Source of the DNA: Paenibacillus sp. DCT19 | Lineage (GTDB): Bacteria > Bacillota > Bacilli > Paenibacillales > Paenibacillaceae | Direction: 5' to 3' | NCBI RefSeq assembly: GCF_003268635.1 | Contig: NZ_CP029639.1 | Coordinates: forward strand, 611,001-675,000 | DNA: 64,000 bases | Shown here: positions 1-64,000 of the stretch, piece by piece | How positions within the stretch are numbered: position 1 is the first letter of the stretch | Layout: the number at the start of each line of letters is the position of its first letter | The notes under the pieces: model-generated | Told to the model about the DNA's origin: nothing | What the model saw: the letters and a program-made list of their open reading frames with translations, nothing else | The model's database searches: none | Translations under genes and position numbers: made by a program

Positions 1-557
1 GAGAGAACCGCGCTGCGGGAGATCCAAGTGAATGATGGAATGGAGAATATGCCTATGGCAATCATCAGATTCATCATCCCTGGGCCAAGCACACTTACGA
101 TAGCAAGGGCGAGCAAAAATCCAGGGAAAGCCATAAAGATATCGGTAATCCGCATAATAAGTGATTCGATCTTGCCCCCGAAATAACCAGCGATTGTTCC
201 GAGTGCTACACCGAAGAAGACAGAGATGATTACGCCAACAATACCAACCATCAACGAAATACGTGCACCGTAAAAAATACGAGAGAGGATATCCCGTCCA
301 TACTCATCGGTTCCAAATGGATGGCTGAGGGAAGGGGATTGCAGCAGCTTGTCCATATTTTGCTCCAGTGGGTCATACGGAGAAATCCATGGCGCGAGAA
401 TCGCAATTAATATAAACAGTGTGACGATCCATAGACCGATCATGGAGCGTTTATTGCTGCCCACTTTTTTTATCATCTGGCTCAGTGAACGTCGTCTAGC
501 AGATGCAGTGGATGAACTGATCTGGACAGATATAGGCACAGCCTTTGGTTCATTCAT
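1..557 (-). CDS. Peptide/nickel-type ABC transporter permease (DppC/OppC family), partial
   Basis: Inner-membrane permease subunit of an oligopeptide-type importer. The gene runs off the left edge; about 185 N-terminal residues are visible. Reading the minus strand gives a basic N-terminus, a first membrane segment (GLWIVTLFILIAILAP), the family hallmark FGTDEYGRDILSRI, then further membrane segments. The start at 557 is preferred over an ATG at 563, which overlaps the upstream permease stop, because the GGAGG lies only one base from 563 but seven from 557. It is the last visible gene of the minus-strand operon; ATP-binding subunits presumably lie beyond the edge. Family assignment is secure, substrate unknown. 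Confidence 0.9.
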   Translation of the reverse strand, partial: MNEPKAVPISVQISSSTASARRRSLSQMIKKVGSNKRSMIGLWIVTLFILIAILAPWISPYDPLEQNMDKLLQSPSLSHPFGTDEYGRDILSRIFYGARISLMVGIVGVIISVFFGVALGTIAGYFGGKIESLIMRITDIFMAFPGFLLALAIVSVLGPGMMNLMIAIGIFSIPSFTWISRSAVL

Positions 558-559
558 GG

Positions 560-1492
560 TCATGCCTCCTTCCGGTCATAGCGAATTCTCGGATCTACTG
601 CGGCGTAACATAGATCAACAAGCAGGTTGATGATGACAAAGATAAAAGCAACAAATAAGATGCTTCCCTGCACAGCGGAGTAATCCCGAAATTGAATGGA
701 TTGAATAATGTATCTGCCCAGTCCGTTCATTGAAAATACAGTTTCAGTCAGCACTGCTCCTCCCAGCAGATTGCCAATCTCCATGCCAATGACCGTAATA
801 ATTGGAACGAAGGCATTTTTGAGTGCATGCTTGTAGATGATGAGCCACTCGCGTACCCCCTTGGCTTTGGCTGTCCGAATGTAGTCCTGATTGATTACCT
901 CAAGAATACTGGATCGCGTTAGACGGGCAAGGACAGCGGCAGAGGAGATGCCCAGCACGAGAGCAGGCAATATAAAATGCTTCAATTCGCTACTACCTCC
1001 TGAAGGCAGAATCGGAATATAGTAGGCGAACACAAGAATGAGGATAATACCTAGCCAGAACACTGGCATGGATATGCCAAATAATGAAAAGGCCATCGAA
1101 GCATGATCACGGGCGCTCCCTGGCTTCGTTGCCGCTATAACCCCTGTGATTAATCCAATGACGACGGTCACGATTGTTGCCAATATCGTCAATATCACCG
1201 TGTTTGGAAAACGTTCAAGAATTTCCTGGAGCACTGGATTATCCGAGCGCATGGACGTACCTAGATCTCCCTGAAGTAGCTGAACGTTGTATTGAAAATA
1301 CTGCTCATATAGCGGCTTATCGGTTCCGAGTCGCTCCCGAATAATCTGCACTTCCTCAGGGCTGGCATCTAGCCCTGCAATCAATTCAGCCGGGTCACCC
1401 GGAACGAGCTGGAGAATAATGAAAGAGAGCAGAGATACACCGATTAAGGTTGGAATCATTTGAAGCAACCGCTTCAGAATATAGTTGAACAC
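560..1492 (-). CDS. Peptide/nickel-type ABC transporter permease (DppB/OppB family)
   Basis: A 310-residue inner-membrane permease, full length for the DppB/OppB family. The N-terminal part has MFNYILKRLLQMIPTLIGVS and LVPGDPAE, both typical of the family. Six membrane segments follow, with the cytoplasmic loop that docks the ATPase around residues 200-225 (RTAKAKGVREW). Its stop nearly abuts the start of the DppC-like gene, so the two are translationally coupled. It pairs with that permease and the binding lipoprotein encoded upstream in the same operon. The substrate (dipeptide, oligopeptide, nickel or glutathione) cannot be read from sequence. Confidence 0.93.
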   Translation of the reverse strand: MFNYILKRLLQMIPTLIGVSLLSFIILQLVPGDPAELIAGLDASPEEVQIIRERLGTDKPLYEQYFQYNVQLLQGDLGTSMRSDNPVLQEILERFPNTVILTILATIVTVVIGLITGVIAATKPGSARDHASMAFSLFGISMPVFWLGIILILVFAYYIPILPSGGSSELKHFILPALVLGISSAAVLARLTRSSILEVINQDYIRTAKAKGVREWLIIYKHALKNAFVPIITVIGMEIGNLLGGAVLTETVFSMNGLGRYIIQSIQFRDYSAVQGSILFVAFIFVIINLLVDLCYAAVDPRIRYDRKEA

Positions 1493-1550
1493 GTGATACT
1501 CCTTCCTGGCTTTTTGCCGGGATTAGGCTACTCTGTTCTGAAAGGAAAGG

Positions 1551-2360
1551 TTAACCGTATAGATGAGCCTGTCTGTGTAGATGGGAAGGCAGCTTAGAAC
1601 GTACTTCACGTACACGCTCGAGATCTATGCGATGGGGGATGAGGGTCTCCGTCTCAGCTCCACGTGCAACGACAACACCCATTGGGTCAACAATGAGACT
1701 TTGTCCGATATAAAATTCGTTAATTTGGTTAACGGCAACGACATATGCTGTATTTTCGAGTGCGCGTGTAGTGACTAGACTTTCCCAATGTTGCTCTTTG
1801 ACGTGACCACGTACCCAGCCGGAAGGAACAAGAAGGATATCTGCACCGTGCAAAGCTTGATAACGGGCAATCTCTGGGAATCTCAGCTCATAACATACGA
1901 ACAGCCCTAACTTGCCAAAAGGTGTATCGATCGGCTCAAACAATGATGTGCCTGGTTTAATATCACGCGACTCCTGAGCCCCGAAGGCATCGTACAGGTG
2001 TGTTTTGCGATAACTGCTCACAATCTCCCCATCTGAATTGAGGATGACCGACGAGTTATAGACCCGATCATCGTTCACATCTTCTGTTGTCTCCCGTGTG
2101 CCGAACACAACCCATACGCCATATTGCTTGGCAAGAGCACGCATGGTAGTGACAAAGTGCCCATCCAGCGGCTCTGCATCTTCCAGCTTCCTTTCTCGGG
2201 GTGTGCCAATCTGATAGAAGCTCATGAAGGCTTCAGGGAAAACAACGATATCTGCGTGATGAATACGAGTCGCTTCTTCAAGTGCTTTTTCTGCTTTGTC
2301 CAGATTCTCTTGCTTGGTGCTAGAAGAACCGAATTGAGCCATAACGAGTTGGAAGGCCAT
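1551..2360 (-). CDS. Carbon-nitrogen hydrolase (nitrilase superfamily amidase)
   Basis: Cytosolic amidase-like enzyme of about 269 residues. The catalytic triad is visible: Glu in VVFPEAF, Lys in YRKTHLYD and Cys in FVCYELRFPE. The start at 2360 (MAFQLVMAQF) is chosen over an upstream in-frame ATG at 2399 because AGGAGTG lies at good spacing before it and family members begin at this point. It sits between the binding protein and permease genes of an importer, so it probably hydrolyses an amide or nitrile bond in the imported compound. That role is inferred. The family also includes deaminated-glutathione amidases and carbamoylases. Confidence 0.88.
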   Translation of the reverse strand: MAFQLVMAQFGSSSTKQENLDKAEKALEEATRIHHADIVVFPEAFMSFYQIGTPRERKLEDAEPLDGHFVTTMRALAKQYGVWVVFGTRETTEDVNDDRVYNSSVILNSDGEIVSSYRKTHLYDAFGAQESRDIKPGTSLFEPIDTPFGKLGLFVCYELRFPEIARYQALHGADILLVPSGWVRGHVKEQHWESLVTTRALENTAYVVAVNQINEFYIGQSLIVDPMGVVVARGAETETLIPHRIDLERVREVRSKLPSHLHRQAHLYG

Positions 2361-2468
2361 TGATAATTTCACTCCTATGATTGGATTGTTGAGAATCATC
2401 TTATTGAGGAAGGGGGATGAGGGTGCTTCACATATGTTAAAGGTGCCGTCTGCACGGCACCCTTATGG

Positions 2469-4052
2469 TTATTTGAACTTCACACCGCGCAGATCCCATA
2501 ACAAGGAAGGTAAAAATGTAATTCCTTCAACCTGACTGGAATAACCGACCTGAACACTATCTTCGTACAAAGGAATCCATGGCGCATCAGCTTTGATCAG
2601 CTGTAACGCTTCGTTGTATATGGTTTGGCGCTCTTCTCTGTCCAGTGCCTGTCCACCAGTAACAATAAGCTCATCTACCTTTGGATTGTTGTAGAAGGCA
2701 TAATTGGATTTGCTTGTAGAGAGGAAGCTGTCCCGCAATAGAGCATCTCCGTCTCCCGTAAGAGAAGAGGCACCTCGAACGAATAAATCGTAGCTATCCG
2801 GATTTTTCAGTGCATCGAGATATGAGGCAAGTTCCAGTACTTGTAACTCAGCTTTGAACCCTAACTGCTGGAGGCTATTCTGTACAAATTCGGCAGCAGG
2901 ACGATCTTGAACGGTGTTGGCTGCGAGAATGATTCGAAGCGGTGTACCAGCTTGAACCCCTGCTTCTTGCAACAGCTTCTTCGCGGCTTCAACATCATAG
3001 GCGTAAGCTCCAACATCTGCGTAACCAAACGAATTTTTGGAAATAATCGAAGTAGCTACCTCAACCCGTCCTTCATAAAGTTTGTTTACTAAGGTTGCAC
3101 GGTCGATGGCGAGATTAAGTGCATTGCGCACCTTCACATTGTCAAACGGAGCATGCTTTGTGTTAATTCCGATGTAGCCAACACGGTTGGTAGAACGAGT
3201 ATTAATGGTGAAATTGCTGTTATTGGACAGACGCTCAATATCTGTGCCCGGAACCTTGTCGATGATGTCGGCTTCGCCGGACTCCAGCATGATGACACGA
3301 GCGGCATTTTCAGTTACCGTTTTGAAGGTAATACCACTTACGTTAGGCTTACCGCCCCAGTAGTCCTGATTCGATTCAAGCACAAGTTCATTGCCAGAAC
3401 TCCAGCTTTTGAGTTTGAAAGGACCAGTGCCGACAGGCGTTTTGGCAATGCCATCTTCATCTTCCTGAATAGATTTGGGGCTTATAATACTGCCAGACGT
3501 TACTGCGATATTGTTCAGAAAAGCACCCTGCGGCTCCTTCAACGCAAAGACAACCTCAGATTCACTCTTTGCAGTAACCGACTCAATGAACTGTCCTAGC
3601 GTTGCGTATTGGGATAGCTTTTTGTCCGGATCGATTAAACGATCAAAGTTTGTCTTCACAGCCTCTGCATTAAAAGGTGTTCCATCCTGGAACGTCACAC
3701 CTTGGCGCAGTTGGAATGTCCACGTTTTACCATCTTCGGATGTCTCCCAGCTCTCTGCTAGCTGTGGAACAATCTCTAGCTTGTCATTGAATGTAACGAG
3801 GCGGTCATAGATCTGATAATTGATAAAGTTAGAGATCGAGTCGGTGGAATTCTGCGGATCGAAGCCAATGGGATCGCCGGTTAAGGCAATGGTGAGGTTT
3901 TTGAGCGAAGCAGTCTCCGCAGAGCCCCCTGAACTGCTTGCAGCCGAAGTGCCACTCGAATTGGAGTCATTCGCATTGCCACATCCAACGGCAAATAGTG
4001 CAAGAGCAATAAGGATACTACTAAACTTGTAGATTAAAGGTCTCTTTTTCAT
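2469..4052 (-). CDS. Peptide-type ABC transporter substrate-binding lipoprotein (SBP_bac_5)
   Basis: Extracytoplasmic solute receptor of 527 residues for the importer encoded just downstream. It has a signal peptide with lipobox FAVGC, so it should be lipid-anchored at Cys24, followed by a Ser/Gly-rich linker. The SBP_bac_5 fold is recognisable from IALTGDPIGFDPQ, LAESWETSEDGKTWTFQLR and FNAEAVKTNFDRL. Length is normal for DppA/OppA relatives. The ligand cannot be deduced; the neighbouring amidase and RraA-like genes suggest a small amide- or carboxylate-containing metabolite. Confidence 0.93.
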   Translation of the reverse strand: MKKRPLIYKFSSILIALALFAVGCGNANDSNSSGTSAASSSGGSAETASLKNLTIALTGDPIGFDPQNSTDSISNFINYQIYDRLVTFNDKLEIVPQLAESWETSEDGKTWTFQLRQGVTFQDGTPFNAEAVKTNFDRLIDPDKKLSQYATLGQFIESVTAKSESEVVFALKEPQGAFLNNIAVTSGSIISPKSIQEDEDGIAKTPVGTGPFKLKSWSSGNELVLESNQDYWGGKPNVSGITFKTVTENAARVIMLESGEADIIDKVPGTDIERLSNNSNFTINTRSTNRVGYIGINTKHAPFDNVKVRNALNLAIDRATLVNKLYEGRVEVATSIISKNSFGYADVGAYAYDVEAAKKLLQEAGVQAGTPLRIILAANTVQDRPAAEFVQNSLQQLGFKAELQVLELASYLDALKNPDSYDLFVRGASSLTGDGDALLRDSFLSTSKSNYAFYNNPKVDELIVTGGQALDREERQTIYNEALQLIKADAPWIPLYEDSVQVGYSSQVEGITFLPSLLWDLRGVKFK

Positions 4053-4067
4053 CGTGTTGCATCCCCC

Positions 4068-4718
4068 TTAATTATCGGTTGTGCCATGAGTAGTGGAATG
4101 AGTTGCAAGCAGCTCCCCATATCCAAGTTCTTTGCGGCGTTGCTCTTCTTTTTGCTGTTTTTCCTTCGCAATAATTCCGATTTCCTTCGCATGCAGTGGA
4201 TTAATAACAAAAACACCATCATCATCACCGACAATCAGATCGCCGGGCTGGATACTCACACCGCTGACGCTGACTGGAGTGTTAACCTCGCCTTCAAGTT
4301 GAAGGGAACGCGTAGTTAGCGCGCTGATTCCTTTGGAATAAATGGGGAATCGGAGCTGGGTAATTGGACGAACGTCTGTCACACATCCGGAAATGATGGC
4401 TCCGGCGATTTTTTTGTCCAGTGCTGCATAGGTAACAAATTCACCCCAGCAAGCGCGTTGGTCATCGCCAGACATATCCACGACGATAATATCGTTTGGC
4501 TGGGCAATCTCAAAAGCGTGGCGAATGGCTGAGGCATCGAGATGGGGAATTCGTACGGTGAGGGCATTTCCTAACAAGCGAATAGGGCGAAAGAGTGGCT
4601 GTAAGTCATGGAGAAAACCGAAGTCGGTTAAATGTCCGATAGTTGATGGACTAATATCCTGATATAGTTCCAGTAATTCAGGAGTAACGCCTTGGACTCG
4701 TGGTTGGATGCGAAACAT
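4068..4718 (-). CDS. RraA-like / HMG-CHA aldolase-family protein
   Basis: A 216-residue protein of the RraA/demethylmenaquinone-methyltransferase-like superfamily, whose characterised members are class II pyruvate aldolases, oxaloacetate decarboxylases or RNase E inhibitors. The DMSGDDQRACWGEFV, AGAIISGCVTDVRPI and PGDLIVGDDDGVFVINP blocks match the fold. In the aldolases the second block usually carries an Arg-Asp pair; here I read Thr-Asp, so the metal/pyruvate chemistry may differ or be lost. It is the first gene of the transporter operon, 15 bases upstream of the binding protein, so it likely acts on the imported compound. Confidence 0.8.
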   Translation of the reverse strand: MFRIQPRVQGVTPELLELYQDISPSTIGHLTDFGFLHDLQPLFRPIRLLGNALTVRIPHLDASAIRHAFEIAQPNDIIVVDMSGDDQRACWGEFVTYAALDKKIAGAIISGCVTDVRPITQLRFPIYSKGISALTTRSLQLEGEVNTPVSVSGVSIQPGDLIVGDDDGVFVINPLHAKEIGIIAKEKQQKEEQRRKELGYGELLATHSTTHGTTDN

Positions 4719-5128
4719 AAGATGAATTCTCTCCCCGCTAACTAAAATGGTAAAAATTAAATCTGATAGGAATAGTGTGAAATTGACTTGATGAAGACAT
4801 TACAGGGTCAGTTTCGGATAGTCAATTGATTAGAATATAGATAATATCAATTACCAAATTGAAAAAATCTATCGAGCTGGTAATGAATGTGAATTGCACT
4901 ATTGGTATTGAGAGAGAGTGGATTATTAAAAATACTATATTTAAACAGAGGGGTGTATTAAGAAGGGAGTGAGGTGAATTTTGGTGGTGTACAAAATTGA
5001 ATAAATCGAATTTTTTTATAATGTGGTTTGGTGTGGTGTAGCTAAGGAGGAACAGACCATTTATTGTTATGTGTTGCGTCTGCCCCCAGAGCTACGATCA
5101 AGCATCTATAATCTGTTTACCTACAAGA
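4719..5128. other. AT-rich intergenic region with an inverted repeat
   Basis: No credible gene. It should hold the promoter of the minus-strand transporter operon. The clearest element is an inverted repeat, AATTGAT at 4824-4830 and ATCAATT at 4846-4852, separated by 15 A/T-rich bases. This suits a regulator-binding site, but no clear -35/-10 pair was identified. The plus-strand open frame starting at 5069 is antisense to the small gene at 5129-5410 and is not considered real. Confidence 0.4.
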
Positions 5129-5410
5129 TTAATTATCCCCTTGCTCAAGCTGTCTACGCGGATTTGTCACTTTACCGATTTTGTCAGTATCATTCTCTTT
5201 AGGTACCAGGCGTTCGTCCGTACGACCATCGTGATGGTTCTCAAAGGCAAACTCCGTCAATTTCCATTCCGTCTTGCCAAGAATGGGATCGGCGGGAAAG
5301 TGCTGACCTCGATGCAGATGCTCTTCGCGTCCCGCTTCGTTGATGTAGATTCCGTCCACTTCCACGACTTCATGCGAAAGGGGCAACATGTCCTGTTCTT
5401 TTCGTTCCAT
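5129..5410 (-). CDS. Small conserved-type hypothetical protein (93 aa)
   Basis: A 93-residue acidic, hydrophilic protein with no signal peptide or membrane segment. The start is well supported: AAGGAGG lies ten bases before the ATG. The central part (EAGREEHLHRGQHFP, then GKTEWKL) alternates charged and aromatic residues and looks like a small beta-rich soluble domain. I do not recognise a named family. It stands alone between two intergenic regions. Confidence 0.6.
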   Translation of the reverse strand: MERKEQDMLPLSHEVVEVDGIYINEAGREEHLHRGQHFPADPILGKTEWKLTEFAFENHHDGRTDERLVPKENDTDKIGKVTNPRRQLEQGDN

Positions 5411-5808
5411 GAAACGGCGCCTCCTTAAAATCCAGAAATTTAACTGAAATGGTTGTCCGTGATAATATCCCCCGAATAGTTACGCGTTATGCTGGATACA
5501 TTAATTCCGTATACAATAGGCTTTTGCATTAAATATGATTCGGGATTAAACTTTTTCGGTATAAAAACCGTTATAAATATTAAGGAAAAATCGTCAAGTC
5601 GTAACATACTTCCGAATATGCTACAATAAGATCATGATTCAATTTGAATCATATCGGGTATTTATAGTGTCAGGTACTTGCGTTTAGCGAGGTTCCCGAC
5701 CTAAAGCTTGCTTTAAGCCGCGCACACAACTTCATGAATGGCATTTAAGACTTATTCGGCGTTCTCTAAACGGAGCATTCACTTTCAACGTTTTGGGAGG
5801 GAATTACA
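5411..5808. other. Intergenic region with a long 5' leader for the 62-aa gene
   Basis: About 400 bases without a gene. A TACAAT at 5622-5627 is a plausible -10 box but lacks a good -35. If used, the small gene at 5809 would have a leader of about 180 bases (5635-5808). The leader has short complementary pieces but no riboswitch or T-box I can recognise. Confidence 0.3.
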
Positions 5809-5997
5809 ATGGCAACGAAAGGTCACAATGAGGTCAAAGAAAGTTTGAGGGAAATGACTCGGATTTTCCGTCCTAAGGATCCAAAAAAATTCGTGAAGGA
5901 GTACGTGAGAAAATACCGGATTACGGGTGGGTATGAAGAAGAACTGACTTCTGTGGTCGAGCATGAGCTTGTCAAGATGGATTCTTCCGTATCCTGA
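5809..5997 (+). CDS. Small conserved-type hypothetical protein (62 aa)
   Basis: A 62-residue basic, helical, soluble protein (MATKGHNEVKESLREMTRIF at the start, EEELTSVVEHELVKM near the end). A strong GGGAGGG lies eight to nine bases before the ATG, and a clear intrinsic terminator follows at 6037-6078, which together argue for a real monocistronic gene. No signal peptide, metal motif or DNA-binding motif was identified. Function unknown. Confidence 0.7.
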   Translation: MATKGHNEVKESLREMTRIFRPKDPKKFVKEYVRKYRITGGYEEELTSVVEHELVKMDSSVS

Positions 5998-6036
5998 AGC
6001 ACTCAACTTAGAATTTTACTGTTCCGATATGAATAG

Positions 6037-6078
6037 AACCGTCTTCCGGGCGTTAAGCTCCGGTAGACGGTTTTTTTT
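6037..6078 (+). terminator. Intrinsic terminator after the 62-aa gene
   Basis: GC-rich stem (AACCGTCTTCCGG pairing with CTCCGGTAGACGGTT, with a one-base bulge), 8-base loop and a run of eight T residues. Confidence 0.9.
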
Positions 6079-6234
6079 GCTTCGCACAGCTACATATTTT
6101 CAGCCTTAGGATCACAACGGTATCTGAGTAAATAGAGCCTTGTTATTCCGCCTGAAGAGTTTACCAGCACTTTTCGGGCTTTGTTGCGTCTAGCTTGCAT
6201 ATATATGGAAGTACACAACTTCCAGGAAGGATGT

Positions 6235-6996
6235 ATGCATGTGGATCCTATTTTGAAAACAAAAGAAGAGATTGGCTACATGCAGGAGGCAGGGCGAATC
6301 CTGCACAACTGTCACAAGCTTATTGAACAGCGGCTAGCCCCGGGTGTAACCACACGGGACATGGATGAATTAGTGGAAGAATTTCTGGCGAAGAATGGTG
6401 CAACGCCTGAACAAAAAGGGTATAAGGGATATCCCTATGCGACCTGCGCATCTGTCAATGAGGTGGTATGTCACGGTTTTCCTAGTGAACAGGAATTGGC
6501 CGAAGGTGATGTCGTGACCATTGATATGGTCGTGAATAAGGATGGCTGGCTTGCTGACTCTGCCTGGACATATGGGATCGGAGAACAGCGGCGGACAATT
6601 CGTAAGTTGATGAAGCGTACAGAGAAGGCACTACATCGGGCTATTGCCCAAGCTGTACCTGGGAATACGCTGGGGGATATCGGCAGTGCTATTGAACGCA
6701 CAGCAAGATTATATCGATACGGCATTGTGAAGCCACTCATTGGTCATGGGATTGGTCAATACATTCATGAACCACCCAATGTATTACCTTACGGTAAACG
6801 TGGTACGGGGCAGATGTTGACTGAAGGCATGGTCATTACGATTGAGCCAATATTCACGAAGGGCAGCTCAGGAGTCGTGGTATGGGACGAAGATGGATGG
6901 ACTGTGCGAACGGTGGATGGCAGCTGGGGAGTCCAATACGAGCACACCATCGCAATCACGAGCAATGGCCCACGGATCTTAACCGATGGAACATAA
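6235..6996 (+). CDS. map: Methionine aminopeptidase, type I
   Basis: Cytosolic dinuclear metalloprotease that removes the initiator methionine from nascent proteins. All five metal ligands of the family are visible: Asp in VTIDMVV, Asp in WLADSAWT, His in GHGIGQYIHEPP, Glu in ITIEPIF and Glu in QYEHTIAI. The His in VVCHGFPS matches the substrate-contacting residue. The ATG at 6235, preceded by AGGAAGG, is preferred over a TTG at 6181; a GTG at 6241 is also possible. Length (about 253 aa) is normal for the short type I class. It looks monocistronic and is likely a secondary copy, since the housekeeping gene usually sits in the ribosomal-protein cluster. Confidence 0.95.
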   Translation: MHVDPILKTKEEIGYMQEAGRILHNCHKLIEQRLAPGVTTRDMDELVEEFLAKNGATPEQKGYKGYPYATCASVNEVVCHGFPSEQELAEGDVVTIDMVVNKDGWLADSAWTYGIGEQRRTIRKLMKRTEKALHRAIAQAVPGNTLGDIGSAIERTARLYRYGIVKPLIGHGIGQYIHEPPNVLPYGKRGTGQMLTEGMVITIEPIFTKGSSGVVVWDEDGWTVRTVDGSWGVQYEHTIAITSNGPRILTDGT

Positions 6997-7327
6997 TGTG
7001 GTGATTGTGATTTGCGCCAGGTCATGTCATGTACAGGATAGCTGAAAGCAACGTTGGATTCAGAAAGGGAGGAGCGCAACTCCATGCCGCTTCGAATGGC
7101 CAAAAGAACGGTGTGGAGTGAAATTTCCCTGCTGTACAACTGGAAGCTATCTTGCCAGGAAGAGATGGATTTCCTTTTGCATAATTTCGCATGTTTTGTG
7201 TGTGATAAAAGTCTGGTGAAAAATACGCTCAATCACCGAAATATGGCAAAAATTTTCAAATTTATATTAATGGTTTTTTAATTGAAATCGCTTGCAAATC
7301 TAGTTGTGGTGCGGTTTTCTACATAAA

Positions 7328-7386
7328 GTGAACAAATTGTGAACATGTGTCCAAAGATTGACAAAATCATACCCTCAACTTATATT
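7328..7386 (+). promoter_or_regulatory. Promoter of the cta (caa3 oxidase) operon with upstream direct repeats
   Basis: A consensus sigma-A promoter: TTGACA at 7358-7363, 17-base spacer, TATATT at 7381-7386. Just upstream lie two direct repeats of GTGAACA (7328-7334 and 7339-7345), one helical turn apart, an arrangement typical of response-regulator sites such as ResD or PhoP. The leader to the ctaC start is about 200 bases. The rest of 6997-7327 holds no gene I can support. Confidence 0.8.
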
Positions 7387-7593
7387 TAATATGTGATTGA
7401 ACCATATAGAATGAATTGGAAGAATGCGTAGACATGCCCTTTGAAGGAAATTAAGGGGGCGATGGAAGCGTTATTTCTGGAAACGTTCTATGTGACGGAG
7501 AGGATTATACGTATTGTGCCAGAACGTAGTGAGCAAAACTCTTTTGGGACGATGGCGGTAATCTACGAAAACGTAAAAAAGTGGGGTAGATCA

Positions 7594-8646
7594 ATGATGA
7601 AACAGTGGCAGGTTGCAAAGCGAATTCTCCCCTTGCTGGCGGTGTTCTCTTTGCTGCTATCCGCATGCGGGCGGGAAGACTTGTCTGTAATGAAACCTCA
7701 GGGTCCTGTGGCGCAAGGTCAATATGATCTGATGAAGCTGTCCATCGCGATTATGATCGTGGTACTCATCATTGTATTTGCCATTGCGGCCTATGTATTG
7801 ATCCGTTTTCGCAGACGGTCTGGACAGAATGACATACCCGAACAGGTCGAAGGAAGTTTCAAGCTCGAAGTCATATGGACAGCCATTCCGTTACTGCTTG
7901 TTATTGTACTAGCTGTACCAACGGTTAAGGAGATCTTTGCTCAAGGCGCAGATCTGTCCAATGATCCTAATGCAGTACAGGTCAAAGTCACCTCGCATCA
8001 GTACTGGTGGGAATTTACTTATCCTCAATATGACGTAACCACCGCTCAAGACCTCATTATTCCTACCGACAAGAAGATCGCATTCGAATTGAAAACCGCT
8101 GACGTGATTCATTCCTTCTGGGTGCCGTCACTTGCGGGTAAAATGGACACCAACCCAGATGGAACACTGAATAAGTTTAGCTTCTCAGCACCGAATGAAG
8201 GCGTTTACCGCGGGAAGTGTGCCGAATTATGCGGCAGGTCTCATGCTTACATGGAGTTTAAAGTAAAAGCGGTCAGCCCTGAAGCTTTTGACAGATGGGT
8301 TGCTGAAATGAAAGCACCTGCTGTTCTTCCGGAAGATATGCAATTGGCTGAAAAATTCAAAACAAATTGCCTTTCTTGTCATGCTGTAGGTGATCAAGGT
8401 GGCCCAGTCGCGCCAAATCTCACGGGAATCGGTGGCAAGGAATCCGTCGCAGGTATCCTGCTTAATCAGCGTGAAGGACAAGAAGAGGGTAACCCTGTCT
8501 TGGATAACATGAAAGAATGGCTGCATGATCCACAATCCGTGAAGCCAGGCAATACGATGCCGAGTCCCAAAGACTTCGGACTTACAGATGAAGAGATCGA
8601 CGGAATTGCCGAATATTTGGCCAATTATAAATTGGACTATGAATAG
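7594..8646 (+). CDS. ctaC: Cytochrome c oxidase subunit II, caa3 type (fused cytochrome c)
   Basis: Electron-entry subunit of the caa3 terminal oxidase. It carries a lipoprotein signal (LLSAC), two membrane helices, then the periplasm-facing CuA domain with CAELCGRSHAYM supplying the Cys, Cys, His and Met ligands, and the aromatic patch QYWWEF. A C-terminal cytochrome c domain is fused on: haem motif CLSCH and a likely axial Met in NTMPSP. The start is placed at 7594 (MMKQW), directly before the signal peptide; open frame extends further upstream but would put 51 non-signal residues ahead of it. First gene of ctaCDEF. Confidence 0.95.
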   Translation: MMKQWQVAKRILPLLAVFSLLLSACGREDLSVMKPQGPVAQGQYDLMKLSIAIMIVVLIIVFAIAAYVLIRFRRRSGQNDIPEQVEGSFKLEVIWTAIPLLLVIVLAVPTVKEIFAQGADLSNDPNAVQVKVTSHQYWWEFTYPQYDVTTAQDLIIPTDKKIAFELKTADVIHSFWVPSLAGKMDTNPDGTLNKFSFSAPNEGVYRGKCAELCGRSHAYMEFKVKAVSPEAFDRWVAEMKAPAVLPEDMQLAEKFKTNCLSCHAVGDQGGPVAPNLTGIGGKESVAGILLNQREGQEEGNPVLDNMKEWLHDPQSVKPGNTMPSPKDFGLTDEEIDGIAEYLANYKLDYE

Positions 8647-8678
8647 AACAGCAAGGACGATAAAGGGGGTACACAACC

Positions 8679-10567
8679 TTGGCTCAAGCTCATAGCGTCA
8701 AGCGTTACCGTGGCTTGATGGATTGGATCACTACCGTCGATCACAAAAAAATCGCCGTTCTTTACTTAGCTGCGGGCGGATTGTTTTTCGGCATCGGTGG
8801 GATTGAAGCCATTTTGATTCGGATTCAGCTGATGAAGCCGATGAATGATTTTGTCTCGGCACAGGTCTTCAATGAATTGATTACGATGCATGGAACCACA
8901 ATGATCTTTCTAGGTGTAATGCCAATTATATTTGCGATTATGAATGCGGTTGTACCATTGCAGATTGGAGCACGGGATGTAGCTTTCCCGTTCGTTAACG
9001 CGCTGGGCTTCTGGACATTTCTGTTCGGTGGTCTGTTGCTTAATCTGAGCTGGATCATGGGCGGAGCGCCTGATGCCGGATGGACATCGTATACACCACT
9101 ATCAGGCAGTGAGTATAGCGGGACACATGGTGTCGACTTCTATACGATCGGGCTCCAGATTGCAGGTCTAGGAACACTCATCGGGGGCATTAACTTTCTC
9201 GCCACGATTATAACGATGCGTGCACCAGGCATGTCATACATGCGGATGCCGATGTTTACATGGACCACATTTATTACTTCTGCTATTATCCTATTTGCTT
9301 TTCCTGCAATTACAGTTGGTTTGGTGTTGTTGACCTTTGACCGGATATTGGATGCCAACTTCTTCGATGTGGCAGGCGGAGGAAATCCCGTGTTATGGCA
9401 GCATATCTTCTGGATCTTTGGCCATCCCGAAGTGTACATTCTCATTTTGCCAGCATTCGGGATTATCTCAGAGGTTATCCCAACGTTTGCACGCAAAAGA
9501 TTGTTTGGTTACAGCTCCATGGTGTTTGCAACGATCCTGATTGCGTTCCTGGGCTTCATGGTCTGGGCGCATCATATGTTTACGACGGGTCTTGGAACGA
9601 TTGCTAACGCTTTGTTCTCCATCTCCACCATGCTGATTGCTGTACCAACAGGGATCAAAATCTTCAACTGGCTCTTCACCATGTGGGGAGGTCGAATCCG
9701 ATTTACAGCGGCGAACCTGTTCGCAGTTGGATTTATTCCGACCTTTGTTATGGGGGCGTAACAGGTGTCATGTTGGCGTCTGCTCCGGCTGACTTCCAAT
9801 TCCATGATACATATTTTGTTGTAGCTCACTTTCACTATGTCATCGTAGGTGGCTTGGTGCTTGGTATATTCTCAGGTCTTCATTATTGGTGGCCCAAAAT
9901 GTTTGGACGTATTCTCAGTGAAACGTTAGGAAAATGGACGTTCTGGACATTTATGATTGGTTTCCAGCTCACATTCTTCGTGCAGCATTTCCTTGGACTG
10001 ATGGGGATGCAGCGCCGGATCGTGTCCTACTTGCCGAATCAGGATTTTGACCTGCTTAACCTGGTGAGTACAATCGGGGCGTTCCTGATGGGCGTTGGTG
10101 TTATCATTTTCCTCGTCAACATCGTCATTACGACGAAGAAACCGGTGGATGCACCGAATGATCCGTGGGAAGATGGGCGTACGTTAGAATGGACGATTCC
10201 ATCTCCACCGCCAGAGTACAATTTCAAGCAAACGCCGCTTGTACGCGGTATTGATGCATATTGGAAAGAAAAGATGGCTGGGAACACAGAAATGACACCG
10301 GCCGAGCCGGTAGGGTCAATTCATATGCCATCTGCAACACCGTTACCGTTTGTCATGTCTGTTGGTATATTCATTGCTGGGCTTGGGCTGATGTTCAGTA
10401 AGGATGACTTCGGCAATGCGTTCATGAATGGACTGTTTAACAATTACATTGTGCTTATTATAGGACTTGTCATTACATTTGGAGCCATGATGCTCCGTTC
10501 ACTCTATGATGATCATGGCTGGCATATTGAGCCAGAGGATCAGGACGAGAAGGGGGCGAGAACATGA
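8679..10567 (+). CDS. ctaD: Cytochrome c oxidase subunit I, frameshifted as read
   Basis: Catalytic haem-copper subunit of the caa3 oxidase. The start is TTG at 8679 behind AAAGGGGG. The frame stops at 9761 within FIPTFVMG, and the rest (GGVTGVMLASAPADFQFHDT, then FVVAHFHYV with the haem/CuB histidines) continues in another frame to 10567. The break is a run of five G at 9752-9756 where six restore one 629-residue protein of normal family length. WIFGHPEVYILILPAFG (CuB His and cross-linked Tyr) lies in the first part. Sequencing error is more likely than a true mutation, since the rest of the operon is intact. Its stop overlaps the ctaE start (ATGA). Confidence 0.92.
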
Positions 10568-11190
10568 CAACATCACATGCTGAACCTGTGAACGGTAATT
10601 TACTGCATGAACCGGAGAAGGCAACGCTGGAGGGACGTAATAAGCTCATTGGCTTCTGGTTGTTCCTCGGCGGCGAGACCGTGTTGTTCGGTACCCTTTT
10701 CGCTACTTTCCTAGCGCTCAGGAACCAGACGAATGAAGGGCCGACGGCGAATGAGTTATTCCATCTACCGCTGGTGGCGGCAGCAACCTTTATCCTCCTA
10801 GTCAGCAGTTTGACGAGTGTGTTCGCCATTCAGGCGATGCATAAAGGTAAGGTGAAGGCACTCAGGTTATGGCTCGGTATTACCGTTTTGCTAGGGCTCG
10901 GGTTCTTAGGGCTCGAAATCTATGAGTTTTATGAATACGTGAAGCACAAAGAGTTCGGTATGACAACGAGTGCATTCAGCTCGGCATTTTATACACTAGT
11001 CGGATTCCACGGAGCTCACGTAGCCTTCGGTATTCTCTGGATCGGTCTCATTATTGGACAATTGTTCAAAAAAGGACTGACGGTCGTAACTGCACCTAAA
11101 GTGTACGTCTCTGCAATGTACTGGCACTTTATCGACGTTGTCTGGGTGTTTATCTTCACGGTCGTGTACTTGCTCGGAAAGGTGGGGTAA
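10564..11190 (+). CDS. ctaE: Cytochrome c oxidase subunit III
   Basis: Integral membrane subunit (208 aa) that stabilises subunit I in haem-copper oxidases. The core motifs are clear: NKLIGFWLFLGGETVLFGT near the N-terminus, FYTLVGFHGAHV in the middle and YWHFIDVVWVFIFTVVYL at the C-terminus. Five membrane segments, as expected for the short Gram-positive form. It overlaps ctaD by four bases and is followed after three bases by ctaF. Confidence 0.96.
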   Translation: MTTSHAEPVNGNLLHEPEKATLEGRNKLIGFWLFLGGETVLFGTLFATFLALRNQTNEGPTANELFHLPLVAAATFILLVSSLTSVFAIQAMHKGKVKALRLWLGITVLLGLGFLGLEIYEFYEYVKHKEFGMTTSAFSSAFYTLVGFHGAHVAFGILWIGLIIGQLFKKGLTVVTAPKVYVSAMYWHFIDVVWVFIFTVVYLLGKVG

Positions 11191-11193
11191 CAC

Positions 11194-11514
11194 ATGTCGG
11201 TACAGGATAAAGTAGATCAGGAACCAGTGAAACACCGTCACCGGACAGAAGGGCCACAGAAACACGTCGTGGTGTTTATCTTCTCCATCATACTGACACT
11301 GATCGCATTCGCAGCTGTTAAGGCCGGTGGTGTTAATGCAACGTTTACGATCATCTTGCTGGTCGTCATGGCGATTTTACAGGTGTTTGTACAGCTTGGT
11401 TATTGGATGCACTTGAAAGACAAAGGTCATTTAATGCCAATTCTGTTCATGGCATTTGGATTCTTCGTAGCATTTACGTGCATTATTATGTCACTCTATT
11501 GGGTTTGGTGGTAA
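11194..11514 (+). CDS. ctaF: Cytochrome c oxidase subunit IV
   Basis: Small membrane subunit (106 aa) of the caa3 oxidase with three hydrophobic segments and the family stretch FVQLGYWMHLKDKGH. The N-terminus is hydrophilic and His/Lys-rich. It is the last structural gene of ctaCDEF and is followed at once by an intrinsic terminator. Confidence 0.93.
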   Translation: MSVQDKVDQEPVKHRHRTEGPQKHVVVFIFSIILTLIAFAAVKAGGVNATFTIILLVVMAILQVFVQLGYWMHLKDKGHLMPILFMAFGFFVAFTCIIMSLYWVWW

Positions 11515-11517
11515 GAG

Positions 11518-11556
11518 AAGATGGCGGCGGCTTATTGTCGCCGTCTTTTCCCCTTT
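11518..11556 (+). terminator. Intrinsic terminator of ctaCDEF
   Basis: GC-rich hairpin (GATGGCGGCG with TCGCCGTC, one G-T pair) followed by TTTTCCCCTTTTT. It separates the oxidase structural genes from ctaG. Confidence 0.75.
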
Positions 11557-11621
11557 TTGGCGAACCATCGGAATAGGCGTTACAAGTACCAACCAAATTA
11601 GTTCACGGGGAGGTTTCCCGT

Positions 11622-12548
11622 ATGCTCGGGTTGCAATATTTTAGTTTTAATGATCTGTGGAGCCCTGCCATTCTGGCATTATTTCTACTTATCGGAGCAG
11701 GTTACCTCGTGCTGGTAGGACCCGTCAGTGAGAAAGTCAGTGGAGCAGAACCAGCAACTGCAGGACAGCGAGTTTTGTTTATTACCGGACTTCTCGTTTT
11801 TTATTTAGCTCAAGCGGGGCCTTTCAACCTGTTGGGACACGTCATGTTTAGCTTTCATATGATCAGCATGGCTCTATCATATTTGGTGGCTCCTCCCTTA
11901 CTTATGAAAGGACTGCCTAACTGGGTCTGGCGTAAAATCGTAAGTTATCTGCCAACAAAGCAGTTATCTTTTCTAGCTCATCCGATCGTGGCAGCCCTAT
12001 TGTTTAATGGGTTGTTCTCCATCTATCATCTGCCGGTAGTGCATGATTATGTCATGCTCAATTTCACGGTTCATCGTCTGTATTACATTGCGCTTTTCAT
12101 CACTTCAATGCTGATGTGGTGGACGCTCCTTAATCCGTTACCGGAAGGCAGACAGGCGTCGGGACTATCCAAAGTTGGGTTTATTTTTCTCAATATGGTG
12201 TTGCTTACGCCAGCTTGTGGTTTGATTATTTTCGCCTCAGAGCCTCTATATGCAACCTATAGCAATCCTGCTGTGTGGGCTGAGGCCATGCGTTATTGTG
12301 TATCAGGTGATACATCGGCATTGCTGCGATCTTTTGGAGGGCCTGCGTTCTTCAACTTTCTGTCATCTGCGAAAGAGGATCAGCAGGTTGGCGGCATCAT
12401 TATGAAATTCATTCAGGAGGGCATCTTCGTGTCCATGCTGGCACTTGTTTTCTTCCAGTGGTATCGCAAGGAGAAGCAGGAAGATGACGAGGATGATTCC
12501 CACCCAAAGGAGCCACCGGTGATGCCATTTAACCCTGCTACAAAATAA
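11622..12548 (+). CDS. ctaG: Cytochrome c oxidase assembly factor CtaG (caa3 type)
   Basis: Polytopic membrane protein (308 aa) of the caa3_CtaG family, required in Bacillus for formation of active caa3 oxidase, probably through copper delivery to subunit I. Seven hydrophobic segments can be counted. Characteristic stretches include GHVMFSFHMISMALSYLVAPPLL, with conserved histidines, and FNGLFSIYHLPVVHDYVM. The C-terminal tail is charged (KQEDDEDDSHPKE). GGGGAGG precedes the ATG. It lies directly downstream of ctaCDEF but behind a terminator. Confidence 0.93.
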   Translation: MLGLQYFSFNDLWSPAILALFLLIGAGYLVLVGPVSEKVSGAEPATAGQRVLFITGLLVFYLAQAGPFNLLGHVMFSFHMISMALSYLVAPPLLMKGLPNWVWRKIVSYLPTKQLSFLAHPIVAALLFNGLFSIYHLPVVHDYVMLNFTVHRLYYIALFITSMLMWWTLLNPLPEGRQASGLSKVGFIFLNMVLLTPACGLIIFASEPLYATYSNPAVWAEAMRYCVSGDTSALLRSFGGPAFFNFLSSAKEDQQVGGIIMKFIQEGIFVSMLALVFFQWYRKEKQEDDEDDSHPKEPPVMPFNPATK

Positions 12549-12631
12549 TAAATATTGCTTATAGTATTGTTCAAGAGACTCCTAAGAAGACTAACTTATT
12601 CGAACTACAAGATATGAATAAAGGGGGATAC

Positions 12632-13099
12632 ATGATGGATATGTATTTTCTTCTGCCTACGATCAGCACGTCTTTCATTGTGATTAGTGCCGTACTGGTG
12701 GGAATTGGCTGGATACTTATTATTCGCGGTAAACGGGAAGCGCATCAGTCCATGATGGTGGCAGGTGCGGTAGCAGCATTAATATTTTTTGTTATTTATA
12801 TGTCTCGAACGATCTTTGTGGGCAACACGGCATGGGGCGGCGAACCGGATATGGAGATCTTCTACCGAATCTTTCTGATCTTTCATATTATTCTCGCAAC
12901 TGTGGCTGCGGTTTTCGGTATCTCAACACTTGTACTTGGGTTCAAAAAGAAGTTCAAAACACACCGTCGTTGGGGGCGGTTCACATCTATGATCTGGTTC
13001 AGTAGTGCCATGACGGGTGTGATCGTGTATGTTCTACTGTATATCCTGTATCCAGGTGGGCACACGCGACCTGTGTGGGAAGTTATTCTTGGGGTCTAA
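12632..13099 (+). CDS. DUF420 membrane protein (YozB/CtaM-like)
   Basis: A 155-residue membrane protein with four hydrophobic segments, matching DUF420. This family is found beside cta genes; the S. aureus member CtaM is needed for haem-copper oxidase function. HRRWGRFTSMIW and the His-bearing IFHIILATVAAVFG segment fit. The ATG at 12632 or 12635 follows AAAGGGGG; the upstream ATG at 12614 precedes that ribosome binding site and is unlikely. Position after ctaG supports a role in caa3 assembly. Confidence 0.87.
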   Translation: MMDMYFLLPTISTSFIVISAVLVGIGWILIIRGKREAHQSMMVAGAVAALIFFVIYMSRTIFVGNTAWGGEPDMEIFYRIFLIFHIILATVAAVFGISTLVLGFKKKFKTHRRWGRFTSMIWFSSAMTGVIVYVLLYILYPGGHTRPVWEVILGV

Positions 13100-13210
13100 A
13101 CGTACGGTGTAAACTGCAAATCTATGAAATTGGACGAATCTAGTGGAAGATTCGTCCAAGCTCTCTCTTGAACACATTCATAGAATGAGTTTGAGAGGGG
13201 GATACAATAA

Positions 13211-13582
13211 ATGAAAAAAACAGTCCATGTCAGTCAAACGTATCCACGTCTCACAGTGTACTCGGATGAGAACTTCACAGGAAGAAGCCGGATTTACCGT
13301 GGCAACACGGGTCTGCGTAACTTGGAGAACATCCTTGGAGGCGTTGAGAGTCTGCGTTTCTTCTCGACAAGCTCCAATGCAACACTCGTTGTGTTCACAA
13401 GACCTAACTTCCAGGGTGGATTCCGTGTTTACCGCGGGAACACCAGCTTGAGAGACTTGGATGACTTGATCCGTGGCAACGATGTGGAGTCCTTAATCTC
13501 TACGAATGAACGCTTAACACTAGCTGAGATTCGTGCAATTCGCAGTAACCGTAGTTTGCCTAGCGGCTACGACCTCGTGTAA
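13211..13582 (+). CDS. Small beta/gamma-crystallin-like protein with two Greek-key motifs
   Basis: A 123-residue protein built from an internal duplication. Each half contains the crystallin signature aromatic-x4-aromatic-x-Gly: YSDENFTG in the first and FTRPNFQG in the second. Each is followed by a near-identical segment, IYRGNTGLRNLENI and VYRGNTSLRDLDDL. No signal peptide is visible, so it may be cytosolic. The usual D/N-D/N-x-x-S/T-S calcium motif is not obvious. Strong upstream GAGAGGGGG and a downstream terminator indicate a monocistronic gene. Related microbial crystallins are often stress or spore proteins; function here is unknown. Confidence 0.82.
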   Translation: MKKTVHVSQTYPRLTVYSDENFTGRSRIYRGNTGLRNLENILGGVESLRFFSTSSNATLVVFTRPNFQGGFRVYRGNTSLRDLDDLIRGNDVESLISTNERLTLAEIRAIRSNRSLPSGYDLV

Positions 13583-13626
13583 TGGTTAGACCTCTTCTGC
13601 AATCAGGTGACGGGTAAATTGAACAA

Positions 13627-13675
13627 GCTGTATCTTTAGTGTGTATATACACACTATGGATACAGCCTTTTTTTG
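13627..13675 (+). terminator. Intrinsic terminator after the crystallin-like gene
   Basis: Long stem (GCTGTATC with GATACAGC, inner TAGTGTG with CACACTA), small TATATA loop, then a seven-T run. Confidence 0.88.
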
Positions 13676-13818
13676 TGCCCAAAATTCCGGAATACAACCC
13701 CATCAAACATAAAGTTATTCAAGTCCAAAATATGCCGTTTTTCCCGTAGTGACGCTGTTTATTGCAGTTTAAGTAATGTGTTCAACCTCCGCGAATTCCT
13801 GATTCAGGAAAAAAAGTG

Positions 13819-13870
13819 TTGACGGGAAAAGTGTTAGGTCTGTATACTGTGTATATTGATATATACAGTA
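13819..13870 (+). promoter_or_regulatory. Promoter with a 26-bp operator palindrome (GntR/ABC module)
   Basis: TTGACG at 13819-13824, 18-base spacer, TATACT at 13843-13848. A palindrome at 13845-13870 overlaps the -10 box: outer arms TACTGT/ACAGTA and inner arms TATAT/ATATA, with only the two positions between them and the centre unmatched. Its place over the start region suits a repressor, most simply the YtrA-type GntR protein encoded at 14729. Confidence 0.8.
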
Positions 13871-13928
13871 AACACAGTGAGCACACAGAACACAGTAAAT
13901 GAATGAAAGTTGAAAGGCAGGCGTGCAT

Positions 13929-14642
13929 ATGAACGCATGGAAGCAAGCGTTGTGGTTGACCCGCAGTGAGATGAGTAAGGATCGATTCCAGTGGTTATGG
14001 AGTGCAATTTTTATGATTTACACGGGCAGCATGAGCGGTGTTATGTTGATTCAGCAACATGAGGTTAGCTTCATTAACCCTGTTGTAGATACCTTTTTTC
14101 TAATCATGGTGCCCTTTCAGGGATTCCTGTTCAGCAGACGTTCATTCCGTTACATACAGGAGGATTCCTATACACAGATGCTGGCCTTTTACCGCAGACT
14201 CCCAATCCCGAATGAAACGGTGATGTGGTCAAGACTTCAGCAGTCGATTCTGACGTTTGCTTATAATGGTATCTTCTTCTACGGATCGTTGTATGTGGTC
14301 AGATTACATGAGGAAGCCTTCCGATGGGATCAATATCTGGCGTTTGCCATGACATGTACAGGATATGGACTTTTTATGACAGGCTTGTACATCTACGGAG
14401 AGTTTCTCTTCAGTGGCAAAAAATACTTACTTCTCAGTGCGCTGCTCTTGCCACTTACCATCGGTTTATCGTTATTAATTCGATTGTCAGGCAGCTACGG
14501 ATTATGGATTGTCATGGATCACAGTAAGAAATGGAGCTTGTTATCCCCGATCATGTGGATTGCTCTGGTGGGTGGTTTAACCACACTATGGCTATTCAGT
14601 CGTCTGACATTGAAGAAGCTGGCATGTCGGGATTTAAGTTAA
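13929..14642 (+). CDS. Membrane protein, probable ABC exporter permease subunit
   Basis: A polytopic membrane protein of about 237 residues with six hydrophobic segments and no ATP-binding motif. It begins soluble (NAWKQALWLTRSEMSKDRFQWLW) as ABC-2-type permeases often do. It is the first gene behind the operator-controlled promoter and is followed by a GntR regulator and an ABC ATPase, so it is most simply the membrane partner of that ATPase, as in Bacillus ytr-type operons. The ATG at 13929 is preferred; a GTG at 13923 is in frame. Family membership is inferred from context. Confidence 0.7.
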   Translation: MNAWKQALWLTRSEMSKDRFQWLWSAIFMIYTGSMSGVMLIQQHEVSFINPVVDTFFLIMVPFQGFLFSRRSFRYIQEDSYTQMLAFYRRLPIPNETVMWSRLQQSILTFAYNGIFFYGSLYVVRLHEEAFRWDQYLAFAMTCTGYGLFMTGLYIYGEFLFSGKKYLLLSALLLPLTIGLSLLIRLSGSYGLWIVMDHSKKWSLLSPIMWIALVGGLTTLWLFSRLTLKKLACRDLS

Positions 14643-14728
14643 TCGTATGAGAGAAAGATGTCACTTGAGAATACAGAAGGAACCGGCGGTACCAGCTTGT
14701 AACTGGGCGAGATGTACCGGAGGGCGAG

Positions 14729-15127
14729 GTGCAAAATGTGAAGATACCGATTCAAATCAATGAAAATAGCGCTGAACCTCTATATCACCAGATTGAAAAT
14801 CAATTAAGATCATTAATCATTACGGGTCAATTAGGGGAGGGAACGCATTTGCCGTCCATTCGTGAATTCGCCGGAGCACTGAACTGTAGCGTGATTACGG
14901 TCAGACGGGTCTATCAGGATCTGGAGAATGAAGGTCTGCTTCGTACGAAGCAGGGGACAGGTACATTTGTAGCCCAAGTTGAAGCGGATGATAGAGAAAA
15001 TTATAGATTGAAGGCTGCGCAGGAAGCGATGCAAGCTGCGGTGCAGTCTGGCAAATCGGTCGGATGTACAGAAGAAGAGATGGAAAGTTTGTTCCGAGAA
15101 GCCCTAAGAATTATTTATCCGAAGTAG
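14729..15127 (+). CDS. GntR-family transcriptional regulator (YtrA subfamily)
   Basis: A 132-residue repressor-type regulator. The N-terminal winged helix-turn-helix is clear: PLYHQIENQLRSLIITGQL, then LPSIREFAGALNCSVITVRR and TKQGTGTFVA. The C-terminal part is a short helical region (residues 80-132) rather than a large ligand domain, which defines the YtrA subfamily. GTG start at 14729 behind GGAGGG. YtrA proteins usually repress their own operon with cognate ABC genes; the palindrome at 13845-13870 is the likely target. Confidence 0.92.
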   Translation: MQNVKIPIQINENSAEPLYHQIENQLRSLIITGQLGEGTHLPSIREFAGALNCSVITVRRVYQDLENEGLLRTKQGTGTFVAQVEADDRENYRLKAAQEAMQAAVQSGKSVGCTEEEMESLFREALRIIYPK

Positions 15128-15140
15128 GGGAGGGATTACC

Positions 15141-16039
15141 ATGATGGAGCCTGTGGCTATTCAACTGAACGGCGTATCCAAAATGCGAAAACGTAGAGTG
15201 ATTGGCCCGATTGATCTGACCATCCCGGAAGGGTATGTCATTGCAATCCTCGGTCATAACGGTTCTGGCAAAAGCACACTATTGAATATGCTGCAACAAA
15301 TTGTACTGCCAGATAGTGGACAGATCATATGGTTTGGAGAAGAGCACAATGGACCGCTACCGATAGAGCTGAGACAACAGATTGGTTTTGTGGCAGATAA
15401 CAGCGGGCTTGAAGAGAACCAGCTTACGGCGGAGGAAGCAGTCCGGTTTCGCGCTTACTGGTATCCGCGCTGGGATATGAAGCTGTTTGACCAGCTGATG
15501 AAAGAGATGGACGTGCCGCGGGACGTGAAGCTGATCAAGATGTCCAAGGGAGAACGGCGGAAGTACGAGATTGCAGCTGCACTCGCAGCGCGTCCCAGAC
15601 TTCTTCTGCTGGATGAACCGTCCTCCGGACTTGACCCTTTTGCCTGGAAAGTGATGGTTGAGCAGTTCCGAAACTTCATGGCAGGGGAGATACCACGATA
15701 CTGATTGCTACACATATCGCAGATGAGGTCAAGCGGCTTGCGGATTACATCGTACTGATGCACCGTGGTCAATCCCTGGGCATGGCGGAGAAAGACAGCG
15801 TGCTCGATCAGTGGAGAGAGGTCTGGTATGAAGGAGATCTTCGTCCAGAGAGTATCCCTGGCGTGGTGGAATCTTCTACAGATGAGAATGGTCTGGTGCG
15901 TATTGTGACAACCCGGATCAGTGAAGCACAGGAAAGACTGGAGCTGTCCAGTAATCGGGTGCTGAAAATTCGTAACTTGGAGCTTGATGAAGTACTCGCA
16001 TTCTGGATTGCCGGGTATACACCCATACAATGGAAATAA
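15141..16039 (+). CDS. ABC transporter ATP-binding protein (Ytr type), frameshifted as read
   Basis: Cytosolic ATPase subunit for the module starting at 13929. Walker A GHNGSGKST, signature MSKGERRKYE and Walker B LLLLDEPSSGLDP are intact. The frame then breaks after FRNFMAG at a four-G run (15684-15687) and stops at 15704. One more G restores GDTTILIATHIADEVKRLAD, with the H-loop His, and carries on to 16039, giving 299 residues, normal for the family. Preceded by GGGGAGGG. Probably a sequencing deletion. Confidence 0.88.
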
Positions 16040-16056
16040 CCGAAGGGAGACGATAA

Positions 16057-16962
16057 ATGATGAACCGATTGGAATTGACGCAAGTCGTTAAGCAATATGC
16101 AGACAAAACAGCTGTTAATGGAGTCACGCTCAATGTAAAAGAAGGTGAGATTTACGGACTGCTCGGAGCCAATGGTGCAGGTAAAACAACAACGATGCGA
16201 ATGGTACTTGGCTTGATCCACCCGGATGGTGGAAACATCCTATACAACGGCAAGCCGTACAATACGGAGCTGCAACAAATTATGGGCTATCTTCCGGAAG
16301 AACGCGGACTTTATCCGAAGGTGAAGGTTAGTGAGCAGATTAATTATCTGGCTAGGCTTCGTGGGATGAGTGCTAAGGATGCAGATAAGAGCCTGAAGTA
16401 CTGGCTTGAGCGTTTCGAGGTTCCTGAATATTATGACAAAAAGATTGAGGAGCTGTCCAAAGGTAACCAGCAGAAAATGGGCTTTATCGCAGCTGTCGTG
16501 CATCGCCCTCAAATTCTTATTCTAGATGAAGCCTTCAGTGGACTGGATCCGGTGAACGTGGAGTTGCTCAAATCAACCGTTAAGGAATTACGGGATGAAG
16601 GTACAGCTATTCTTTTCTCCACACACCGTATGGAACATGTTGAAGAGTTATGTCGTCAGATCACCATCCTTCATCGCTCTAACACTGTAGTGCAAGGTGA
16701 GATCAAGGAAATTAAGAGTCGCTATCCACGTGAGCAGGTTGCTCTAAGCACTGTAGGTCAAGTGGATGGTCTGGAATTGTTAACAGGTGTAACGAAGGTA
16801 GATCAAAATGAGCGTGGCTACACGATCCATATCAGCCATGTTGATGCAGCTCAGGAGATCCTAAAGCATGCGATGTCCCAGACAACTGTCGAGCATTTTG
16901 AGATTAAGGAACCAACGCTTAACCAAATCTTTATTCGTGAGGTAGGTGAGTCGAATGAATAA
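16057..16962 (+). CDS. ABC transporter ATP-binding protein (NatA type)
   Basis: A 301-residue ATPase of the NatA/YhaQ group. Walker A GANGAGKTTT, signature LSKGNQQKMG, Walker B ILILDEAFSGLDP and H-loop FSTHRMEHVEE are all intact. The C-terminal 80 residues form the accessory domain common in drug- and sodium-export ATPases. Its last codons overlap the start of the NatB-like permease, so the two are coupled. It lies 17 bases after the Ytr-type ATPase and may be cotranscribed with that module. Substrate unknown. Confidence 0.93.
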   Translation: MMNRLELTQVVKQYADKTAVNGVTLNVKEGEIYGLLGANGAGKTTTMRMVLGLIHPDGGNILYNGKPYNTELQQIMGYLPEERGLYPKVKVSEQINYLARLRGMSAKDADKSLKYWLERFEVPEYYDKKIEELSKGNQQKMGFIAAVVHRPQILILDEAFSGLDPVNVELLKSTVKELRDEGTAILFSTHRMEHVEELCRQITILHRSNTVVQGEIKEIKSRYPREQVALSTVGQVDGLELLTGVTKVDQNERGYTIHISHVDAAQEILKHAMSQTTVEHFEIKEPTLNQIFIREVGESNE

Positions 16963-18253
16963 AATGGGAACGATTACGGGATTTACGTTTAAAAACAAAG
17001 TTAAAACCAAATCATTCATGGTAACGACGATTGTACTTGCAATTCTGATTACGATTGGACTCAATGTGCCATATTTCATTACTTTATTCAATGGTGGCCC
17101 AATTGGTGGCGGAACTTCAGGTAATAACCCGGTAAACATCGGGCTTCTCACATCAGGACAGCCGGAAGTGTCTGAGAAACTGGAGAGCTTCTCTTCGGCG
17201 CAAGGAGATCAAGCATATCGTTTCATCGCGGGTGGTGACAAGGATGAAGCGGCTCTACAAGCTGATACAGAAGCAGGGCTTACGGATGGTTACTTGAAGT
17301 TTGAGGCTGTAGCTGGACAGGAGTTCCCGCAGCCAATCCTGTACTCATCCGACGAGGTATCACCGCAGATCATTGCTTCCATTGAAGCGGCTCTGCAAAG
17401 TGTGAAGCTTGATGTAGTTGTAAGAGACGTGCTCACAGCAGAACAAAAAGAACTGATCACAACACCTGTGAAGCTTACCCAGGAAAGTCTGAGCACAGAA
17501 GAAGGGGCAGTTGGTGCGGAATCGGATAATGGTATGAGCCCGATTAACTACATTGTTGTGTATCTCCTCATTATCCTGCTGTTCACTTCAACGATGATGA
17601 CAGGCAATATGATCGCTTCTGAAATTACAGCAGAGAAGAGTTCCCGCATCATGGAGATTCTTATCACGAGTGTGTCTCCGCTGAGTCAGATGTTCGGTAA
17701 AATCATTGGTATTTTCTTAGTAGGTATCCTGCAGATTGGAATCTTCGGAGCGGTGGTTGCTGCTAATATGTTGCTTCCTCATAACGTTGATGTACTAGGT
17801 GATTTCAATATGAATCTGAGTGACATCAATACGGCTGTCATTGTGTATGGACTTATCTTCTACATCTTAGGTTACTTCTTGTATGCAGTAATGTTTGCTG
17901 CGATTGGCTCAATGGTAAGCCGTACAGAGGAACTTGGTCAGGCAGTTCTGCCAATTACGATGCTGTCGCTCGTCTCGTTCTACATCGCCATCTTCAGTAT
18001 CGCTACACCAAACATTTTGTTGTTGAAAGTGGCTAGCTTCATTCCGTTCACGTCGCCAACTGCAATCCTTGTACGGATCGGTGCTGGCGTTGCCCCAACG
18101 TGGGAGATTCTGACGTCACTTGTAATTCTCGCTGTATCTATTCTGGTCTTTGGCTGGCTCGCAGCTAAAATCTATCGCACGGGTGTACTGATGTACGGTA
18201 AACGCCCAACCTTTAAAGAGCTCTTTAAAGCAATGAAAGCATATAAGATCTAA
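16955..18253 (+). CDS. ABC exporter permease (NatB/YhaP type)
   Basis: A membrane permease of about 432 residues. One N-terminal membrane helix (MVTTIVLAILITIGLNV) is followed by an extracellular domain of roughly 170 residues, then five more helices from about residue 195, the ABC-2 layout of NatB. SEITAEKSSRIMEILITSVSPL is the family stretch next to the second helix. The start is placed at ATG 16955, overlapping the ATPase stop; a GTG at 16946 is in frame. Pairs with the NatA-like ATPase to form an exporter (sodium, antimicrobial peptide or lipid). Confidence 0.92.
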   Translation: MNKMGTITGFTFKNKVKTKSFMVTTIVLAILITIGLNVPYFITLFNGGPIGGGTSGNNPVNIGLLTSGQPEVSEKLESFSSAQGDQAYRFIAGGDKDEAALQADTEAGLTDGYLKFEAVAGQEFPQPILYSSDEVSPQIIASIEAALQSVKLDVVVRDVLTAEQKELITTPVKLTQESLSTEEGAVGAESDNGMSPINYIVVYLLIILLFTSTMMTGNMIASEITAEKSSRIMEILITSVSPLSQMFGKIIGIFLVGILQIGIFGAVVAANMLLPHNVDVLGDFNMNLSDINTAVIVYGLIFYILGYFLYAVMFAAIGSMVSRTEELGQAVLPITMLSLVSFYIAIFSIATPNILLLKVASFIPFTSPTAILVRIGAGVAPTWEILTSLVILAVSILVFGWLAAKIYRTGVLMYGKRPTFKELFKAMKAYKI

Positions 18254-18403
18254 ATAAATTGCAAAAAAAAACAAGTGTGCGCTGTCATAATTAGTGATAA
18301 TGTTTTCATAATTTATGACAAAGCTTTTTCAGAATAAATGAGAAATGTATGTTTATGCATAGTTATTCACCCGAAACAGCGTAATATAACTCTGAGCTAA
18401 ATA

Positions 18404-18440
18404 ATGTTGTAGTGGGTGAGTTAAACACCCACTACAACAT
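18404..18440 (+). repeat. Perfect 15-bp hairpin ahead of the 60-aa peptide gene
   Basis: ATGTTGTAGTGGGTG at 18404-18418 is perfectly complementary to CACCCACTACAACAT at 18426-18440, with a 7-base loop. No T-run follows, so it is not a simple terminator. It ends 41 bases before the ATG of the peptide gene and could be an RNA stability or regulatory structure, or an operator. The equivalent place in the third peptide copy is degraded. Confidence 0.8.
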
Positions 18441-18481
18441 AAAATTAAAAACAATTCCAATACACTATGGAGGTAATTAAT

Positions 18482-18664
18482 ATGATTAATCAATTAAATA
18501 CAAAGGCCTATAAGTTAATGAGTGCAGGAGTAGTTGTTCTATTATTAGCATCAGTCATCAGTGGAGAAGGCTCTGTAGTGAAGGATGCCGTTCAAGGGGT
18601 AATGATGGGAGCTGGAGCTGTTTTCGCAGCTGTTGGTCTCTGGATGGCTGGTAGCAAGAATTAA
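18482..18664 (+). CDS. 60-residue hydrophobic peptide (intact copy of a local family)
   Basis: A short basic N-terminus (MINQLNTKAYKLMSAG) precedes two hydrophobic helical stretches (VVVLLLASVI and VMMGAGAVFAAVGLWMAG) and a Lys-Asn end. GGAGG lies eight bases before the ATG, a perfect hairpin stands upstream and a terminator follows, so the gene looks functional. Two damaged copies occur at 22336 and 24433. The composition suits a small membrane-active peptide such as an unmodified bacteriocin, toxin or membrane-protein regulator. No double-glycine leader, immunity gene or dedicated exporter was identified, so no function is assigned. Confidence 0.72.
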   Translation: MINQLNTKAYKLMSAGVVVLLLASVISGEGSVVKDAVQGVMMGAGAVFAAVGLWMAGSKN

Positions 18665-18681
18665 GAAGAGTTAAAAAAGAG

Positions 18682-18716
18682 AGGTGCTACTCTAGAAATG
18701 GAGTGGCGCCTTTTTT
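18682..18716 (+). terminator. Intrinsic terminator of the 60-aa peptide gene
   Basis: Stem GGTGCTACTC / GAGTGGCGCC (two G-T pairs), 8-base loop, six T residues. Confidence 0.85.
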
Positions 18717-19046
18717 AATATTTACTCAAGTAGATTTTTTATTTTGAAACTTATAGACTGGTCATCCATAATCATTGCTGAAATTACTGTAAATTTGTAA
18801 TTATTATGAATTAGGCTAACGGGTAGGAGAGTTGAACAAATGCATAGAATGAGTTGAATTTTACGGCTTTATTCTATAGAACTTAATGCATCTAATGAAA
18901 TGTAGATTAACGAATAGGAGGGAGAGAAATTATGAAGCTGAGGAATACCTCTCAGCTTCATGAAAAAATCAATAAACAATCAGAGTACCACTTCTAAAAA
19001 TATCTACACGGTAAGTAAAAGAACAACGCTTCACGCTTGGGGATTG
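18717..19046. other. Gene-poor region with a repeat fragment and a hairpin/micro-ORF
   Basis: Holds a fragment of the dispersed palindromic repeat (GCTAACGGGTAG at 18815-18826). An 11-bp perfect inverted repeat lies at 18932-18942 and 18951-18961 (ATGAAGCTGAG/CTCAGCTTCAT). That repeat coincides with the start of a 21-codon frame, 18932-18997, preceded by GGAGGGAGAG. It could be a micro-protein, a leader or chance; no terminator T-run is evident. Confidence 0.35.
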
Positions 19047-19910
19047 TTACCTTAAAGTCTTCACAAGTGCGGCAACTTCCTCGTTTCCATACCCATCTTG
19101 TATCGCTCTGCTGAACATATTCTTGGCAAATTCGGGGAAATCATCATTGATTCCAGCTTCATGAGCTTGCTGCTGTAGTAATTTGATTGTTATCATACAG
19201 TTGTTAATTGAAGTTTGGGGCGTGGCATATTGTTCATTATGAATAACTTCACTCTCGTACTTCATGACAGCTCCGATCATAGGTGAGATGCTCGCAATCA
19301 GTTGGCCCAAGCCGTTGACTTCGAGGCCATCCGATTCCATAATACGCGCTGCATGGAAGAAACCGATATAAGATGCAAATAAATAGGCGAGAAATGCCAG
19401 ATCTGTTGTCGAAGCTGCACTGACCTTTTCTCCAAGAAAAGGAGCGTACCCTGCTAAACTCTCAATGATATCTATATTCCCATCATAAGCAGCCTTCGTA
19501 CCGGAAAAAAATATGGCCGCTTCCGGTTGTCCAATTTGAGAGGGCGATGCTGCGATGGCTCCATCCAGATAACTGGTTCCCTGAGCAAGCATCCATTCGC
19601 CTAAGTCTCTTGCCTGCTGCGGACTTCCTGTACTTAATTGTATTACAGTACGCCCCATAAGGGTGGAGCGAACGTCTGATTTATCCAAAATTTCATAGGA
19701 CGCTTCATAATCGGATACACAGACAATCGATGTCTTACTGGCACGGATAGCTTCGCCAACAGTGGATACATACCGTGCCCCTTTTTGAACAAGTTCCCCT
19801 GCTTTATCTGAAGAACGATTCCACACATAGACCTGATATCCTTTTTCCAGCAAAACACTCGCCATTGCATTTCCCATCGAGCCAAGTCCAATAATCGAAA
19901 TATTTTTCAT
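19047..19910 (-). CDS. NAD(P)-dependent oxidoreductase, imine-reductase-like
   Basis: A 287-residue enzyme of the beta-hydroxyacid dehydrogenase / imine reductase superfamily. The Rossmann motif GLGSMGNAMA is at the N-terminus, followed by VWNRSSDKAGEL, which fits NADP(H) use. The stretch YLDGAIAASPSQIGQPEAAIFFSG closely resembles imine reductases (LDGAIM..P..IGTPEATI), and the Lys that is catalytic in hydroxyacid dehydrogenases is not evident at its usual place. The C-terminal helical domain (residues 165-287) mediates dimerisation. It overlaps the upstream monooxygenase-like gene by four bases. Substrate unknown. Confidence 0.85.
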   Translation of the reverse strand: MKNISIIGLGSMGNAMASVLLEKGYQVYVWNRSSDKAGELVQKGARYVSTVGEAIRASKTSIVCVSDYEASYEILDKSDVRSTLMGRTVIQLSTGSPQQARDLGEWMLAQGTSYLDGAIAASPSQIGQPEAAIFFSGTKAAYDGNIDIIESLAGYAPFLGEKVSAASTTDLAFLAYLFASYIGFFHAARIMESDGLEVNGLGQLIASISPMIGAVMKYESEVIHNEQYATPQTSINNCMITIKLLQQQAHEAGINDDFPEFAKNMFSRAIQDGYGNEEVAALVKTLR

Positions 19911-20278
19911 GCTTTTGTTCCTCCTTTTTCTGCTGGCATTAAATGCCTCATTACCATATCATTCGGATCTATCATGGATACAAAGTTTCTAAATTCCAAG
20001 GTGGTAGGCAATTGCTTCAATGCAGATAGAGCTGATTGCATATCCTTCCAGGAGATCAAATCAGTCCAACTTATCTCGTCCTCCGTACATAATAAGCTTC
20101 GCCGTACAAAACCAGGAACTTGATGTATAAGTAATTGCTCCAATTCTTCCGCGGCTCTAATAAATTGTACGCGGTTGGATCCGTCCTTCAGTCTGAACAT
20201 GACTAGTTCCAGCACCTCATCCGGGTTGTTATTTATCTCAGTTTGCTGATCCGTTCCCTGTTTCAACATTTGTTCCAT
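19907..20278 (-). CDS. Small dimeric alpha/beta-barrel (antibiotic biosynthesis monooxygenase-like) protein
   Basis: A 123-residue protein with a hydrophilic 25-residue lead, then a single ferredoxin-like domain: VLELVMFRLKDGSNRVQF, a helix, VPGFVRRSLLCTEDEISWTDLISW and a final helix/strand. This is the ABM / stress-response A-B barrel pattern. No haem or metal residues were identified. It is translationally coupled to the imine-reductase-like enzyme and divergent from the WYL regulator, suggesting a small inducible two-gene redox operon. The exact family is uncertain. Confidence 0.65.
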   Translation of the reverse strand: MEQMLKQGTDQQTEINNNPDEVLELVMFRLKDGSNRVQFIRAAEELEQLLIHQVPGFVRRSLLCTEDEISWTDLISWKDMQSALSALKQLPTTLEFRNFVSMIDPNDMVMRHLMPAEKGGTKA

Positions 20279-20354
20279 TCCTTATCCATTCCTCTCATCG
20301 TTCAGTTCAGTGTTAGTTATATTTGCTTGACTACATGACTCAGTATACGAAATA

Positions 20355-20377
20355 ATAGTGACAACTAATGACACTAT
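20355..20377. promoter_or_regulatory. Operator-like inverted repeat between WYL regulator and redox operon
   Basis: ATAGTG at 20355-20360 and CACTAT at 20372-20377, with inner CA/TG also matching, form a 23-base inverted repeat in the divergent promoter region. A TTGACT at 20327-20332 with AATAAT at 20351-20356 is a possible promoter for the regulator, which would place the palindrome over its start site. The WYL protein is the natural candidate to bind it. Confidence 0.55.
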
Positions 20378-20420
20378 TTATAGGTGCTTTTAAAATATAT
20401 TTAGGAGTTGTAGTATCCAA

Positions 20421-21371
20421 ATGAACAAAGCACAACGTCTTGTCCAGCTCATCATGCTGGTAAACGAACGTAAAACCTTTACCATTCAGGAATTAGCAGA
20501 TGAATGCGGTGTATCTCGTCGGACGATGACCCGCGATCTCATGGAGTTAAGCGAACTTGGTGTACCCCTATATTCACAGCCAGGACCCGGTGGGGGTTAC
20601 CGTGTGCTACGAGACAAGGTGCTTCCGCCCATACTGTTCACCGAGCACGAAGCAACTGCATTATTTCTTGCTGGACAGTCATTGAAGAACTATCGCCATC
20701 TGCCATTTGATAATGAAGTAAACAGCGCTCTGCACAAGTTCTATCATTACCTTCCGAATGAGATGAAACAGAAGATAGATCATATGCAGCAAAAGCTTGT
20801 ATTCTGGATTCCACCACATCAATTAGAAATTCCGCACCTGAAGGGTTTACTCGATGCCGCACTGAACCCGCATCCAGTTCGAATTACTTATGAAGCTGCA
20901 CAACGTAAAGAGAGAATTATTCATCCCATTGGACTCTATACGATGAACGGATTGTGGTATTGTCAGGCATACTGTGAGTTGGCACAGGACCATCGAGTAT
21001 TTCGAGTAGACCGGGTCCAGGAACTGATTGTGCTCCCACAACAGGATGTAGTTGAGATTAAATTAACGGAGAAAGAGAATATACGACCGTGGATCATGAG
21101 GATGGATGACACGGATACAATTGAGCTTGAAGTCCATCTGACTGCTGAAGGCGTCAGGCGTTGCCAATCCGAGTTATGGTTGTCTTCTTCAATCAATATC
21201 CACGAAGATGGTTCTGGGATTATAAGGCGCTCTATTAGTTCTTCTTACCAGTTGTGGGCTGTACACTTTTTCTTAGGGCTTGGTATCGAAGCCAACGTCT
21301 GCCGACCCGCTAAGTTAAGGAGCCTTGTTCAAGAGAAACTGCAGCAATTGCTTGAACTCTATCAGAGCTAA
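20421..21371 (+). CDS. WYL-domain transcriptional regulator (YafY/DeoR-like HTH)
   Basis: A 316-residue DNA-binding regulator. The N-terminal helix-turn-helix reads KTFTIQELADECGVSRRTMT followed by a wing (GPGGGYRV). The WYL domain spans about residues 145-215, including PVRITYEAAQRKERIIHPIG, LYTMNGLWYCQAYCEL and FRVDRVQEL. A C-terminal extension (WCX-like, residues 225-310) follows. It is transcribed away from the imine-reductase-like operon and most likely controls it. WYL proteins generally sense small ligands or nucleic acids. Confidence 0.92.
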   Translation: MNKAQRLVQLIMLVNERKTFTIQELADECGVSRRTMTRDLMELSELGVPLYSQPGPGGGYRVLRDKVLPPILFTEHEATALFLAGQSLKNYRHLPFDNEVNSALHKFYHYLPNEMKQKIDHMQQKLVFWIPPHQLEIPHLKGLLDAALNPHPVRITYEAAQRKERIIHPIGLYTMNGLWYCQAYCELAQDHRVFRVDRVQELIVLPQQDVVEIKLTEKENIRPWIMRMDDTDTIELEVHLTAEGVRRCQSELWLSSSINIHEDGSGIIRRSISSSYQLWAVHFFLGLGIEANVCRPAKLRSLVQEKLQQLLELYQS

Positions 21372-21569
21372 TGATTAAAATTCCAACATAGATTAGTAGC
21401 ATGTAACTCTAAAAAAGGCTGCTACTGTGAACATTAGAGCAACAACCGCACTTCTAACTCGATAGGCTATATCCTTGGGCGTACAAAAAATAATGACAGA
21501 CTACTTAATGAATACTGCTATCCGACAATCATTTTTATAAACTATGAGAATCAACATATCCATAACTTA

Positions 21570-21672
21570 TTAAGCTAACGTAGAAACGATAGCTCAATAG
21601 TAAAACCAAGAAAGCAGCTGATCATTACGATTGGCTGCTTTTATTCAACTAACGGGCAGGTTAATTGAACTT
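21570..21672 (+). repeat. Dispersed palindromic repeat, copy 1, with terminator-like hairpin
   Basis: Core hairpin AAAGCAGC (21611-21618) with GCTGCTTT (21634-21641) followed by TTATT, then a second palindrome TTCAACTAAC-GGGCAG-GTTAATTGAA (21644-21669). The same composite occurs near 29252 and 32685, and fragments at 18815, 22279 and 32814. The hairpin can end transcription of the WYL gene. Nothing else is seen in 21372-21713. Confidence 0.7.
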
Positions 21673-21713
21673 GACTAGGGCATAATACTGACAAAAATAT
21701 GGAGGCAATGCTC

Positions 21714-22274
21714 TTGTCTAAATGGATTATTTCATTGGTTATAATGTTTATCATTTCTGCTGAAATTAACAATAGTCAGCTCATCGTATTAGCTAAACCT
21801 ACGTCAGCTTTTTCATATGTTGAACTGGACAAGCTAAAACCTGTTGCGGACTTCAAAATAATAACACCTTCTTTCTCCATACAAAGCTATAAATTGGAGA
21901 TTAAAGAACCATATCCGTTTAATCCAGATCAATCTGTTTCCAAAGTTAGGCTTCACTTTTTTGATGAATCAGGAGAGTCATATATGTTTGGTATTGAAGA
22001 ACATAAGGCGGTTGGTTATAAAATAAACCGTGATATTACTACGATCGATGTTCGTAACCAAACAAGTACAACAAGAACTGTAGTCGAAGACTTTAAATTT
22101 AGTGAACGTAGAGAGAAAATTAACATAAATGGAATTAAAGGGAGTTTTGAAGCATGGGTTAACCATGTACCAGGTGGATACTTACGATGGGTACATAATG
22201 GTACTTTCATTCAAATGGATAGCGGAGAATTAACTAAAGAGGAAATGACCGCGTTGGCAAGATCAATGAAATGA
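21714..22274 (+). CDS. Secreted or membrane-anchored hypothetical protein (DUF4367-like C-terminus)
   Basis: About 186 residues: an N-terminal hydrophobic segment (SKWIISLVIMFIISAEI), then a beta-rich extracytoplasmic domain. The end, GYLRWVHNGTFIQMDSGELTKEEMTALARSM, follows the DUF4367 pattern found at the C-terminus of some anti-sigma factors and related lipoproteins (ligand strand, turn, then L-x-K/S-E-E helix). The TTG at 21714 is chosen because GGAGG sits eight bases before it; ATGs at 21699 and 21708 overlap or crowd that site. Stand-alone gene between repeats. Function unknown. Confidence 0.65.
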   Translation: MSKWIISLVIMFIISAEINNSQLIVLAKPTSAFSYVELDKLKPVADFKIITPSFSIQSYKLEIKEPYPFNPDQSVSKVRLHFFDESGESYMFGIEEHKAVGYKINRDITTIDVRNQTSTTRTVVEDFKFSERREKININGIKGSFEAWVNHVPGGYLRWVHNGTFIQMDSGELTKEEMTALARSMK

Positions 22275-22335
22275 TTTAGTTAACGGGTAGCAATAGCTCA
22301 ATAAAAGCAGGAAGGCATCAAACATGAGTCGCTAA

Positions 22336-22470
22336 GTTGTTCTACTCTCAGCATCAGTCATCAGTGGAGAAGGTTTTGTGGTGAAGGATGCAGTTCAAGG
22401 GGCGATGATGGGGGCTGGAGCTAATATCGCAGCTGTAGGTCTCTGGATGGCTGGTAGCAAGAAATCATGA
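22336..22470 (+). pseudogene. Remnant of the 60-aa hydrophobic peptide gene (copy B)
   Basis: From GTTGTTCTA at 22336 to a TGA at 22470 the sequence matches the intact peptide gene almost base for base (VVLLSASVISGEGFVVKDAV, then QGAMMGAGANIAAVGLWMAG). The N-terminal third is missing: the only nearby ATG (22324) is followed by a stop after two codons. Here the tract before GCT carries five G, unlike copy C. Evidence of local duplication and decay. Confidence 0.85.
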
Positions 22471-22536
22471 AGGTAGAAGAACACCTTTTATAAGATTGTG
22501 AAGGAGTTCGAGAAGATGAATGCTTTATAATTTGAA

Positions 22537-22577
22537 AAAAACAACAGGAGGGCAATTTTATCGACTGTTGTTTTTAT
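22537..22577 (+). terminator. Intrinsic terminator downstream of peptide copy B
   Basis: AAAACAACAG pairs with CTGTTGTTTT, with a 17-base loop, and runs into TTTTTATT. Confidence 0.7.
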
Positions 22578-23196
22578 TGAGGTAAGTGCTCTTTTTTAAG
22601 AAATCCACTGCATATCATCAATTTTCATGGGGCAAATATGAAGTGAAATAATCTTTATAAAAATGACTAACATACACTACCACCATGGGGAGGCATTTTT
22701 AGTTTTATAGAGAGTGGATATCAGTTAATTGCGTATTGATATGAGAAGAGCTTCTGCTTCTGCAACAGGAGCGAAGTTTTTGCACCTAAGATGCTTACAC
22801 CCATTAAGAAGAATAAGGAAAAATTAAAACTTTAGGGCGGATGCTAGTGGCTCTAAAGCGACAAGAACGGCTACTTATTGGATCGCTACGTCCAGCTGCA
22901 GTGTTGCTCAGATCCATTACTATAGCGCCTAAGCTTGGATCAAAGCGTCTTGGCACGGCGCTCTACGTTCATGTCTCCCGCTTCATAAACTTAAGGGAGC
23001 CAAATTCAAGAGCAAAGCATCCTGATGTGTGTATCATTGACTCTATCAGAGGTACCATTATGGAATGAGATAGTTTTCAAAGAAATTATATAACATAATT
23101 TTAATTTAATTAGTAAATAATGTTAATTTTATGTCACTCATAAGCTCAGTAGCACTGATATAATTTCTCCTAGGTGCTAGATGAAAGGGGAATATA
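22578..23196. other. Gene-free accessory DNA
   Basis: About 600 bases without a supported gene. An open frame at 22841-23068 lacks a ribosome binding site and any recognisable composition and is treated as chance or debris. A weak, imperfect hairpin rich in CTTCTG lies near 22757-22795. The right end should contain the promoter of the lipoprotein gene at 23197. Confidence 0.4.
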
Positions 23197-23955
23197 GTGT
23201 TGAAAAAAGAGCTTGGTGTAGTAATGCTGTTGAGTGCTGTTTTGCTTTCAGGTTGTGGGTCAGATAAGCTCGAAACAGATACGCAGGGTGCTGGGGATTC
23301 TTCGAGTACACAAGTAACGACACAACCGGAACAAGGGTCAGACTTAAATAAAAAACTAATTCAGAGTTCGGATGATAATAAAGTTAAATTGTTTGCAATT
23401 AATGAAAAAGATAATGAAGTTCAAGGCACTACATTAGAGCTCAATGGCAAAACGAAGGACTTTAATTGGACTTTTCCAGCTGTAGAAGAATATAAACCTC
23501 AAGTCTACTTTGCTGATGTTACAGATGATGGAACAGAGGAAGCAGTTATAACAGTTTTCAAAAATAGAAGTCCAGGAGTTTACCTCGAAGAGATCCATGT
23601 TGTAAAGTCGGATGATTTGTCTGAAATTAATATTGAAAACCCCTTAGAGATTATAACAAAATCTGTTGAGACCAGTGTTCAGAACAATGAGGGTTCATTA
23701 AATGTGACAGTTAAGATTGGTGACAAGCAACATGAGTTAGTTCACGAAGGCGACTCAGATTTTGAGTACAAGAAAGAACTGAATTTTGGTGGTGTTGTTG
23801 ACTATAACGTAGTCAACAACAAAATTGTTGCTAAAGTGGATGGAAGTGTTGGCATAGGTGAATATGTTTGTTCCTTAACAGTGAATTATAAATATGACAG
23901 TGCTACCAAAATGTTTACTGCGGACAAGATTGAATTTTCTCCAATAAATGAATAA
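23197..23955 (+). CDS. Hypothetical lipoprotein
   Basis: A 252-residue lipoprotein. The signal peptide ends in lipobox LLSGC, so Cys20 should be acylated. A linker rich in Ser/Thr/Gln/Asp (residues 25-55) leads into a beta-rich domain. VYFADVTDDGTEEAVITVFK resembles the Asp-rich repeat of FG-GAP/VCBS-like proteins, but only once, so no family is claimed. GTG start behind AAAGGGG; a TTG at 23200 is equally placed. A terminator overlaps its end. Function unknown, location the outer face of the membrane. Confidence 0.8.
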   Translation: MLKKELGVVMLLSAVLLSGCGSDKLETDTQGAGDSSSTQVTTQPEQGSDLNKKLIQSSDDNKVKLFAINEKDNEVQGTTLELNGKTKDFNWTFPAVEEYKPQVYFADVTDDGTEEAVITVFKNRSPGVYLEEIHVVKSDDLSEINIENPLEIITKSVETSVQNNEGSLNVTVKIGDKQHELVHEGDSDFEYKKELNFGGVVDYNVVNNKIVAKVDGSVGIGEYVCSLTVNYKYDSATKMFTADKIEFSPINE

Positions 23956-23994
23956 AAAAGATAGCTGAACCATAAAAGATTCAGCTATCTTTTG
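23955..23994. terminator. Bidirectional-type terminator after the lipoprotein gene
   Basis: Perfect stem AAAGATAGCTGAA / TTCAGCTATCTTT with a 10-base loop, A-run on the left and TTTTGT on the right, so it can serve either strand. Confidence 0.85.
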
Positions 23995-24024
23995 TCTTAG
24001 GCGACATAACATCTTGCTTAATTT

Positions 24025-24312
24025 TTAAGGAATGATGTTAAAGAACATGTGACCACCGATAGCGATTTTAGAAGAGACCTGGAAAGTGCCTGTTCCCGGC
24101 ATTTTGTAGTACAGCTTACCATTTTCAGTGTAGGATAAATTGTTGAATAGTGATGTGGCGGTGTAGTATAACTTGTCTCCAATGGGATTTTTGTGGGCGG
24201 TCACATTGGAAGCAAGAGATACACAGTTTTTCCAAGCTGCACTGTTTAATTGTGCGCTGTCATGATTAGTCGTAATGCTTTCATAATTTATGAGAAGTGT
24301 ATGTTTATGCAT
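24025..24312 (-). CDS. Possible secreted-protein fragment (95 aa, doubtful)
   Basis: A 95-codon frame whose last 70 residues (LYYTATSLFNNLSYTENGKLYY, cut by no stop) look like genuine beta-rich coding sequence. The first 20 codons lie in DNA shared with the upstream flank of the intact peptide gene (compare 24252-24320 with 18272-18340), so the N-terminus is probably an accident of a duplication joint. There is no signal peptide and only a weak, distant AGAGGA. Most simply a remnant of a larger gene. Confidence 0.35.
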   Translation of the reverse strand: MHKHTLLINYESITTNHDSAQLNSAAWKNCVSLASNVTAHKNPIGDKLYYTATSLFNNLSYTENGKLYYKMPGTGTFQVSSKIAIGGHMFFNIIP

Positions 24313-24432
24313 TGTTATACAGCCAATCCTCTAAAAATACGAGAAAAAGTCAGCTTTATAATAAATGTTGTTGTGGTTGATTTTAAGAATCCATTACAAA
24401 AAACTACAAAACAAACAATGGAGGCGATTAAT

Positions 24433-24618
24433 ATGATTAATCAAATTAAATACAAAGTCCTGTAAGTTAATGAGTGCAGCAGGAGTAGTTGTTCTACTAT
24501 CAGCATCAGTCATAGGTGGAGAAGGTTCTGTAGTGAAGGATGCCGTTCAAGGGGCGATGATGGGGCTGGAGCTATTATCGCAGCTGTTGGTCTCTGGATG
24601 GCTGGTAGCAAGAAATAA
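24433..24618 (+). pseudogene. Frameshifted copy of the 60-aa hydrophobic peptide gene (copy C)
   Basis: Begins with the same GGAGG-spaced ATG and matches the intact gene along its length, but an extra A in the sixth codon brings a stop at codon 11, and one G is missing from the tract before CTGGAGC. Without those two changes it reads as a 61-residue relative with an added Ala (SAAGVVVL). The missing G could be one of the homopolymer errors seen elsewhere; the extra A seems real. The upstream hairpin found in copy A is eroded. Confidence 0.82.
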
Positions 24619-24674
24619 GAAGTGAATGAAGAGGTAAAATGAAGAGATAGGCTACTCTAGTGGAGTAGCGTCTA

Positions 24675-25574
24675 TTATTTCGTTTTCTCCAGTTCACTTC
24701 TGAATTCCCTGAAACCTTTAGGGGTTCTTCCTTGATCCTTTTTGAAGGATTGGATGAAGTGATTCACATGATTGAAGCCTACTTTGCCAGCGATTTCGGT
24801 AATCGTATCATCTGAGGTCACGAGTAGTTCGCAGCTTTTCTTAATCCTATATTTGATAAGGTACTCATATGGCGTCATGTGAACTGTCTTTTTGAAACTT
24901 CGTGTACACTCCGAAATGCTCAAATGCGCTGTATCGGCAATCTCCCGTAGCGTGATCGGACTCGAGTAGTTCTGATGGATAAAACTCAGCATAAGCTGCA
25001 GCCTTTCCTGCTGCCGTTTGGCATGTTTTGGCACATCCTCTTGCGATAGCGAAAGGTTGGATATCAGGCTGAACCAGAGCTGTACGGTCATGATCGAAAT
25101 CTCATACTCCCAACCCCAATTTTTGTTTCTAATGAATACTCGTCTCATGTTCCAAAGCATGTCCAGAGCTTGCTTTTCCCACTCGGCATTATCAGCAATC
25201 ACGATCGAAACGAAAGAAGAACGAGTGTAGGGGAGCACATACTTCTCTTCCATGGTGCTGTCTGCGTGGAACGCGAGTAGCTTCTCGGGAAAGTTAAAAC
25301 TTACATATTCGCCATCCTGGCTCAGCTGTGTCGTGACATGAAGAATTCCTTTGTTAATGAGAATCGCCTGCCCGGTCTTTAACTCATGATCAACTCCGTT
25401 GACTTGAATGACGAGTGTTCCTTTCGTGACTAACGTGATCTGTAGCTCTTCATGCCAATGCAGGTCGTTGAATCCTCTACCTTCGGGAACACTTGTATAG
25501 AGCGTATGGGTGTACATGATATAGGGAAATGAATGATCGGGATATGCAATTGTCTCGTGCAACGGTTTGGGCAT
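24675..25574 (-). CDS. AraC-family transcriptional regulator
   Basis: A 299-residue regulator. The N-terminal cupin domain (HWHEELQITLVTKGTLVIQV, then GQAILINKGILH) probably binds a small ligand. The C-terminal part (residues 190-290) carries the two helix-turn-helix motifs of AraC: ITLREIADTAHLSISECTRSF and DTITEIAGKVGFNHVNHFIQ. It is divergent from the EamA exporter gene at 25732, 157 bases away, which is its most likely target. Confidence 0.93.
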   Translation of the reverse strand: MPKPLHETIAYPDHSFPYIMYTHTLYTSVPEGRGFNDLHWHEELQITLVTKGTLVIQVNGVDHELKTGQAILINKGILHVTTQLSQDGEYVSFNFPEKLLAFHADSTMEEKYVLPYTRSSFVSIVIADNAEWEKQALDMLWNMRRVFIRNKNWGWEYEISIMTVQLWFSLISNLSLSQEDVPKHAKRQQERLQLMLSFIHQNYSSPITLREIADTAHLSISECTRSFKKTVHMTPYEYLIKYRIKKSCELLVTSDDTITEIAGKVGFNHVNHFIQSFKKDQGRTPKGFREFRSELEKTK

Positions 25575-25731
25575 ATCAGAGAAACCTTCTTTCGATGACG
25601 ATATATCTATATTTTTCAGCGATATACTTGCACGTTTTATATAAAAACGATGATATTATCATATCATATCTATGGCTTATCACTAGAGCCTGTGCACAGA
25701 TGATCGGATAAGACCTCTTGGAGGGTTTTAA

Positions 25732-26638
25732 GTGAAAGAACGTAAAGCATCGTTACCTCATCCTTATGTACTTCTTTTTATCGCCATATTAGCAGTTTCC
25801 GTTTCTTCGATTATGATAAAATTTTCAGATACACCAACCGCTATAGCAGGTATGTATAGGCTTTACATTTCAGCGTTCATTATGCTTCCTTTTGTCTCAT
25901 GGACAACGATTCGCTCCCTACGTTTGAACGTCAAGGAGTGGGTGATGCTCTTTCTGGCAGGTCTGCTCTTGGGACTGCATTTCTTATTCTGGATGGAGTC
26001 GCTCGTGTATACTTCGGTGGCAAGTTCTATGGTCATCTTAGCGCTGCAACCACTGTTTGTCATGATTGGTTCATATTTTGTCTTCAGGGAAAGAGCCGGT
26101 ATATTGAGCGTACTCTGTTTAGTGACTGCGCTACTTGGTTCCGTCATAATTGCTTGGGGAGATATCGGTGTATCTAGAGAAGCACTCATTGGGGACGGAT
26201 TATCTTTAATCGGAACGATATTTATTTCAGCTTATATGTTAGTAGGGCAGAAGTTGAGTAAACGAATTGAAGCCAATCTATATAGTGTCGTGGTCTTCTT
26301 TATTGGGGAAGTGTGCTACTCGTCTACAGCATATTTAGGGGCTTTTCCTTAACCAACTATGCTTCTTCGGACTGGATCTATTTTGTCCTCCTTGCGATTA
26401 TTCCCACGATTTTCGGCCAATATATTTTCAATCGACTGCTCAAAACGATAGGGCTACAACGGTATCCGTAGGTATTATTGGAGAACCAGTTCTGGCAATT
26501 ATTCTGGCTTATCTATTCTTGGGAGAAACCGTTACCACTTTTCAGTTTATAGGTGGATTAATAACGCTGCTGGGTATGCTGATGTACTTTTGGCGACAAT
26601 CCATACAATATGCAGCTTCGAAGCGTCTATCCTATTAA
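25732..26638 (+). CDS. EamA/DMT-family exporter, two frameshifts as read
   Basis: Ten-helix drug/metabolite transporter of the inner membrane. The first half (ILAVSVSSIMIKFSDTPTA, WMESLVYTSVASSMVILALQ) is intact. After VVFFIG the frame is lost at a four-G run (26305-26308) and again at a three-G run (26451-26453). Adding one G at each gives FIGGSVLLVYS, FVLLAIIPTIFGQYIFNRLL and TIGATTVSVGIIGEPVLA, ending at 26638 as a 302-residue protein, normal for the family. GTG start behind GGAGGG. Probably intact in the organism. Confidence 0.85.
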
Positions 26639-26686
26639 ATTAACTGTGAAAGCAACAGGGAAATTCTAAATTTGGAGGAATGTTGA

Positions 26687-27019
26687 ATGGCAACTTTTGA
26701 TGACTTTCTAAAACTGGATCTTCGTGTGGGAACAATTATTAATGCAGAATTCTTTGCAAAAGCTAAAGTCCCGGCGATCAAACTTGAAATTGATTTTGGT
26801 TCAGACATTGGTATTAAGTCCTCCAGCGCACAAATCACAAAAAGATATACAGCTGAAGAAATTATCGGTAAACAGATTGTAGCAGTTGTGAACTTTCCAC
26901 CTCGCCGAATTGCGGGATTCGATTCGGAAGTTTTGGTGCTGGGCGGAGTGCCCGAAGCAGGGGATGTTGTATTGTTAAAACCGGATTCTAATGTACCCAA
27001 TGGAACACAAATCGGATAA
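26687..27019 (+). CDS. csaA: CsaA-type chaperone (tRNA-binding-domain protein)
   Basis: A 110-residue homodimeric OB-fold protein related to the tRNA-binding domain of methionyl-tRNA synthetase. Characteristic segments are FLKLDLRVGTIINAE, YTAEEIIGKQIVAVVNFPPRRIAGF and SEVLVLGGVPE. In Bacillus CsaA has chaperone activity in protein export. The length is exactly as expected and a GGAGG precedes the ATG. It stands between the exporter and the ArsR gene. Confidence 0.93.
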   Translation: MATFDDFLKLDLRVGTIINAEFFAKAKVPAIKLEIDFGSDIGIKSSSAQITKRYTAEEIIGKQIVAVVNFPPRRIAGFDSEVLVLGGVPEAGDVVLLKPDSNVPNGTQIG

Positions 27020-27066
27020 ATTAACTGAAGCCCACCAGAGGATTACTACTTTGGTGGGTTATTTAA

Positions 27067-27094
27067 TTGACATATCGAGAAAAAACGATATACT
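27067..27094 (+). promoter_or_regulatory. Consensus promoter and operator of the ArsR gene, apparently leaderless
   Basis: TTGACA at 27067-27072, 16-base spacer, TATACT at 27089-27094. Between and over the boxes lies an inverted repeat ATATCG (27072-27077) / CGATAT (27086-27091). Transcription should begin at about 27101, right at the ATG at 27102, and there is no Shine-Dalgarno sequence, so the message would be leaderless or nearly so. Confidence 0.78.
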
Positions 27095-27101
27095 AAGTTT
27101 C

Positions 27102-27416
27102 ATGGAATTAATCGATGTATTTAAAGCTTTATCGAATGAGACTCGTCTAAACATTCTGAAGTGGTTGAAGGAGCCGGAGCTGCACTTTCCTAAACAAGGC
27201 GCACACATTCCGAAGGAGGAGAATTTTGATGGTGGAGTGTGCGTAGGTGATATTCAAGAAAAAGCTAAGGTTTCCCAGTCTACAGTATCCCACTATTTAA
27301 ACATAATGCAAAAGGCGGGTTTACTGGAATCTGTACGTTATGGTCAGTGGACGTATTATAGGCGAAATGAAAGTTTTATTCGAGAAGTAATTGAATTTAT
27401 GGAAATAGAAATCTAA
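27102..27416 (+). CDS. ArsR-family transcriptional regulator
   Basis: A 104-residue winged-helix regulator starting MELIDVFKALSNETRLNIL. The recognition helix region is KAKVSQSTVSHYLNIMQKAG and the wing YGQWTYYRRN. An insertion (HFPKQGAHIPKEENFDGGVC) between helices places a single Cys in CVGDIQE. The classic ELCVCDL metal site is therefore replaced by GVCVGDI, so metal sensing is doubtful. The start is fixed by the domain and promoter; a longer in-frame start at 26991 would overlap csaA. It probably represses itself and the YdcZ pair through matching operators. Confidence 0.9.
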   Translation: MELIDVFKALSNETRLNILKWLKEPELHFPKQGAHIPKEENFDGGVCVGDIQEKAKVSQSTVSHYLNIMQKAGLLESVRYGQWTYYRRNESFIREVIEFMEIEI

Positions 27417-27450
27417 AAAAATAAAACTAACCATTTTTTTTGTTCTAATT

Positions 27451-27468
27451 TATCGATTATTCTCGATA
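27451..27468. promoter_or_regulatory. Second ArsR-type operator, ahead of the YdcZ pair
   Basis: Perfect inverted repeat TATCGA (27451-27456) / TCGATA (27463-27468), sharing the ATATCG/CGATAT half-sites of the site in the ArsR promoter. It lies 66 bases before the first YdcZ start, in an A/T-rich promoter region with no unambiguous -35/-10. Confidence 0.65.
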
Positions 27469-27533
27469 TCTAAATTAACAATAAATTATCATGATCCGGC
27501 ATGGATCAGGTTCAAAAATAGGAGATGACGTGC

Positions 27534-27968
27534 GTGAAGAAAATAATTTTTTATATGATTGCCATTTTTACTGGAGCTTTACTCAGTCTTGAGGGAGCTT
27601 TATATGGCAAGCTAGGGGAACAGGTTGGGACGTTGGAGACGAACTTTTATAACTTCTTTATGGGAGCAATCATTGCGCTTATCCTTCTTATTTTTTTTGG
27701 ACGAGGCAACTTAAGACAAATTACCACATTTCCTAAATGGAATCTAATTGGCGGTGTTTTGGGTGTTACGTACTTATTGGCCTTGGTTATTGGTGTTCCT
27801 ATTGTAGGTGTGGGAATTTCCATGATTGCGATTGTTGTAGGACAGATGGTTACCAGCATGTTGATTGATCATTTTGGTTGGCTCGGAAGTACTCGTAAAC
27901 GGATTGGTTCTAAACGAGTGGCTGCTTTGATACTCATGTTGGCTGCACTGGTATTTACTTTATTTTAA
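27534..27968 (+). CDS. YdcZ/DUF606-family membrane transporter, subunit 1
   Basis: A 144-residue membrane protein with five hydrophobic segments, half the size of a normal DMT exporter. LLSLEGALYGKLGEQVGTLETNFYN and GVPIVGVGISMIAIVVGQMVTSMLIDHFG are typical of YdcZ (DUF606). The GTG at 27534, nine bases after AGGAG, is preferred over an ATG at 27525 that abuts it. Paired head-to-tail with a second YdcZ protein, so the two likely form a heterodimeric exporter. Confidence 0.88.
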   Translation: MKKIIFYMIAIFTGALLSLEGALYGKLGEQVGTLETNFYNFFMGAIIALILLIFFGRGNLRQITTFPKWNLIGGVLGVTYLLALVIGVPIVGVGISMIAIVVGQMVTSMLIDHFGWLGSTRKRIGSKRVAALILMLAALVFTLF

Positions 27969-27988
27969 GTAAGAAGGAGAATTTTATT

Positions 27989-28456
27989 ATGGGAATTGGA
28001 TTATTAATTGTAATTGTGACGTTGATAGGTGGTGCTGTGCTTGGAGCCCAATCTTCCCTAAATGGTAAGATCAGTCGCACAATTGGACTTTTAGAAACAG
28101 TATTTTTTACCTTTGCCTCTGGCGCCTTAGTTTTAGCGGTGCTCGTTGTTTTTTTTGGAAGTGGACATCTTTTTGATCTTATTCATGCACCAAAGCTGCA
28201 GTTGGCAGCTGTTTTCTTAGGATTTGGTTACCTATTCTTATCAACATTTTCTGTAAATATGATTGGAGTTACTCCTGCCAACCTAACTGCAATTGTTGGA
28301 CAACTGTTAGCAGGATTTGTGATAGATGCTATGGGTCTCTTCGGTAGTGAAATCATCAACTTCTCGTGGCAACGAGGCGTTTCACTTGTACTGATGTTAG
28401 TTGCACTGGCGCTGATTTTTAGTGAAAAAACAGGTAGAGTCGAGAGTGTAAAATAA
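27989..28456 (+). CDS. YdcZ/DUF606-family membrane transporter, subunit 2
   Basis: A 155-residue five-helix membrane protein homologous to its upstream neighbour: AVLGAQSSLNGKISRTIGLLE and ITPANLTAIVGQ-like TPANLTAIVGQLLAGFVIDAMG. RBS AAGGAGAA. It sits 20 bases after subunit 1, so the two are cotranscribed under the ArsR-type operator. Substrate unknown. Confidence 0.9.
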   Translation: MGIGLLIVIVTLIGGAVLGAQSSLNGKISRTIGLLETVFFTFASGALVLAVLVVFFGSGHLFDLIHAPKLQLAAVFLGFGYLFLSTFSVNMIGVTPANLTAIVGQLLAGFVIDAMGLFGSEIINFSWQRGVSLVLMLVALALIFSEKTGRVESVK

Positions 28457-28540
28457 AGTCGGATTTTATCGTGAATATCTGGGAACAACAGCAGCGGGAA
28501 GTCGAAACGTTCACCGGAGTCACGTTAATTCCAATATAAA

Positions 28541-28577
28541 AAATGGAGCCATTGTCTAAAACAATGGCTCCTTCTTT
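28541..28577. terminator. Convergent terminator
   Basis: Stem GGAGCCATTGT / ACAATGGCTCC with a 5-base loop, A-run left and TTCTTT right; serves the YdcZ pair and the convergent secreted-protein gene. Confidence 0.85.
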
Positions 28578-28586
28578 ATGAAATGA

Positions 28587-29057
28587 CTATTTTGATAAAC
28601 TTGATGGAACATCAGGATCAGTCGGGTTTTCATCATTTAAGGTTTTACCTAAGAGCAACGAATTGGGATAATTTTTAGAAAATTCTGCTTCATCTACTTT
28701 TAAAAAAAACTTGCCTTCAAAAATCAGTTGATTCGTATTAGGCTCGATTTCATCTATAGTTCTTGCGATCTCCGATTCCTTAAAGATACTTTGTTCATCT
28801 GCTCGGACGAACATGCCATCAGGTGTATAGAATTGAGTAGAATACCCGTTTGCGATTTTTGATTCTACGGATTCTACGTTTTTTACGGGTTCTTCGAATT
28901 TCACGTTATTTTTTGAAATATTCGTGTTAACAGGGATTCCATCTGTCTTATTTTCGGCTTCCGCTTCTGGATAGGTGTCCGCTTGTGAATTGGATAGTAA
29001 GGTTACTCCTGAAATAATAGTCATTGCAAAGGCTATTAAATATATTTTTTTGAACAT
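28587..29057 (-). CDS. Secreted hypothetical protein
   Basis: About 156 residues with an N-terminal signal (MFKKIYLIAFAMTIISGVTLL). The exported part is acidic with a low-complexity lead (EAEAENKTDGIP) and a small domain ending FEGKFFLKVDEAEFSKNYP. No Cys lipobox is seen. The start is set at 29057 because AAGGGTGGGG lies before it; the ATG at 29075 is within that site. I recognise no family. Confidence 0.7.
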   Translation of the reverse strand: MFKKIYLIAFAMTIISGVTLLSNSQADTYPEAEAENKTDGIPVNTNISKNNVKFEEPVKNVESVESKIANGYSTQFYTPDGMFVRADEQSIFKESEIARTIDEIEPNTNQLIFEGKFFLKVDEAEFSKNYPNSLLLGKTLNDENPTDPDVPSSLSK

Positions 29058-29251
29058 AATGTCCCCACCCTTCATACCAACAATTATTTCCTACTTTATA
29101 ACGGTATATTCAGTAAAGTAGTAAGAGCCTATTTCGTTTTGCTGTGCAACTGGTTTCCAAAAGGATAATAACGCAGAATCCCGACTCATAGCGAGCATAA
29201 TGGAGCCAAACGGTCTACTGCTATCGACTACTAGACGGGTCATGAATTAAT

Positions 29252-29300
29252 AACACAAAGAAAGCAGCTGATCAACTTGATCGTCTGCTTTTTATTCAGT
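29252..29300 (+). repeat. Dispersed palindromic repeat, copy 2
   Basis: AAAGCAG (29261-29267) with CTGCTTT (29285-29291), inner GATC pairing, then TTTTATTCAGTTAACC. Same order as copy 1: AACACAAAG, hairpin, T-rich, AGTTAAC. Nothing else is recognised in 29076-29326. Confidence 0.7.
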
Positions 29301-29326
29301 TAACCTGTTTGTACGCTGACAAGAAA

Positions 29327-29377
29327 TTGATAATTGTTTATAAAATGATTATATGCTAACATGTGTTAACGATAACA
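29327..29377 (+). promoter_or_regulatory. lacI-type gene promoter with operator O1
   Basis: TTGATA at 29327-29332, 17-base spacer, TATATG at 29350-29355. The near-palindrome TGTTAACGATAACA (29364-29377) lies just downstream at the start site, so the regulator probably represses itself. Confidence 0.8.
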
Positions 29378-29400
29378 TATTTGATATGGGGACTGACGAG

Positions 29401-30411
29401 ATGAATATCAAAATGACCGATATTGCTAAAAAAGCGGGTGTGTCACTAGCAACTGTCGGTAGAGTTTTGCACAATAACGGTTATGTTTCTAAGGAGAAAC
29501 GTAAAATGATTGAACAAATCATTAAAGAAACGGGGTATGTGCCAAACAAAATAGCTCAGGGTTTGAAGGCAAGTCGGAGTAACATTTTTGGGCATCTAAC
29601 TCTTTTTAACGATAACATGCAGTATAAAGGAATCAGCTCAGCTATTAACACATCGGCAGTTGAGAAGGGATATCAGGTCCTTACTTTAACTTATCATGAG
29701 GATTCAGGAGAAGAAGAGCATCAGATTAATGAATTAATTGGCCACCGTGTAGAAGGGGTATTTATTACATCTAACTGTTCAATTCCAGAAAAATTAATTA
29801 GTAGGTTAAGTGAAGAGCAAATTCCTGTAGTTATGATAGAGCGTACCTATGATATGCCACATGTAGACCGAATTGTGGTCAATGATTATTTGGGTTCACA
29901 GGGTGCGGTGCTTCATTTTATTGAAAAAGGGCACCGACGAATAGGATTCATTGGATCAGAGCTTACTCAGCAAGTCGAGATTGATCGTTATCAAGGTTAT
30001 CTAAAAGCTCTGGAAGAAGTGAATGTAATACCTAATAAAGATTGGATTAAGCACATGCCGGACTATTCATTAGACTTTGGACGTCAAGCAATGAATGAGC
30101 TATTGAACAGCAATAGTCCGCCTTCAGCCGTTTTCATGACTTCAGATATCTTTGCTTGCGGAGTACTGCAAACTCTATACGATCAGAAGTTAAGAGTTCC
30201 CGAGGATATATCATTAATAGGCTATGACAATACACTATCAGCCCTGCTTTCTCCACCCCTTACTTCTGTGGGTTTACCGTACAATGAAATAGGTGAACAT
30301 GCTGTAGAGTTGCTGCTAAGAAGAACTAAGGACTTTTCTTACGAGTCCTGCACAATTGAAGTTGAACCATTTTTGATGGATCGAAGAACAGTATCGGACT
30401 TAAGTATGTAG
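29401..30411 (+). CDS. LacI-family transcriptional regulator
   Basis: A 336-residue repressor. The N-terminal helix-turn-helix and hinge are complete: MTDIAKKAGVSLATVGRVLHNNGYVSKEKR, then NKIAQGLKASRSN. The periplasmic-binding-like effector domain covers about residues 60-336 (GVFITSNCSIPEKL, IGYDNTLSALLSPPLTSVGLP). GGGGA precedes the ATG; an upstream in-frame ATG at 29353 lies across the operator and is unlikely. Matching operators stand before this gene, the MATE gene and the acetyltransferase gene, defining a local regulon. The effector is presumably a sugar or glycoside. Confidence 0.94.
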   Translation: MNIKMTDIAKKAGVSLATVGRVLHNNGYVSKEKRKMIEQIIKETGYVPNKIAQGLKASRSNIFGHLTLFNDNMQYKGISSAINTSAVEKGYQVLTLTYHEDSGEEEHQINELIGHRVEGVFITSNCSIPEKLISRLSEEQIPVVMIERTYDMPHVDRIVVNDYLGSQGAVLHFIEKGHRRIGFIGSELTQQVEIDRYQGYLKALEEVNVIPNKDWIKHMPDYSLDFGRQAMNELLNSNSPPSAVFMTSDIFACGVLQTLYDQKLRVPEDISLIGYDNTLSALLSPPLTSVGLPYNEIGEHAVELLLRRTKDFSYESCTIEVEPFLMDRRTVSDLSM

Positions 30412-30436
30412 ATATTAGTGAAATTATATATAAAAA

Positions 30437-30468
30437 AGGATCTCTCAATACGGAGTGATTTTTTTTAG
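30437..30468 (+). terminator. Terminator after the LacI-type gene
   Basis: Short stem ATC-T-CTC with GAG-T-GAT around a small loop, followed by eight T residues. Confidence 0.65.
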
Positions 30469-30471
30469 GCC

Positions 30472-30493
30472 AATGTGTTAACGTTAACACATT
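30472..30493. promoter_or_regulatory. Operator O2 (22-bp perfect palindrome) before the MATE gene
   Basis: Perfect two-fold symmetric site; core TGTTAACGTTAACA at 30476-30489 with matching AATG/CATT flanks. It lies 39 bases before the TTG start of the MATE gene. Confidence 0.9.
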
Positions 30494-30532
30494 TCGGCAA
30501 TCAAATTCCAACACTATTCGAGGAGACTAAAA

Positions 30533-31921
30533 TTGAATACCTTAACAAAAGGAAGCCCTATCAAAGTCATTATCATGTTTACTTTACCACTTCTTCTAGG
30601 AAACATATTCCAACAATTATATAGCTTTATTGATGCTTTAATTGTAGGCAGAATCCTAGGTGTCGATGCATTGGCAGCTGTCGGAGCTACAATTAGTCTA
30701 ACATCTCTTGTTCTTGGGATCGCTTTTGGAATTAGTGCGGGACTGGCTATTCCTACTGCTCAGGCTTTTGGAGCTAAAGATCATGTACGAATACGGAAAA
30801 GTTTCGTCGCTAGTATCTGGATAACCATTTTCGTAACACTTATTATTACTCTTTTAGCTTACTCACTGACATTTCCACTGCTTCGTTTAATGCAGACACC
30901 TGAAGAAATTATTTCTGATTCTGCAGCTTTTATACAGATCATTTTCCTTGGATTTGGGGCTTCAATGTCATTCAATCTTTTAAGTAATCAAATACGTGCT
31001 TTAGGGGATTCACGAACACCCTTGATTTTTCTGATAATCTCATGTGTTATAAATGTTATCTTAGACTTTTGGCTCATTCTAGGTTTTCATATGGGAGTAC
31101 CTGGGGCGGCTTTAGCTACTGTAATATCTCAGTTATTCTCTACTGTCTGTTGTGTATTTTATATTAGAAAGAGGATTCCTTTACTGAATATTACGTTTAA
31201 AGATCTGTCCTTGGATTGGTCCGTTATTCGTAATCATTTAGGGGTCTCATTACCGATGGGATTTCAACAATCTATTATTGCGATAGGCCATATTATCCTA
31301 CAAACTATGCTTAATACCTTAGGTACAACTGCTGTAGCGGCATATACTGCAGCTAGCCGAATTGATCAATTAGCTATACTGCCATCCGTTTCGTTCGGGG
31401 TTGCAATGGCGACATTCACAGCGCAAAATTATGGGGCAAAGGAATTTGGCCGTATTCGAAAGGGAGTTCATCAAGCGATGATTCTCAACTGTACGATATC
31501 TGCTATTATTGGCGGGTTAATCATCATTTTTGGTAGACCGTTAGTTAATATTTTTGTAGGCAATGATCAACCTATGGTTACTGAATTGGCACAAACATAT
31601 TTTTATTTCAATGCAAGTATGTACTGGTTTTTAGCCATATTATTTACAATCCGTTTTACGTTACAAGGACTAGGACAAAAACTTATCCCTACATTAGCTG
31701 GAGTTTTTGAACTCATTGCCCGCATTATTGCTGGATTAATTCTTATACCCTTATGGGGGTTTACTGGGGCAGCTTTAGATAGTCCACTTGCATGGATTGG
31801 ATCAGTGCTGGTATTGGTCTTCAGTTTTTTCCCTACCATGTCATCTCTGAAAAAGAAGGAAAAAGATCAATTACACATCAGACCATCCAAGAACCATTCG
31901 CAATACACTTCAGAAGTCTGA
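30533..31921 (+). CDS. MATE-family efflux transporter
   Basis: A 462-residue, twelve-helix multidrug/toxin exporter. The family pattern is strong in both halves: MFTLPLLLGNIFQQLYSFIDALIVGR at the start and RIDQLAILPSVSFGVAMATFTAQNYGA mid-protein, with FTLQGLGQKLIPTLAGV later. TTG start behind AGGAGA. It sits between two sites for the LacI-type repressor and upstream of a sugar O-acetyltransferase, so it may export a sugar derivative rather than a drug. The gene is more A/T-rich than the oxidase operons, suggesting acquisition. Confidence 0.94.
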   Translation: MNTLTKGSPIKVIIMFTLPLLLGNIFQQLYSFIDALIVGRILGVDALAAVGATISLTSLVLGIAFGISAGLAIPTAQAFGAKDHVRIRKSFVASIWITIFVTLIITLLAYSLTFPLLRLMQTPEEIISDSAAFIQIIFLGFGASMSFNLLSNQIRALGDSRTPLIFLIISCVINVILDFWLILGFHMGVPGAALATVISQLFSTVCCVFYIRKRIPLLNITFKDLSLDWSVIRNHLGVSLPMGFQQSIIAIGHIILQTMLNTLGTTAVAAYTAASRIDQLAILPSVSFGVAMATFTAQNYGAKEFGRIRKGVHQAMILNCTISAIIGGLIIIFGRPLVNIFVGNDQPMVTELAQTYFYFNASMYWFLAILFTIRFTLQGLGQKLIPTLAGVFELIARIIAGLILIPLWGFTGAALDSPLAWIGSVLVLVFSFFPTMSSLKKKEKDQLHIRPSKNHSQYTSEV

Positions 31922-31933
31922 GTATATATCATA

Positions 31934-31947
31934 TGTTAACGTTAACA
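31934..31947. promoter_or_regulatory. Operator O3 before the acetyltransferase gene
   Basis: Perfect 14-base palindrome TGTTAACGTTAACA, identical to the O2 core, 78 bases upstream of the acetyltransferase start. A TATATT at 31952-31957 could be a -10 box beside it. Confidence 0.85.
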
Positions 31948-32025
31948 GGATTATATTAAGCTGCAGAATTCTTTTTTGATTTCTTTCGGGGATAAAGTTG
32001 AATAATCTATTTAAGGAGAATTTTT

Positions 32026-32586
32026 ATGAAAACAGAGATGGAGAAGTACCTTGCTGGTGAAGAATTTTGTTTTTTAGATCCTGAGATTGCTTCTATGAAA
32101 GAACATGCCACTCGTTTATGTAGGAGATTTAATGAAATTGACACCGCAAATATCCAACAGCAGCGTGAAGTAATCCTCGAATTATTTGGTTCATGTGGCA
32201 GCGGAGTCTTTATGCAGCCTCCGTTTAATTGCGATGTAGGTAAGAATATACATGTTGGAGAAGATTTTTTAACCAATTACAATGTCACCATTCTAGATGT
32301 TGATAAGGTAACCATTGGAGATTACTGTATGATTGGACCAAATAGTATTATTTCTACTGTAAATCATCCACTGTCTGCCAAGGGGAGAAGAGAAAAATTG
32401 TCCATTACAAAGCCTGTTATCATTGGCAATGATGTTTGGATTGGGGCAAATTGCGTGATTCTCCCAGGTGTAACTATTGGAGACAACGTAATTGTTGGTG
32501 CGGGTGCTGTTGTTTCTAAAGATGTTCCTGATAATTGTGTTGTAGGAGGCGTACCTGCAAAGATAATTAAAGAGCTTGAGGTATAG
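32026..32586 (+). CDS. Sugar O-acetyltransferase (maltose/galactoside acetyltransferase family)
   Basis: A 186-residue left-handed beta-helix enzyme that transfers acetyl from acetyl-CoA to a sugar hydroxyl. The N-terminal helical cap ([17 protein letters not shown]) is typical of Maa/LacA. Hexapeptide repeats include [19 protein letters not shown] and [20 protein letters not shown]. The catalytic His is in [21 protein letters not shown] precedes the ATG. It has its own operator and belongs with the MATE exporter in the LacI regulon, recalling the detoxifying role of LacA. Confidence 0.93.
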
Positions 32587-32684
32587 CTTTACTTATACCT
32601 GTAAAGCTGATTACCAGAACAGATTTTAGCCGAAAACATGACTGTTAATGCATTAAACTAATGGGATACGCTAACTTAATAATA

Positions 32685-32730
32685 ACACCAAGAAAGCAGC
32701 TGATCTAAGTGATGGCTGCTTTTATTTAAC
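32685..32730 (+). repeat. Dispersed palindromic repeat, copy 3
   Basis: AAAGCAGC (32693-32700) with GCTGCTTT (32715-32722), followed by TATTTAACTAAC. It is preceded by AATAACACCAAG as in the other copies, and a detached CTGACGGGCAG lies at 32814-32825. The rest of 32587-32897 holds no gene. Confidence 0.7.
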
Positions 32731-32897
32731 TAACTTAACAAAAATGGAAGTGAGTCAATACTGGATGCAGTTCAGTATATACAAGGCGGTCAGCAATTAG
32801 TAACAAAAGCTCAACTGACGGGCAGTTAAGCTCCTTAATAACATAATAGACAGCGACAACCCCAATAGTCTCCGTTACAATAAACGCATTCTTGACC

Positions 32898-34328
32898 TCA
32901 TTCTAACGTAGGTGTATTTCTGGCCTTCTTTTTATTAGTAAGGCACAGGCTAGGGATAAAGATCAGCGCTAAGATGATCGTAGCCACAAGAAAAGCAATA
33001 TGGTACCCTTGCAATTGATGTGCAATCGTTGGATGTAAGCCTTGTAGAGCCGTTGCAACAGACGTTGCAATAATTGCTGAGCCAAAGCTTGAACCCAGAT
33101 TTTCAATGATATTGATGCCAACGCCTGCCTCAGGAAGCTGTTTGCTGTCGAGTCCAGTGTAGGCTTCACTCATCAATGGAAGACTAATGCCTCCAACGCT
33201 GACGCCACGAATGAACAGGATGACCGAAATCCAGATCATACTCGTCGTATCCGAGATGAAAATGAAGGGAATAGAACCGATAAGGGAAAGAACAAGACTG
33301 ACAATTAGTACATATTTTGCACCAACTCTATCAATCATTTTTCCAATGAAAGGCCGAGTGATTAGCATACCAACGCCTTGGGGAATGAGTGCAACTGCCG
33401 TTTGAATTACTGTGAAGTCTCGAAAGGTCTGAAAGAACAGGGGGAGTATCAACATCGGACCCATAATAGCGATATTGGCTAAGAATAGCCCCGCGCTTGA
33501 TGCTGCAAAGTTTCTGTGTGCAAACAAATTCATAGGCAGAACGGTTTGATTGTTTTTAAGACGATTATAAACGAGATAAATGATAGCCAAAGCAAGGCCA
33601 ATCCCCATCCACAAGATCGTTTCGTGATTATTAAAAGTAGCATGATCTGCTGCTTTGGTAATTCCATAAATTAAAGCTACACTCATAGAGGATAAAACGA
33701 TAATTCCAACTAGATCGAGCTTGCTCTCTTTGTTGAAGGGTTCAAAGTCTGGAATCTTTCTGATCATTAATGGCGTGGAGATCAATACAATGAACACGTT
33801 AATGAAAAAGATCCATTGCCAAGATGCTGCCTGAACGATGAATCCACCGATGATTGGTCCCAAGATAGGGCCAAAGATCATAGGTGTACTCACAATAGCC
33901 ATGACTCTGCCTAAATATTGTTGTCCCGTTGTTTTAACTAAGAGGGTGAACATCAATGTCGTAATGACTCCGGCACTGAATCCTTGAAGTAAACGGAATA
34001 GGATGAAGCTTGAAATATCCCAGCTAACGCCGACTAAGACCGAAATCACGCCAAAAGCAATTACAGCCCCAACGAAAACCTTCTTGCCGTTAAATGTATT
34101 CATGAGCCAGCCAGATACAGGAACTGCAATCGCAAGGGCTAAAATATATCCAGTGATGGCCCATTGGATGGTATCCAATGTGGTATGGTAATCCTTTGTT
34201 AGTTGATTTACAGCAATGTTCACCATGGTAGAGTCTAGCATAGGAGCAATGGCTCCTAGCGCAATCGCCCAAGCAGTGATAAGAATATGTTTGGGTATTC
34301 CAGGTTCCTTTACGTTGTCTGATGTCAT
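32898..34328 (-). CDS. MFS multidrug exporter, DHA2 family (EmrB/QacA type)
   Basis: A 476-residue, fourteen-helix drug/proton antiporter. Signature stretches: LDSTMVNIAVNQLTKDYHTT (motif D1), WAITGYILALAIAVPVSGWL, LFRLLQGFSAGVITTLMFTLL and the antiporter motif C-like FGPILGPIIGGFIV. The start at 34328 follows AAAGGAG; an upstream start at 34403 would put about 25 hydrophilic residues across the promoter. It is downstream of and presumably controlled by the MarR gene, but has its own promoter and operators. Confidence 0.94.
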   Translation of the reverse strand: MTSDNVKEPGIPKHILITAWAIALGAIAPMLDSTMVNIAVNQLTKDYHTTLDTIQWAITGYILALAIAVPVSGWLMNTFNGKKVFVGAVIAFGVISVLVGVSWDISSFILFRLLQGFSAGVITTLMFTLLVKTTGQQYLGRVMAIVSTPMIFGPILGPIIGGFIVQAASWQWIFFINVFIVLISTPLMIRKIPDFEPFNKESKLDLVGIIVLSSMSVALIYGITKAADHATFNNHETILWMGIGLALAIIYLVYNRLKNNQTVLPMNLFAHRNFAASSAGLFLANIAIMGPMLILPLFFQTFRDFTVIQTAVALIPQGVGMLITRPFIGKMIDRVGAKYVLIVSLVLSLIGSIPFIFISDTTSMIWISVILFIRGVSVGGISLPLMSEAYTGLDSKQLPEAGVGINIIENLGSSFGSAIIATSVATALQGLHPTIAHQLQGYHIAFLVATIILALIFIPSLCLTNKKKARNTPTLE

Positions 34329-34348
34329 ATTATGCTCCTTTAAAATGA

Positions 34349-34401
34349 ATTTTGTTTCCTCGTCAACTAAAAATCTACTCTTATTTTGTTTCCTTGTCAA
34401 C
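34349..34401 (-). promoter_or_regulatory. Promoter and duplicated operator of the DHA2 exporter
   Basis: On the minus strand TTGACA (34400-34395), 17-base spacer, TAGATT (34377-34372). Two 19-base direct repeats, 34383-34401 and 34349-34367, differ at one base (reading GTTGACRAGGAAACAAAAT). They are 34 bases apart; one covers the -35 and the other the expected start site. A good layout for repression by the adjacent MarR protein. Confidence 0.8.
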
Positions 34402-34413
34402 AATAATTAGAGA

Positions 34414-34454
34414 ATAAAAAAAGCACCCGTTTCTCTAAAGAGAAGGTTGCTCTT
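34414..34454 (-). terminator. Terminator between marR and the exporter
   Basis: Reading the minus strand: AGCAACC with GGGTGCT outer arms, TCTC/GAGA inner arms, TTTA loop, then a T-rich run. It separates marR transcription from the exporter promoter. Confidence 0.75.
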
Positions 34455-34477
34455 GGTTTTAACTCATTTTATTGGTT

Positions 34478-34948
34478 TTACTTCGTTAGATCTAAACCTT
34501 GTTTGTCTATTTCCATATCCAAATGTTTGCTGTACACTTCAATGAAGTTCAGCATTTTATCATATTGTTCTTCAGTTACATGATTAAATACAGATTCATC
34601 TCTCTCTTGAAACTCTGTATGAAGTTTCTCATGAATGTCATATATGGTTCTGCCTTGCTCGGTTAGTCTAAAAAAGACTTCCTTCTTATTATTTGCTTTT
34701 TGATAATCTTCGATCAGACCCTTTTCGATGAGCTTCTTCGTTAATTTACTTATGGCACCCTTGGTCATATACAGGGATTCTGCCAGCTTGGTTACGTTGG
34801 AATCTACATTTTTCTCTATAAATTCAATGCAATGGACTTCAGAAGGCTTATATCCTTTAAGACTACTTTCCATCTTCGATTTATTAATCCAAACCAATTT
34901 GTTGAATAAGTCCCTGAAATCCATCATGACCTGTTCTTGCTTGTTCAT
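34478..34948 (-). CDS. MarR-family transcriptional regulator
   Basis: A 156-residue winged-helix dimer. The DNA-binding core reads NVTKLAESLYMTKGAISKLTKKLIEKGLI, followed by a wing with KKEVFFRLTEQGR. N- and C-terminal helices form the dimer interface. MarR proteins usually repress an adjacent exporter until bound by a toxic ligand, which fits the DHA2 gene 150 bases downstream on the same strand. The start follows a GGGGTG-type site in the leader. Confidence 0.93.
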   Translation of the reverse strand: MNKQEQVMMDFRDLFNKLVWINKSKMESSLKGYKPSEVHCIEFIEKNVDSNVTKLAESLYMTKGAISKLTKKLIEKGLIEDYQKANNKKEVFFRLTEQGRTIYDIHEKLHTEFQERDESVFNHVTEEQYDKMLNFIEVYSKHLDMEIDKQGLDLTK

Positions 34949-35062
34949 GGTTAGTCACCCCATATGAGTTATTTCCTAAGATAAACTATAACCTTTTATG
35001 ATTTAAAATCAAATCGCGTCACCAACATGAACATGGATGGCAAACAATTCAACAACATGCTC

Positions 35063-35071
35063 TGATATAAT
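35063..35071 (+). promoter_or_regulatory. Extended -10 promoter for the leader/CD3324 transcript
   Basis: TGATATAAT is a perfect extended -10 element (TGnTATAAT); no good -35 is present, as is common for this class. Transcription would begin near 35078, 34 bases before the leader peptide start. Confidence 0.6.
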
Positions 35072-35111
35072 AGCAGTTAGCAGCTATCTATTTTCTGTGG
35101 AGGTGAGGCCA

Positions 35112-35228
35112 TTGAAAACAATCGGGGTAGGATTCTTATATGCATGGCTCTATGCAAAGCCAGTGAAGGATATGGCAATGCTTTGCATAGAGATTAGCAA
35201 CAACCCAATTGCCAACAACGAGTTGTAA
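35112..35228 (+). CDS. 38-codon leader peptide ORF upstream of the CD3324 gene
   Basis: A TTG-initiated frame of 38 codons with a strong GGAGGTGAGG at good spacing. The peptide begins MKTIGVGFLYAWLYAKPVKD and ends NNPIANNEL. It is followed after 55 bases by the next start. Two alternative hairpins and a third structure over the downstream Shine-Dalgarno begin inside it, so it is better explained as a regulatory leader than as a stand-alone protein. No homologue is recognised. Confidence 0.6.
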   Translation: MKTIGVGFLYAWLYAKPVKDMAMLCIEISNNPIANNEL

Positions 35229-35273
35229 TATTCTACGAACTGGCTTTGCACCTTATTGATTTATTAAATAAGG
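35150..35273 (+). promoter_or_regulatory. Mutually exclusive RNA hairpins, candidate translational attenuator
   Basis: P1: CTATGCAAAGC (35150-35160) with GCTTTGCATAG (35180-35190), perfect over 11 bp. P2: TGCAAAGCCAGT (35153-35164) with ACTGGCTTTGCA (35239-35250), perfect over 12 bp and sharing the P1 left arm. P3: CCTTATT (35251-35257) with AATAAGG (35267-35273), covering the AAGGAG of the next gene. P1 and P2 cannot coexist, as in erm-type leaders. Confidence 0.65.
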
Positions 35274-35283
35274 AGTGAGGCAC

Positions 35284-35550
35284 GTGAAATATTCAAAAGC
35301 CGAGTCGATTTTCCCGGAAGAATTGCTACGGATCATTCAAGAATACGTTCAGGGCGAATTGGTATACATCCCCAAACCTAAAGAGACACACCTCAAATGG
35401 GGAGAGAAAACACACAGTAAGAGTAAAGTATCTGCTCGAAACGCTGAGATTAAATCCTTATTCCGTGATGGAATAAGCATAAACGAGTTGGCGGAGCGGT
35501 ATTTTTTGTCCTGTGAAAGTATTAAGAAGATTGTTTATACAAAGAACTGA
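35284..35550 (+). CDS. CD3324-family protein with C-terminal helix-turn-helix
   Basis: An 88-residue protein starting MKYSKAESIFPEELLRIIQEYVQG, followed by LVYIPKPKETHLKWGEKT, the diagnostic part of the CD3324 family. The C-terminal 40 residues (NAEIKSLFRDGISINELAER, then YFLSCESIKKIVY) form a helix-turn-helix like Mor-type activators. GTG start at 35284, eight bases after AGGAG; a GTG at 35275 overlaps that site. Exact function of the family is unknown; DNA binding is likely. The mRNA leader suggests regulated translation. Confidence 0.88.
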   Translation: MKYSKAESIFPEELLRIIQEYVQGELVYIPKPKETHLKWGEKTHSKSKVSARNAEIKSLFRDGISINELAERYFLSCESIKKIVYTKN

Positions 35551-35552
35551 TG

Positions 35553-35594
35553 GAATCCGCTACATCGTCGTATCGACGGTTTAGCGGATTTTTG
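35553..35594 (+). terminator. Terminator after the CD3324 gene
   Basis: AATCCGCTA pairs with TAGCGGATT around an internal CGTCG/CGACG stem, followed by TTTTTG. Confidence 0.88.
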
Positions 35595-35708
35595 TGCAAA
35601 GATGAATTAAATCAACTTATACATAGTAACTGCATCTCTAAATCGATAGACTCAAGTTAAGTTTGTTGTGATCCAAGGACGTCTGCATTAGGAGAAGGGG
35701 GCAGTGAA

Positions 35709-36791
35709 ATGAACGAAATCATAATGAAACAGCTGCTGGACAAAAATGAATGGCTGATCAACATGGTGATCGAACGTGTAAAGAGAGATTTTCTAGACGA
35801 TATCGCCATTATTGGGCTTACGGGTTCATTTAGCACCGGGGACTTTCACGAGAAGAGTGATCTGGATCTAATTATCATTAATAATACGGATAAGGGGTGG
35901 GGGATATCCGATTGCTTCATCTTGGATGACGTTGGATATGACATCTATTGCACGCCTTGGGATACAAGAATACACGAACAATCCACCTTGGAAAGTCCCA
36001 ACGTATCGAGCCTAACCGAGCTCAAAGTACTCTATTATGCCAAGCCTGAGGATTTGGAGAAATTGAACGGATTCAAGCAAAAAGCGCTTGATGGACTTGC
36101 GGATCCAATCGGAGAAGCGTGTCTTCATCGAGCCAAAAAATGGATTGATCTGGCTAAGCAAGCCTACAGCGATACGATGCTGGGTGAAGATATTGGCTCC
36201 GTGCGGCAGGCATCTGCCGACGTTGTATACAATCTAGTCAATGCCTTGGTCAGCATGAATAACACGTGCATTAAACGAGGAATCAAGCGATATTTGGAAG
36301 AGATATGTTCATTGCGCTATGTTCCTGATCATCTCGAATCACTTTACATGTCAGTCATTGAAGCGCATACCATTGAAGATATTCGATTAGCATCTTTCAA
36401 CATATTGAAAAGCGTTACGAAGTTACACAGCACGATGTGTGATAGCTTCATCGTTAGACCTGCTCCGACCTATGATAATCTGAAGGGAACTTACGAAGAA
36501 CTGTGGTGCAATTACCGCAACAAAATCTTGAACGGTGTTTTAACTCAGGATGCCCCTTATGTATTTCTTTCAGCCTTTGGAGCACAAGGGTATCTTGATG
36601 AAATGGCTATGGAGATCGGAACCAAGAAATTTGACCTTATGCAGTACTTTGATGCAAGTAATTTAACTGTTATACAAGAGAAGTTTCTTGAAGTGATGGA
36701 TGAGTATGCTGAGGAATATGGTAAGGTCGGCAGAGAAGTCGAACGTTTTACATCCTTCGAGCAACTGTATGCCCATTTTATGAATTGTTGA
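35709..36791 (+). CDS. Nucleotidyltransferase-domain protein (360 aa)
   Basis: Polymerase-beta-type nucleotidyltransferase fold. The GSFSTGDFHEKSDLDLIII block supplies the Gly-Ser and the metal-binding Asp-x-Asp; a third Asp is in GYDIYC. Beyond about residue 120 comes a helical domain (AKKWIDLAKQAYSDTMLGED, then SADVVYNLVNALVSM), seen in aminoglycoside-adenylyltransferase and kanamycin-nucleotidyltransferase-like proteins. Substrate unknown: antibiotic inactivation or modification of a macromolecule are both possible. RBS AGAAGGGGG. It follows the CD3324 gene but behind a terminator. Confidence 0.82.
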   Translation: MNEIIMKQLLDKNEWLINMVIERVKRDFLDDIAIIGLTGSFSTGDFHEKSDLDLIIINNTDKGWGISDCFILDDVGYDIYCTPWDTRIHEQSTLESPNVSSLTELKVLYYAKPEDLEKLNGFKQKALDGLADPIGEACLHRAKKWIDLAKQAYSDTMLGEDIGSVRQASADVVYNLVNALVSMNNTCIKRGIKRYLEEICSLRYVPDHLESLYMSVIEAHTIEDIRLASFNILKSVTKLHSTMCDSFIVRPAPTYDNLKGTYEELWCNYRNKILNGVLTQDAPYVFLSAFGAQGYLDEMAMEIGTKKFDLMQYFDASNLTVIQEKFLEVMDEYAEEYGKVGREVERFTSFEQLYAHFMNC

Positions 36792-36841
36792 CCGTAAATT
36801 CTAGTTCGTAATAAGTCCCCTAAAAGGGGGACAACATACCA

Positions 36842-37513
36842 TTAATCAATGGTGTAGATGTCCCAATCTCCTTGTTCACTCTGCCGGATCGCATACATCA
36901 TTCTTACTTGTTCAACCGAATCGGTTGTTGTATCCAGACGTTCACCAAGAACAGTAATATGTAATTGATTTTTAATAGATTGATGTTTCTCAATGCTCTC
37001 GATGCTTGAGAACTTATATTGGAACTGCTCACCATAATAAAAGTTCAAAGCATCTGCCAGTTGGTCATCGACAAAACCAGATCGGTAAAGTTCGTGATCA
37101 TGCTGTACGAGAGCAATTAGATTTTCTTCGAGTATATCCAGCGCGGGACGGTCGCTCTCTTTTAACGTATTCTTTGCTAATTTTAGGTCAATTGCCATTG
37201 CAGTGTTAGAATCTTCTGAACTCTCAAGTAGGAATTTTCCGATAATATTCTCATTGCTATCGTACAAGTTGATATATTTATCGACTTTCGGTTCGTTCAT
37301 ACTTTGAATAGCTTCCTCAGGGGTTTGTGGCAAATCTTGATTCATGTCTGAAGTCTTGATGTAACCTTCTTTTCCATCTACACCTATAGCCGCAACTAAA
37401 TCCTTAGAGGGACTTGTATCAGCAGATGTAGCCGCCAAGCCATAGACACCCGCACCAAGTCCTAAGGCAAGAGCCACACCAACTATAGTGAGTTTTTGTG
37501 AGTTTGATTTCAC
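36842..37513 (-). CDS. Secreted hypothetical protein (223 aa)
   Basis: N-terminal signal or anchor (KLTIVGVALALGLGAGVYGLA), then an acidic extracytoplasmic region. The phrase GVDGKEGYIKTSDMNQDLPQTPEEAIQSM recurs in uncharacterised Bacillales exported proteins. The C-terminal domain (HITVLGERLDTTTDSVEQVRMMY) is beta-rich and ends in a Trp-Asp strand. GTG start nine bases after GGAGG. It is on the same strand as the next secreted gene upstream, 60 bases apart. Function unknown. Confidence 0.72.
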   Translation of the reverse strand: MKSNSQKLTIVGVALALGLGAGVYGLAATSADTSPSKDLVAAIGVDGKEGYIKTSDMNQDLPQTPEEAIQSMNEPKVDKYINLYDSNENIIGKFLLESSEDSNTAMAIDLKLAKNTLKESDRPALDILEENLIALVQHDHELYRSGFVDDQLADALNFYYGEQFQYKFSSIESIEKHQSIKNQLHITVLGERLDTTTDSVEQVRMMYAIRQSEQGDWDIYTID

Positions 37514-37573
37514 TAGATTACCTCCATTCTAACCGGATCGCTCATATGAAGATGCAGAATGATAAATCCATGC

Positions 37574-38128
37574 TTATTCATTAAACTCAACGAAAACATG
37601 CATATACCCGTCTATTCCTCCAATACCGGTCGTTTGTTTAATATCCAAAAATTCAAGTTGTTTCTCCCATTCAACTCTCTCCTGATCGGACTCATCTGCA
37701 TACACTTCAAATAGATAGGCTAAGACAAATGCATTCATAGTTGAAGCTCCGTTTTTCAATTGTAACCACTCTTTAGGGACAATAAGTTGATTCTTTCTAG
37801 GGATCACAGTCTTTTCAGAAAAGTTAAGGATTAATTCATGTTCCTTATTTTTGATAGTTGTTATTTTGTTCTTTCCATCCCATTGAATGTTGGCTCCGGA
37901 GGATTTAAAGACATCCTTTACTGGGATAAATATAGAGTTATACTCCGTAGTAGTTAACTTACCAGCCTTCGTGACATTTAATACGGATTTTTTCAATGAA
38001 GAATTATACATATGAGCTGCGCGCTCCACCAAAGGTAGATCCTCTAAAGGTTGGTTATTTGCAGATGCAATGGATGAGACACTACCAACCAAACATAACA
38101 TCAACAACAGAGAAATAAACCGCTTCAT
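37574..38128 (-). CDS. Secreted stalk-domain-like protein (copper amine oxidase N-terminal fold)
   Basis: About 184 residues with signal peptide MKRFISLLLMLCLVGSVSSIASA. The exported part contains IFIPVKDVFKSSGANIQWDGKNKITTI and LIVPKEWLQLKNG, the pattern of the CuAO_N stalk domain common in Bacillales surface proteins. The start at 38128 follows AAGGAGGG; an upstream ATG at 38161 precedes that site. Probably surface-located; partner unknown. Confidence 0.72.
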   Translation of the reverse strand: MKRFISLLLMLCLVGSVSSIASANNQPLEDLPLVERAAHMYNSSLKKSVLNVTKAGKLTTTEYNSIFIPVKDVFKSSGANIQWDGKNKITTIKNKEHELILNFSEKTVIPRKNQLIVPKEWLQLKNGASTMNAFVLAYLFEVYADESDQERVEWEKQLEFLDIKQTTGIGGIDGYMHVFVEFNE

Positions 38129-38193
38129 CTTGAAGCCCTCCTTACAAAAATTGGTGTGCACATAGTATAAACGCGGTAAGAAGGAGAAATGTT

Positions 38194-38472
38194 TCCTGGA
38201 AGTTATCCGGTCATCGCGTAATATATAATCTTACAGGTAAGAGCGACCCGACATCGTATATTGACGAGAAAGTTGAATTTAAACAGGAAAAGGTTCATGT
38301 GAAGGGTGTAGAAATGCTGCAAACCGAATTTACTCCTTCGCGCGCCATTGAGTTGCAATGGATATACGAGAGCCCGGACAAAAAACAAAGATACAGCTAC
38401 ACCGTGCGGGCAAATTCAGATCAAGTAAGCAAAGAAACCTTGACGAAAATTGCTGAAAATTATCTAGAATAG
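38194..38472 (+). pseudogene. C-terminal fragment of a DUF4367-type protein
   Basis: One frame reads about 92 codons (KLSGHRVIYNLTGKSDPTS onward, ending VRANSDQVSKETLTKIAENY) to a TAG at 38472. The end is the DUF4367 pattern of anti-sigma-factor-like proteins. No start codon, ribosome binding site or N-terminal part exists; upstream is the promoter region of the divergent secreted gene. This is the 3' end of a gene truncated by rearrangement. Confidence 0.7.
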
Positions 38473-38540
38473 ATTTTGTATGTATTGATTATTTTGAGTG
38501 AGCTGAATGACTTTCAGAGAATATCAGATAAGTACACCAA

Positions 38541-38567
38541 AAAAGAGTCTAAGATTAGACTCTTTCT
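38541..38567. terminator. Bidirectional terminator
   Basis: AAAGAGTCTAA / TTAGACTCTTT with a 2-base loop and A/T runs on both sides; ends the minus-strand operon and the truncated plus-strand gene. Confidence 0.85.
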
Positions 38568-38586
38568 GTGTATGTTAACTATTGTC

Positions 38587-39366
38587 TTATATAAGACCTG
38601 TCCATTGCAGGCCATGCCATATGCCTTCTTGCTCCGCGCTTAACGTTACGTGAGAAGCTAATTGCTTTAACGCCTCGGGAGCATTACCCATGGCAATACC
38701 ACACCCAACGTACTGGAACATCTCGATATCGTTATAGTTATCGCCGAATGCGTATATATCCTCTGGTTGGAATCCCAACCTAGCAGCCAGTTGTATAATA
38801 CCCTCAGCTTTGGAGCCACCGGCAGGTAATACATCCATCGAGAGGGGGTGCCAGCGCACAAAGTTTAACATCTCGAATTGTTCACGATATGAAGCTTCCT
38901 CTTCAACTGTACAAAACAACATCGTCTGATAGATTGCTCGATCTTCACAGAAAGATGCATGATGGCTTGGATGGGTTACGCCGAGCGATTTCAGACACAA
39001 GTCTACATGTGGATGATAGGTCTGACTACAGCTCATCTGCGCATGATCTAGGAAAACCAAAGCATGCTCCTGTACAGCCGCAAAAGCAGATAGTTTATGA
39101 ACAGCTTCCGGATTAATCGGATTGCTATGGATTAAGGTTCCTTGGTGGGCGACATATTGGCCGTTAAAACTCACATATGAATCTAGCTGCAGTTCTTGCC
39201 GCACCTGTTCCAGCATAAAGGGCGAGCGTCCCGAGGCTAGAGCAACCGTATGCCCGGCATTTTTCAAAGCCATCACAGCTTGCTTGGCTGAAGGCGGAAT
39301 CTGATTGTGACGATCCAGTAATGTACCATCAACGTCAAAGAGAATGAGTTTTTCCGTGGAAGTCAA
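38587..39366 (-). CDS. Cof-type HAD-superfamily phosphatase (first copy)
   Basis: A 259-residue cytosolic phosphohydrolase. HAD motif I is LILFDVDGTLL, motif II ALASGRS, and motifs III/IV are the Lys in GGSKAEGI and GDNYNDIEMF; a C2B cap (residues 85-190) marks the Cof subfamily that acts on sugar phosphates and related small molecules. TTG start at 39366, nine bases after AAGGAG. Last gene of the minus-strand importer operon, which also has a second Cof enzyme, so dephosphorylation of imported phospho-compounds is likely. Confidence 0.92.
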   Translation of the reverse strand: MTSTEKLILFDVDGTLLDRHNQIPPSAKQAVMALKNAGHTVALASGRSPFMLEQVRQELQLDSYVSFNGQYVAHQGTLIHSNPINPEAVHKLSAFAAVQEHALVFLDHAQMSCSQTYHPHVDLCLKSLGVTHPSHHASFCEDRAIYQTMLFCTVEEEASYREQFEMLNFVRWHPLSMDVLPAGGSKAEGIIQLAARLGFQPEDIYAFGDNYNDIEMFQYVGCGIAMGNAPEALKQLASHVTLSAEQEGIWHGLQWTGLI

Positions 39367-39370
39367 TGGA

Positions 39371-40418
39371 TCACGCTCCTTCGTTCTGGGCAAAAGACAA
39401 GCTCAGGCTGACTTGTTCATTCAACGAGAAGGCAAGAGGGGATATGACCTCCCAACGACCAGCATTGCCTTGAATGTCGTAATGGAACTCTTTCCCTTGG
39501 AATTGTACATTCACAATTTTGCCGTCCATACCGGGCTGATGATGTGGCTGAAGCCGAAACTGATCCGGTCTGACCGGGTAGAGACCATTCAGCTTGAAAT
39601 AGTCTGCGACGTCGGCTCCTGACCAAGATACATTCTCGCTGTCCTTAGGCATAAACCGATTAGCTTCCCAGTGACCAGTGACCAAGTTGGATTTGGATAC
39701 GAATTTGGCTACAAACTCGGTTTGTGGTCTTAAATAAATGTCCTGCGGTGTGCCGGCCTGCTCGATACGCCCATCTTTCATGACAATAATCCGGTCAGCC
39801 ATGGCAAGAGCCTCGCCCTGATCATGTGTAACATACACGATGGCAGAGCGTGTGTTGCGATGGACTTGTTGAATTTCCCGTCGCATGTCCATGCGTAGCA
39901 TGGCATCCAGGCTACTGAGCGGTTCGTCCATTAACAGCAACGACGGTTCAGGTGCGATGGCTCGGGCTATGGCGACCCGTTGCTTCTGTCCCCCGATAAT
40001 TCATGCGGCATACGATCCGCTAGATGAGACAAGCCGGACATGTTCAGGACTTCCTGAATGCGAGCCTGTTCATTGTTTTTGATATGAGCAGGCGTGGACT
40101 TATGTGTTCGGATCGGGAACCGGACATGTTCAGCTACGTTCATGTGAGGCCAGAGTGCAAACGATTGGAAGACCATGCCGATTCTGCGTTTCTCTGGGGG
40201 AGCAGAGTACCTGCACCCGCTACAAGCTTTTCATCAATCGATACTTCACCGCTAGTGGGCTGCTCGAATCCAGCAAGGATGCGCAGCAATGTCGTTTTTC
40301 CACAACCTGATGGTCCAAGGATCGCTACGAATTCCCCGTCCTCAATGGTTAGATCTATGGTGTGCAGCGCTTGAAAGCTGCCGAAGGATTTGTTCACCTG
40401 TTTAATCTGGATGCTCAT
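39371..40418 (-). CDS. ABC importer ATPase (FbpC/PotA-like), two frameshifts as read
   Basis: ATPase of the importer encoded by this operon. Walker [10 protein letters not shown] is near the N-terminus. The frame is lost at five G at 40196-40200 (plus strand) and again at five C at 39990-39994; one more base at each gives [20 protein letters not shown] and [16 protein letters not shown], restoring the Q-loop and signature. Walker [14 protein letters not shown], the H-loop [10 protein letters not shown] and a C-terminal TOBE region (VRPDQFRLQ) follow. The restored length of 349 residues fits. It overlaps the permease gene by four bases. Confidence 0.9.
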
Positions 40419-42184
40419 GATTTCACTCCCTTACGTGACGCCCAATACTGAACAAGCAACAACATGGCGCCGCCAACTGCCATGAGTGCAACGATCAGAC
40501 TGGACAAAGCGGTAGAATACAGGGTGTCCCCTGCCTGTTCAAAACTGAAGATGGTTACGCCTATCGTCTGCGATCCTGAGGAATACAGCAGGGCGGATAC
40601 GGTAAGCTCAGTCAGTGCGGTCAAAAAGACCAACATGCCCCCGGTAAGCATACTCGGTAACAGCAATGGCAGTAGAACGGTACGCCATTTGCGCCAGAAG
40701 CCAGCACCGGAAATTCGCGCAGCCTCTTCCATGGAAGAATCGAGCTGCATGAAAGACGTAATGCTTGAACGAATCTGCAAAATCAGGAAGCGGCAGATAT
40801 ATGCTATAAACAAGATCGACATGGAACCATAGATACCTGGATTCCAACCGGGAATCGGCTCCATCCACACTAAGATGATAGAAAGGGCGAATACGATGCC
40901 TGGCAACGTATAGGGAACCGCGGTCGCAAGCTCAGCCATTTTATTAAACGAATTCGGACGACGAACTCTGACATAAGCGAATCCTGAGCCAATCACGAGG
41001 CAGACCAGCATTGTAACCAAGGATAGCACCAGGCTGTTTTGGATCGATTGCCATACACGTTCGTTCTCAAAGAGGATGTACCGATAATTATCCAGTGTCA
41101 TGTTCGCGCGTGTTAATCCCAATCCATACGCTCTCTTCAGAGACATCGTTATCATCGAAGAGAGTGGAACGACAGTAATGGAGAGCAGTCCAGCCCAGAT
41201 GATCCACGTCAGCGGTTTGCGTATACGTCCCAACGTGTATCTCGGTGTAAGATCAGGTTGCATCGTATCCGAAGCATGGCTTTTCCGTAAAAGAACCCAT
41301 TGCAGCAAACTACCGATGACAGCGGCTGTGCCCAGCAGAACAGAAAGAGAGGCACCGCGGGCAAAGGCGGACGGTCCAAATCCGATAATTTCCTCGTAGA
41401 TCAGCGTGCTCAGCACCGAAATATTTACGGGCGTGCCGAGAAACGCGGGAATACCGAAATTATCGAGTGAAGCTAGAAAGACAAGCAAGCCACCGGCGGT
41501 TAAACCGGGAAGGGCGAGTGGAAGTGTAATTTTACGGAAAACTTCGAGTCTGCTTGCGCCTCCGGCTCTGGCAGCCCACTCTAAGTCACGTGGAATCTTG
41601 CGCAGAACGTCCAGTGTGAACATGTACACTAGTGGAAAATGGTGAATACCCATTACAAAGATGATGCCGCCTAAGCTGTACATGCTCCATGGAGTAAGGC
41701 TCGGATGAATCCATTGCAGCAAGCCGGCAAGCCAGCTTTGAGATCCGGTAAACGAAGACCAGGATAAGGTCAGGACATACGAAGGCAAAATGAAACAAAG
41801 CATGATGCCCATATGCAGAGCGGATTTATTGCGGATGTCGGTATAAGCTACAACCCAAGCCAGTGCAATACCAAGCACAAGGGAGAATAAGGTTGATCCG
41901 GCTACGATATAAAAGGTATTGAGTAAGGTCGACCAGAACCGCTCTTGTTGTAACATTTCGCTATAATGCGCCAACGTCAAGCCATGTTCACCCTGAAAAC
42001 TAAGCAAAATCAATTTTAGAATGGGATAGACAAAAAAGATAAGTACAGCAGCGCCACCAAGTATAGCGCCCAAGCGACTCCAGCTAAGATAGCTGAACAG
42101 CGTGGAAAAGGGCTTGCGCCCTTTTCGTTCTGCTTGCCATGCTAGAGAGTCCGTCTTCCATTTTTCCATATCAAACAGCTCCAA
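40415..42184 (-). CDS. ABC importer permease, fused two-domain type (FbpB-like)
   Basis: A 589-residue inner-membrane protein made of two homologous permease halves, each with about six helices and an EAA-type loop: [27 protein letters not shown] [20 protein letters not shown] near residue 210 and [22 protein letters not shown] near residue 505. This fused arrangement is typical of ferric-iron and 2-aminoethylphosphonate importers. It works with the ATPase and binding protein on either side. RBS is moderate; the start is close behind the binding-protein stop. Confidence 0.92.
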
Positions 42185-42187
42185 TCA

Positions 42188-43228
42188 TTACTCTCCGAAT
42201 ACTTGAATGAATTGTTGCTTGTCCGCTTCACGATCCGCGGCAAGTTTGGATGGGTCTCCAGGCAGGATATTCATTTCGGAGACACTTTTGAGTCCCTCAG
42301 GCGGGGCGATGCCTTCCCGAATTGGGGAATATCCGATCTCGGCTGACAATTGCTGCCCTTCATCAGACAAGATGTAGTCAACGAACGCTTGTGCAGCAGG
42401 CATGTTGGCGGCATCTTTCATAATGCCAATAGGCTCAGTGATGATTGGCACGCCTTCTGTTGGATAGGTCAGTTCAACGGGTGAACCTTTGGCTTTTTCA
42501 CGTGCAACAAGGTAGTCTACAACGACACCGTATGACTTTTCACCACTGGCTACAGCTTTCATAACAGCACCGTTTCCTTTGATGACGGAGATGCCATTAT
42601 CTTTGATTTGCTTCAGGAAATCCCAGCCAAATCCATCTGTGCGACTGAACACGCCAATGTTATATGCTGCGGCTCCAGAATAGAGTGGGCTCGGCATGAT
42701 GGATGCATCTTTGCTTTCCGCAGCCGTTAATGCACTCCATGATGTTGGAGCGGAGGTTACTTTTTGCGTGTTGGTCGCAAGTACAGTAGCCATGACCTTT
42801 GTACCTGAATACATGCCATCTGGGTCAACAAGATCGCTAGGGATCTTGCTTAGCTCAGGGGATTTGTACGAGAGAAGGAGATCTTCTTGCTTCAAATTTT
42901 CGAAGGTTACCGCATCGGCAAGCAGCAATACGTCAGCTTGTGTTTTGCCAGCTTGGCGCTCGGCTTGAATTTTGGCGGTGACTTCTTCCGTACCAGAACG
43001 GAAGACGCTCACATCTACATCTGGATACTTTTTGTTAAAAGCGGAGATCAGCTTCGTTGCATCCTCTTCAGGTTGGGAGGTATAGAAGGACAACTTACCA
43101 GATACCGAGCTTGAATCAGCGTTAGCATCGTTAGTCCCAGAAGCAGCTTGCCCTTGTGGGGAGCAACCGCTGAATATGATCATGCCTGCGAGTACGGGTA
43201 GAAGTAATGACTTTTTGAATGGAATCAA
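42188..43228 (-). CDS. ABC importer substrate-binding lipoprotein (Fe3+/phosphonate type)
   Basis: A 346-residue receptor with lipobox FSGCS (acylated Cys near residue 21). The class II periplasmic-binding fold is visible from LSFYTSQPEEDATKLISAFN, RSGTEEVTAKIQAERQAGK and QADVLLLADAVTFENL, as in ferric-iron and aminoethylphosphonate receptors. TTG start seven bases after AAAGGAGAG. The usual paired Tyr ligands for iron cannot be confirmed by eye, and the companion phosphatases favour a phosphorylated organic ligand. Confidence 0.9.
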   Translation of the reverse strand: MIPFKKSLLLPVLAGMIIFSGCSPQGQAASGTNDANADSSSVSGKLSFYTSQPEEDATKLISAFNKKYPDVDVSVFRSGTEEVTAKIQAERQAGKTQADVLLLADAVTFENLKQEDLLLSYKSPELSKIPSDLVDPDGMYSGTKVMATVLATNTQKVTSAPTSWSALTAAESKDASIMPSPLYSGAAAYNIGVFSRTDGFGWDFLKQIKDNGISVIKGNGAVMKAVASGEKSYGVVVDYLVAREKAKGSPVELTYPTEGVPIITEPIGIMKDAANMPAAQAFVDYILSDEGQQLSAEIGYSPIREGIAPPEGLKSVSEMNILPGDPSKLAADREADKQQFIQVFGE

Positions 43229-43351
43229 GAAAATTCTCTCCTTTAATAGCCAGTGGTGGCTTATGTTTTAGTGGTTACTTGTATAAGAAGAACTAATCTA
43301 TATGGATAAATGCTATGCGCAGGCGCCAAGAAAGCAGAATTTTGCAACAGG

Positions 43352-44209
43352 CTACAACAGATAATTACGGATTGCCATGGCGACGCCATCTTGTTCATTC
43401 GTACCTGTAATCACGTCAGCGATGGCTTGAATATGAGGTTCGGCGTTGCCCATCGCGATACCGAGTCCTGCCCATTGCAGCATATCCAGATCGTTGTCAT
43501 AATCTCCGGCAACGGCGACCTCTTCACGTTTGATTCCTGAATAACGGCACACTCGTTCAAGCGCATCACGTTTGCTGATCCCGGCTGCATTGACGTCGAA
43601 TCGCAAGCGACCTGTTTTGGTACATTGGAACATGGCCGACGACTCGAGCTTGTCATATATCCGTTCGCGGGCAGCAAGGTCGGTGCAAATGACGGCAGCT
43701 TTGTAGATCATGCCAGGCATGTTGGTTACAAATGCTCGGAAATCTGATCCGACTTCGACCAACTGAATCAGCTCAGTTTGTTCTTTATAATGCTCCTCCG
43801 TCAATGGTAGTTCAGGTCGCACGACTACATTATTTAAGGACCAATTTCGATTCGTATCGTTGATTTGCTGGACGTATAGGACGTTATAGCCATAAAAGTG
43901 AACATAGGCACCTTCTTCTTCAATCACATCCAGCATGTATAACAGGGAAGCTGTATCGAGCGGGAATCCTTCAATCATTTGTCCTGTCTTTGCATCAACG
44001 GTGACTGCACCATTAAGTGCGACCAGGGTGAAATTCAATGGAATTTCTCTTGCGTGCAGCCATACAGAGGCTGGAAATCGTCCGGATGCAATAGTGACGG
44101 CAACCTCTTCCGCCATGAGCTGCTGAATGGAGCTACGCGTTTCTGGTGTAATGATTTTGTCTGGATTCAACATCGTTCCGTCCAGATCAAGAGCAAGCAA
44201 TTTATGCAA
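43352..44209 (-). CDS. Cof-type HAD-superfamily phosphatase (second copy)
   Basis: A 285-residue cytosolic phosphohydrolase: motif I LLALDLDGTMLNPDK, motif II VTIASGRFP, and motif IV VAGDYDNDLDMLQWAG. The cap domain and length match Cof-type enzymes acting on sugar phosphates. TTG start at 44209, nine bases after GGAAGG; an ATG at 44218 abuts that site. It lies between the binding-protein gene and the metallo-hydrolase gene. Two different Cof enzymes in one importer operon is unusual. Confidence 0.92.
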   Translation of the reverse strand: MHKLLALDLDGTMLNPDKIITPETRSSIQQLMAEEVAVTIASGRFPASVWLHAREIPLNFTLVALNGAVTVDAKTGQMIEGFPLDTASLLYMLDVIEEEGAYVHFYGYNVLYVQQINDTNRNWSLNNVVVRPELPLTEEHYKEQTELIQLVEVGSDFRAFVTNMPGMIYKAAVICTDLAARERIYDKLESSAMFQCTKTGRLRFDVNAAGISKRDALERVCRYSGIKREEVAVAGDYDNDLDMLQWAGLGIAMGNAEPHIQAIADVITGTNEQDGVAMAIRNYLL

Positions 44210-44235
44210 TACAACCATTCCTTCCTATCAGTGGA

Positions 44236-44970
44236 TCATACGGTATACATGCGCAGTGGTTCGGGAATGTCTACCGGTCCATGGAAGGTACGGCTCGCTT
44301 CATCACGCATGGACTCTAGATTGCCATCGCCAGGCAGATGCACCAGCACGAGCTGCTTCACATTGGCTTGTCCAGCAATCATACCTGCCTGCATCGCGTT
44401 CATATGTCCTTTACCTGTGGTATGCACGCTTCCCTCGCAGATCGTTGCTTCGCACAGGAAGATGTCTGCATCACGGGCGAGCTCGATTAAGGCATCACAG
44501 TATGAGGTATCACCGGAATACACCAGCACCTTACCCTTATAAGTGATCTTGATCGCATAACAAGTGATGGTATGCTCAACATGCACAAATTCGATATCCG
44601 CTCCTGCCAGACGAACTTTGGTGGAAGGATCAATTGCGATCACTTCGGTATGTTCGCTGTATAAGTTGTGCAACATGTCGACGGGATCACTTGGAGCGTA
44701 GAGCTTCAGTTTTTCCTTCATACGGCCGTTGCGAATGGCACCTGCTGCGGCATATTGAAGTACACCTAGGTCGGCCATATGATCATAGTGTAGGTGAGAC
44801 AGAATCACGCCGGATATCGCTTCTACCTTGGTTTCGATAGGGAGTTTGCTCATCACGCCGCTGCCACAATCCAATAAAATTTGTCCTTCGTCTGTGGTTA
44901 CCAGATATCCTGCTGTTGCCCCACCTGCCGCAGGGTAGCCGCCCCAGTATCCAAGAATCTTTACATTCAT
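44236..44970 (-). CDS. Metallo-beta-lactamase-fold hydrolase (RNase Z/PhnP-like)
   Basis: A 244-residue dinuclear zinc hydrolase. The signature SHLHYDHMADLG gives HxHxDH, followed by His in HVEHTITCYAI, Asp in VYSGDTSYCDAL and His in VLVHLPG. The overall layout matches the small RNase Z-like/PhnP phosphodiesterase group, including YhfI-type proteins. As the first gene of an operon with an importer and two phosphatases it may open a phosphodiester or cyclic phosphate before dephosphorylation. That role is inferred. GAGGTG precedes the ATG. Confidence 0.9.
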   Translation of the reverse strand: MNVKILGYWGGYPAAGGATAGYLVTTDEGQILLDCGSGVMSKLPIETKVEAISGVILSHLHYDHMADLGVLQYAAAGAIRNGRMKEKLKLYAPSDPVDMLHNLYSEHTEVIAIDPSTKVRLAGADIEFVHVEHTITCYAIKITYKGKVLVYSGDTSYCDALIELARDADIFLCEATICEGSVHTTGKGHMNAMQAGMIAGQANVKQLVLVHLPGDGNLESMRDEASRTFHGPVDIPEPLRMYTV

Positions 44971-45006
44971 TTTTGCACCTCAGTCTGTCTTGATCTGCAG
45001 TCATTT

Positions 45007-45090
45007 ACAAATGTTCTGTGCTGTTACAATTGTTCTGAACAGTTCTCATTGTAAGGACACTTTATTACTTGGATGTCAAAGGAATGTCAA
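45007..45090 (-). promoter_or_regulatory. Promoter of the importer operon with downstream repeats
   Basis: Minus strand TTGACA (45090-45085), 17-base spacer, TAATAA (45067-45062). Downstream are two direct repeats ACAAWTGTTCTG (45007-45018 and 45026-45037) and an overlapping GAACAGTTC-like palindrome. They lie at about +18 to +48, a good place for repression by the adjacent SorC-type regulator. Confidence 0.7.
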
Positions 45091-45126
45091 ACTTGTGTAA
45101 AGCCGAACTGGAAATATGTACCTTGC

Positions 45127-45155
45127 TTGACACTGGTGGAACGCCATTTTATATT
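45127..45155 (+). promoter_or_regulatory. Promoter of the SorC-type regulator gene
   Basis: TTGACA at 45127-45132, 17-base spacer, TATATT at 45150-45155; divergent from the importer promoter and 47 bases before the GTG start. Confidence 0.8.
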
Positions 45156-45202
45156 GGGACATGTGTACGCACGGAACTATAAAGTAAAAGGCGGACTTGT
45201 AT

Positions 45203-46161
45203 GTGAATATAGACGAGCGCAAAAATCTGGTCAGAGTATGTAAGATGTATTATTACGAATCGTGGACACAAGAGAAGATCGCGGAGAAGCTAGGGTATCG
45301 AGACCAGTAATCTCCAAAATGCTGCAACGTGCCAAGGACGAAGGTATTATTGAAATTGTTATTCATGATGATGATCGCGAGATTACGAATTTGGAGAAAG
45401 AACTTGAAAATACATTTGAATTGAAACAGGTTCTGGTCGTTCCGACCAAGGATCTGAACAAGGAATTGGTCTCGAGTGCGGTTGGCAGAGCGGCTGCCCA
45501 ATTTGTGCAAAAGTTGATCAAAAACGGGGATCGGGTCGGCGTTTCCTGGGGTAACACCTTGTATCAGATGGTTAGAGAATTTCCGCTCGAAAAAAAAGAG
45601 AACGTCAAAATCATCCCACTTGTCGGAGGTACAGGCAATTCTCGCAATGAGATGCACTCTAATCAGATTGCGTATGAGTTATCCAAGAAAATGGGTGTTA
45701 CGTGCGAAACGTTATATGCACCTGCTGTGGTAGAGACGGAAGAATTACGCGAGCAGATCGTAGGCATGGCGAATATTGCGGAGGTTCTGCGGGAGGGTGA
45801 ACGAATTGATCTTGCACTAGTGGGCATTGGCAATCCCTTTTCCATGTCTACGATGGAAAGATCGGGTTACCTTAACGAGCAAGTGTTATCCGAACTTAAA
45901 CTGTTGAACACGGTTGCAGATATTAACTCAGTATTTATAACGCGAGATGGGTCGATTGCTGGACACCCCATTAACCGCAAAGTCATTGGACTTGGACTAG
46001 AACAATTGAAAAAGGCTCGAACGGTAGTCGGTATGGCTTTTGGTTTGCACAAAATTGAATGTATCCTCGCTTCCTTACATGGCAAGTACATCAATATGTT
46101 AATCACGGATGAGTCCACAGCCAGACGTATACTGGACGATTGTCGAAATAGTAGGAACTAA
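45203..46161 (+). CDS. SorC/DeoR-type sugar-binding regulator, frameshifted as read
   Basis: A transcriptional regulator with an N-terminal helix-turn-helix and a C-terminal sugar-phosphate-binding domain. The GTG frame from 45203 reads NIDERKNLVRVCKMYYYESW, TQEKIAEKLG and then meets a stop. One more G in the run at 45293-45295 joins it to SRPVISKMLQRAKDEGIIEI and the effector domain (VGVSWGNTLYQMV, LVGGTG, GIGNPFSMSTM). The restored length is 319 residues. It is divergent from the importer operon with two phosphatases, whose phosphorylated substrate would suit this regulator class. Confidence 0.9.
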
Positions 46162-46253
46162 CCGCAAGCTAGATAAGAAAATGATACAGATAAAAGCGAT
46201 AATAGATCATAACTTTTTTCAAGATGATAGTAATTAACATCATTAATCGTTAA

Positions 46254-46292
46254 AACAACCTGAGTCCGATTATTTAGGATTCAGGTTGTTTC
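46254..46292. terminator. Convergent terminator
   Basis: AACAACCTGAGTCC pairs with GGATTCAGGTTGTT around a 9-base loop, A-rich left and T-rich right. Confidence 0.85.
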
Positions 46293-46304
46293 GTATAGAT
46301 AACA

Positions 46305-46937
46305 TCAAAATAATTCAATGAGTCCATTCACGAACTCATACACAAAATAAAGAGAGAACCCAAGCAACATAATGCCCGCGATGACTGAAACCCAGCGAAT
46401 CATTTGGCGACTCATTACTTTTCTTGTTACTGACACAATGGACAGCAGCCCTAGATCGTGAATCAAAATCCCGCTCATCACCCCAAATGCTGCAATGGCA
46501 AAGCTCCCGGAGTGGGAAGAACTATAGGACTGAGTTAGAACGGCTCCGAATACGGAAACCCAAAATACCAGGTTACCCGGTGATACTGCAACAAGCAAAC
46601 CATTTCGATATGTACTAAAAAATGATTTCTGTGTTTTCTCATCTGCTGGGGTGATATCTTTATCGGCATTTTTGATTGAATCGCAACCGAGATATGCGAG
46701 GAATCCTGCACCTACAATCCACAGCGGAGTTTGAACATACGGTAAGGCGAGCACGGAAGCGAAGCCGAAGTAGAGAGCCAGTATAAGCAAAATATCCACC
46801 GTCATGCCACCAATTCCGACTGCCCATCCATGAATGAATCCATTTTTCAATCCTTGCTTGGTCATTTCTACTGTAATTGCTCCAACAGGCATCGCTATGG
46901 CAAGACCGATTAGAAAATACTTAAGATAAATATCCAT
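46305..46937 (-). CDS. LysE-family amino acid exporter
   Basis: A 210-residue, six-helix membrane protein. IGLAIAMPVGAITVEMTKQGLKNGFIHGWAVGIGGMT is typical of the LysE/RhtB family N-terminus, and VSPGNLVFWVSVFGAVL matches the conserved mid-section. It would export an amino acid or derivative; the substrate cannot be read. It stands alone, divergent from the DUF421 gene. Confidence 0.9.
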   Translation of the reverse strand: MDIYLKYFLIGLAIAMPVGAITVEMTKQGLKNGFIHGWAVGIGGMTVDILLILALYFGFASVLALPYVQTPLWIVGAGFLAYLGCDSIKNADKDITPADEKTQKSFFSTYRNGLLVAVSPGNLVFWVSVFGAVLTQSYSSSHSGSFAIAAFGVMSGILIHDLGLLSIVSVTRKVMSRQMIRWVSVIAGIMLLGFSLYFVYEFVNGLIELF

Positions 46938-47176
46938 TGAACTTACCTTTTCCCTTCATATGTATGATTCTATTTCATTGCTGTAAAGCAAAAACGTATT
47001 TTTAAATTTACAATATACGTCACGTAATATCAAGCTAATTGAGAGAGATTTTCATTTACCGAAACGTTTGAATTGAAAGGATATCATATCCTGTGCATAC
47101 ATCATGAATGTCGTGGTAATTATAACCTTTACAAGCGTCGCCAACACAGTTAATCCACAGGAATGGAGCATTCAAC

Positions 47177-48034
47177 GTGCCAGAATGGTTAGAGGTCACA
47201 TTTCGAACGTTAGCTGCAGTAACAGTTCTGTTTTTCATTACGAAAATTCTAGGAAAGCGCCAAATTTCTGAATTGTCTTTGTTTGAGTATATTACGGGGA
47301 TTACCTTAGGTAATTTGGTGGGGTATATTTCGTTAGATACAGATACAAAGTGGTATTTAGGTTTTCTTGCGGTATTTGTATGGGTTTCCGTGTCTGCAGG
47401 TGCGGAGTACTTAACGATGAAAAGTAAAAAGTTTCGGGATATTGTAGACGGGAAATCAACAATTCTTATTGAAAATGGAGCAGTGATCGAAAAAGCTCTA
47501 GCGAAAGAACGCTTGACGATTGATGAATTTCTGGAGCAGCTTCGTAAAAAAGATGTGTTTCGAGTTGCCGATGTTGAGTTTGCCGTAATGGAACAGAGTG
47601 GAGATATCAGTGTCATGTTAAAAAAAGAGTATCAACCCCTTACAGCCAACGCATTGGGCTATCATATATCTTCTGAAAAGGAACCCAGAACAATCATTAT
47701 GGATGGGCATATCTTGCCAGATACTTTACAAGTAACAGGATATAATGAAGATTGGGTACAAAAAGAGCTACGCAAGCTTGGCTTGAATTTGGGACAAGTC
47801 TCGATTGGTCAGGTGGATAGCAAGGGAGAACTTACAATACAGACAGGTACAGATTCTTTGCCTAAACCGGCAAATTCCAATCCAAAGGATCAAATAACGG
47901 AGTTAGTTACAAGACTGCAGGATGATTTAATGATGAAAAAACAACTTGCATCCAATGATAAGGATCGTCTCAAATATCAAGAAGCACTAGACCAATTTCA
48001 AACGGCAATGCATGCTTATCAAAAACAACAATAA
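47177..48034 (+). CDS. DUF421 (YetF-type) membrane protein
   Basis: A 285-residue protein with three N-terminal membrane helices and a cytosolic two-part domain. The family motifs are FFITKILGKRQISELSLFEYITGITLGNLVGYISLD and, after the helices, IENGAVIEKALAKERLTIDEF followed by LRKKDVFRVADVEFAVME. An extra C-terminal tail (residues 220-285) is charged and coiled-coil-like. GTG start behind GGAATGGAG. Bacillus relatives occur in spores or on stress regulons; function unclear. Confidence 0.9.
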   Translation: MPEWLEVTFRTLAAVTVLFFITKILGKRQISELSLFEYITGITLGNLVGYISLDTDTKWYLGFLAVFVWVSVSAGAEYLTMKSKKFRDIVDGKSTILIENGAVIEKALAKERLTIDEFLEQLRKKDVFRVADVEFAVMEQSGDISVMLKKEYQPLTANALGYHISSEKEPRTIIMDGHILPDTLQVTGYNEDWVQKELRKLGLNLGQVSIGQVDSKGELTIQTGTDSLPKPANSNPKDQITELVTRLQDDLMMKKQLASNDKDRLKYQEALDQFQTAMHAYQKQQ

Positions 48035-48053
48035 TCACACCTTACGTAGATGA

Positions 48054-48090
48054 AGTCGTTGATTGATCTTTCAATCAATGACTTTTTTTT
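48054..48090 (+). terminator. Terminator after the DUF421 gene
   Basis: GTCGTTGATTGA pairs with TCAATCAATGAC around TCTT, followed by eight T residues. Confidence 0.92.
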
Positions 48091-48121
48091 GTTGATAATC
48101 AGATGCAATTACAAATAACCG

Positions 48122-48186
48122 TTGACAACAAATAAGTTGTAACATATATTATTACAAGTATAAGTTGTAACTTTAATTATTACAAC
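48122..48186 (+). promoter_or_regulatory. Azoreductase promoter with tandem palindromic operators
   Basis: TTGACA at 48122-48127, 17-base spacer, TATATT at 48145-48150. Two tandem inverted repeats of TTGTAA-N9-or-10-TTACAA follow: 48136-48158 (over the -10) and 48164-48186 (GTTGTAA/TTACAAC, perfect), centres 28 bases apart. Repression by the Rrf2 protein encoded at 49644 is the simplest reading. Confidence 0.85.
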
Positions 48187-48222
48187 AAATCACACTAAAT
48201 TTGAATAAAAGGATTGATACTA

Positions 48223-48861
48223 ATGACGAAAGTACTTTTTATTACCGCACATCCCCTTGAAGAATCCACATCGTATAGCCTAACTGTAGGTAAAGCATTT
48301 ATCGAAGCTTACAAGGAGGCTAATCCTGAAGATGAGATTGTGAACATTGATTTGTACCAAGAGTATATCCCTCATATTGATGCACATGTTTTTAGTGGCT
48401 GGGGCAAGCTGCGCTCTGGAACTGAATTTGCTCAACTCTCAAGCGATGAACAAGCGAAGGTAAAGCGTCTAGCAGAATTGTCTGATCAATTTATTGAGGC
48501 GGACAAGTATGTGTTTGTAACTCCTTTCTGGAACTTCTCATATCCTCCAGTGATGAAAGCCTATATTGATGCTGTCTCTGTAGCGGGGAAATCTTTCCGT
48601 TATTCAGAAGAGGGACAACCTATTGGCCTACTAACTGATAAAAAAGCAATTCATATTCAAGCACGAGGTGGCTTCTACTCTGACAGTCCTGCGAATGAGC
48701 TTGAGATGGGGCATCGTCACCTTCAAGTCATCATGAAATTCTTCGGAGTACCTTCATTCGAAGGTCTGTTTATTGAAGGACATAATAAAGCGAAGGACAA
48801 GGCACAAGAGATCAAAGAAAACGCCATCGAGAGAGCGAAAGATCTGGCTAAAACATTCTAA
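48223..48861 (+). CDS. azoR: FMN-dependent NADH-azoreductase
   Basis: A 212-residue flavodoxin-like enzyme that reduces quinones and azo compounds. The N-terminal FMN phosphate loop region is [41 protein letters not shown] is the family active-site stretch; HIQARGGFY and [14 protein letters not shown] complete the pattern. The ATG at 48223 follows AAAGG; a TTG at 48214 is in frame. First gene of an operon with a DsbA-like protein, under tandem operators, suggesting induction by electrophiles or quinones. Confidence 0.92.
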
Positions 48862-48877
48862 AATGGAGTTGTTGTGA

Positions 48878-49507
48878 ATGATGACAAATAAGGATATTTC
48901 TCTAATCTATGTGTGGGATGCATATTGTGGATGGTGTTATGGATTCTCCAATAGCCTACGGACATTTCATCAAAATCACTTAGAATTACCGATCGAAGTG
49001 TTGTCGGGTGGTCTTTTTATAGATGATCGCAGTCAAGCAATGGCAGCATATCCACATATTCCAGAAGCCAATAAACGAATTGCTCAGCTTACTGGCGCGG
49101 AGTTTGGTGCTCCGTACAATAAACTTGTAAATGACGGTACATTTATTATGGATAGTGAGGCAGCGGCTATTGGATTTTCCGCTTTACGTTCCTTGGCACC
49201 AGAACAAGAAGTGAATCTAGCGGCTGCAATGCAGCGTGCATTTTATTATGAGGGTAAGAGTCTCAGTGATATACAAACGTATCAAGACATTGCCAAGCAA
49301 CTCAATCTGGATGAGCAGAAAGTGATCGATAGAATTATAAATCCAGAGACACGAGATCTTGTCCAGCAAGAATTCGTAGCAGCTAGTAACCTTGGGGCGA
49401 GAAGTTACCCAACTCTTTTCTTGAAAAAAGATAATACCTTGTATCCTTTAGGCGGCGGCGCAATGACCGCTGATAAGTTAGAAGAAAATTATGCTCAGTT
49501 AATCTGA
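48878..49507 (+). CDS. DsbA-family thiol oxidoreductase (FrnE/PDI-like), cytosolic
   Basis: A 209-residue thioredoxin-fold protein with an inserted helical domain. The active site is YCGWCYGF (CGWC) and the cis-Pro loop is SYPTLFL. There is no signal peptide, so it acts in the cytosol, as for FrnE/DsbA-like proteins linked to oxidative stress. It follows the azoreductase by 16 bases and shares its promoter, giving a thiol/quinone stress operon. Confidence 0.9.
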   Translation: MMTNKDISLIYVWDAYCGWCYGFSNSLRTFHQNHLELPIEVLSGGLFIDDRSQAMAAYPHIPEANKRIAQLTGAEFGAPYNKLVNDGTFIMDSEAAAIGFSALRSLAPEQEVNLAAAMQRAFYYEGKSLSDIQTYQDIAKQLNLDEQKVIDRIINPETRDLVQQEFVAASNLGARSYPTLFLKKDNTLYPLGGGAMTADKLEENYAQLI

Positions 49508-49643
49508 TTCAACCTAAAAAATGAGACTCATTGTAACATGCTAAATAGCTGTTAGAATGTTAATATAGCTTCCTCAGAAATTCTAATTTTTAATACAATA
49601 GTTCAATCGTAACGCACTTATTTTGTATCATTGGGGTGAAAAT

Positions 49644-50071
49644 ATGTCCGTAAGCTCTCGGTTTTATATAGGAATACACATTTTGTCGTTGTTGGAAGTC
49701 AATAAAGAAGGAAATAACTCATCTGAGATGATTGCAGATAGCGTTAATACACACCCTGTAATTGTTCGAAAAGTGATGGGATGTTAAAAAAATCAGGATT
49801 AGTGCATGTAACCCGTGGAAAAGCAGGGGCTACACTTGCACGAGATCTAAGTGAAATCACATTGTTCGACGTGTACACAGCAGTAAATGCAGTGAATGAC
49901 AATAATCTCTTCAATATTCAAGAGAAGCCAAACCCCGATTGTCCGGTGGGGAAAAACCTTCAAGGAACGATCGAACCTATTTTTTCATTGGCACAGAGAG
50001 CACTGGAGAAAGTACTTGAGAATGTAACGTTACAAGATATAGTAGTTGATTTGGATAAGGATTCGGATTGA
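49644..50071 (+). CDS. Rrf2-family transcriptional regulator, frameshifted as read
   Basis: The frame from ATG 49644 reads VSSRFYIGIHILSLLEV, then SSEMIADSVNTHPVIVRKVM, the Rrf2 winged helix. It meets a stop three codons later because a G is missing from the run at 49778-49780. With one more G it continues MLKKSGLVHVTRGKAGATLAR and ARDLSEITLFDVYTAV to 50071, 142 residues. A Cys occurs near the C-terminus (NPDCPVG) but not the three-Cys Fe-S set of IscR/NsrR, so a YwnA/CymR-like redox or ligand sensor is more likely. Candidate repressor of the azoreductase operon. Confidence 0.87.
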
Positions 50072-50137
50072 GTTTACTGAGAAAGCAATCTTTTTCTATA
50101 TGAAATTTGAATAAAACATCCATTACAAGTGTTAATA

Positions 50138-50171
50138 AGGCCGCTAATCCTATGATTAGCGGTCTTTTTTT
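50138..50171 (+). terminator. Terminator after the Rrf2 gene
   Basis: GGCCGCTAATC with GATTAGCGGTC, 4-base loop, followed by a run of T. Confidence 0.92.
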
Positions 50172-50268
50172 GCATCAGAGTATTTCATGCCTTGCTGCAC
50201 AAACAAGTCAATAGCTCTAAAGGGTAATTTGGATCATTTTCATAGATTAGTTGAAAAGGGGTGACTGT

Positions 50269-50330
50269 TCCTTGACTATTTCATGTCAAGGAAGTGACTG
50301 CAATTGTGTCATTCACAATTGTAGATATAA
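50269..50330 (+). promoter_or_regulatory. cyd operon promoter with two palindromes
   Basis: TATAAT at 50325-50330 with TTGTGT at 50303-50308 (16-base spacer). A perfect palindrome CAATTGTG-N5-CACAATTG (50300-50320) covers the -35, and a second perfect one CCTTGAC-N8-GTCAAGG (50269-50290) sits at about -60. The first has Rex-like half-sites but a spacing of five rather than eight. Confidence 0.75.
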
Positions 50331-50502
50331 TAATTTTATATATCACGATGGTATGTATAGGACTGCGAGAGTAGGATAATTTAAGCATTAGCCATGTTGA
50401 TTATCTCGGAATGCACCTTTATATCTTGATATGTGAAATTTTTCTCGTACTTTATTGTGTATTGAATCCTTAATCGAAAATGAAAACGGAGGTGACAGAG
50501 GT

Positions 50503-51867
50503 ATGGAGTTAGATACGGTGTTATGGAGCAGATTGGTGACTGGCTTAACGCTTGGGTTTCACGTGATCTTTGCGACACTTGGTGTAGGTGTGCCTCTAAT
50601 GATTGCTATTGCTGAGTTCATTGGCATTCGGAAGAAGGATAACCATTACATACTTATGGCGAAAAGGTGGTCACGAGGGTTTGTCATTTCCGTGGCAGTG
50701 GGTGTCGTGACAGGTACAGCGATATCTCTACAGCTTGCCTTGGTATGGCCGAACTTTATGAAGCTGGCCGGGAATGTCATTGCATTACCGCTATTTATGG
50801 AAGTGTTCGCGTTCTTCTTCGAAGCGATTTTCCTGGGCATTTATCTGTATACATGGGATCGATTCAAGAACCCGTATATTCACTGGTTGTTGACCATCCC
50901 CGTTGTGGCCGGAGCAGGAATGTCGGCTGTTTTTATTACAACCGTGAACGGATTCATGAACCAACCTGAAGGATTTGTCATGGAGGCAGGTCAATTCATG
51001 GCGGTTAACCCTGTGCAAGCGATGCTGAATACAGCAACATTCTCCAAGGTATTCCATGTGCTAAGCTCAGCCTATTTGACGGGGGCGGCTCTACTTGCAG
51101 GGATTGCTGCCCTTGCCATGCTGAGAAAAGGTGTTACTGCGTACCACAAGAAAGGCTTGAATCTAATGATGGCTGTTGTTTTAGTATTCAGTTTGCTGAA
51201 CACACTCGCTGGAGATGTATCTGCCAAGTTTCTGGCTGAACATCAGCCTGAGAAGCTGGCAGCAGCGGAATGGCATTTTGAGACAGAGAGCGGCGCAGAT
51301 TTAATTTTACTCGGATGGCTGAATGCGGAACATGAGATTATAGGAGCTCTTCACTTGCCTAAATTGCTCAGCTTCCTCGCCTTTGGAGACTTTAATGCCG
51401 AAGTGACGGGGCTGAATGAATTCCCACCGGATGAACAGCCGCCACTGCTGGTGCATTATTTATTCGATGTGATGGCCGGAATTGGATTCGCTCTATTAGC
51501 GATCTCCAGTCTATATTTCCTACTTGTGTTCTGGAAGAAGCGTAATCAGTTCAACAAATGGATGCTTCGCCTCGTCGCGCTGAGTGCTCCACTTGCGTTT
51601 CTTGCCGTTGAGATGGGCTGGTTCTATGCAGAGGTGGGACGACAGCCATGGATTATTCGAGGATATATGCGAGTGGAAGAAGCAGCGACTTCATCACCAA
51701 GTGTGAGAATATTATTTTTCGTGTTCCTACTGTTGTACATCGTGCTCGGCGTTATATGTGCTCTTGTATTAAGACGTTTGTTTAACAATAATCCTGCTGA
51801 GGTTGAGATGGAAAAATGGCTGAAGGCGAAACAGGATCAATCCGCGGACAAAGGAGGGCATGCCTGA
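50503..51867 (+). CDS. cydA: Cytochrome bd ubiquinol oxidase subunit I
   Basis: A 454-residue membrane subunit carrying haems b558, b595 and d. LTLGFHVIFATLGVGVP holds the N-terminal haem-ligand His, TFSKVFHVLSSAYLTGA the second His, and VEMGWFYAEVGRQPWIIRG the Met ligand and the GRQPW signature. The quinol loop is of the short, Gram-positive type. The start at 50503 is set by GGAGGTGACAGAGGT; open frame extends to 50455 without support. Its stop overlaps the cydB start. The enzyme reduces oxygen with menaquinol at low oxygen. Confidence 0.96.
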   Translation: MELDTVLWSRLVTGLTLGFHVIFATLGVGVPLMIAIAEFIGIRKKDNHYILMAKRWSRGFVISVAVGVVTGTAISLQLALVWPNFMKLAGNVIALPLFMEVFAFFFEAIFLGIYLYTWDRFKNPYIHWLLTIPVVAGAGMSAVFITTVNGFMNQPEGFVMEAGQFMAVNPVQAMLNTATFSKVFHVLSSAYLTGAALLAGIAALAMLRKGVTAYHKKGLNLMMAVVLVFSLLNTLAGDVSAKFLAEHQPEKLAAAEWHFETESGADLILLGWLNAEHEIIGALHLPKLLSFLAFGDFNAEVTGLNEFPPDEQPPLLVHYLFDVMAGIGFALLAISSLYFLLVFWKKRNQFNKWMLRLVALSAPLAFLAVEMGWFYAEVGRQPWIIRGYMRVEEAATSSPSVRILFFVFLLLYIVLGVICALVLRRLFNNNPAEVEMEKWLKAKQDQSADKGGHA

Positions 51868-52880
51868 TGAGTTATGAATTAATCGGAATTTCGGTACTCT
51901 GGCTGTTCTTGTATGGCTATCTCATCGTAGCTTCTATTGATTTCGGCGCTGGATTTTTTGCCTTCTATGCCCGTTTGACGAAGCAGGATCACCTGATTAA
52001 TCGTCTGATCTCCCGTTATCTATCGCCGGTCTGGGAGATTACCAATGTGTTTTTTGTATTTTTCTACATCGGTATTGTCGGTTTTTTCCCGGACACAGCC
52101 TCCTATTATGGCGCAGCCTTAATCGTGCCGGGAAGTATTGCTATCATACTGCTTGCCATTCGTGGCTCGTTCTATGCTTTTGAGAATTATGGTTCCAAAA
52201 ATAATATCGTGTACCTGTTTTTATATGGAGCCACAGGTTTGCTAATTCCTGCATCGCTGTCAGTGGCACTGACACTGTCGGAAGGCGGATTTATCCTGAA
52301 ACAGGGCGAGACCGTTACACTGGACTATTGGGCGCTGTTTACCAATCCATTATCGTGGAGCATCGTTGGACTGGCAATTGTCTCTGTACTATTTATTAGC
52401 GGAGCGTTTTTAACCTTTTATGCATCACGGGCAGAGGATCAGGGCGCACTCAAGCTGATGCGGAATTATGCTTTGTTCTGGAGCACACCAACCATCATTC
52501 TCGCACTGACTGCATTTATATATTTGGGTCAACACAATGAGCGCCACTTTCAAAATATGATGGATCTGTGGTGGTTGCTTGCACTTTCCGTTGCTTTCTT
52601 CATGGTTGCCATGTGGCTGCTGTTTAACGGACGTAGATATGGACTCGCATTTATCTGCATCATGCTTCAATTTTTCTGTGCATTTTTTGCTTACGGGATC
52701 GGTCAATATCCTTATATTCTTGATCCCTATATCACGATTCAGAGTAGTGCGACATCACCAGCCATGGGCTTCGCGCTTGTCGTTGTTTTTATCGGAGGAC
52801 TATGCTTGCTGATTCCATCTCTTATTCTGGTCTTCAAGCTATTTCTGTTCGATGCGGATTATGTCAAAGGGAAAAAATAA
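51867..52880 (+). CDS. cydB: Cytochrome bd ubiquinol oxidase subunit II
   Basis: A 337-residue membrane subunit with eight or nine helices. It begins SYELIGISVLWLFLYGYLI, with ASIDFGAGFFAFYARL just after, a known CydB pattern. The start overlaps the cydA stop (TGATG), so translation is coupled; longer in-frame starts lie inside cydA. SPVWEITNVFFVFFYIGIVGFFP is conserved. Part of cydABDC. Confidence 0.95.
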   Translation: MSYELIGISVLWLFLYGYLIVASIDFGAGFFAFYARLTKQDHLINRLISRYLSPVWEITNVFFVFFYIGIVGFFPDTASYYGAALIVPGSIAIILLAIRGSFYAFENYGSKNNIVYLFLYGATGLLIPASLSVALTLSEGGFILKQGETVTLDYWALFTNPLSWSIVGLAIVSVLFISGAFLTFYASRAEDQGALKLMRNYALFWSTPTIILALTAFIYLGQHNERHFQNMMDLWWLLALSVAFFMVAMWLLFNGRRYGLAFICIMLQFFCAFFAYGIGQYPYILDPYITIQSSATSPAMGFALVVVFIGGLCLLIPSLILVFKLFLFDADYVKGKK

Positions 52881-52895
52881 AAGGAGGAGCGCACT

Positions 52896-54721
52896 GTGAA
52901 AAGGAAATCGAGTCTGATTGCTATGCAAATGTCATTACAACGAAAAAGCAGGCTTCTCCTTATGCTTATTTCTCTGGCACTGGGTGTCGCAATTATAAGC
53001 CAGGCTACGCTGCTGGCCGAAGCAGTCCAGCGAATCTTTGTAGAGAAAGCTTCCTTTGCATCAGTAGTGATGTTGCTCGGTATATTGCTGGCTGTTATGG
53101 CTCTGCGCACGCTGTTATCGTATGGCAATGGAAAGGTCGGCTTGCATATGGCTGCCCTGGCCAAGACGCATATGCGAGCTAAGGTGCTGCATAACCTGAC
53201 TCATGCTTCCATGTCTTCAACCCTGCACGGACAGACGGGAGGGAAGGTCAGTGTTGCGCTGGATGCGGTAGATGAGGCGGATAGTTATTTCAGTCAGTAC
53301 ATGCCGCGCATGATGGAGGCAGCGATCATTCCGATTCTGATCCTAGTTGTTGCATTTACCCAACATGCTAACACGGGGTGGATTCTGCTCTGCACCGCTC
53401 CGTTTATCCCTTTATTTATGATTTTGGTCGGATTGCAAACCAAGAACAAGTCTGAGGAAAAATACGCGCAACTGGCTGAGTTTTCTGGTACCTTTCTGGA
53501 CTCGCTTCAAGGGCTAGTGACATTAAAATATTTGGTAAGGCTGATCGTCAGCGCCAGGAGATTGAACGCAGTAGCCTCGGATATCGTGATACAACAATGA
53601 GCATTCTGAAAATTGCTTTTACGAATACCTTCATGCTGGAGTCGATCGTCATGTTAGGCATCGGGATCGTCGCTCTTGAACTTGCTATTCAGTTGCTAGT
53701 ATTCAAGGCGATAACGTTCCACACAGCCTTTCTTGTGTTGTTACTCGTTCCCGAGTTTTACAGCCTGCTGAAAAATACAGGAACCGCTTTTCACAGCGGT
53801 AGAACCAGTATGGGAGCGATTCGCAAGGTGGAGCAGATGCTTACAGACGCGAATACGACGAGTGCACAGAGGGATGGCGAAAAGGTAGCTCATAACAATA
53901 AGAATGAGAATACCGATGTGATGGCTGAGGCTCAATTGGAACCATTGTCGTCGACTGAACATCCAATGCTGACGCCTATGCCACCGTCTATAGATCTAAT
54001 GAATACCCAATTTCGGTATGCACCGGATTCATTTGAGCTTGAAGCAAGGAGGATCTCCATTAAACCAGGAGAGAATATCGCAATTGTTGGCAAAAGCGGC
54101 TCTGGTAAAACGACTCTACTTCACCTCATCTCCGGATTATTAAAACCGACGTCAGGAGAAGTTCTGGTTAATGGACGTCTGTTGTCCCAATATGATGAGG
54201 CCGCCTGGTTTGAGCAAGTTAGCTACATTACCCAGCATCCGTATATTTTCGCGGGTACATTGGCTGAGAACATTGCGATTGGTTCGGGGGCGAATAGTTC
54301 CAGAGCCGACATTGAACAAGCGGCTGAGGAAGCAGGACTCGGTACGGTGACTGCCCAATTGGAGCAAGGGTTGGATACCTATGTTGGTGAAGGAGGCAGG
54401 GGGTTATCTGGCGGGGAGAAACAAAGGCTTGCCCTTGCACGTGCGTTCCTGAAACGACCGGCTATCATCTTGTTTGATGAACCAACCGTTGGACTTGATG
54501 TTCACACTGAGCGGGTGCTACAACGTTCTATTGCATCACTAACACAAATGGCAACGATGATTACGGTAGCTCACCGATTATATACAATTCAGCAGGCGGA
54601 CAGTATCTTATTCATGGAGAATGGTGTACTCATAGACTCCGGATCACATGAAGAACTGCTGCAGCGACTACCTCAGTATGCCGAGATGGTTCATATTCAA
54701 CGAAAAGGAGGGTTAACATGA
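52896..54721 (+). CDS. cydD: Cysteine/glutathione-type exporter subunit CydD, frameshifted as read
   Basis: Half-transporter with N-terminal membrane domain and C-terminal ATPase, needed for cytochrome bd assembly. The first frame stops at 53600 soon after QGLVTLKY. The second begins at MSILKIAF and goes on through GKSGSGKTTLLHLISGLLKP (Walker A), SGGEKQRLALARA and ILFDEPTVGLD. One extra base in the TTTGG at about 53534-53538 gives LKYFGKADRQRQEIERSSLG and a single 608-residue protein, the family length. GTG start behind AAAGGAGG. It overlaps cydC by four bases. Confidence 0.9.
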
Positions 54722-56457
54722 GTGAACTAGCTATTCTGTCCAAGGCCATGGTTCAGGAGCGTAAGGATATCTTGCTTTCTATTTTGGGTGGATTTATTGC
54801 AGGTATAGCAGGAGTAGGTCTATTCTCAGCCAGTGGGTATATGATCGCGCAAACCGTATTTGCGCCGCCACTTTACACCTTAATTGTACTTACCTCCATG
54901 GTCAAACTGCTCGGTTTTGTTCGAGCGGCGAGCCGTTACGGGGAACGATTGTACTCACACAGAGCGACGTTCTCCATGTTGAGCCGGTTGCGCACCTCCT
55001 TTTTTGCCAAGCTCATTCCCGTAACACCAGGCATACTGAATAAAAACCGAAGCGGGGATCTGCTTGCGCGGATTGTTGGTGATGTGGAAAGCCTGCAAAA
55101 TTATTTTTTGCGTGTTGCGTATCCGCCGATCATCGTTATTATGGTGTTCTTGTCTACCGTGCTATTTACTTCCGTTTATTCGTTCTTGGTTGCGTGCTTG
55201 CTCGTACTGGGCATGTTAATTACGGCATTTGTTGTACCAGGTATCGTTTTGCTGGGACAGCGTAAAATACACGGTCGTGTACGGCAGCAACGGGCATTAC
55301 TGTCTACGGAAGTAACCGAAGTATTGTATGGATTTCGCGATTTAAAGGTATATGGTCAATTGGAGCAAAGGGAGCAGCAGCTTCAGCAGACTTCCGCTGC
55401 ATTGGCATTCGAGCAGCAAAGAGCAGCAGGGCATCTGCTTCGTGGGCAATCCATGCATATTTTTGTAACGTATCTCGTGACATGGGGTGTGCTGGTCGTT
55501 GGCGCATGGTTAATCATGGATGGGTCACTTGCCGGCGTTTATCTCGCGATGCTGATCCTGGCTACGCAGACCGTATTTGAAGAGGCAACAGCGATGGCTA
55601 TATTGCCCGTATATAAACAGGATAGTGAACATGCAGCCAGACGACTGACCGAGACGGTTCAGAGTCCCGATATGCAGTCTGCACAACCAGGTCAACCGGA
55701 TGGACTGTGCACTACCGAACAGGCCATTTCAATCCGACTATCTCACGTTACCTTTCAATATGAGGGGGAGTGGAGAGCAGCGTTGAATGATATTTCTATA
55801 ACTTTTCCTCCTGGCTCCAAAACAGCGATTGTCGGACCCAGCGGTTCAGGAAAGTCTACCATTGTGGATCTATTACTTAAACTACGCGAGCCAGCGTCTG
55901 GCGACATACAGTTGAATGACGTTTCGCTAAGTAAGCTAGATGAAGAGAGGATATGGCAAGCAGCAAACGTTGTCTTACAGCAAAGTCACTTCTTCAAGGG
56001 AACCGTGCGGGATAACTTACTCCTGCAAGGGGAAGAGCATGCTGACGAACAATTAACGGCTGTGCTGGAGAAAGTCCAACTGCCCAATATGTTGCTCAGC
56101 GATCTAGTGTATGAAAAGGGCGAGAATCTCTCCGATGGCGAGAAACAGCGCCTGGCTATGGCAAGAGCTATGCTGCGGAGCGGACGCATATGGCTTCTGG
56201 ACGAACCAACCTCTTCACTCGATTATGTGACAGAACAACGGGTGTTGCAGGAGGTCTTCGCACAGGCTGCGGATGATACACTTCTTCTCATCTGTCATCG
56301 GCTTACCGGACTTGAGAAAATGGATCAGATCGTGGTTATGGATCGAGGTAAGGTTGTAGAAACGGGTTCTTTCACGGAGCTGATGGAGCAGAAAGGCTAC
56401 TTTTATGAAATGAAGAACATTGAGCTGCAAATGATCGGAGATCAACCGAGTACGTAG
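54718..56457 (+). CDS. cydC: Cysteine/glutathione-type exporter subunit CydC
   Basis: A 579-residue ABC half-transporter pairing with CydD. The membrane domain carries six helices (LLSILGGFIAGIAGVGLFSASGYMI at the start). The ATPase domain, from about residue 345, has Walker A GPSGSGKST, signature LSDGEKQRLAMARA and Walker B IWLLDEPTSSLD. The signature reads LSDGE rather than LSGGE, as occurs in some CydC proteins. Last gene of the cyd operon. Confidence 0.94.
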   Translation: MSELAILSKAMVQERKDILLSILGGFIAGIAGVGLFSASGYMIAQTVFAPPLYTLIVLTSMVKLLGFVRAASRYGERLYSHRATFSMLSRLRTSFFAKLIPVTPGILNKNRSGDLLARIVGDVESLQNYFLRVAYPPIIVIMVFLSTVLFTSVYSFLVACLLVLGMLITAFVVPGIVLLGQRKIHGRVRQQRALLSTEVTEVLYGFRDLKVYGQLEQREQQLQQTSAALAFEQQRAAGHLLRGQSMHIFVTYLVTWGVLVVGAWLIMDGSLAGVYLAMLILATQTVFEEATAMAILPVYKQDSEHAARRLTETVQSPDMQSAQPGQPDGLCTTEQAISIRLSHVTFQYEGEWRAALNDISITFPPGSKTAIVGPSGSGKSTIVDLLLKLREPASGDIQLNDVSLSKLDEERIWQAANVVLQQSHFFKGTVRDNLLLQGEEHADEQLTAVLEKVQLPNMLLSDLVYEKGENLSDGEKQRLAMARAMLRSGRIWLLDEPTSSLDYVTEQRVLQEVFAQAADDTLLLICHRLTGLEKMDQIVVMDRGKVVETGSFTELMEQKGYFYEMKNIELQMIGDQPST

Positions 56458-56532
56458 ATTTGATGAATATGTTGTTTTAGTAGAGCATCTCATAGTGAGC
56501 CATATAACAGTAAAATCTTCTATGAAGAGGTT

Positions 56533-56699
56533 GTTCAAAAAGTTCACTTTTGATTACGAAGGATGCGCGAGCGGCATCTCAGCGTCGAAGATGGAATTCA
56601 GCCGAAATGTCCGTTGCTCACGTAGTTTTGCCTACGCTCCGCTACTCCATTTCTATCTTCATCCCATCTTCTCGGTACTGAAAACCGACCTTTTTGAAC
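56533..56699. repeat. MITE-like intergenic element with terminal inverted repeats
   Basis: A 167-base segment bounded by perfect 10-base inverted repeats, GTTCAAAAAG (56533-56542) and CTTTTTGAAC (56690-56699). It encodes nothing convincing. I recall similar intergenic units in Paenibacillus genomes, but this is from memory. No clear target-site duplication flanks it. It can form one long hairpin. Confidence 0.6.
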
Positions 56700-56766
56700 A
56701 CGCACTATGAAGCCTATTCGGTGAAAGCGTTCAGTTGTTGGTGACGGATGTCATGAGCGCAAAATG

Positions 56767-56815
56767 AAAACACTCAAATTACTCCCAGTACATTGAGAAT
56801 AATTTGAGTGTTTTT
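56767..56815. terminator. Convergent terminator
   Basis: AAAACACTCAAATTA pairs with TAATTTGAGTGTTTT around an 18-base loop, followed by T residues; serves the cyd side and the convergent hydrolase gene. Confidence 0.85.
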
Positions 56816-56855
56816 GCTCTGTTCATAAGGACGCAGCCATCCTAATAAGAAATGA

Positions 56856-59107
56856 TCACCGAACACCAATATCCCGAATCATAATGCTACCTTTCTCCGA
56901 CTGATCAAACACAAAGCTAATTTTTCTGATCTGCTCCGGCTTTAGAGCCGGATTATTTGCAATGAAATCAGCCAATTGGAAGGCATAGTTCTGGAACAGC
57001 GGCTCCTTCGTCGTCTGGAACAATGCAAACGGTGATTTCGCCAGAGCTCCTTCGAACATTGGCAGCAGCGGTGAGACGCTACTCAGCGGTAAACGGCTAG
57101 TATTTCCGAGCTCATCTTCTACGACAATGGTAATATCCACCGGCGTATCCGCTCCATCCACATCTTGATCGGTTTCCGTATTAGCGATGGAGAACACGAT
57201 GGAACTTTGATTGGAAATGTCGATGTCTTGATCGGGTAGAATCACCCTGTATGCGGGTGCAGCAGAAGTAGCTGCCTGATCCCATTCCAGTGCAACGGCG
57301 TTATATGGATCGGTTGTATGCCCCATCTCGACGTTTTGCTCTTTCCATGTCTTCAGTCTTTCTCCTTCTAAGCCTCCCCTGGCAATGTGGTTGTTCCCGG
57401 ATCACTGTCCTCGCCATAATTGCTAATGGTTAATGTATCTGCATCCCAATAATTGCTGATATACATCGTCTCGGGAAGCCATTCCCTGGCGTATCCAAGA
57501 TCCTGAAACACCATCTGGTATGAAGTATTCTCCTGAAGAGTGGCTTCTAGAAAAGATGAGATGAGCACCTTGGCAGCCTGTATTTGCTGATCTTGCGGTA
57601 GAAGACTGGCTGTGTTGAACAACTGGTTGCCTAACCCGACACCGTCATGTTTGCCCCACTCGGTGTTGAATTGCCCGTGGTTAGCGCCATATATGTATAC
57701 ATAAGATTTGAAAAATTCACTACGATCCGTAAATTCAGTCCGGTAGTACTGGCTTGTTCCAACAAATGAAGTGACGTCCATGTCATGGGTGCCATGCAAA
57801 GCCAGATAATTCACGTCTTTTAAGGACACGGGCTGTCCTCCCGGTTTATATTGTCCGTCGGTACCCGCTATGGACACAATGGATCGGATGTTGAAATTGT
57901 AATTAAACTTGATGTTGGCGTTCTCAGGATAAGAGGTCATCTTGTTGTACGCCGCCGCTGTGGTTACAGCCTCAGCTCCCCGTGAATGTCCAATCAGAGC
58001 GATCCGCTCCATATCCACTTTGCCATAGAATGGATTATCTCGTGCAGCATTCCATTCTTCCCACACTTTAAGATGTTCCAGCAGCAACCATCCCCGAGCC
58101 CGATTTTCCCCTTGTAGGGGTTTGAAAACAAACCATTCGTTAAATGGCGAGGAGTTGAGGAAGTTCTCATCAATGGAAACGACAATATTACCGCGACTTG
58201 CCAGCAATTCACCTAAATAGGCATAACCGGGATCTGAATATTTCGTCGCAAGGTGGTTGCCATGCACGATGAGCACAAGTGGAAAAGTGCCGTCATCTTC
58301 GGGATACCAGACGGTTCCGTTTAAAGGCATTGCGCCAGCGCCAAAACCAAACGTGCTTGTGCGTTTCTTCGTCCAATCACCAACAAAGGCTGATCCATCG
58401 ACGGATTTAGTGGTCAGCGTCTTTTTTGTGCTCAGATCGTCGCGATACGTTGTGTGGCTTCCGTAGGTCAGAGATTTCACAGAAAATGTTCCAGGTTCTG
58501 CCGGATTGGTTAATAGGGCTGTGTAAGCTTCAGCAGGCTTGACCATTTGCAACGGATAGGGTGCGGCAAATTCCTTCTGTCCTTCGCTGACGATCCAGTA
58601 ACCCATTCCACAGACGAAGAGGACGGCAATCGCAGCACTTGTTGTTGCCCGGACTTTCTTCCAAATTCCAGCTTCCCGGTAGACTCCACTGATGAATCGA
58701 TAGAGCAGTGCGCCAAGCACGGAAAAGGAAATGAGGATGCATACCACAATAAGCAGCGTAAGGGGGATAGGCCCGAGTAAGCTGAGTAAAAGTAATAAAA
58801 GCGAAGTAAGCATGGTCCATACGTAACGTGAAGGTATTTTTTTGCCCCAATGCAGCAGTCCTGTAAGAATTCCGGTTATCGCTACTGTCGCGAGCAGGAA
58901 CAGAATGCTGCCAATCCAGTAGTCACTCGCACCTCGTGATCCCAAATAATAATAGGCTTGAACGAAATATAACGATAGGGTCACTAGAGATAGAGCAGCT
59001 ACAGCGCCTTTCCAGCCTGGTGTGAGAGAAGGAATCCGCTTCTTTTTAATAGAGAATAAGGGCCTCTTTTTGGTCGTTTCCTCGGCACTTACGCCGGCGT
59101 TCTCCAT
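56856..59107 (-). CDS. Membrane-anchored alpha/beta hydrolase, frameshifted as read
   Basis: N-terminal part with six hydrophobic segments (residues about 30-190), then an exported alpha/beta-hydrolase domain. The nucleophile elbow is IGHSRGAEAV (GHSRG), the acid is probably Asp in LHGTHDMDV and the base His in YGANHGQF; LVLIVHGNH forms the oxyanion side. The frame stops after TTTLPGEA at a four-C run (56-bp joint, plus strand 57376-57379). One more base joins it to a 170-residue C-terminal beta-rich region ending at 56856, giving 750 residues. The start at 59107 follows AAAGGTGG. Substrate unknown; related to chlorophyllase/PET-hydrolase-like folds. Confidence 0.85.
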
Positions 59108-59381
59108 GGATGTTCCACCTTTCAATGCATATGTATATCACACTTTAACTTAAATGTGTTGTGTATGTTCTTCTCTGAGTCTAACAGAAGATTCTTGCTG
59201 TAGTCCGTCATTTTTCTTACGTTATTATTAACAATCGGTAAATCCATACTTTCCAGCCAATAGGAGCTACTCCGAAAATTAGATGGCACCATTTCCCACC
59301 TTTATCCGTATGAACTAAGGATGTCCATTCTATTGAATCAATGATTGGCAACTATACTTATCCCAAAGGAGAATACATAAT

Positions 59382-60599
59382 ATGAAAAATTGGAAACGCA
59401 TGCTCTTATCCCTTACGGTCTCGGTAAGTTTGCTCGCATCAGCAGTACCAGCTATGGCAGCGCCTCAGGAGACTTCCGTCAAGGTTAATGATCAGGCAGT
59501 ACAATATGCTACAGGTGCACCAATCTTGGAGAAAGGAACGACTCTTGTTCCACTGCGTACAACGCTGGATGCGATGGATGTGAAGCTGACGACGGCAACG
59601 GATGATACGATTACGGCTGTAGTTGATGGTCGGACGATTACACTCAAAAGCAAGCTTACACGGATCAACGGAGTAACGTATGCACCGATTCGTATCGTTG
59701 GTGATGCAGCGGGTTATGAAGTTCGCTGGGATTCCGCCACGCGTACCGTATTGCTGGTATCCAAGGGTGGAGACACTGAGACGGTCCAAACTGGTGGACG
59801 CGGCTTTATGTGGGAAGTCGAGAAAAACGGTAATACCGTCTATCTCGTAGGTTCAATGCACGTTGCGGATGAGAGTTTCTATCCACTGCGTCCTGAATTT
59901 GAAGAAGCCTTTGCGGAAGCAGACTACCTGGGCGTAGAAGTAGATATTAGCACAGCTACGGATGAGCAGCAGAAGATGATTCTCGATCTCGGCACCTATC
60001 AGGATGGGACAACGCTGAAAGACCATATCTCCAGTGAAACCTATGCAAGTCTGGGTAAACTTTTGAAGGAGAATGGTATTGAACCCGACGCTTTTGATAC
60101 ATTCAAACCATGGGTGGTAGAAATTACACTCGGAGGACTGAAGTCAGTGGATGGTGGATATGAAGCATCGGAAGGTGTGGATTTGTATTTCATCCAGAAG
60201 GCGGTACAGCGCAAAATTCCAGTGATTGAACTGGAGTCCTATGAATCTCAGCTTGGAATGTTCAACAACTTCTCCAAAGAATTGCAAGAGGAAACACTCA
60301 AATCAACCATTGATAACTTCGATGTACTAGATACGAGTTTGAATCAAATGGCTGAGATGTGGAAAACGGGGGATGACGAGCAGCTACTTGAGCTGACGAA
60401 CAGCTTCTCGGACAATGAAGAGTACAACAAGGCTATGCTGGTTGACCGTAATATCGGTATGGCGGATAAGATCGACGGGTACCTGAAGAATGGTAAAGGG
60501 GAAGAGTACTTCATCGTTGTTGGCGCAGCACACTATCTGGGTGAGCACGGCATCGTGAAACTTCTTGAAGATAAAGGGTATACGGTGGAGCGGAAATAA
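59382..60599 (+). CDS. Secreted CuAO-stalk / TraB-GumN (TIKI-like) protein
   Basis: A 405-residue exported protein. Signal peptide ends near AVPAMAAPQ. Residues 30-130 form a copper-amine-oxidase-N-terminal-like stalk (VNDQAVQYATGAPILEKGTT, then LVPLRTTLDAM and YAPIRIVGDAAGYEVRWD). Residues 140-405 are a TraB/GumN domain with the two Gly-x2-His motifs of TIKI-type metalloproteases, GSMH in YLVGSMHVADESFYPL and GAAH in FIVVGAAHYLGEHG, and the EGVDLYF and LVDRNIGMADKI blocks between. A putative surface protease anchored by the stalk. ATG behind AAAGGAGAA. Confidence 0.9.
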   Translation: MKNWKRMLLSLTVSVSLLASAVPAMAAPQETSVKVNDQAVQYATGAPILEKGTTLVPLRTTLDAMDVKLTTATDDTITAVVDGRTITLKSKLTRINGVTYAPIRIVGDAAGYEVRWDSATRTVLLVSKGGDTETVQTGGRGFMWEVEKNGNTVYLVGSMHVADESFYPLRPEFEEAFAEADYLGVEVDISTATDEQQKMILDLGTYQDGTTLKDHISSETYASLGKLLKENGIEPDAFDTFKPWVVEITLGGLKSVDGGYEASEGVDLYFIQKAVQRKIPVIELESYESQLGMFNNFSKELQEETLKSTIDNFDVLDTSLNQMAEMWKTGDDEQLLELTNSFSDNEEYNKAMLVDRNIGMADKIDGYLKNGKGEEYFIVVGAAHYLGEHGIVKLLEDKGYTVERK

Positions 60600-60702
60600 G
60601 GCTATAAGGCGAAATAACAAGGTAGCTATAAGTTGTATGACTTAAAAAAGAACAACCACTTCCTACGTTATCGATGATATTGCTGTAGTAGAGAAAACAA
60701 GT

Positions 60703-60735
60703 CAAGACCGTGGGTAAATACCCACGGTCTTTTAT
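60703..60735 (+). terminator. Terminator after the TIKI-like gene
   Basis: AAGACCGTGGGT pairs with ACCCACGGTCTT around a 4-base loop, followed by TTATT. Confidence 0.92.
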
Positions 60736-60900
60736 TCATGGTCACACATACGTTAGTGAATGGCGAACTTAGCCCTTCACAGCCAAACGCTATCCATCGA
60801 ATGGATATTGACAAAAGATGGCCAGCACTCGCATACTTACAATATAAACTTTATAAAGAATATTTATTTAGTATCTACTTTGAAGAGAGGAGTTACATCC

Positions 60901-62100
60901 ATGGCAACTTGGTTTCTGATCATAATCTATTTAGCCTTTATTAGTCTGGGGCTTCCGGATTCGCTTCTTGGCTCTGCTTGGCCGGTCATGTGGCCGGAGA
61001 TTGGTTCTTCTGTAGGGTCGGCGGGATTAATATCGATGATTATTGCGGGAGGGACAATCGTTTCTAGTTTGGCAAGCGGCAGGATGATTCGGACGATAGG
61101 GACAGGCAAAATCACGATGTTCAGTTGTTTGTTAACTGCAGTTTCACTATTTGGGTTTTCGATCGCACCTTCGATGGTTTGGTTTATGCTACTTGCTATT
61201 CCATTGGGTCTTGGAGCTGGAGCGGTAGATGCCGCATTGAATCATTATGTAGCCGAGAATTACCAAGCACACCATATGAACTGGCTGCATTGCTTCTGGG
61301 GCATTGGTGCTACCATGGGGCCAATCATCATGGCTGGGTATATCGCAGGCGAGAACTCATGGAGAGGCGGTTATACAGCCGTTGCAATCATCCAGTTGAT
61401 ACTAGTCGTTGTATTGCTTGTAACCTTGCCTCTATGGAAACGTGTGGCTGCAACGCGAGAATCATCACGACCAGAGCGTGCAGAGACAGAGCAACAGTCG
61501 CACACGAGTCTTCCGGTGAAGGTACTGAATATTCGCGGAGTTAAGCCATCTTTGCTTGCCTTTTTGTTATATTGCGGAGTGGAAACCACCGTTGGATTAT
61601 GGGGAGCCAGCTATTTGGTAGGTACGAGGAGCATTTCAGCGGAGGTAGCTGCAACGAGCATCTCACTTTATTATGCAGGTGTCACATTTGGTCGGTTGAT
61701 TACAGGCTTTATTACGCTAAAAGTTCAAAATCGTCTGTTGATCCGGTATGGACAATGGGTAACGATAGCGGGCGGAATTATCTTATTGCTTCCACTGCCT
61801 TCCACGTTTTCTGTAGCAGGATTTGTTCTGGTGGGGCTTGGTCTCGCTCCGATCTACCCAGGGCTTTTGCATGAGACACCTACACGATTTGGCAAAGAAA
61901 ATTCAGCCAAGCTAATGGGCTACCAGATGGCTGTTGCGTATAGCGGAACAACATTGATTCCTCCACTGTTCGGAATTCTGGCAGCGAGAATCGGTACGGG
62001 TGCTTTTCCCATTGTTTTGTTCATCCTGCTTGTCCTTATGTTGCTTAGTGCGGAGACAGTGAATCGTCTACTTCTTAAGCCACACAAGTTGGGGAGATGA
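60901..62100 (+). CDS. MFS transporter (sugar/FucP-like group)
   Basis: A 399-residue, twelve-helix major-facilitator protein. IIIYLAFISLGLPDSLLGSAW with a Pro-Asp in helix 1, GAVDAALNHYVAENYQAHHMNWLHCFWGIGA and GLAPIYPGLLHETPTRFG resemble the sugar-type MFS group related to FucP and YfkF. The start at 60901 follows GAGAGGAG; open frame reaches to 60760 but without support. It lies upstream of a 38-residue frame, a ROK regulator and a sugar acetyltransferase, so a carbohydrate substrate is probable. Confidence 0.9.
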   Translation: MATWFLIIIYLAFISLGLPDSLLGSAWPVMWPEIGSSVGSAGLISMIIAGGTIVSSLASGRMIRTIGTGKITMFSCLLTAVSLFGFSIAPSMVWFMLLAIPLGLGAGAVDAALNHYVAENYQAHHMNWLHCFWGIGATMGPIIMAGYIAGENSWRGGYTAVAIIQLILVVVLLVTLPLWKRVAATRESSRPERAETEQQSHTSLPVKVLNIRGVKPSLLAFLLYCGVETTVGLWGASYLVGTRSISAEVAATSISLYYAGVTFGRLITGFITLKVQNRLLIRYGQWVTIAGGIILLLPLPSTFSVAGFVLVGLGLAPIYPGLLHETPTRFGKENSAKLMGYQMAVAYSGTTLIPPLFGILAARIGTGAFPIVLFILLVLMLLSAETVNRLLLKPHKLGR

Positions 62101-62106
62101 GTAGAT

Positions 62107-62223
62107 ATGGTATACATTATTTTAGCAGCAATCATTTGGCTGGGCGCTCATGTGAATCTTTCTATATCGAAACAACCTATTGAAGTGAAGCTGGTTCGTT
62201 CAATGGATGACTTGTTTGAGTAA
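62107..62223 (+). CDS. 38-residue membrane micro-protein downstream of the MFS gene
   Basis: A frame of 38 codons starting six bases after the MFS stop, behind GGGGAGATGAG. It begins with a single hydrophobic helix (VYIILAAIIWLGAHVN) and ends in a charged tail (KLVRSMDDLFE). Size, placement and ribosome binding site suggest a small accessory subunit of the transporter, but no family is recognised. Confidence 0.5.
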   Translation: MVYIILAAIIWLGAHVNLSISKQPIEVKLVRSMDDLFE

Positions 62224-62317
62224 AGGAACAAAAGTGCTAAAATAAGTTTTACAAGTTGGAAGATATGGTACTGCTGTTTCTTCTTGTTTGGTGAAGAACT
62301 GAGGTGGGAACAAGCGG

Positions 62318-63328
62318 ATGATGAGAAAAGCGAATGCAAAATTGATGAAACACATCAACTTAAATAATGTGCGTGAAGTGATGCAACAGATCGAAACGGC
62401 GACCAAGCCGCAGCTGGCTTCATTAACGAAGCTTAGTGTGGTGACGATCAACGCTTTGGTGAAGGAACTATGTAATCGTGGAGAATTATTTGAAGATAAA
62501 GTAGTTCCCTCGAATGGCGGCAGGCCGGCGCAAGCTTATCGATACAATTATAATTACAGACTTGCACTTGTGTTATATATTCAAGAAATGAAAGGTGAAG
62601 AACTGATCTCGGCAACCGTCATTAATTTGGAAAATGAAGTGCTGTCTAAGGAAGAACGCATTCTTCCTGTCCTGGACAAACAATATATTCTTGAATTGAT
62701 TAAACAATTCGTCGTGTCGTATCCTTCTATTCATCGGATCGGTATAGGTATTCCAGGGCAAGCAGTTGATGGGGATATCACGGTGAGTAGTCATGATGAA
62801 CTAATTAATTCACGTCTAATTCAAGACATTCAAAGAGAATTCGGTTTGAAAGTTCTTGTCGAGAACGATGTTAACGCTGCGATTAGTGGGTACTGCATTC
62901 AGCATGAGGAAATGAAAGAGCAGTGTGTGACCGGAATCTACTTCCCTAATCGGTATCCGCCTGGTCTTGGAATTATGTTGAATGGCCAGATCATCCAAGG
63001 GAAGAACGGAATGTCTGGTGAGATCAAGTATCTGCCTTCTGCGCCGAATTGGAAAGGTAAGATAAGTGATGATGAGTTCCTTCTGCAAGTTTGCCAGATC
63101 ATCCAAATTGTCAATGCTATTGTAGCTCCACATCAGACCGTGATTTATCAGGAGAGAGTGGAGACAGCGCAACTGGAGGCTGCATGGAAGCAGTATCAGA
63201 TGGAACATCCAATGCCTACGTTTCCTGAGGTTGTGTATCAAGGGACGTTTCAGGAAAATTTCGATGCGGGCTTGAGATGGATGATTCTACAAGAGTTAAG
63301 GGAGACCATCCTTGAGGAGTCTATATAA
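62318..63328 (+). CDS. ROK-family transcriptional regulator
   Basis: A 336-residue protein with an N-terminal winged helix (HINLNNVREVMQQIETATKP, then ASLTKLSVVTINALVKELC and NGGRPAQAYR) and a C-terminal ROK sugar-kinase-like domain (IGIGIPGQAVDGDI, VLVENDVNAAI, LGIMLNGQIIQGKNGMSGEI). The Cys-rich zinc motif normal in ROK proteins is not seen, which weakens a NagC/XylR-like allosteric mechanism. ATG behind GAGGTGGG. It probably senses a sugar and controls the MFS gene and perhaps the acetyltransferase. Confidence 0.9.
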   Translation: MMRKANAKLMKHINLNNVREVMQQIETATKPQLASLTKLSVVTINALVKELCNRGELFEDKVVPSNGGRPAQAYRYNYNYRLALVLYIQEMKGEELISATVINLENEVLSKEERILPVLDKQYILELIKQFVVSYPSIHRIGIGIPGQAVDGDITVSSHDELINSRLIQDIQREFGLKVLVENDVNAAISGYCIQHEEMKEQCVTGIYFPNRYPPGLGIMLNGQIIQGKNGMSGEIKYLPSAPNWKGKISDDEFLLQVCQIIQIVNAIVAPHQTVIYQERVETAQLEAAWKQYQMEHPMPTFPEVVYQGTFQENFDAGLRWMILQELRETILEESI

Positions 63329-63362
63329 TCCACAGAAGATGTTCTGTGAATTCAAGTCTTTG

Positions 63363-63388
63363 TGCGGGCGATGAGCTCGCTTTTTTTA
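63363..63388 (+). terminator. Terminator after the ROK gene
   Basis: GCGGGC with GCTCGC around GATGA, one mismatch or bulge, followed by seven T residues. Confidence 0.7.
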
Positions 63389-63600
63389 TAATAATAGCAC
63401 CCGTTGACATGAAACCAGTTACACCAGTTATGATGACCTCGTAGCTAAGAAGGTGTTTGTCCGGCTACTTAATAAACACACATTATAAAGAATCTGTTTT
63501 CACTGAAAAATGATTTTAGTTCATTATCACGGCTCGTATTTAGTGCTGAAACGGGATAGTAACCTTATGACGAACACCAATACGCTGTGGAGGTTATAGT

Positions 63601-64000
63601 ATGAGAGAAGAAGAGCGCATTAGAAATGGAATTCTTTTTAGTCCCAGTGATCCAGAATTGAAGGGAATTAAACGTCGTTCGCACAACCTAAGTCAACAAT
63701 ATAGCCTGACGTATGAGGATCAGAGTGAAGAACGAGAAATGATTTTGCAACAGTTACTAGGATCTAAGGGGGAGGGAGGATTTATACAAGGTCCAATCTT
63801 CTTTCATTATGGGGTGCATACTCGGATTGGAGATCACTTCTTCGGAAATTACAATCTGACTGTACAGGACGATGCACAGGTGACGATAGGTGACTATGTC
63901 AGCTTTGGCCCTAATGTGACCATTGTTACTCCCGTGCATCCCTTTATTGCTTCTGAGCGCAGACAGATGTTGGATCAAAATGGAGATATTAAATCGCTAT
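63601..64000 (+). CDS. Sugar O-acetyltransferase (Maa/LacA family), partial
   Basis: Cut by the right edge after about 133 codons. GGAGG lies eight bases before the ATG. The left-handed beta-helix core begins VHTRIGDHFFGNYNLTVQDD, then VTIGDYVSFGPNVTIVTPVHP with the likely catalytic His. The helical N-terminal cap is shorter and more charged than in the acetyltransferase at 32026. Second sugar acetyltransferase in the window, again near a transporter and a sugar-type regulator. Nothing is recognised in the stretch 63389-63600 except its leader. Confidence 0.9.
   Translation, partial: MREEERIRNGILFSPSDPELKGIKRRSHNLSQQYSLTYEDQSEEREMILQQLLGSKGEGGFIQGPIFFHYGVHTRIGDHFFGNYNLTVQDDAQVTIGDYVSFGPNVTIVTPVHPFIASERRQMLDQNGDIKSL

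Follow-up and report, generated by a model that had tools for sequence, protein, structure and literature searches.

The window analyzed here is the whole stretch of 64,000 nucleotides from Paenibacillus sp. DCT19 (G000:C1:611001-675000), and the feature under study is encoded on its plus strand. At positions 35284..35550 lies a gene of the CD3324 family, most likely starting at the GTG at 35284 and encoding a small Mor-like protein of 88 amino acids. Its product matches the NF040785 model with 112.6 bits over residues 2-83 (curated cut-off 65), and the Mor model PF08765 scores 21.1 bits, below its cut-off of 24.9. The AlphaFold2 model of the protein has a mean pLDDT of 84.7 and three C-terminal helices; a comparison of this model with the PDB returned no matches at E <= 0.001. 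The following plus-strand gene (35709..36791) encodes a nucleotidyltransferase domain (NTP_transf_2, PF01909, 27.8 bits, cut-off 21), and such a gene was found 3' of CD3324 in 22 of the 23 loci examined from class 1, the class of the window; at the remaining one, L053, the contig ends about 0.5 kb past the leader. Across 80 named loci, the next ORF of at least 80 codons after CD3324 lay on the same strand and within 300 nt in 63. Among these mechanically picked ORFs, whose groups were each typed by one representative, the recurrent products were APH phosphotransferases (20), SpoU rRNA methylases (9), amidases (9) and GNAT proteins (4), and one group of 11 loci had no Pfam match. Several of these neighbours would suit a drug-response operon and some, such as the amidase, would not; since gaps of about 150 nt lie behind CD3324, co-transcription is considered here only as a possibility. 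Upstream of the leader, two divergent minus-strand genes encode a MarR-type regulator (34478-34948) and an EmrB/DHA2-type multidrug MFS transporter (32898-34403). Just 3' of CD3324, at 35555-35589, ATCCGCTA...TAGCGGAT followed by T's resembles a terminator by eye; the terminator pattern scan, which did not return this site, allows loops of 3-8 only.

The leader upstream of CD3324 contains a short ORF, MKTIGVGFLYAWLYAKPVKDMAMLCIEISNNPIANNEL (35112..35228), running for 38 codons from a TTG start at 35112 to the TAA at 35226-35228. It is preceded by the Shine-Dalgarno sequence GGAGGTGA (35099..35106), which is kept in the class-1 relatives listed and reads GGAGGTG in L062. Further upstream, the extended -10-like element TGATATAAT (35063..35071) is tentatively regarded as a possible promoter of the leader RNA; its nine bases are identical in 9 of the 12 plus-strand rows compared, and a consensus promoter scan did not list it. 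The ORF overlaps arm A (35147..35164), composed of a 5' half (35147-35153) and a 3' half beginning with the GCA at 35154. Within this arm, CTCTATGCAAAGC (35148-35160) is perfectly complementary over 13 bp to arm B (35180..35192), and TGCAAAGCCAGT (35153-35164) over 12 bp to arm D (35239..35250), the two pairings being mutually exclusive. Pairing of A with B constitutes state I, in which D can bind positions 35275-35281 behind the CD3324 Shine-Dalgarno. State II joins the 3' half of A to D and adds helices P1b and P2, whose 5' arms occupy 35168..35179 (GGATAT, 35168-35173, and GGCAAT, 35174-35179) and whose 3' arms fall within 35208..35233 (P2, ATTGCC, 35208-35213; P1b, ATATTC, 35228-35233). 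A hairpin, E/F (35251..35273; arms 35251-35257 and 35267-35273), covers the AAGG of the CD3324 Shine-Dalgarno AAGGAG (35270-35275), as read from the sequence; with the D-bindable bases that follow, this region extends over 35270..35281. The first-pass annotation had described a 38-codon frame with a strong ribosome-binding site and a CCTTATT/AATAAGG stem over the next gene's Shine-Dalgarno, both of which are borne out; the left arm it proposed does pair perfectly with two downstream segments, with D over the claimed 12 bp but with B over 13 bp rather than 11. As a single sequence, the window leader does not fold with unusual stability (z -1.10; 30 of 200 shuffles equally stable), and the case therefore rests on comparison. 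Transcription attenuation was dropped as an explanation: the pattern scan found no terminator-like site on the plus strand at 34950-35720, and no T-run follows E/F.

Of the 99 genomes in a DNA search, 19, the window's own among them, contained long matches at 81-100% identity, and there were many short matches besides. At E values below 1e-10, the leader peptide was detected in 23 of the 75 genus genomes and also, outside the genus, in two genomes from other genera of the same family (G333, G392). NF040785 matches occurred in 66 of the 75, with up to four per genome. In 109 distinct CD3324 upstream regions, a set that excludes four remnants without a start (L166-L169) and a sub-cut-off match in G110, the A/B/D cores were found by sequence pattern in 94 and with one-base variants in 2 more; 13 had none. 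A second set comprised 107 loci (L170-L276), 11 of which gave no gene to the motif, leaving 96 regions. With a pairing filter, the element was present in 169 of the 205 CD3324 upstream regions and absent in 36, these counts adding two sets that have species in common and were not collapsed per genome. It occurs in Paenibacillus, Bacillaceae and Clostridia, the named genomes including Clostridium, Tissierella, Ruminiclostridium, Lederbergia, Oceanobacillus, Cohnella, Psychrobacillus and Sporosarcina. A covariance model trained on 50 leaders from outside the window's class recovered the window leader with 70.1 bits (E 5.6e-16); no other place in the window exceeded 12.7 bits. Rfam release 15 (4227 models) gave no matches in the window at gathering thresholds; on eight loci at E <= 1 it gave three (a tRNA, its overlap on the other strand and one sub-gathering match about 2 kb from the leader), none of a family covering the element. 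Our literature search, which had most subscription papers beyond its reach, returned no description of the element, and under the name CD3324 it returned nematode work only and nothing on control by a CD3324 leader. The best reading of these comparisons is that the leader belongs to a new RNA family of translational attenuators. Broken copies were also seen: in L318 what is left of a leader has no intact gene with it, and L166, L168 and L169 carry CD3324 remnants interrupted by stops.

To assess the two folds, we used an alignment of 52 regions under 82% similarity, aligned by sequence only. RNAalifold applied to these 52 relatives chose state I, with A paired to B and D paired to the bases behind the Shine-Dalgarno (142-146 with 186-190). 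For state I (A:B, D with the Shine-Dalgarno region, E/F), 49 cells changed on both sides of a pair, against 16.3 ± 3.1 in shuffles; for state II (the 5' half of A with the Shine-Dalgarno region, a 20-pair P1 that joins A to D and extends beyond them, P2 and E/F), the count was 139 against 62.5 ± 7.8. The paired percentages were 93.6% versus 89.9% in shuffles for state I and 84.3% versus 77.8% for state II, figures that lean high for A:B and for the 3' half of A with D, since rows had been required to show at least 7 of 9 and at least 7 of 8 of these pairs, respectively; P1b, P2, E/F and the pairing of A's 5' half with the Shine-Dalgarno were unfiltered. None of 500 shuffles reached the doubly changed cells or the paired percentages of either state, and slid registers gave 34-52% pairing with 12-36 (state I) and 35-91 (state II) doubly changed cells. 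A less telling measure is how many pairs show any double change (8 in state I and 23 in state II): 7 and 9 of 500 shuffles reach it, and so do slid registers. Among individual helices, double changes occurred in 5 of the 11 A:B pairs and in 3 of the 7 E/F pairs, the latter with 86.0% of cells paired, and A:D shows a compensatory change between GCAAAGCC/GGCTTTGC and GCAGAGTC/GACTCTGC. At fixed registers in 34 representatives, the pairings of A's 5' half and of D with the Shine-Dalgarno did not covary beyond shuffles; they nonetheless exceed slid registers, and we regard these two helices as compatible rather than proven. Compensatory changes in the arms, which the first-pass annotation had named as the check among homologues, are thus present in both exclusive folds, and the comparison indicates that both have been kept in evolution, covarying beyond shuffles. 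ATTGCC of P2 persists in L062 (the G392 locus), whose leader is cut short after MKPIGVGFLHARLYAKPVKEMAMLCIEVK, as well as in L053 with its different C-terminal frame; since it outlasts a cut or shifted leader frame, it is kept as RNA. In the computed ensembles both states mostly hide the CD3324 ribosome-binding site, and the Shine-Dalgarno is partly open anyway in some relatives, up to 0.42 unpaired.

The same RNA also precedes genes of the FusB type. Model R1 rests on CD3324 leaders; for at least two of its rows, L257 and L260, the source genome has a FusB gene following as well. Applied to the window's genome, R1 found the three CD3324 leaders, a fourth place at 1816257-1816419 (44.3 bits, E 2.1e-7) and two weak matches (E 0.36, antisense, and 9.07). 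The gene starting at the end of this fourth place (L312) matches EF-G-binding_N with 73.0 bits and FBP_C with 37.5 bits (cut-offs 27.1 and 27.2), is related to solved structures of Far1 (FusB), and is the only PF07299 gene found in this genome. Its scores with the fusB/C/D/F resistance models are 90-114, below the cut-offs of 375-450, and fusidic acid resistance is therefore not claimed for it. Across 299 genomes of the class, R1 gave 109 matches in 71 genomes, and PF07299 identified 116 FusB-type genes. In 31 of these genes (hereafter FusB-direct), an R1 match is followed after 12-60 nt by the start of the domain match; in 34 (gap-type), the interval is 139-593 nt (30 of the 34 at 400-467 nt, about the length of CD3324). 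The remaining 51 had no R1 match within 1 kb, which is an upper figure for genes without the element, given that one of them (L353, 1354-1441) yielded a weak match to a second model (22.8 bits, E 0.00038). In all eight of the 34 gap-type genomes that were read, the gene behind the leader is CD3324 (105-116 bits), the copy behind the second of two leaders having been scored in G990. At that G990 locus (L325), the two R1 leaders have the same orientation and a spacing of about 0.8 kb, and the leader-CD3324 unit therefore seems to be tandem-duplicated. A Pseudalkalibacillus plasmid carries the annotated order CD3324, FusB/FusC with R1 upstream at 52 bits. A FusB gene stood behind CD3324 in only 1 of the 80 named loci (L235, Jeotgalibacillus), so this arrangement belongs to part of the Bacilli. 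Because R1 precedes both gene types, the comparison indicates that CD3324 and FusB share one leader RNA. A search of viral contigs for the FusB protein found none.

The leader ORF is itself a recurrent part of the element. A leader was counted when an ATG, GTG or TTG with a Shine-Dalgarno match of at least 5 lay 18-62 nt before the GCA of A and its frame stayed open for at least 6 nt beyond. By this definition, a leader ORF runs into the 3' half of A in 46 of the 52 relatives, against 3.3 expected when upstream bases are shuffled, and in all 46 the stop codon falls between the start of A and D. This excess indicates that the leader is translated in general. In class 1, codons 2-11 have a pN/pS of 0.163 over 17 distinct sequences, and IGVGFL never changes, although silent differences occur in four of the six codons that specify it. 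IGVGFL was found in 25 of 25 loci when the class was set by the CD3324 protein instead of the peptide, and its conservation is therefore no artefact of class picking; the class-1 peptide is under purifying selection. Class-2 peptides are not conserved (pN/pS 0.93), and the leader classes are unrelated to each other, including MKTIGVGFLHA.., MIRFIRSFTIRS.., MENLLRLSVT.., MMSKRPACS.., MGKSTICS.. and others.

An element resembling a riboswitch, in which a small molecule or the CD3324 or FusB protein sets the choice of A between B and D and the leader ORF is incidental, would account for the fact that A is read in three frames across the leaders (24, 19 and 3 of 46), since RNA is then kept over peptide. 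It would also agree with the pN/pS of class 2 and with the small Mor-like nature of CD3324, and excerpts of PMC3352095 mention that nucleic-acid binding by FusB possibly regulates its own synthesis. This explanation is nevertheless unlikely in view of the 46 of 52 leaders with a start and a frame open into A, the purifying selection on the class-1 peptide, and the near-invariant alignment columns, which lie in or beside the pairing arms, with no separate conserved unpaired core noticed.

No stall motif common to all leader classes was found, and recurrent residues are specific to groups of leaders. Class 1 shows GFL[HY][AV]. Among FusB-direct leaders (27 of 31 retrieved, 25 read), C[SP][FL][AT]R stands at -25 or -24 of A in 22 of 25, with start codons spread from -37 to -52; as the motif is fixed while the starts vary, it keeps its place relative to A and not to the start. 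In the Bacilli-type same-frame leaders (n=30), the residue at -21 is Pro in 23, Ser in 6 and Leu in 1, Pro being found in 18 of the 25 distinct sequences. These patterns bear on amino-acid attenuation, in which the leader ribosome would pause at a hungry codon during shortage of one amino acid. Its stall-dependent wiring would be identical, and such uORF attenuators exist, for instance that of cysS according to the excerpted text of PMC8632094. We consider it very unlikely, given that no amino acid is common to the predicted pause site across classes and that the genes directly 3' are CD3324 and FusB-type genes, not biosynthetic ones.

Where a ribosome would have to stand to free the CD3324 site was examined by blocking a 28-nt stretch as a model ribosome (26 nt in one ensemble calculation) and taking the opening cost of the ribosome-binding site as the readout. 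In the main set, 21 representatives of 96, the sharpest minimum was obtained with the front edge at -6 to 0 of A's GCA, where the mean change was -3.0 to -3.8 kcal/mol and 13-17 of 21 representatives dropped by more than 2 kcal/mol. Edges from +4 to +42 gave means above zero, and a second, shallower drop occurred at about +44 to +58, lowest at -1.3 (6 of 21, edges +52 to +58). For the window locus, the cost fell from 11.5 to 8.8, and for its class mate L006 from 15.7 to 8.0. Two fresh sets were also calculated. In 12 of the 31 FusB-direct leaders, the change at these edges was -1.3 to -1.5 kcal/mol (4-5 of 12), and edges further 5' already gave -1.1, so that this is barely a dip; in the Bacilli set, 16 of the 34 gap-type leaders, it was -1.3 at edge 0 (6 of 16), rising to +4 beyond. 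The front edge of a ribosome lies about 15 nt ahead of its P site. The easiest-to-open position would thus correspond to a pause near codons 8-10 of the window leader, where IGVGFL ends, a prediction that is weak in the other sets.

Leader translation might instead simply tune CD3324 output by constitutive coupling, with no regulated stall. All 46 leaders end between the start of A and D, so each passing ribosome remodels A, and the shallow drop in opening cost far down the leader (edges +44 to +58) would fit this explanation. We hold it to be the least probable of the alternatives, as two covarying exclusive folds exceed what coupling needs, the mean opening cost rises with front edges from +4 to +42, and the position of the FusB-direct motif is fixed to A and not to the start.

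In erm induction, segments 1:2 and 3:4 give way to 2:3. The first-pass annotation had likened the window leader to erm translational attenuators, and the architecture of a leader ORF with covarying exclusive folds agrees with that proposal; the erm wiring does not. No B:D pairing appeared in the computed ensembles of the 52 relatives, in which at most 5-7 contiguous pairs are possible, and blocking all of A (edges +10 to +34) raises the mean opening cost, on which grounds erm-type wiring was rejected. Unlike in ermC, B and D here both complement A, and the 5' half of A can bind the Shine-Dalgarno; arm A would be the switch, and the computed wiring does not look erm-like. What the element has in common with the ermC/ErmCL attenuator, where the sections consulted of PMC12121999 place the stall at Ile9, is a leader peptide on which a pause is expected at about codon 9, together with alternative hairpins and a hidden Shine-Dalgarno.

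The nearest functional parallel concerns fusB of the staphylococcal plasmid pUB101, for which ribosomes stalled by fusidic acid on the leader change the mRNA fold and free the Shine-Dalgarno (O'Neill and Chopra 2006, as cited in excerpts of PMC12008383, PMC3352095 and PMC12493156). As far as these excerpts describe it, that system likewise places a stall-responsive leader before a FusB-type gene, and FusB-type genes are among the targets here; unlike it, the present element has CD3324 as a main target and is spread over Bacillota. Homology to the pUB101-type leader RNA was rejected, the best model match in 2.2 kb of a staphylococcal fusB region (L403, S. epidermidis plasmid) being 4.9 bits (E 0.68). 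The toiL uORF of the E. coli topAI-yjhQ locus senses several classes of ribosome-targeting drugs, with stalls at various codons serving, according to parts of PMC12121999; the likeness lies in the proposed uORF sensing of such drugs, and toiL belongs to other genes and another phylum. The uORFC-6-1 motif upstream of hflX in Bacillales, as outlined in the available text of PMC8632094, also combines a structured RNA with a uORF, and the gene behind it acts on stalled ribosomes. It differs in the gene and in its Arg-Leu-Arg motif, which is absent from the class-1 leaders listed.

Taken together, these results make it likely that the leader is a cis-acting translational attenuator in which a ribosome would stall near leader codons 8-10, probably because of a drug that blocks the ribosome or EF-G. 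In state I, A would be held by B, and D would lengthen the hairpin over the CD3324 Shine-Dalgarno; in state II, the 3' half of A would pair with D, with P1b and P2 formed, and the 5' half could bind the Shine-Dalgarno. A ribosome stalled near codons 8-10 would cover only the 5' half of A, which could then bind neither B nor the Shine-Dalgarno, while the 3' half would still capture D. Only the weak E/F hairpin would be left over the Shine-Dalgarno, and CD3324 would be translated; E/F still lies over the Shine-Dalgarno in this presumed ON state. We infer the stall near codons 8-10, induction by translation blockers and the role of CD3324. That the stall is drug-caused is suggested by the presence of the same RNA before FusB-type, EF-G-binding genes; this sharing, together with a stall-induced plasmid relative, fits a leader stall for CD3324 as well, and switching is probably driven by translation-blocking drugs.

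The proposed attenuator would belong to a new RNA family whose leader peptides differ by class. A single covarying leader RNA with no Rfam match precedes both CD3324 and FusB-type genes, its proposed switch logic is unlike that of erm, and it would provide the first functional link for the CD3324 family, to translation stress. Interchangeable leader peptides would allow asking which drugs each one senses. More speculatively, and with rather more doubt than confidence, the element could be a general "stuck ribosome" sensor of Bacillota that swaps leader peptides freely, each tuned to different translation blockers. The regulon it switches on would then comprise modification enzymes encoded nearby, EF-G release factors of the FusB type, and CD3324 itself as either a ribosome-stress factor or a Mor-like regulator, and the whole would represent a chromosomal, drug-inducible ribosome protection predating plasmid fusB.

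Several CD3324 leaders show other arrangements. The "KNG"-class genes L104, L105, L107, L113, L114, L116-L118 and L150 have no A/B/D cores, and most genes of this class are preceded by another short ORF and by T-rich stretches that resemble hairpins; this class may use a different, perhaps transcriptional, attenuator. Distant CD3324 leaders carry other arms (L251, L253, L255; L259, L264, L270-L272, L275, with GGCTCTGAGCAAAG.. or GCGTTGGC-like repeats) and possibly follow the same logic with unrelated sequence. In leaders of Bacillaceae and Clostridia (L176, L179, L185 and others), CATTCTAACT between B and D complements the CD3324 start-codon region (AGTTAGAATG), a complementarity not noticed in the Paenibacillus classes; this pairing could be a further way of hiding the CD3324 start.
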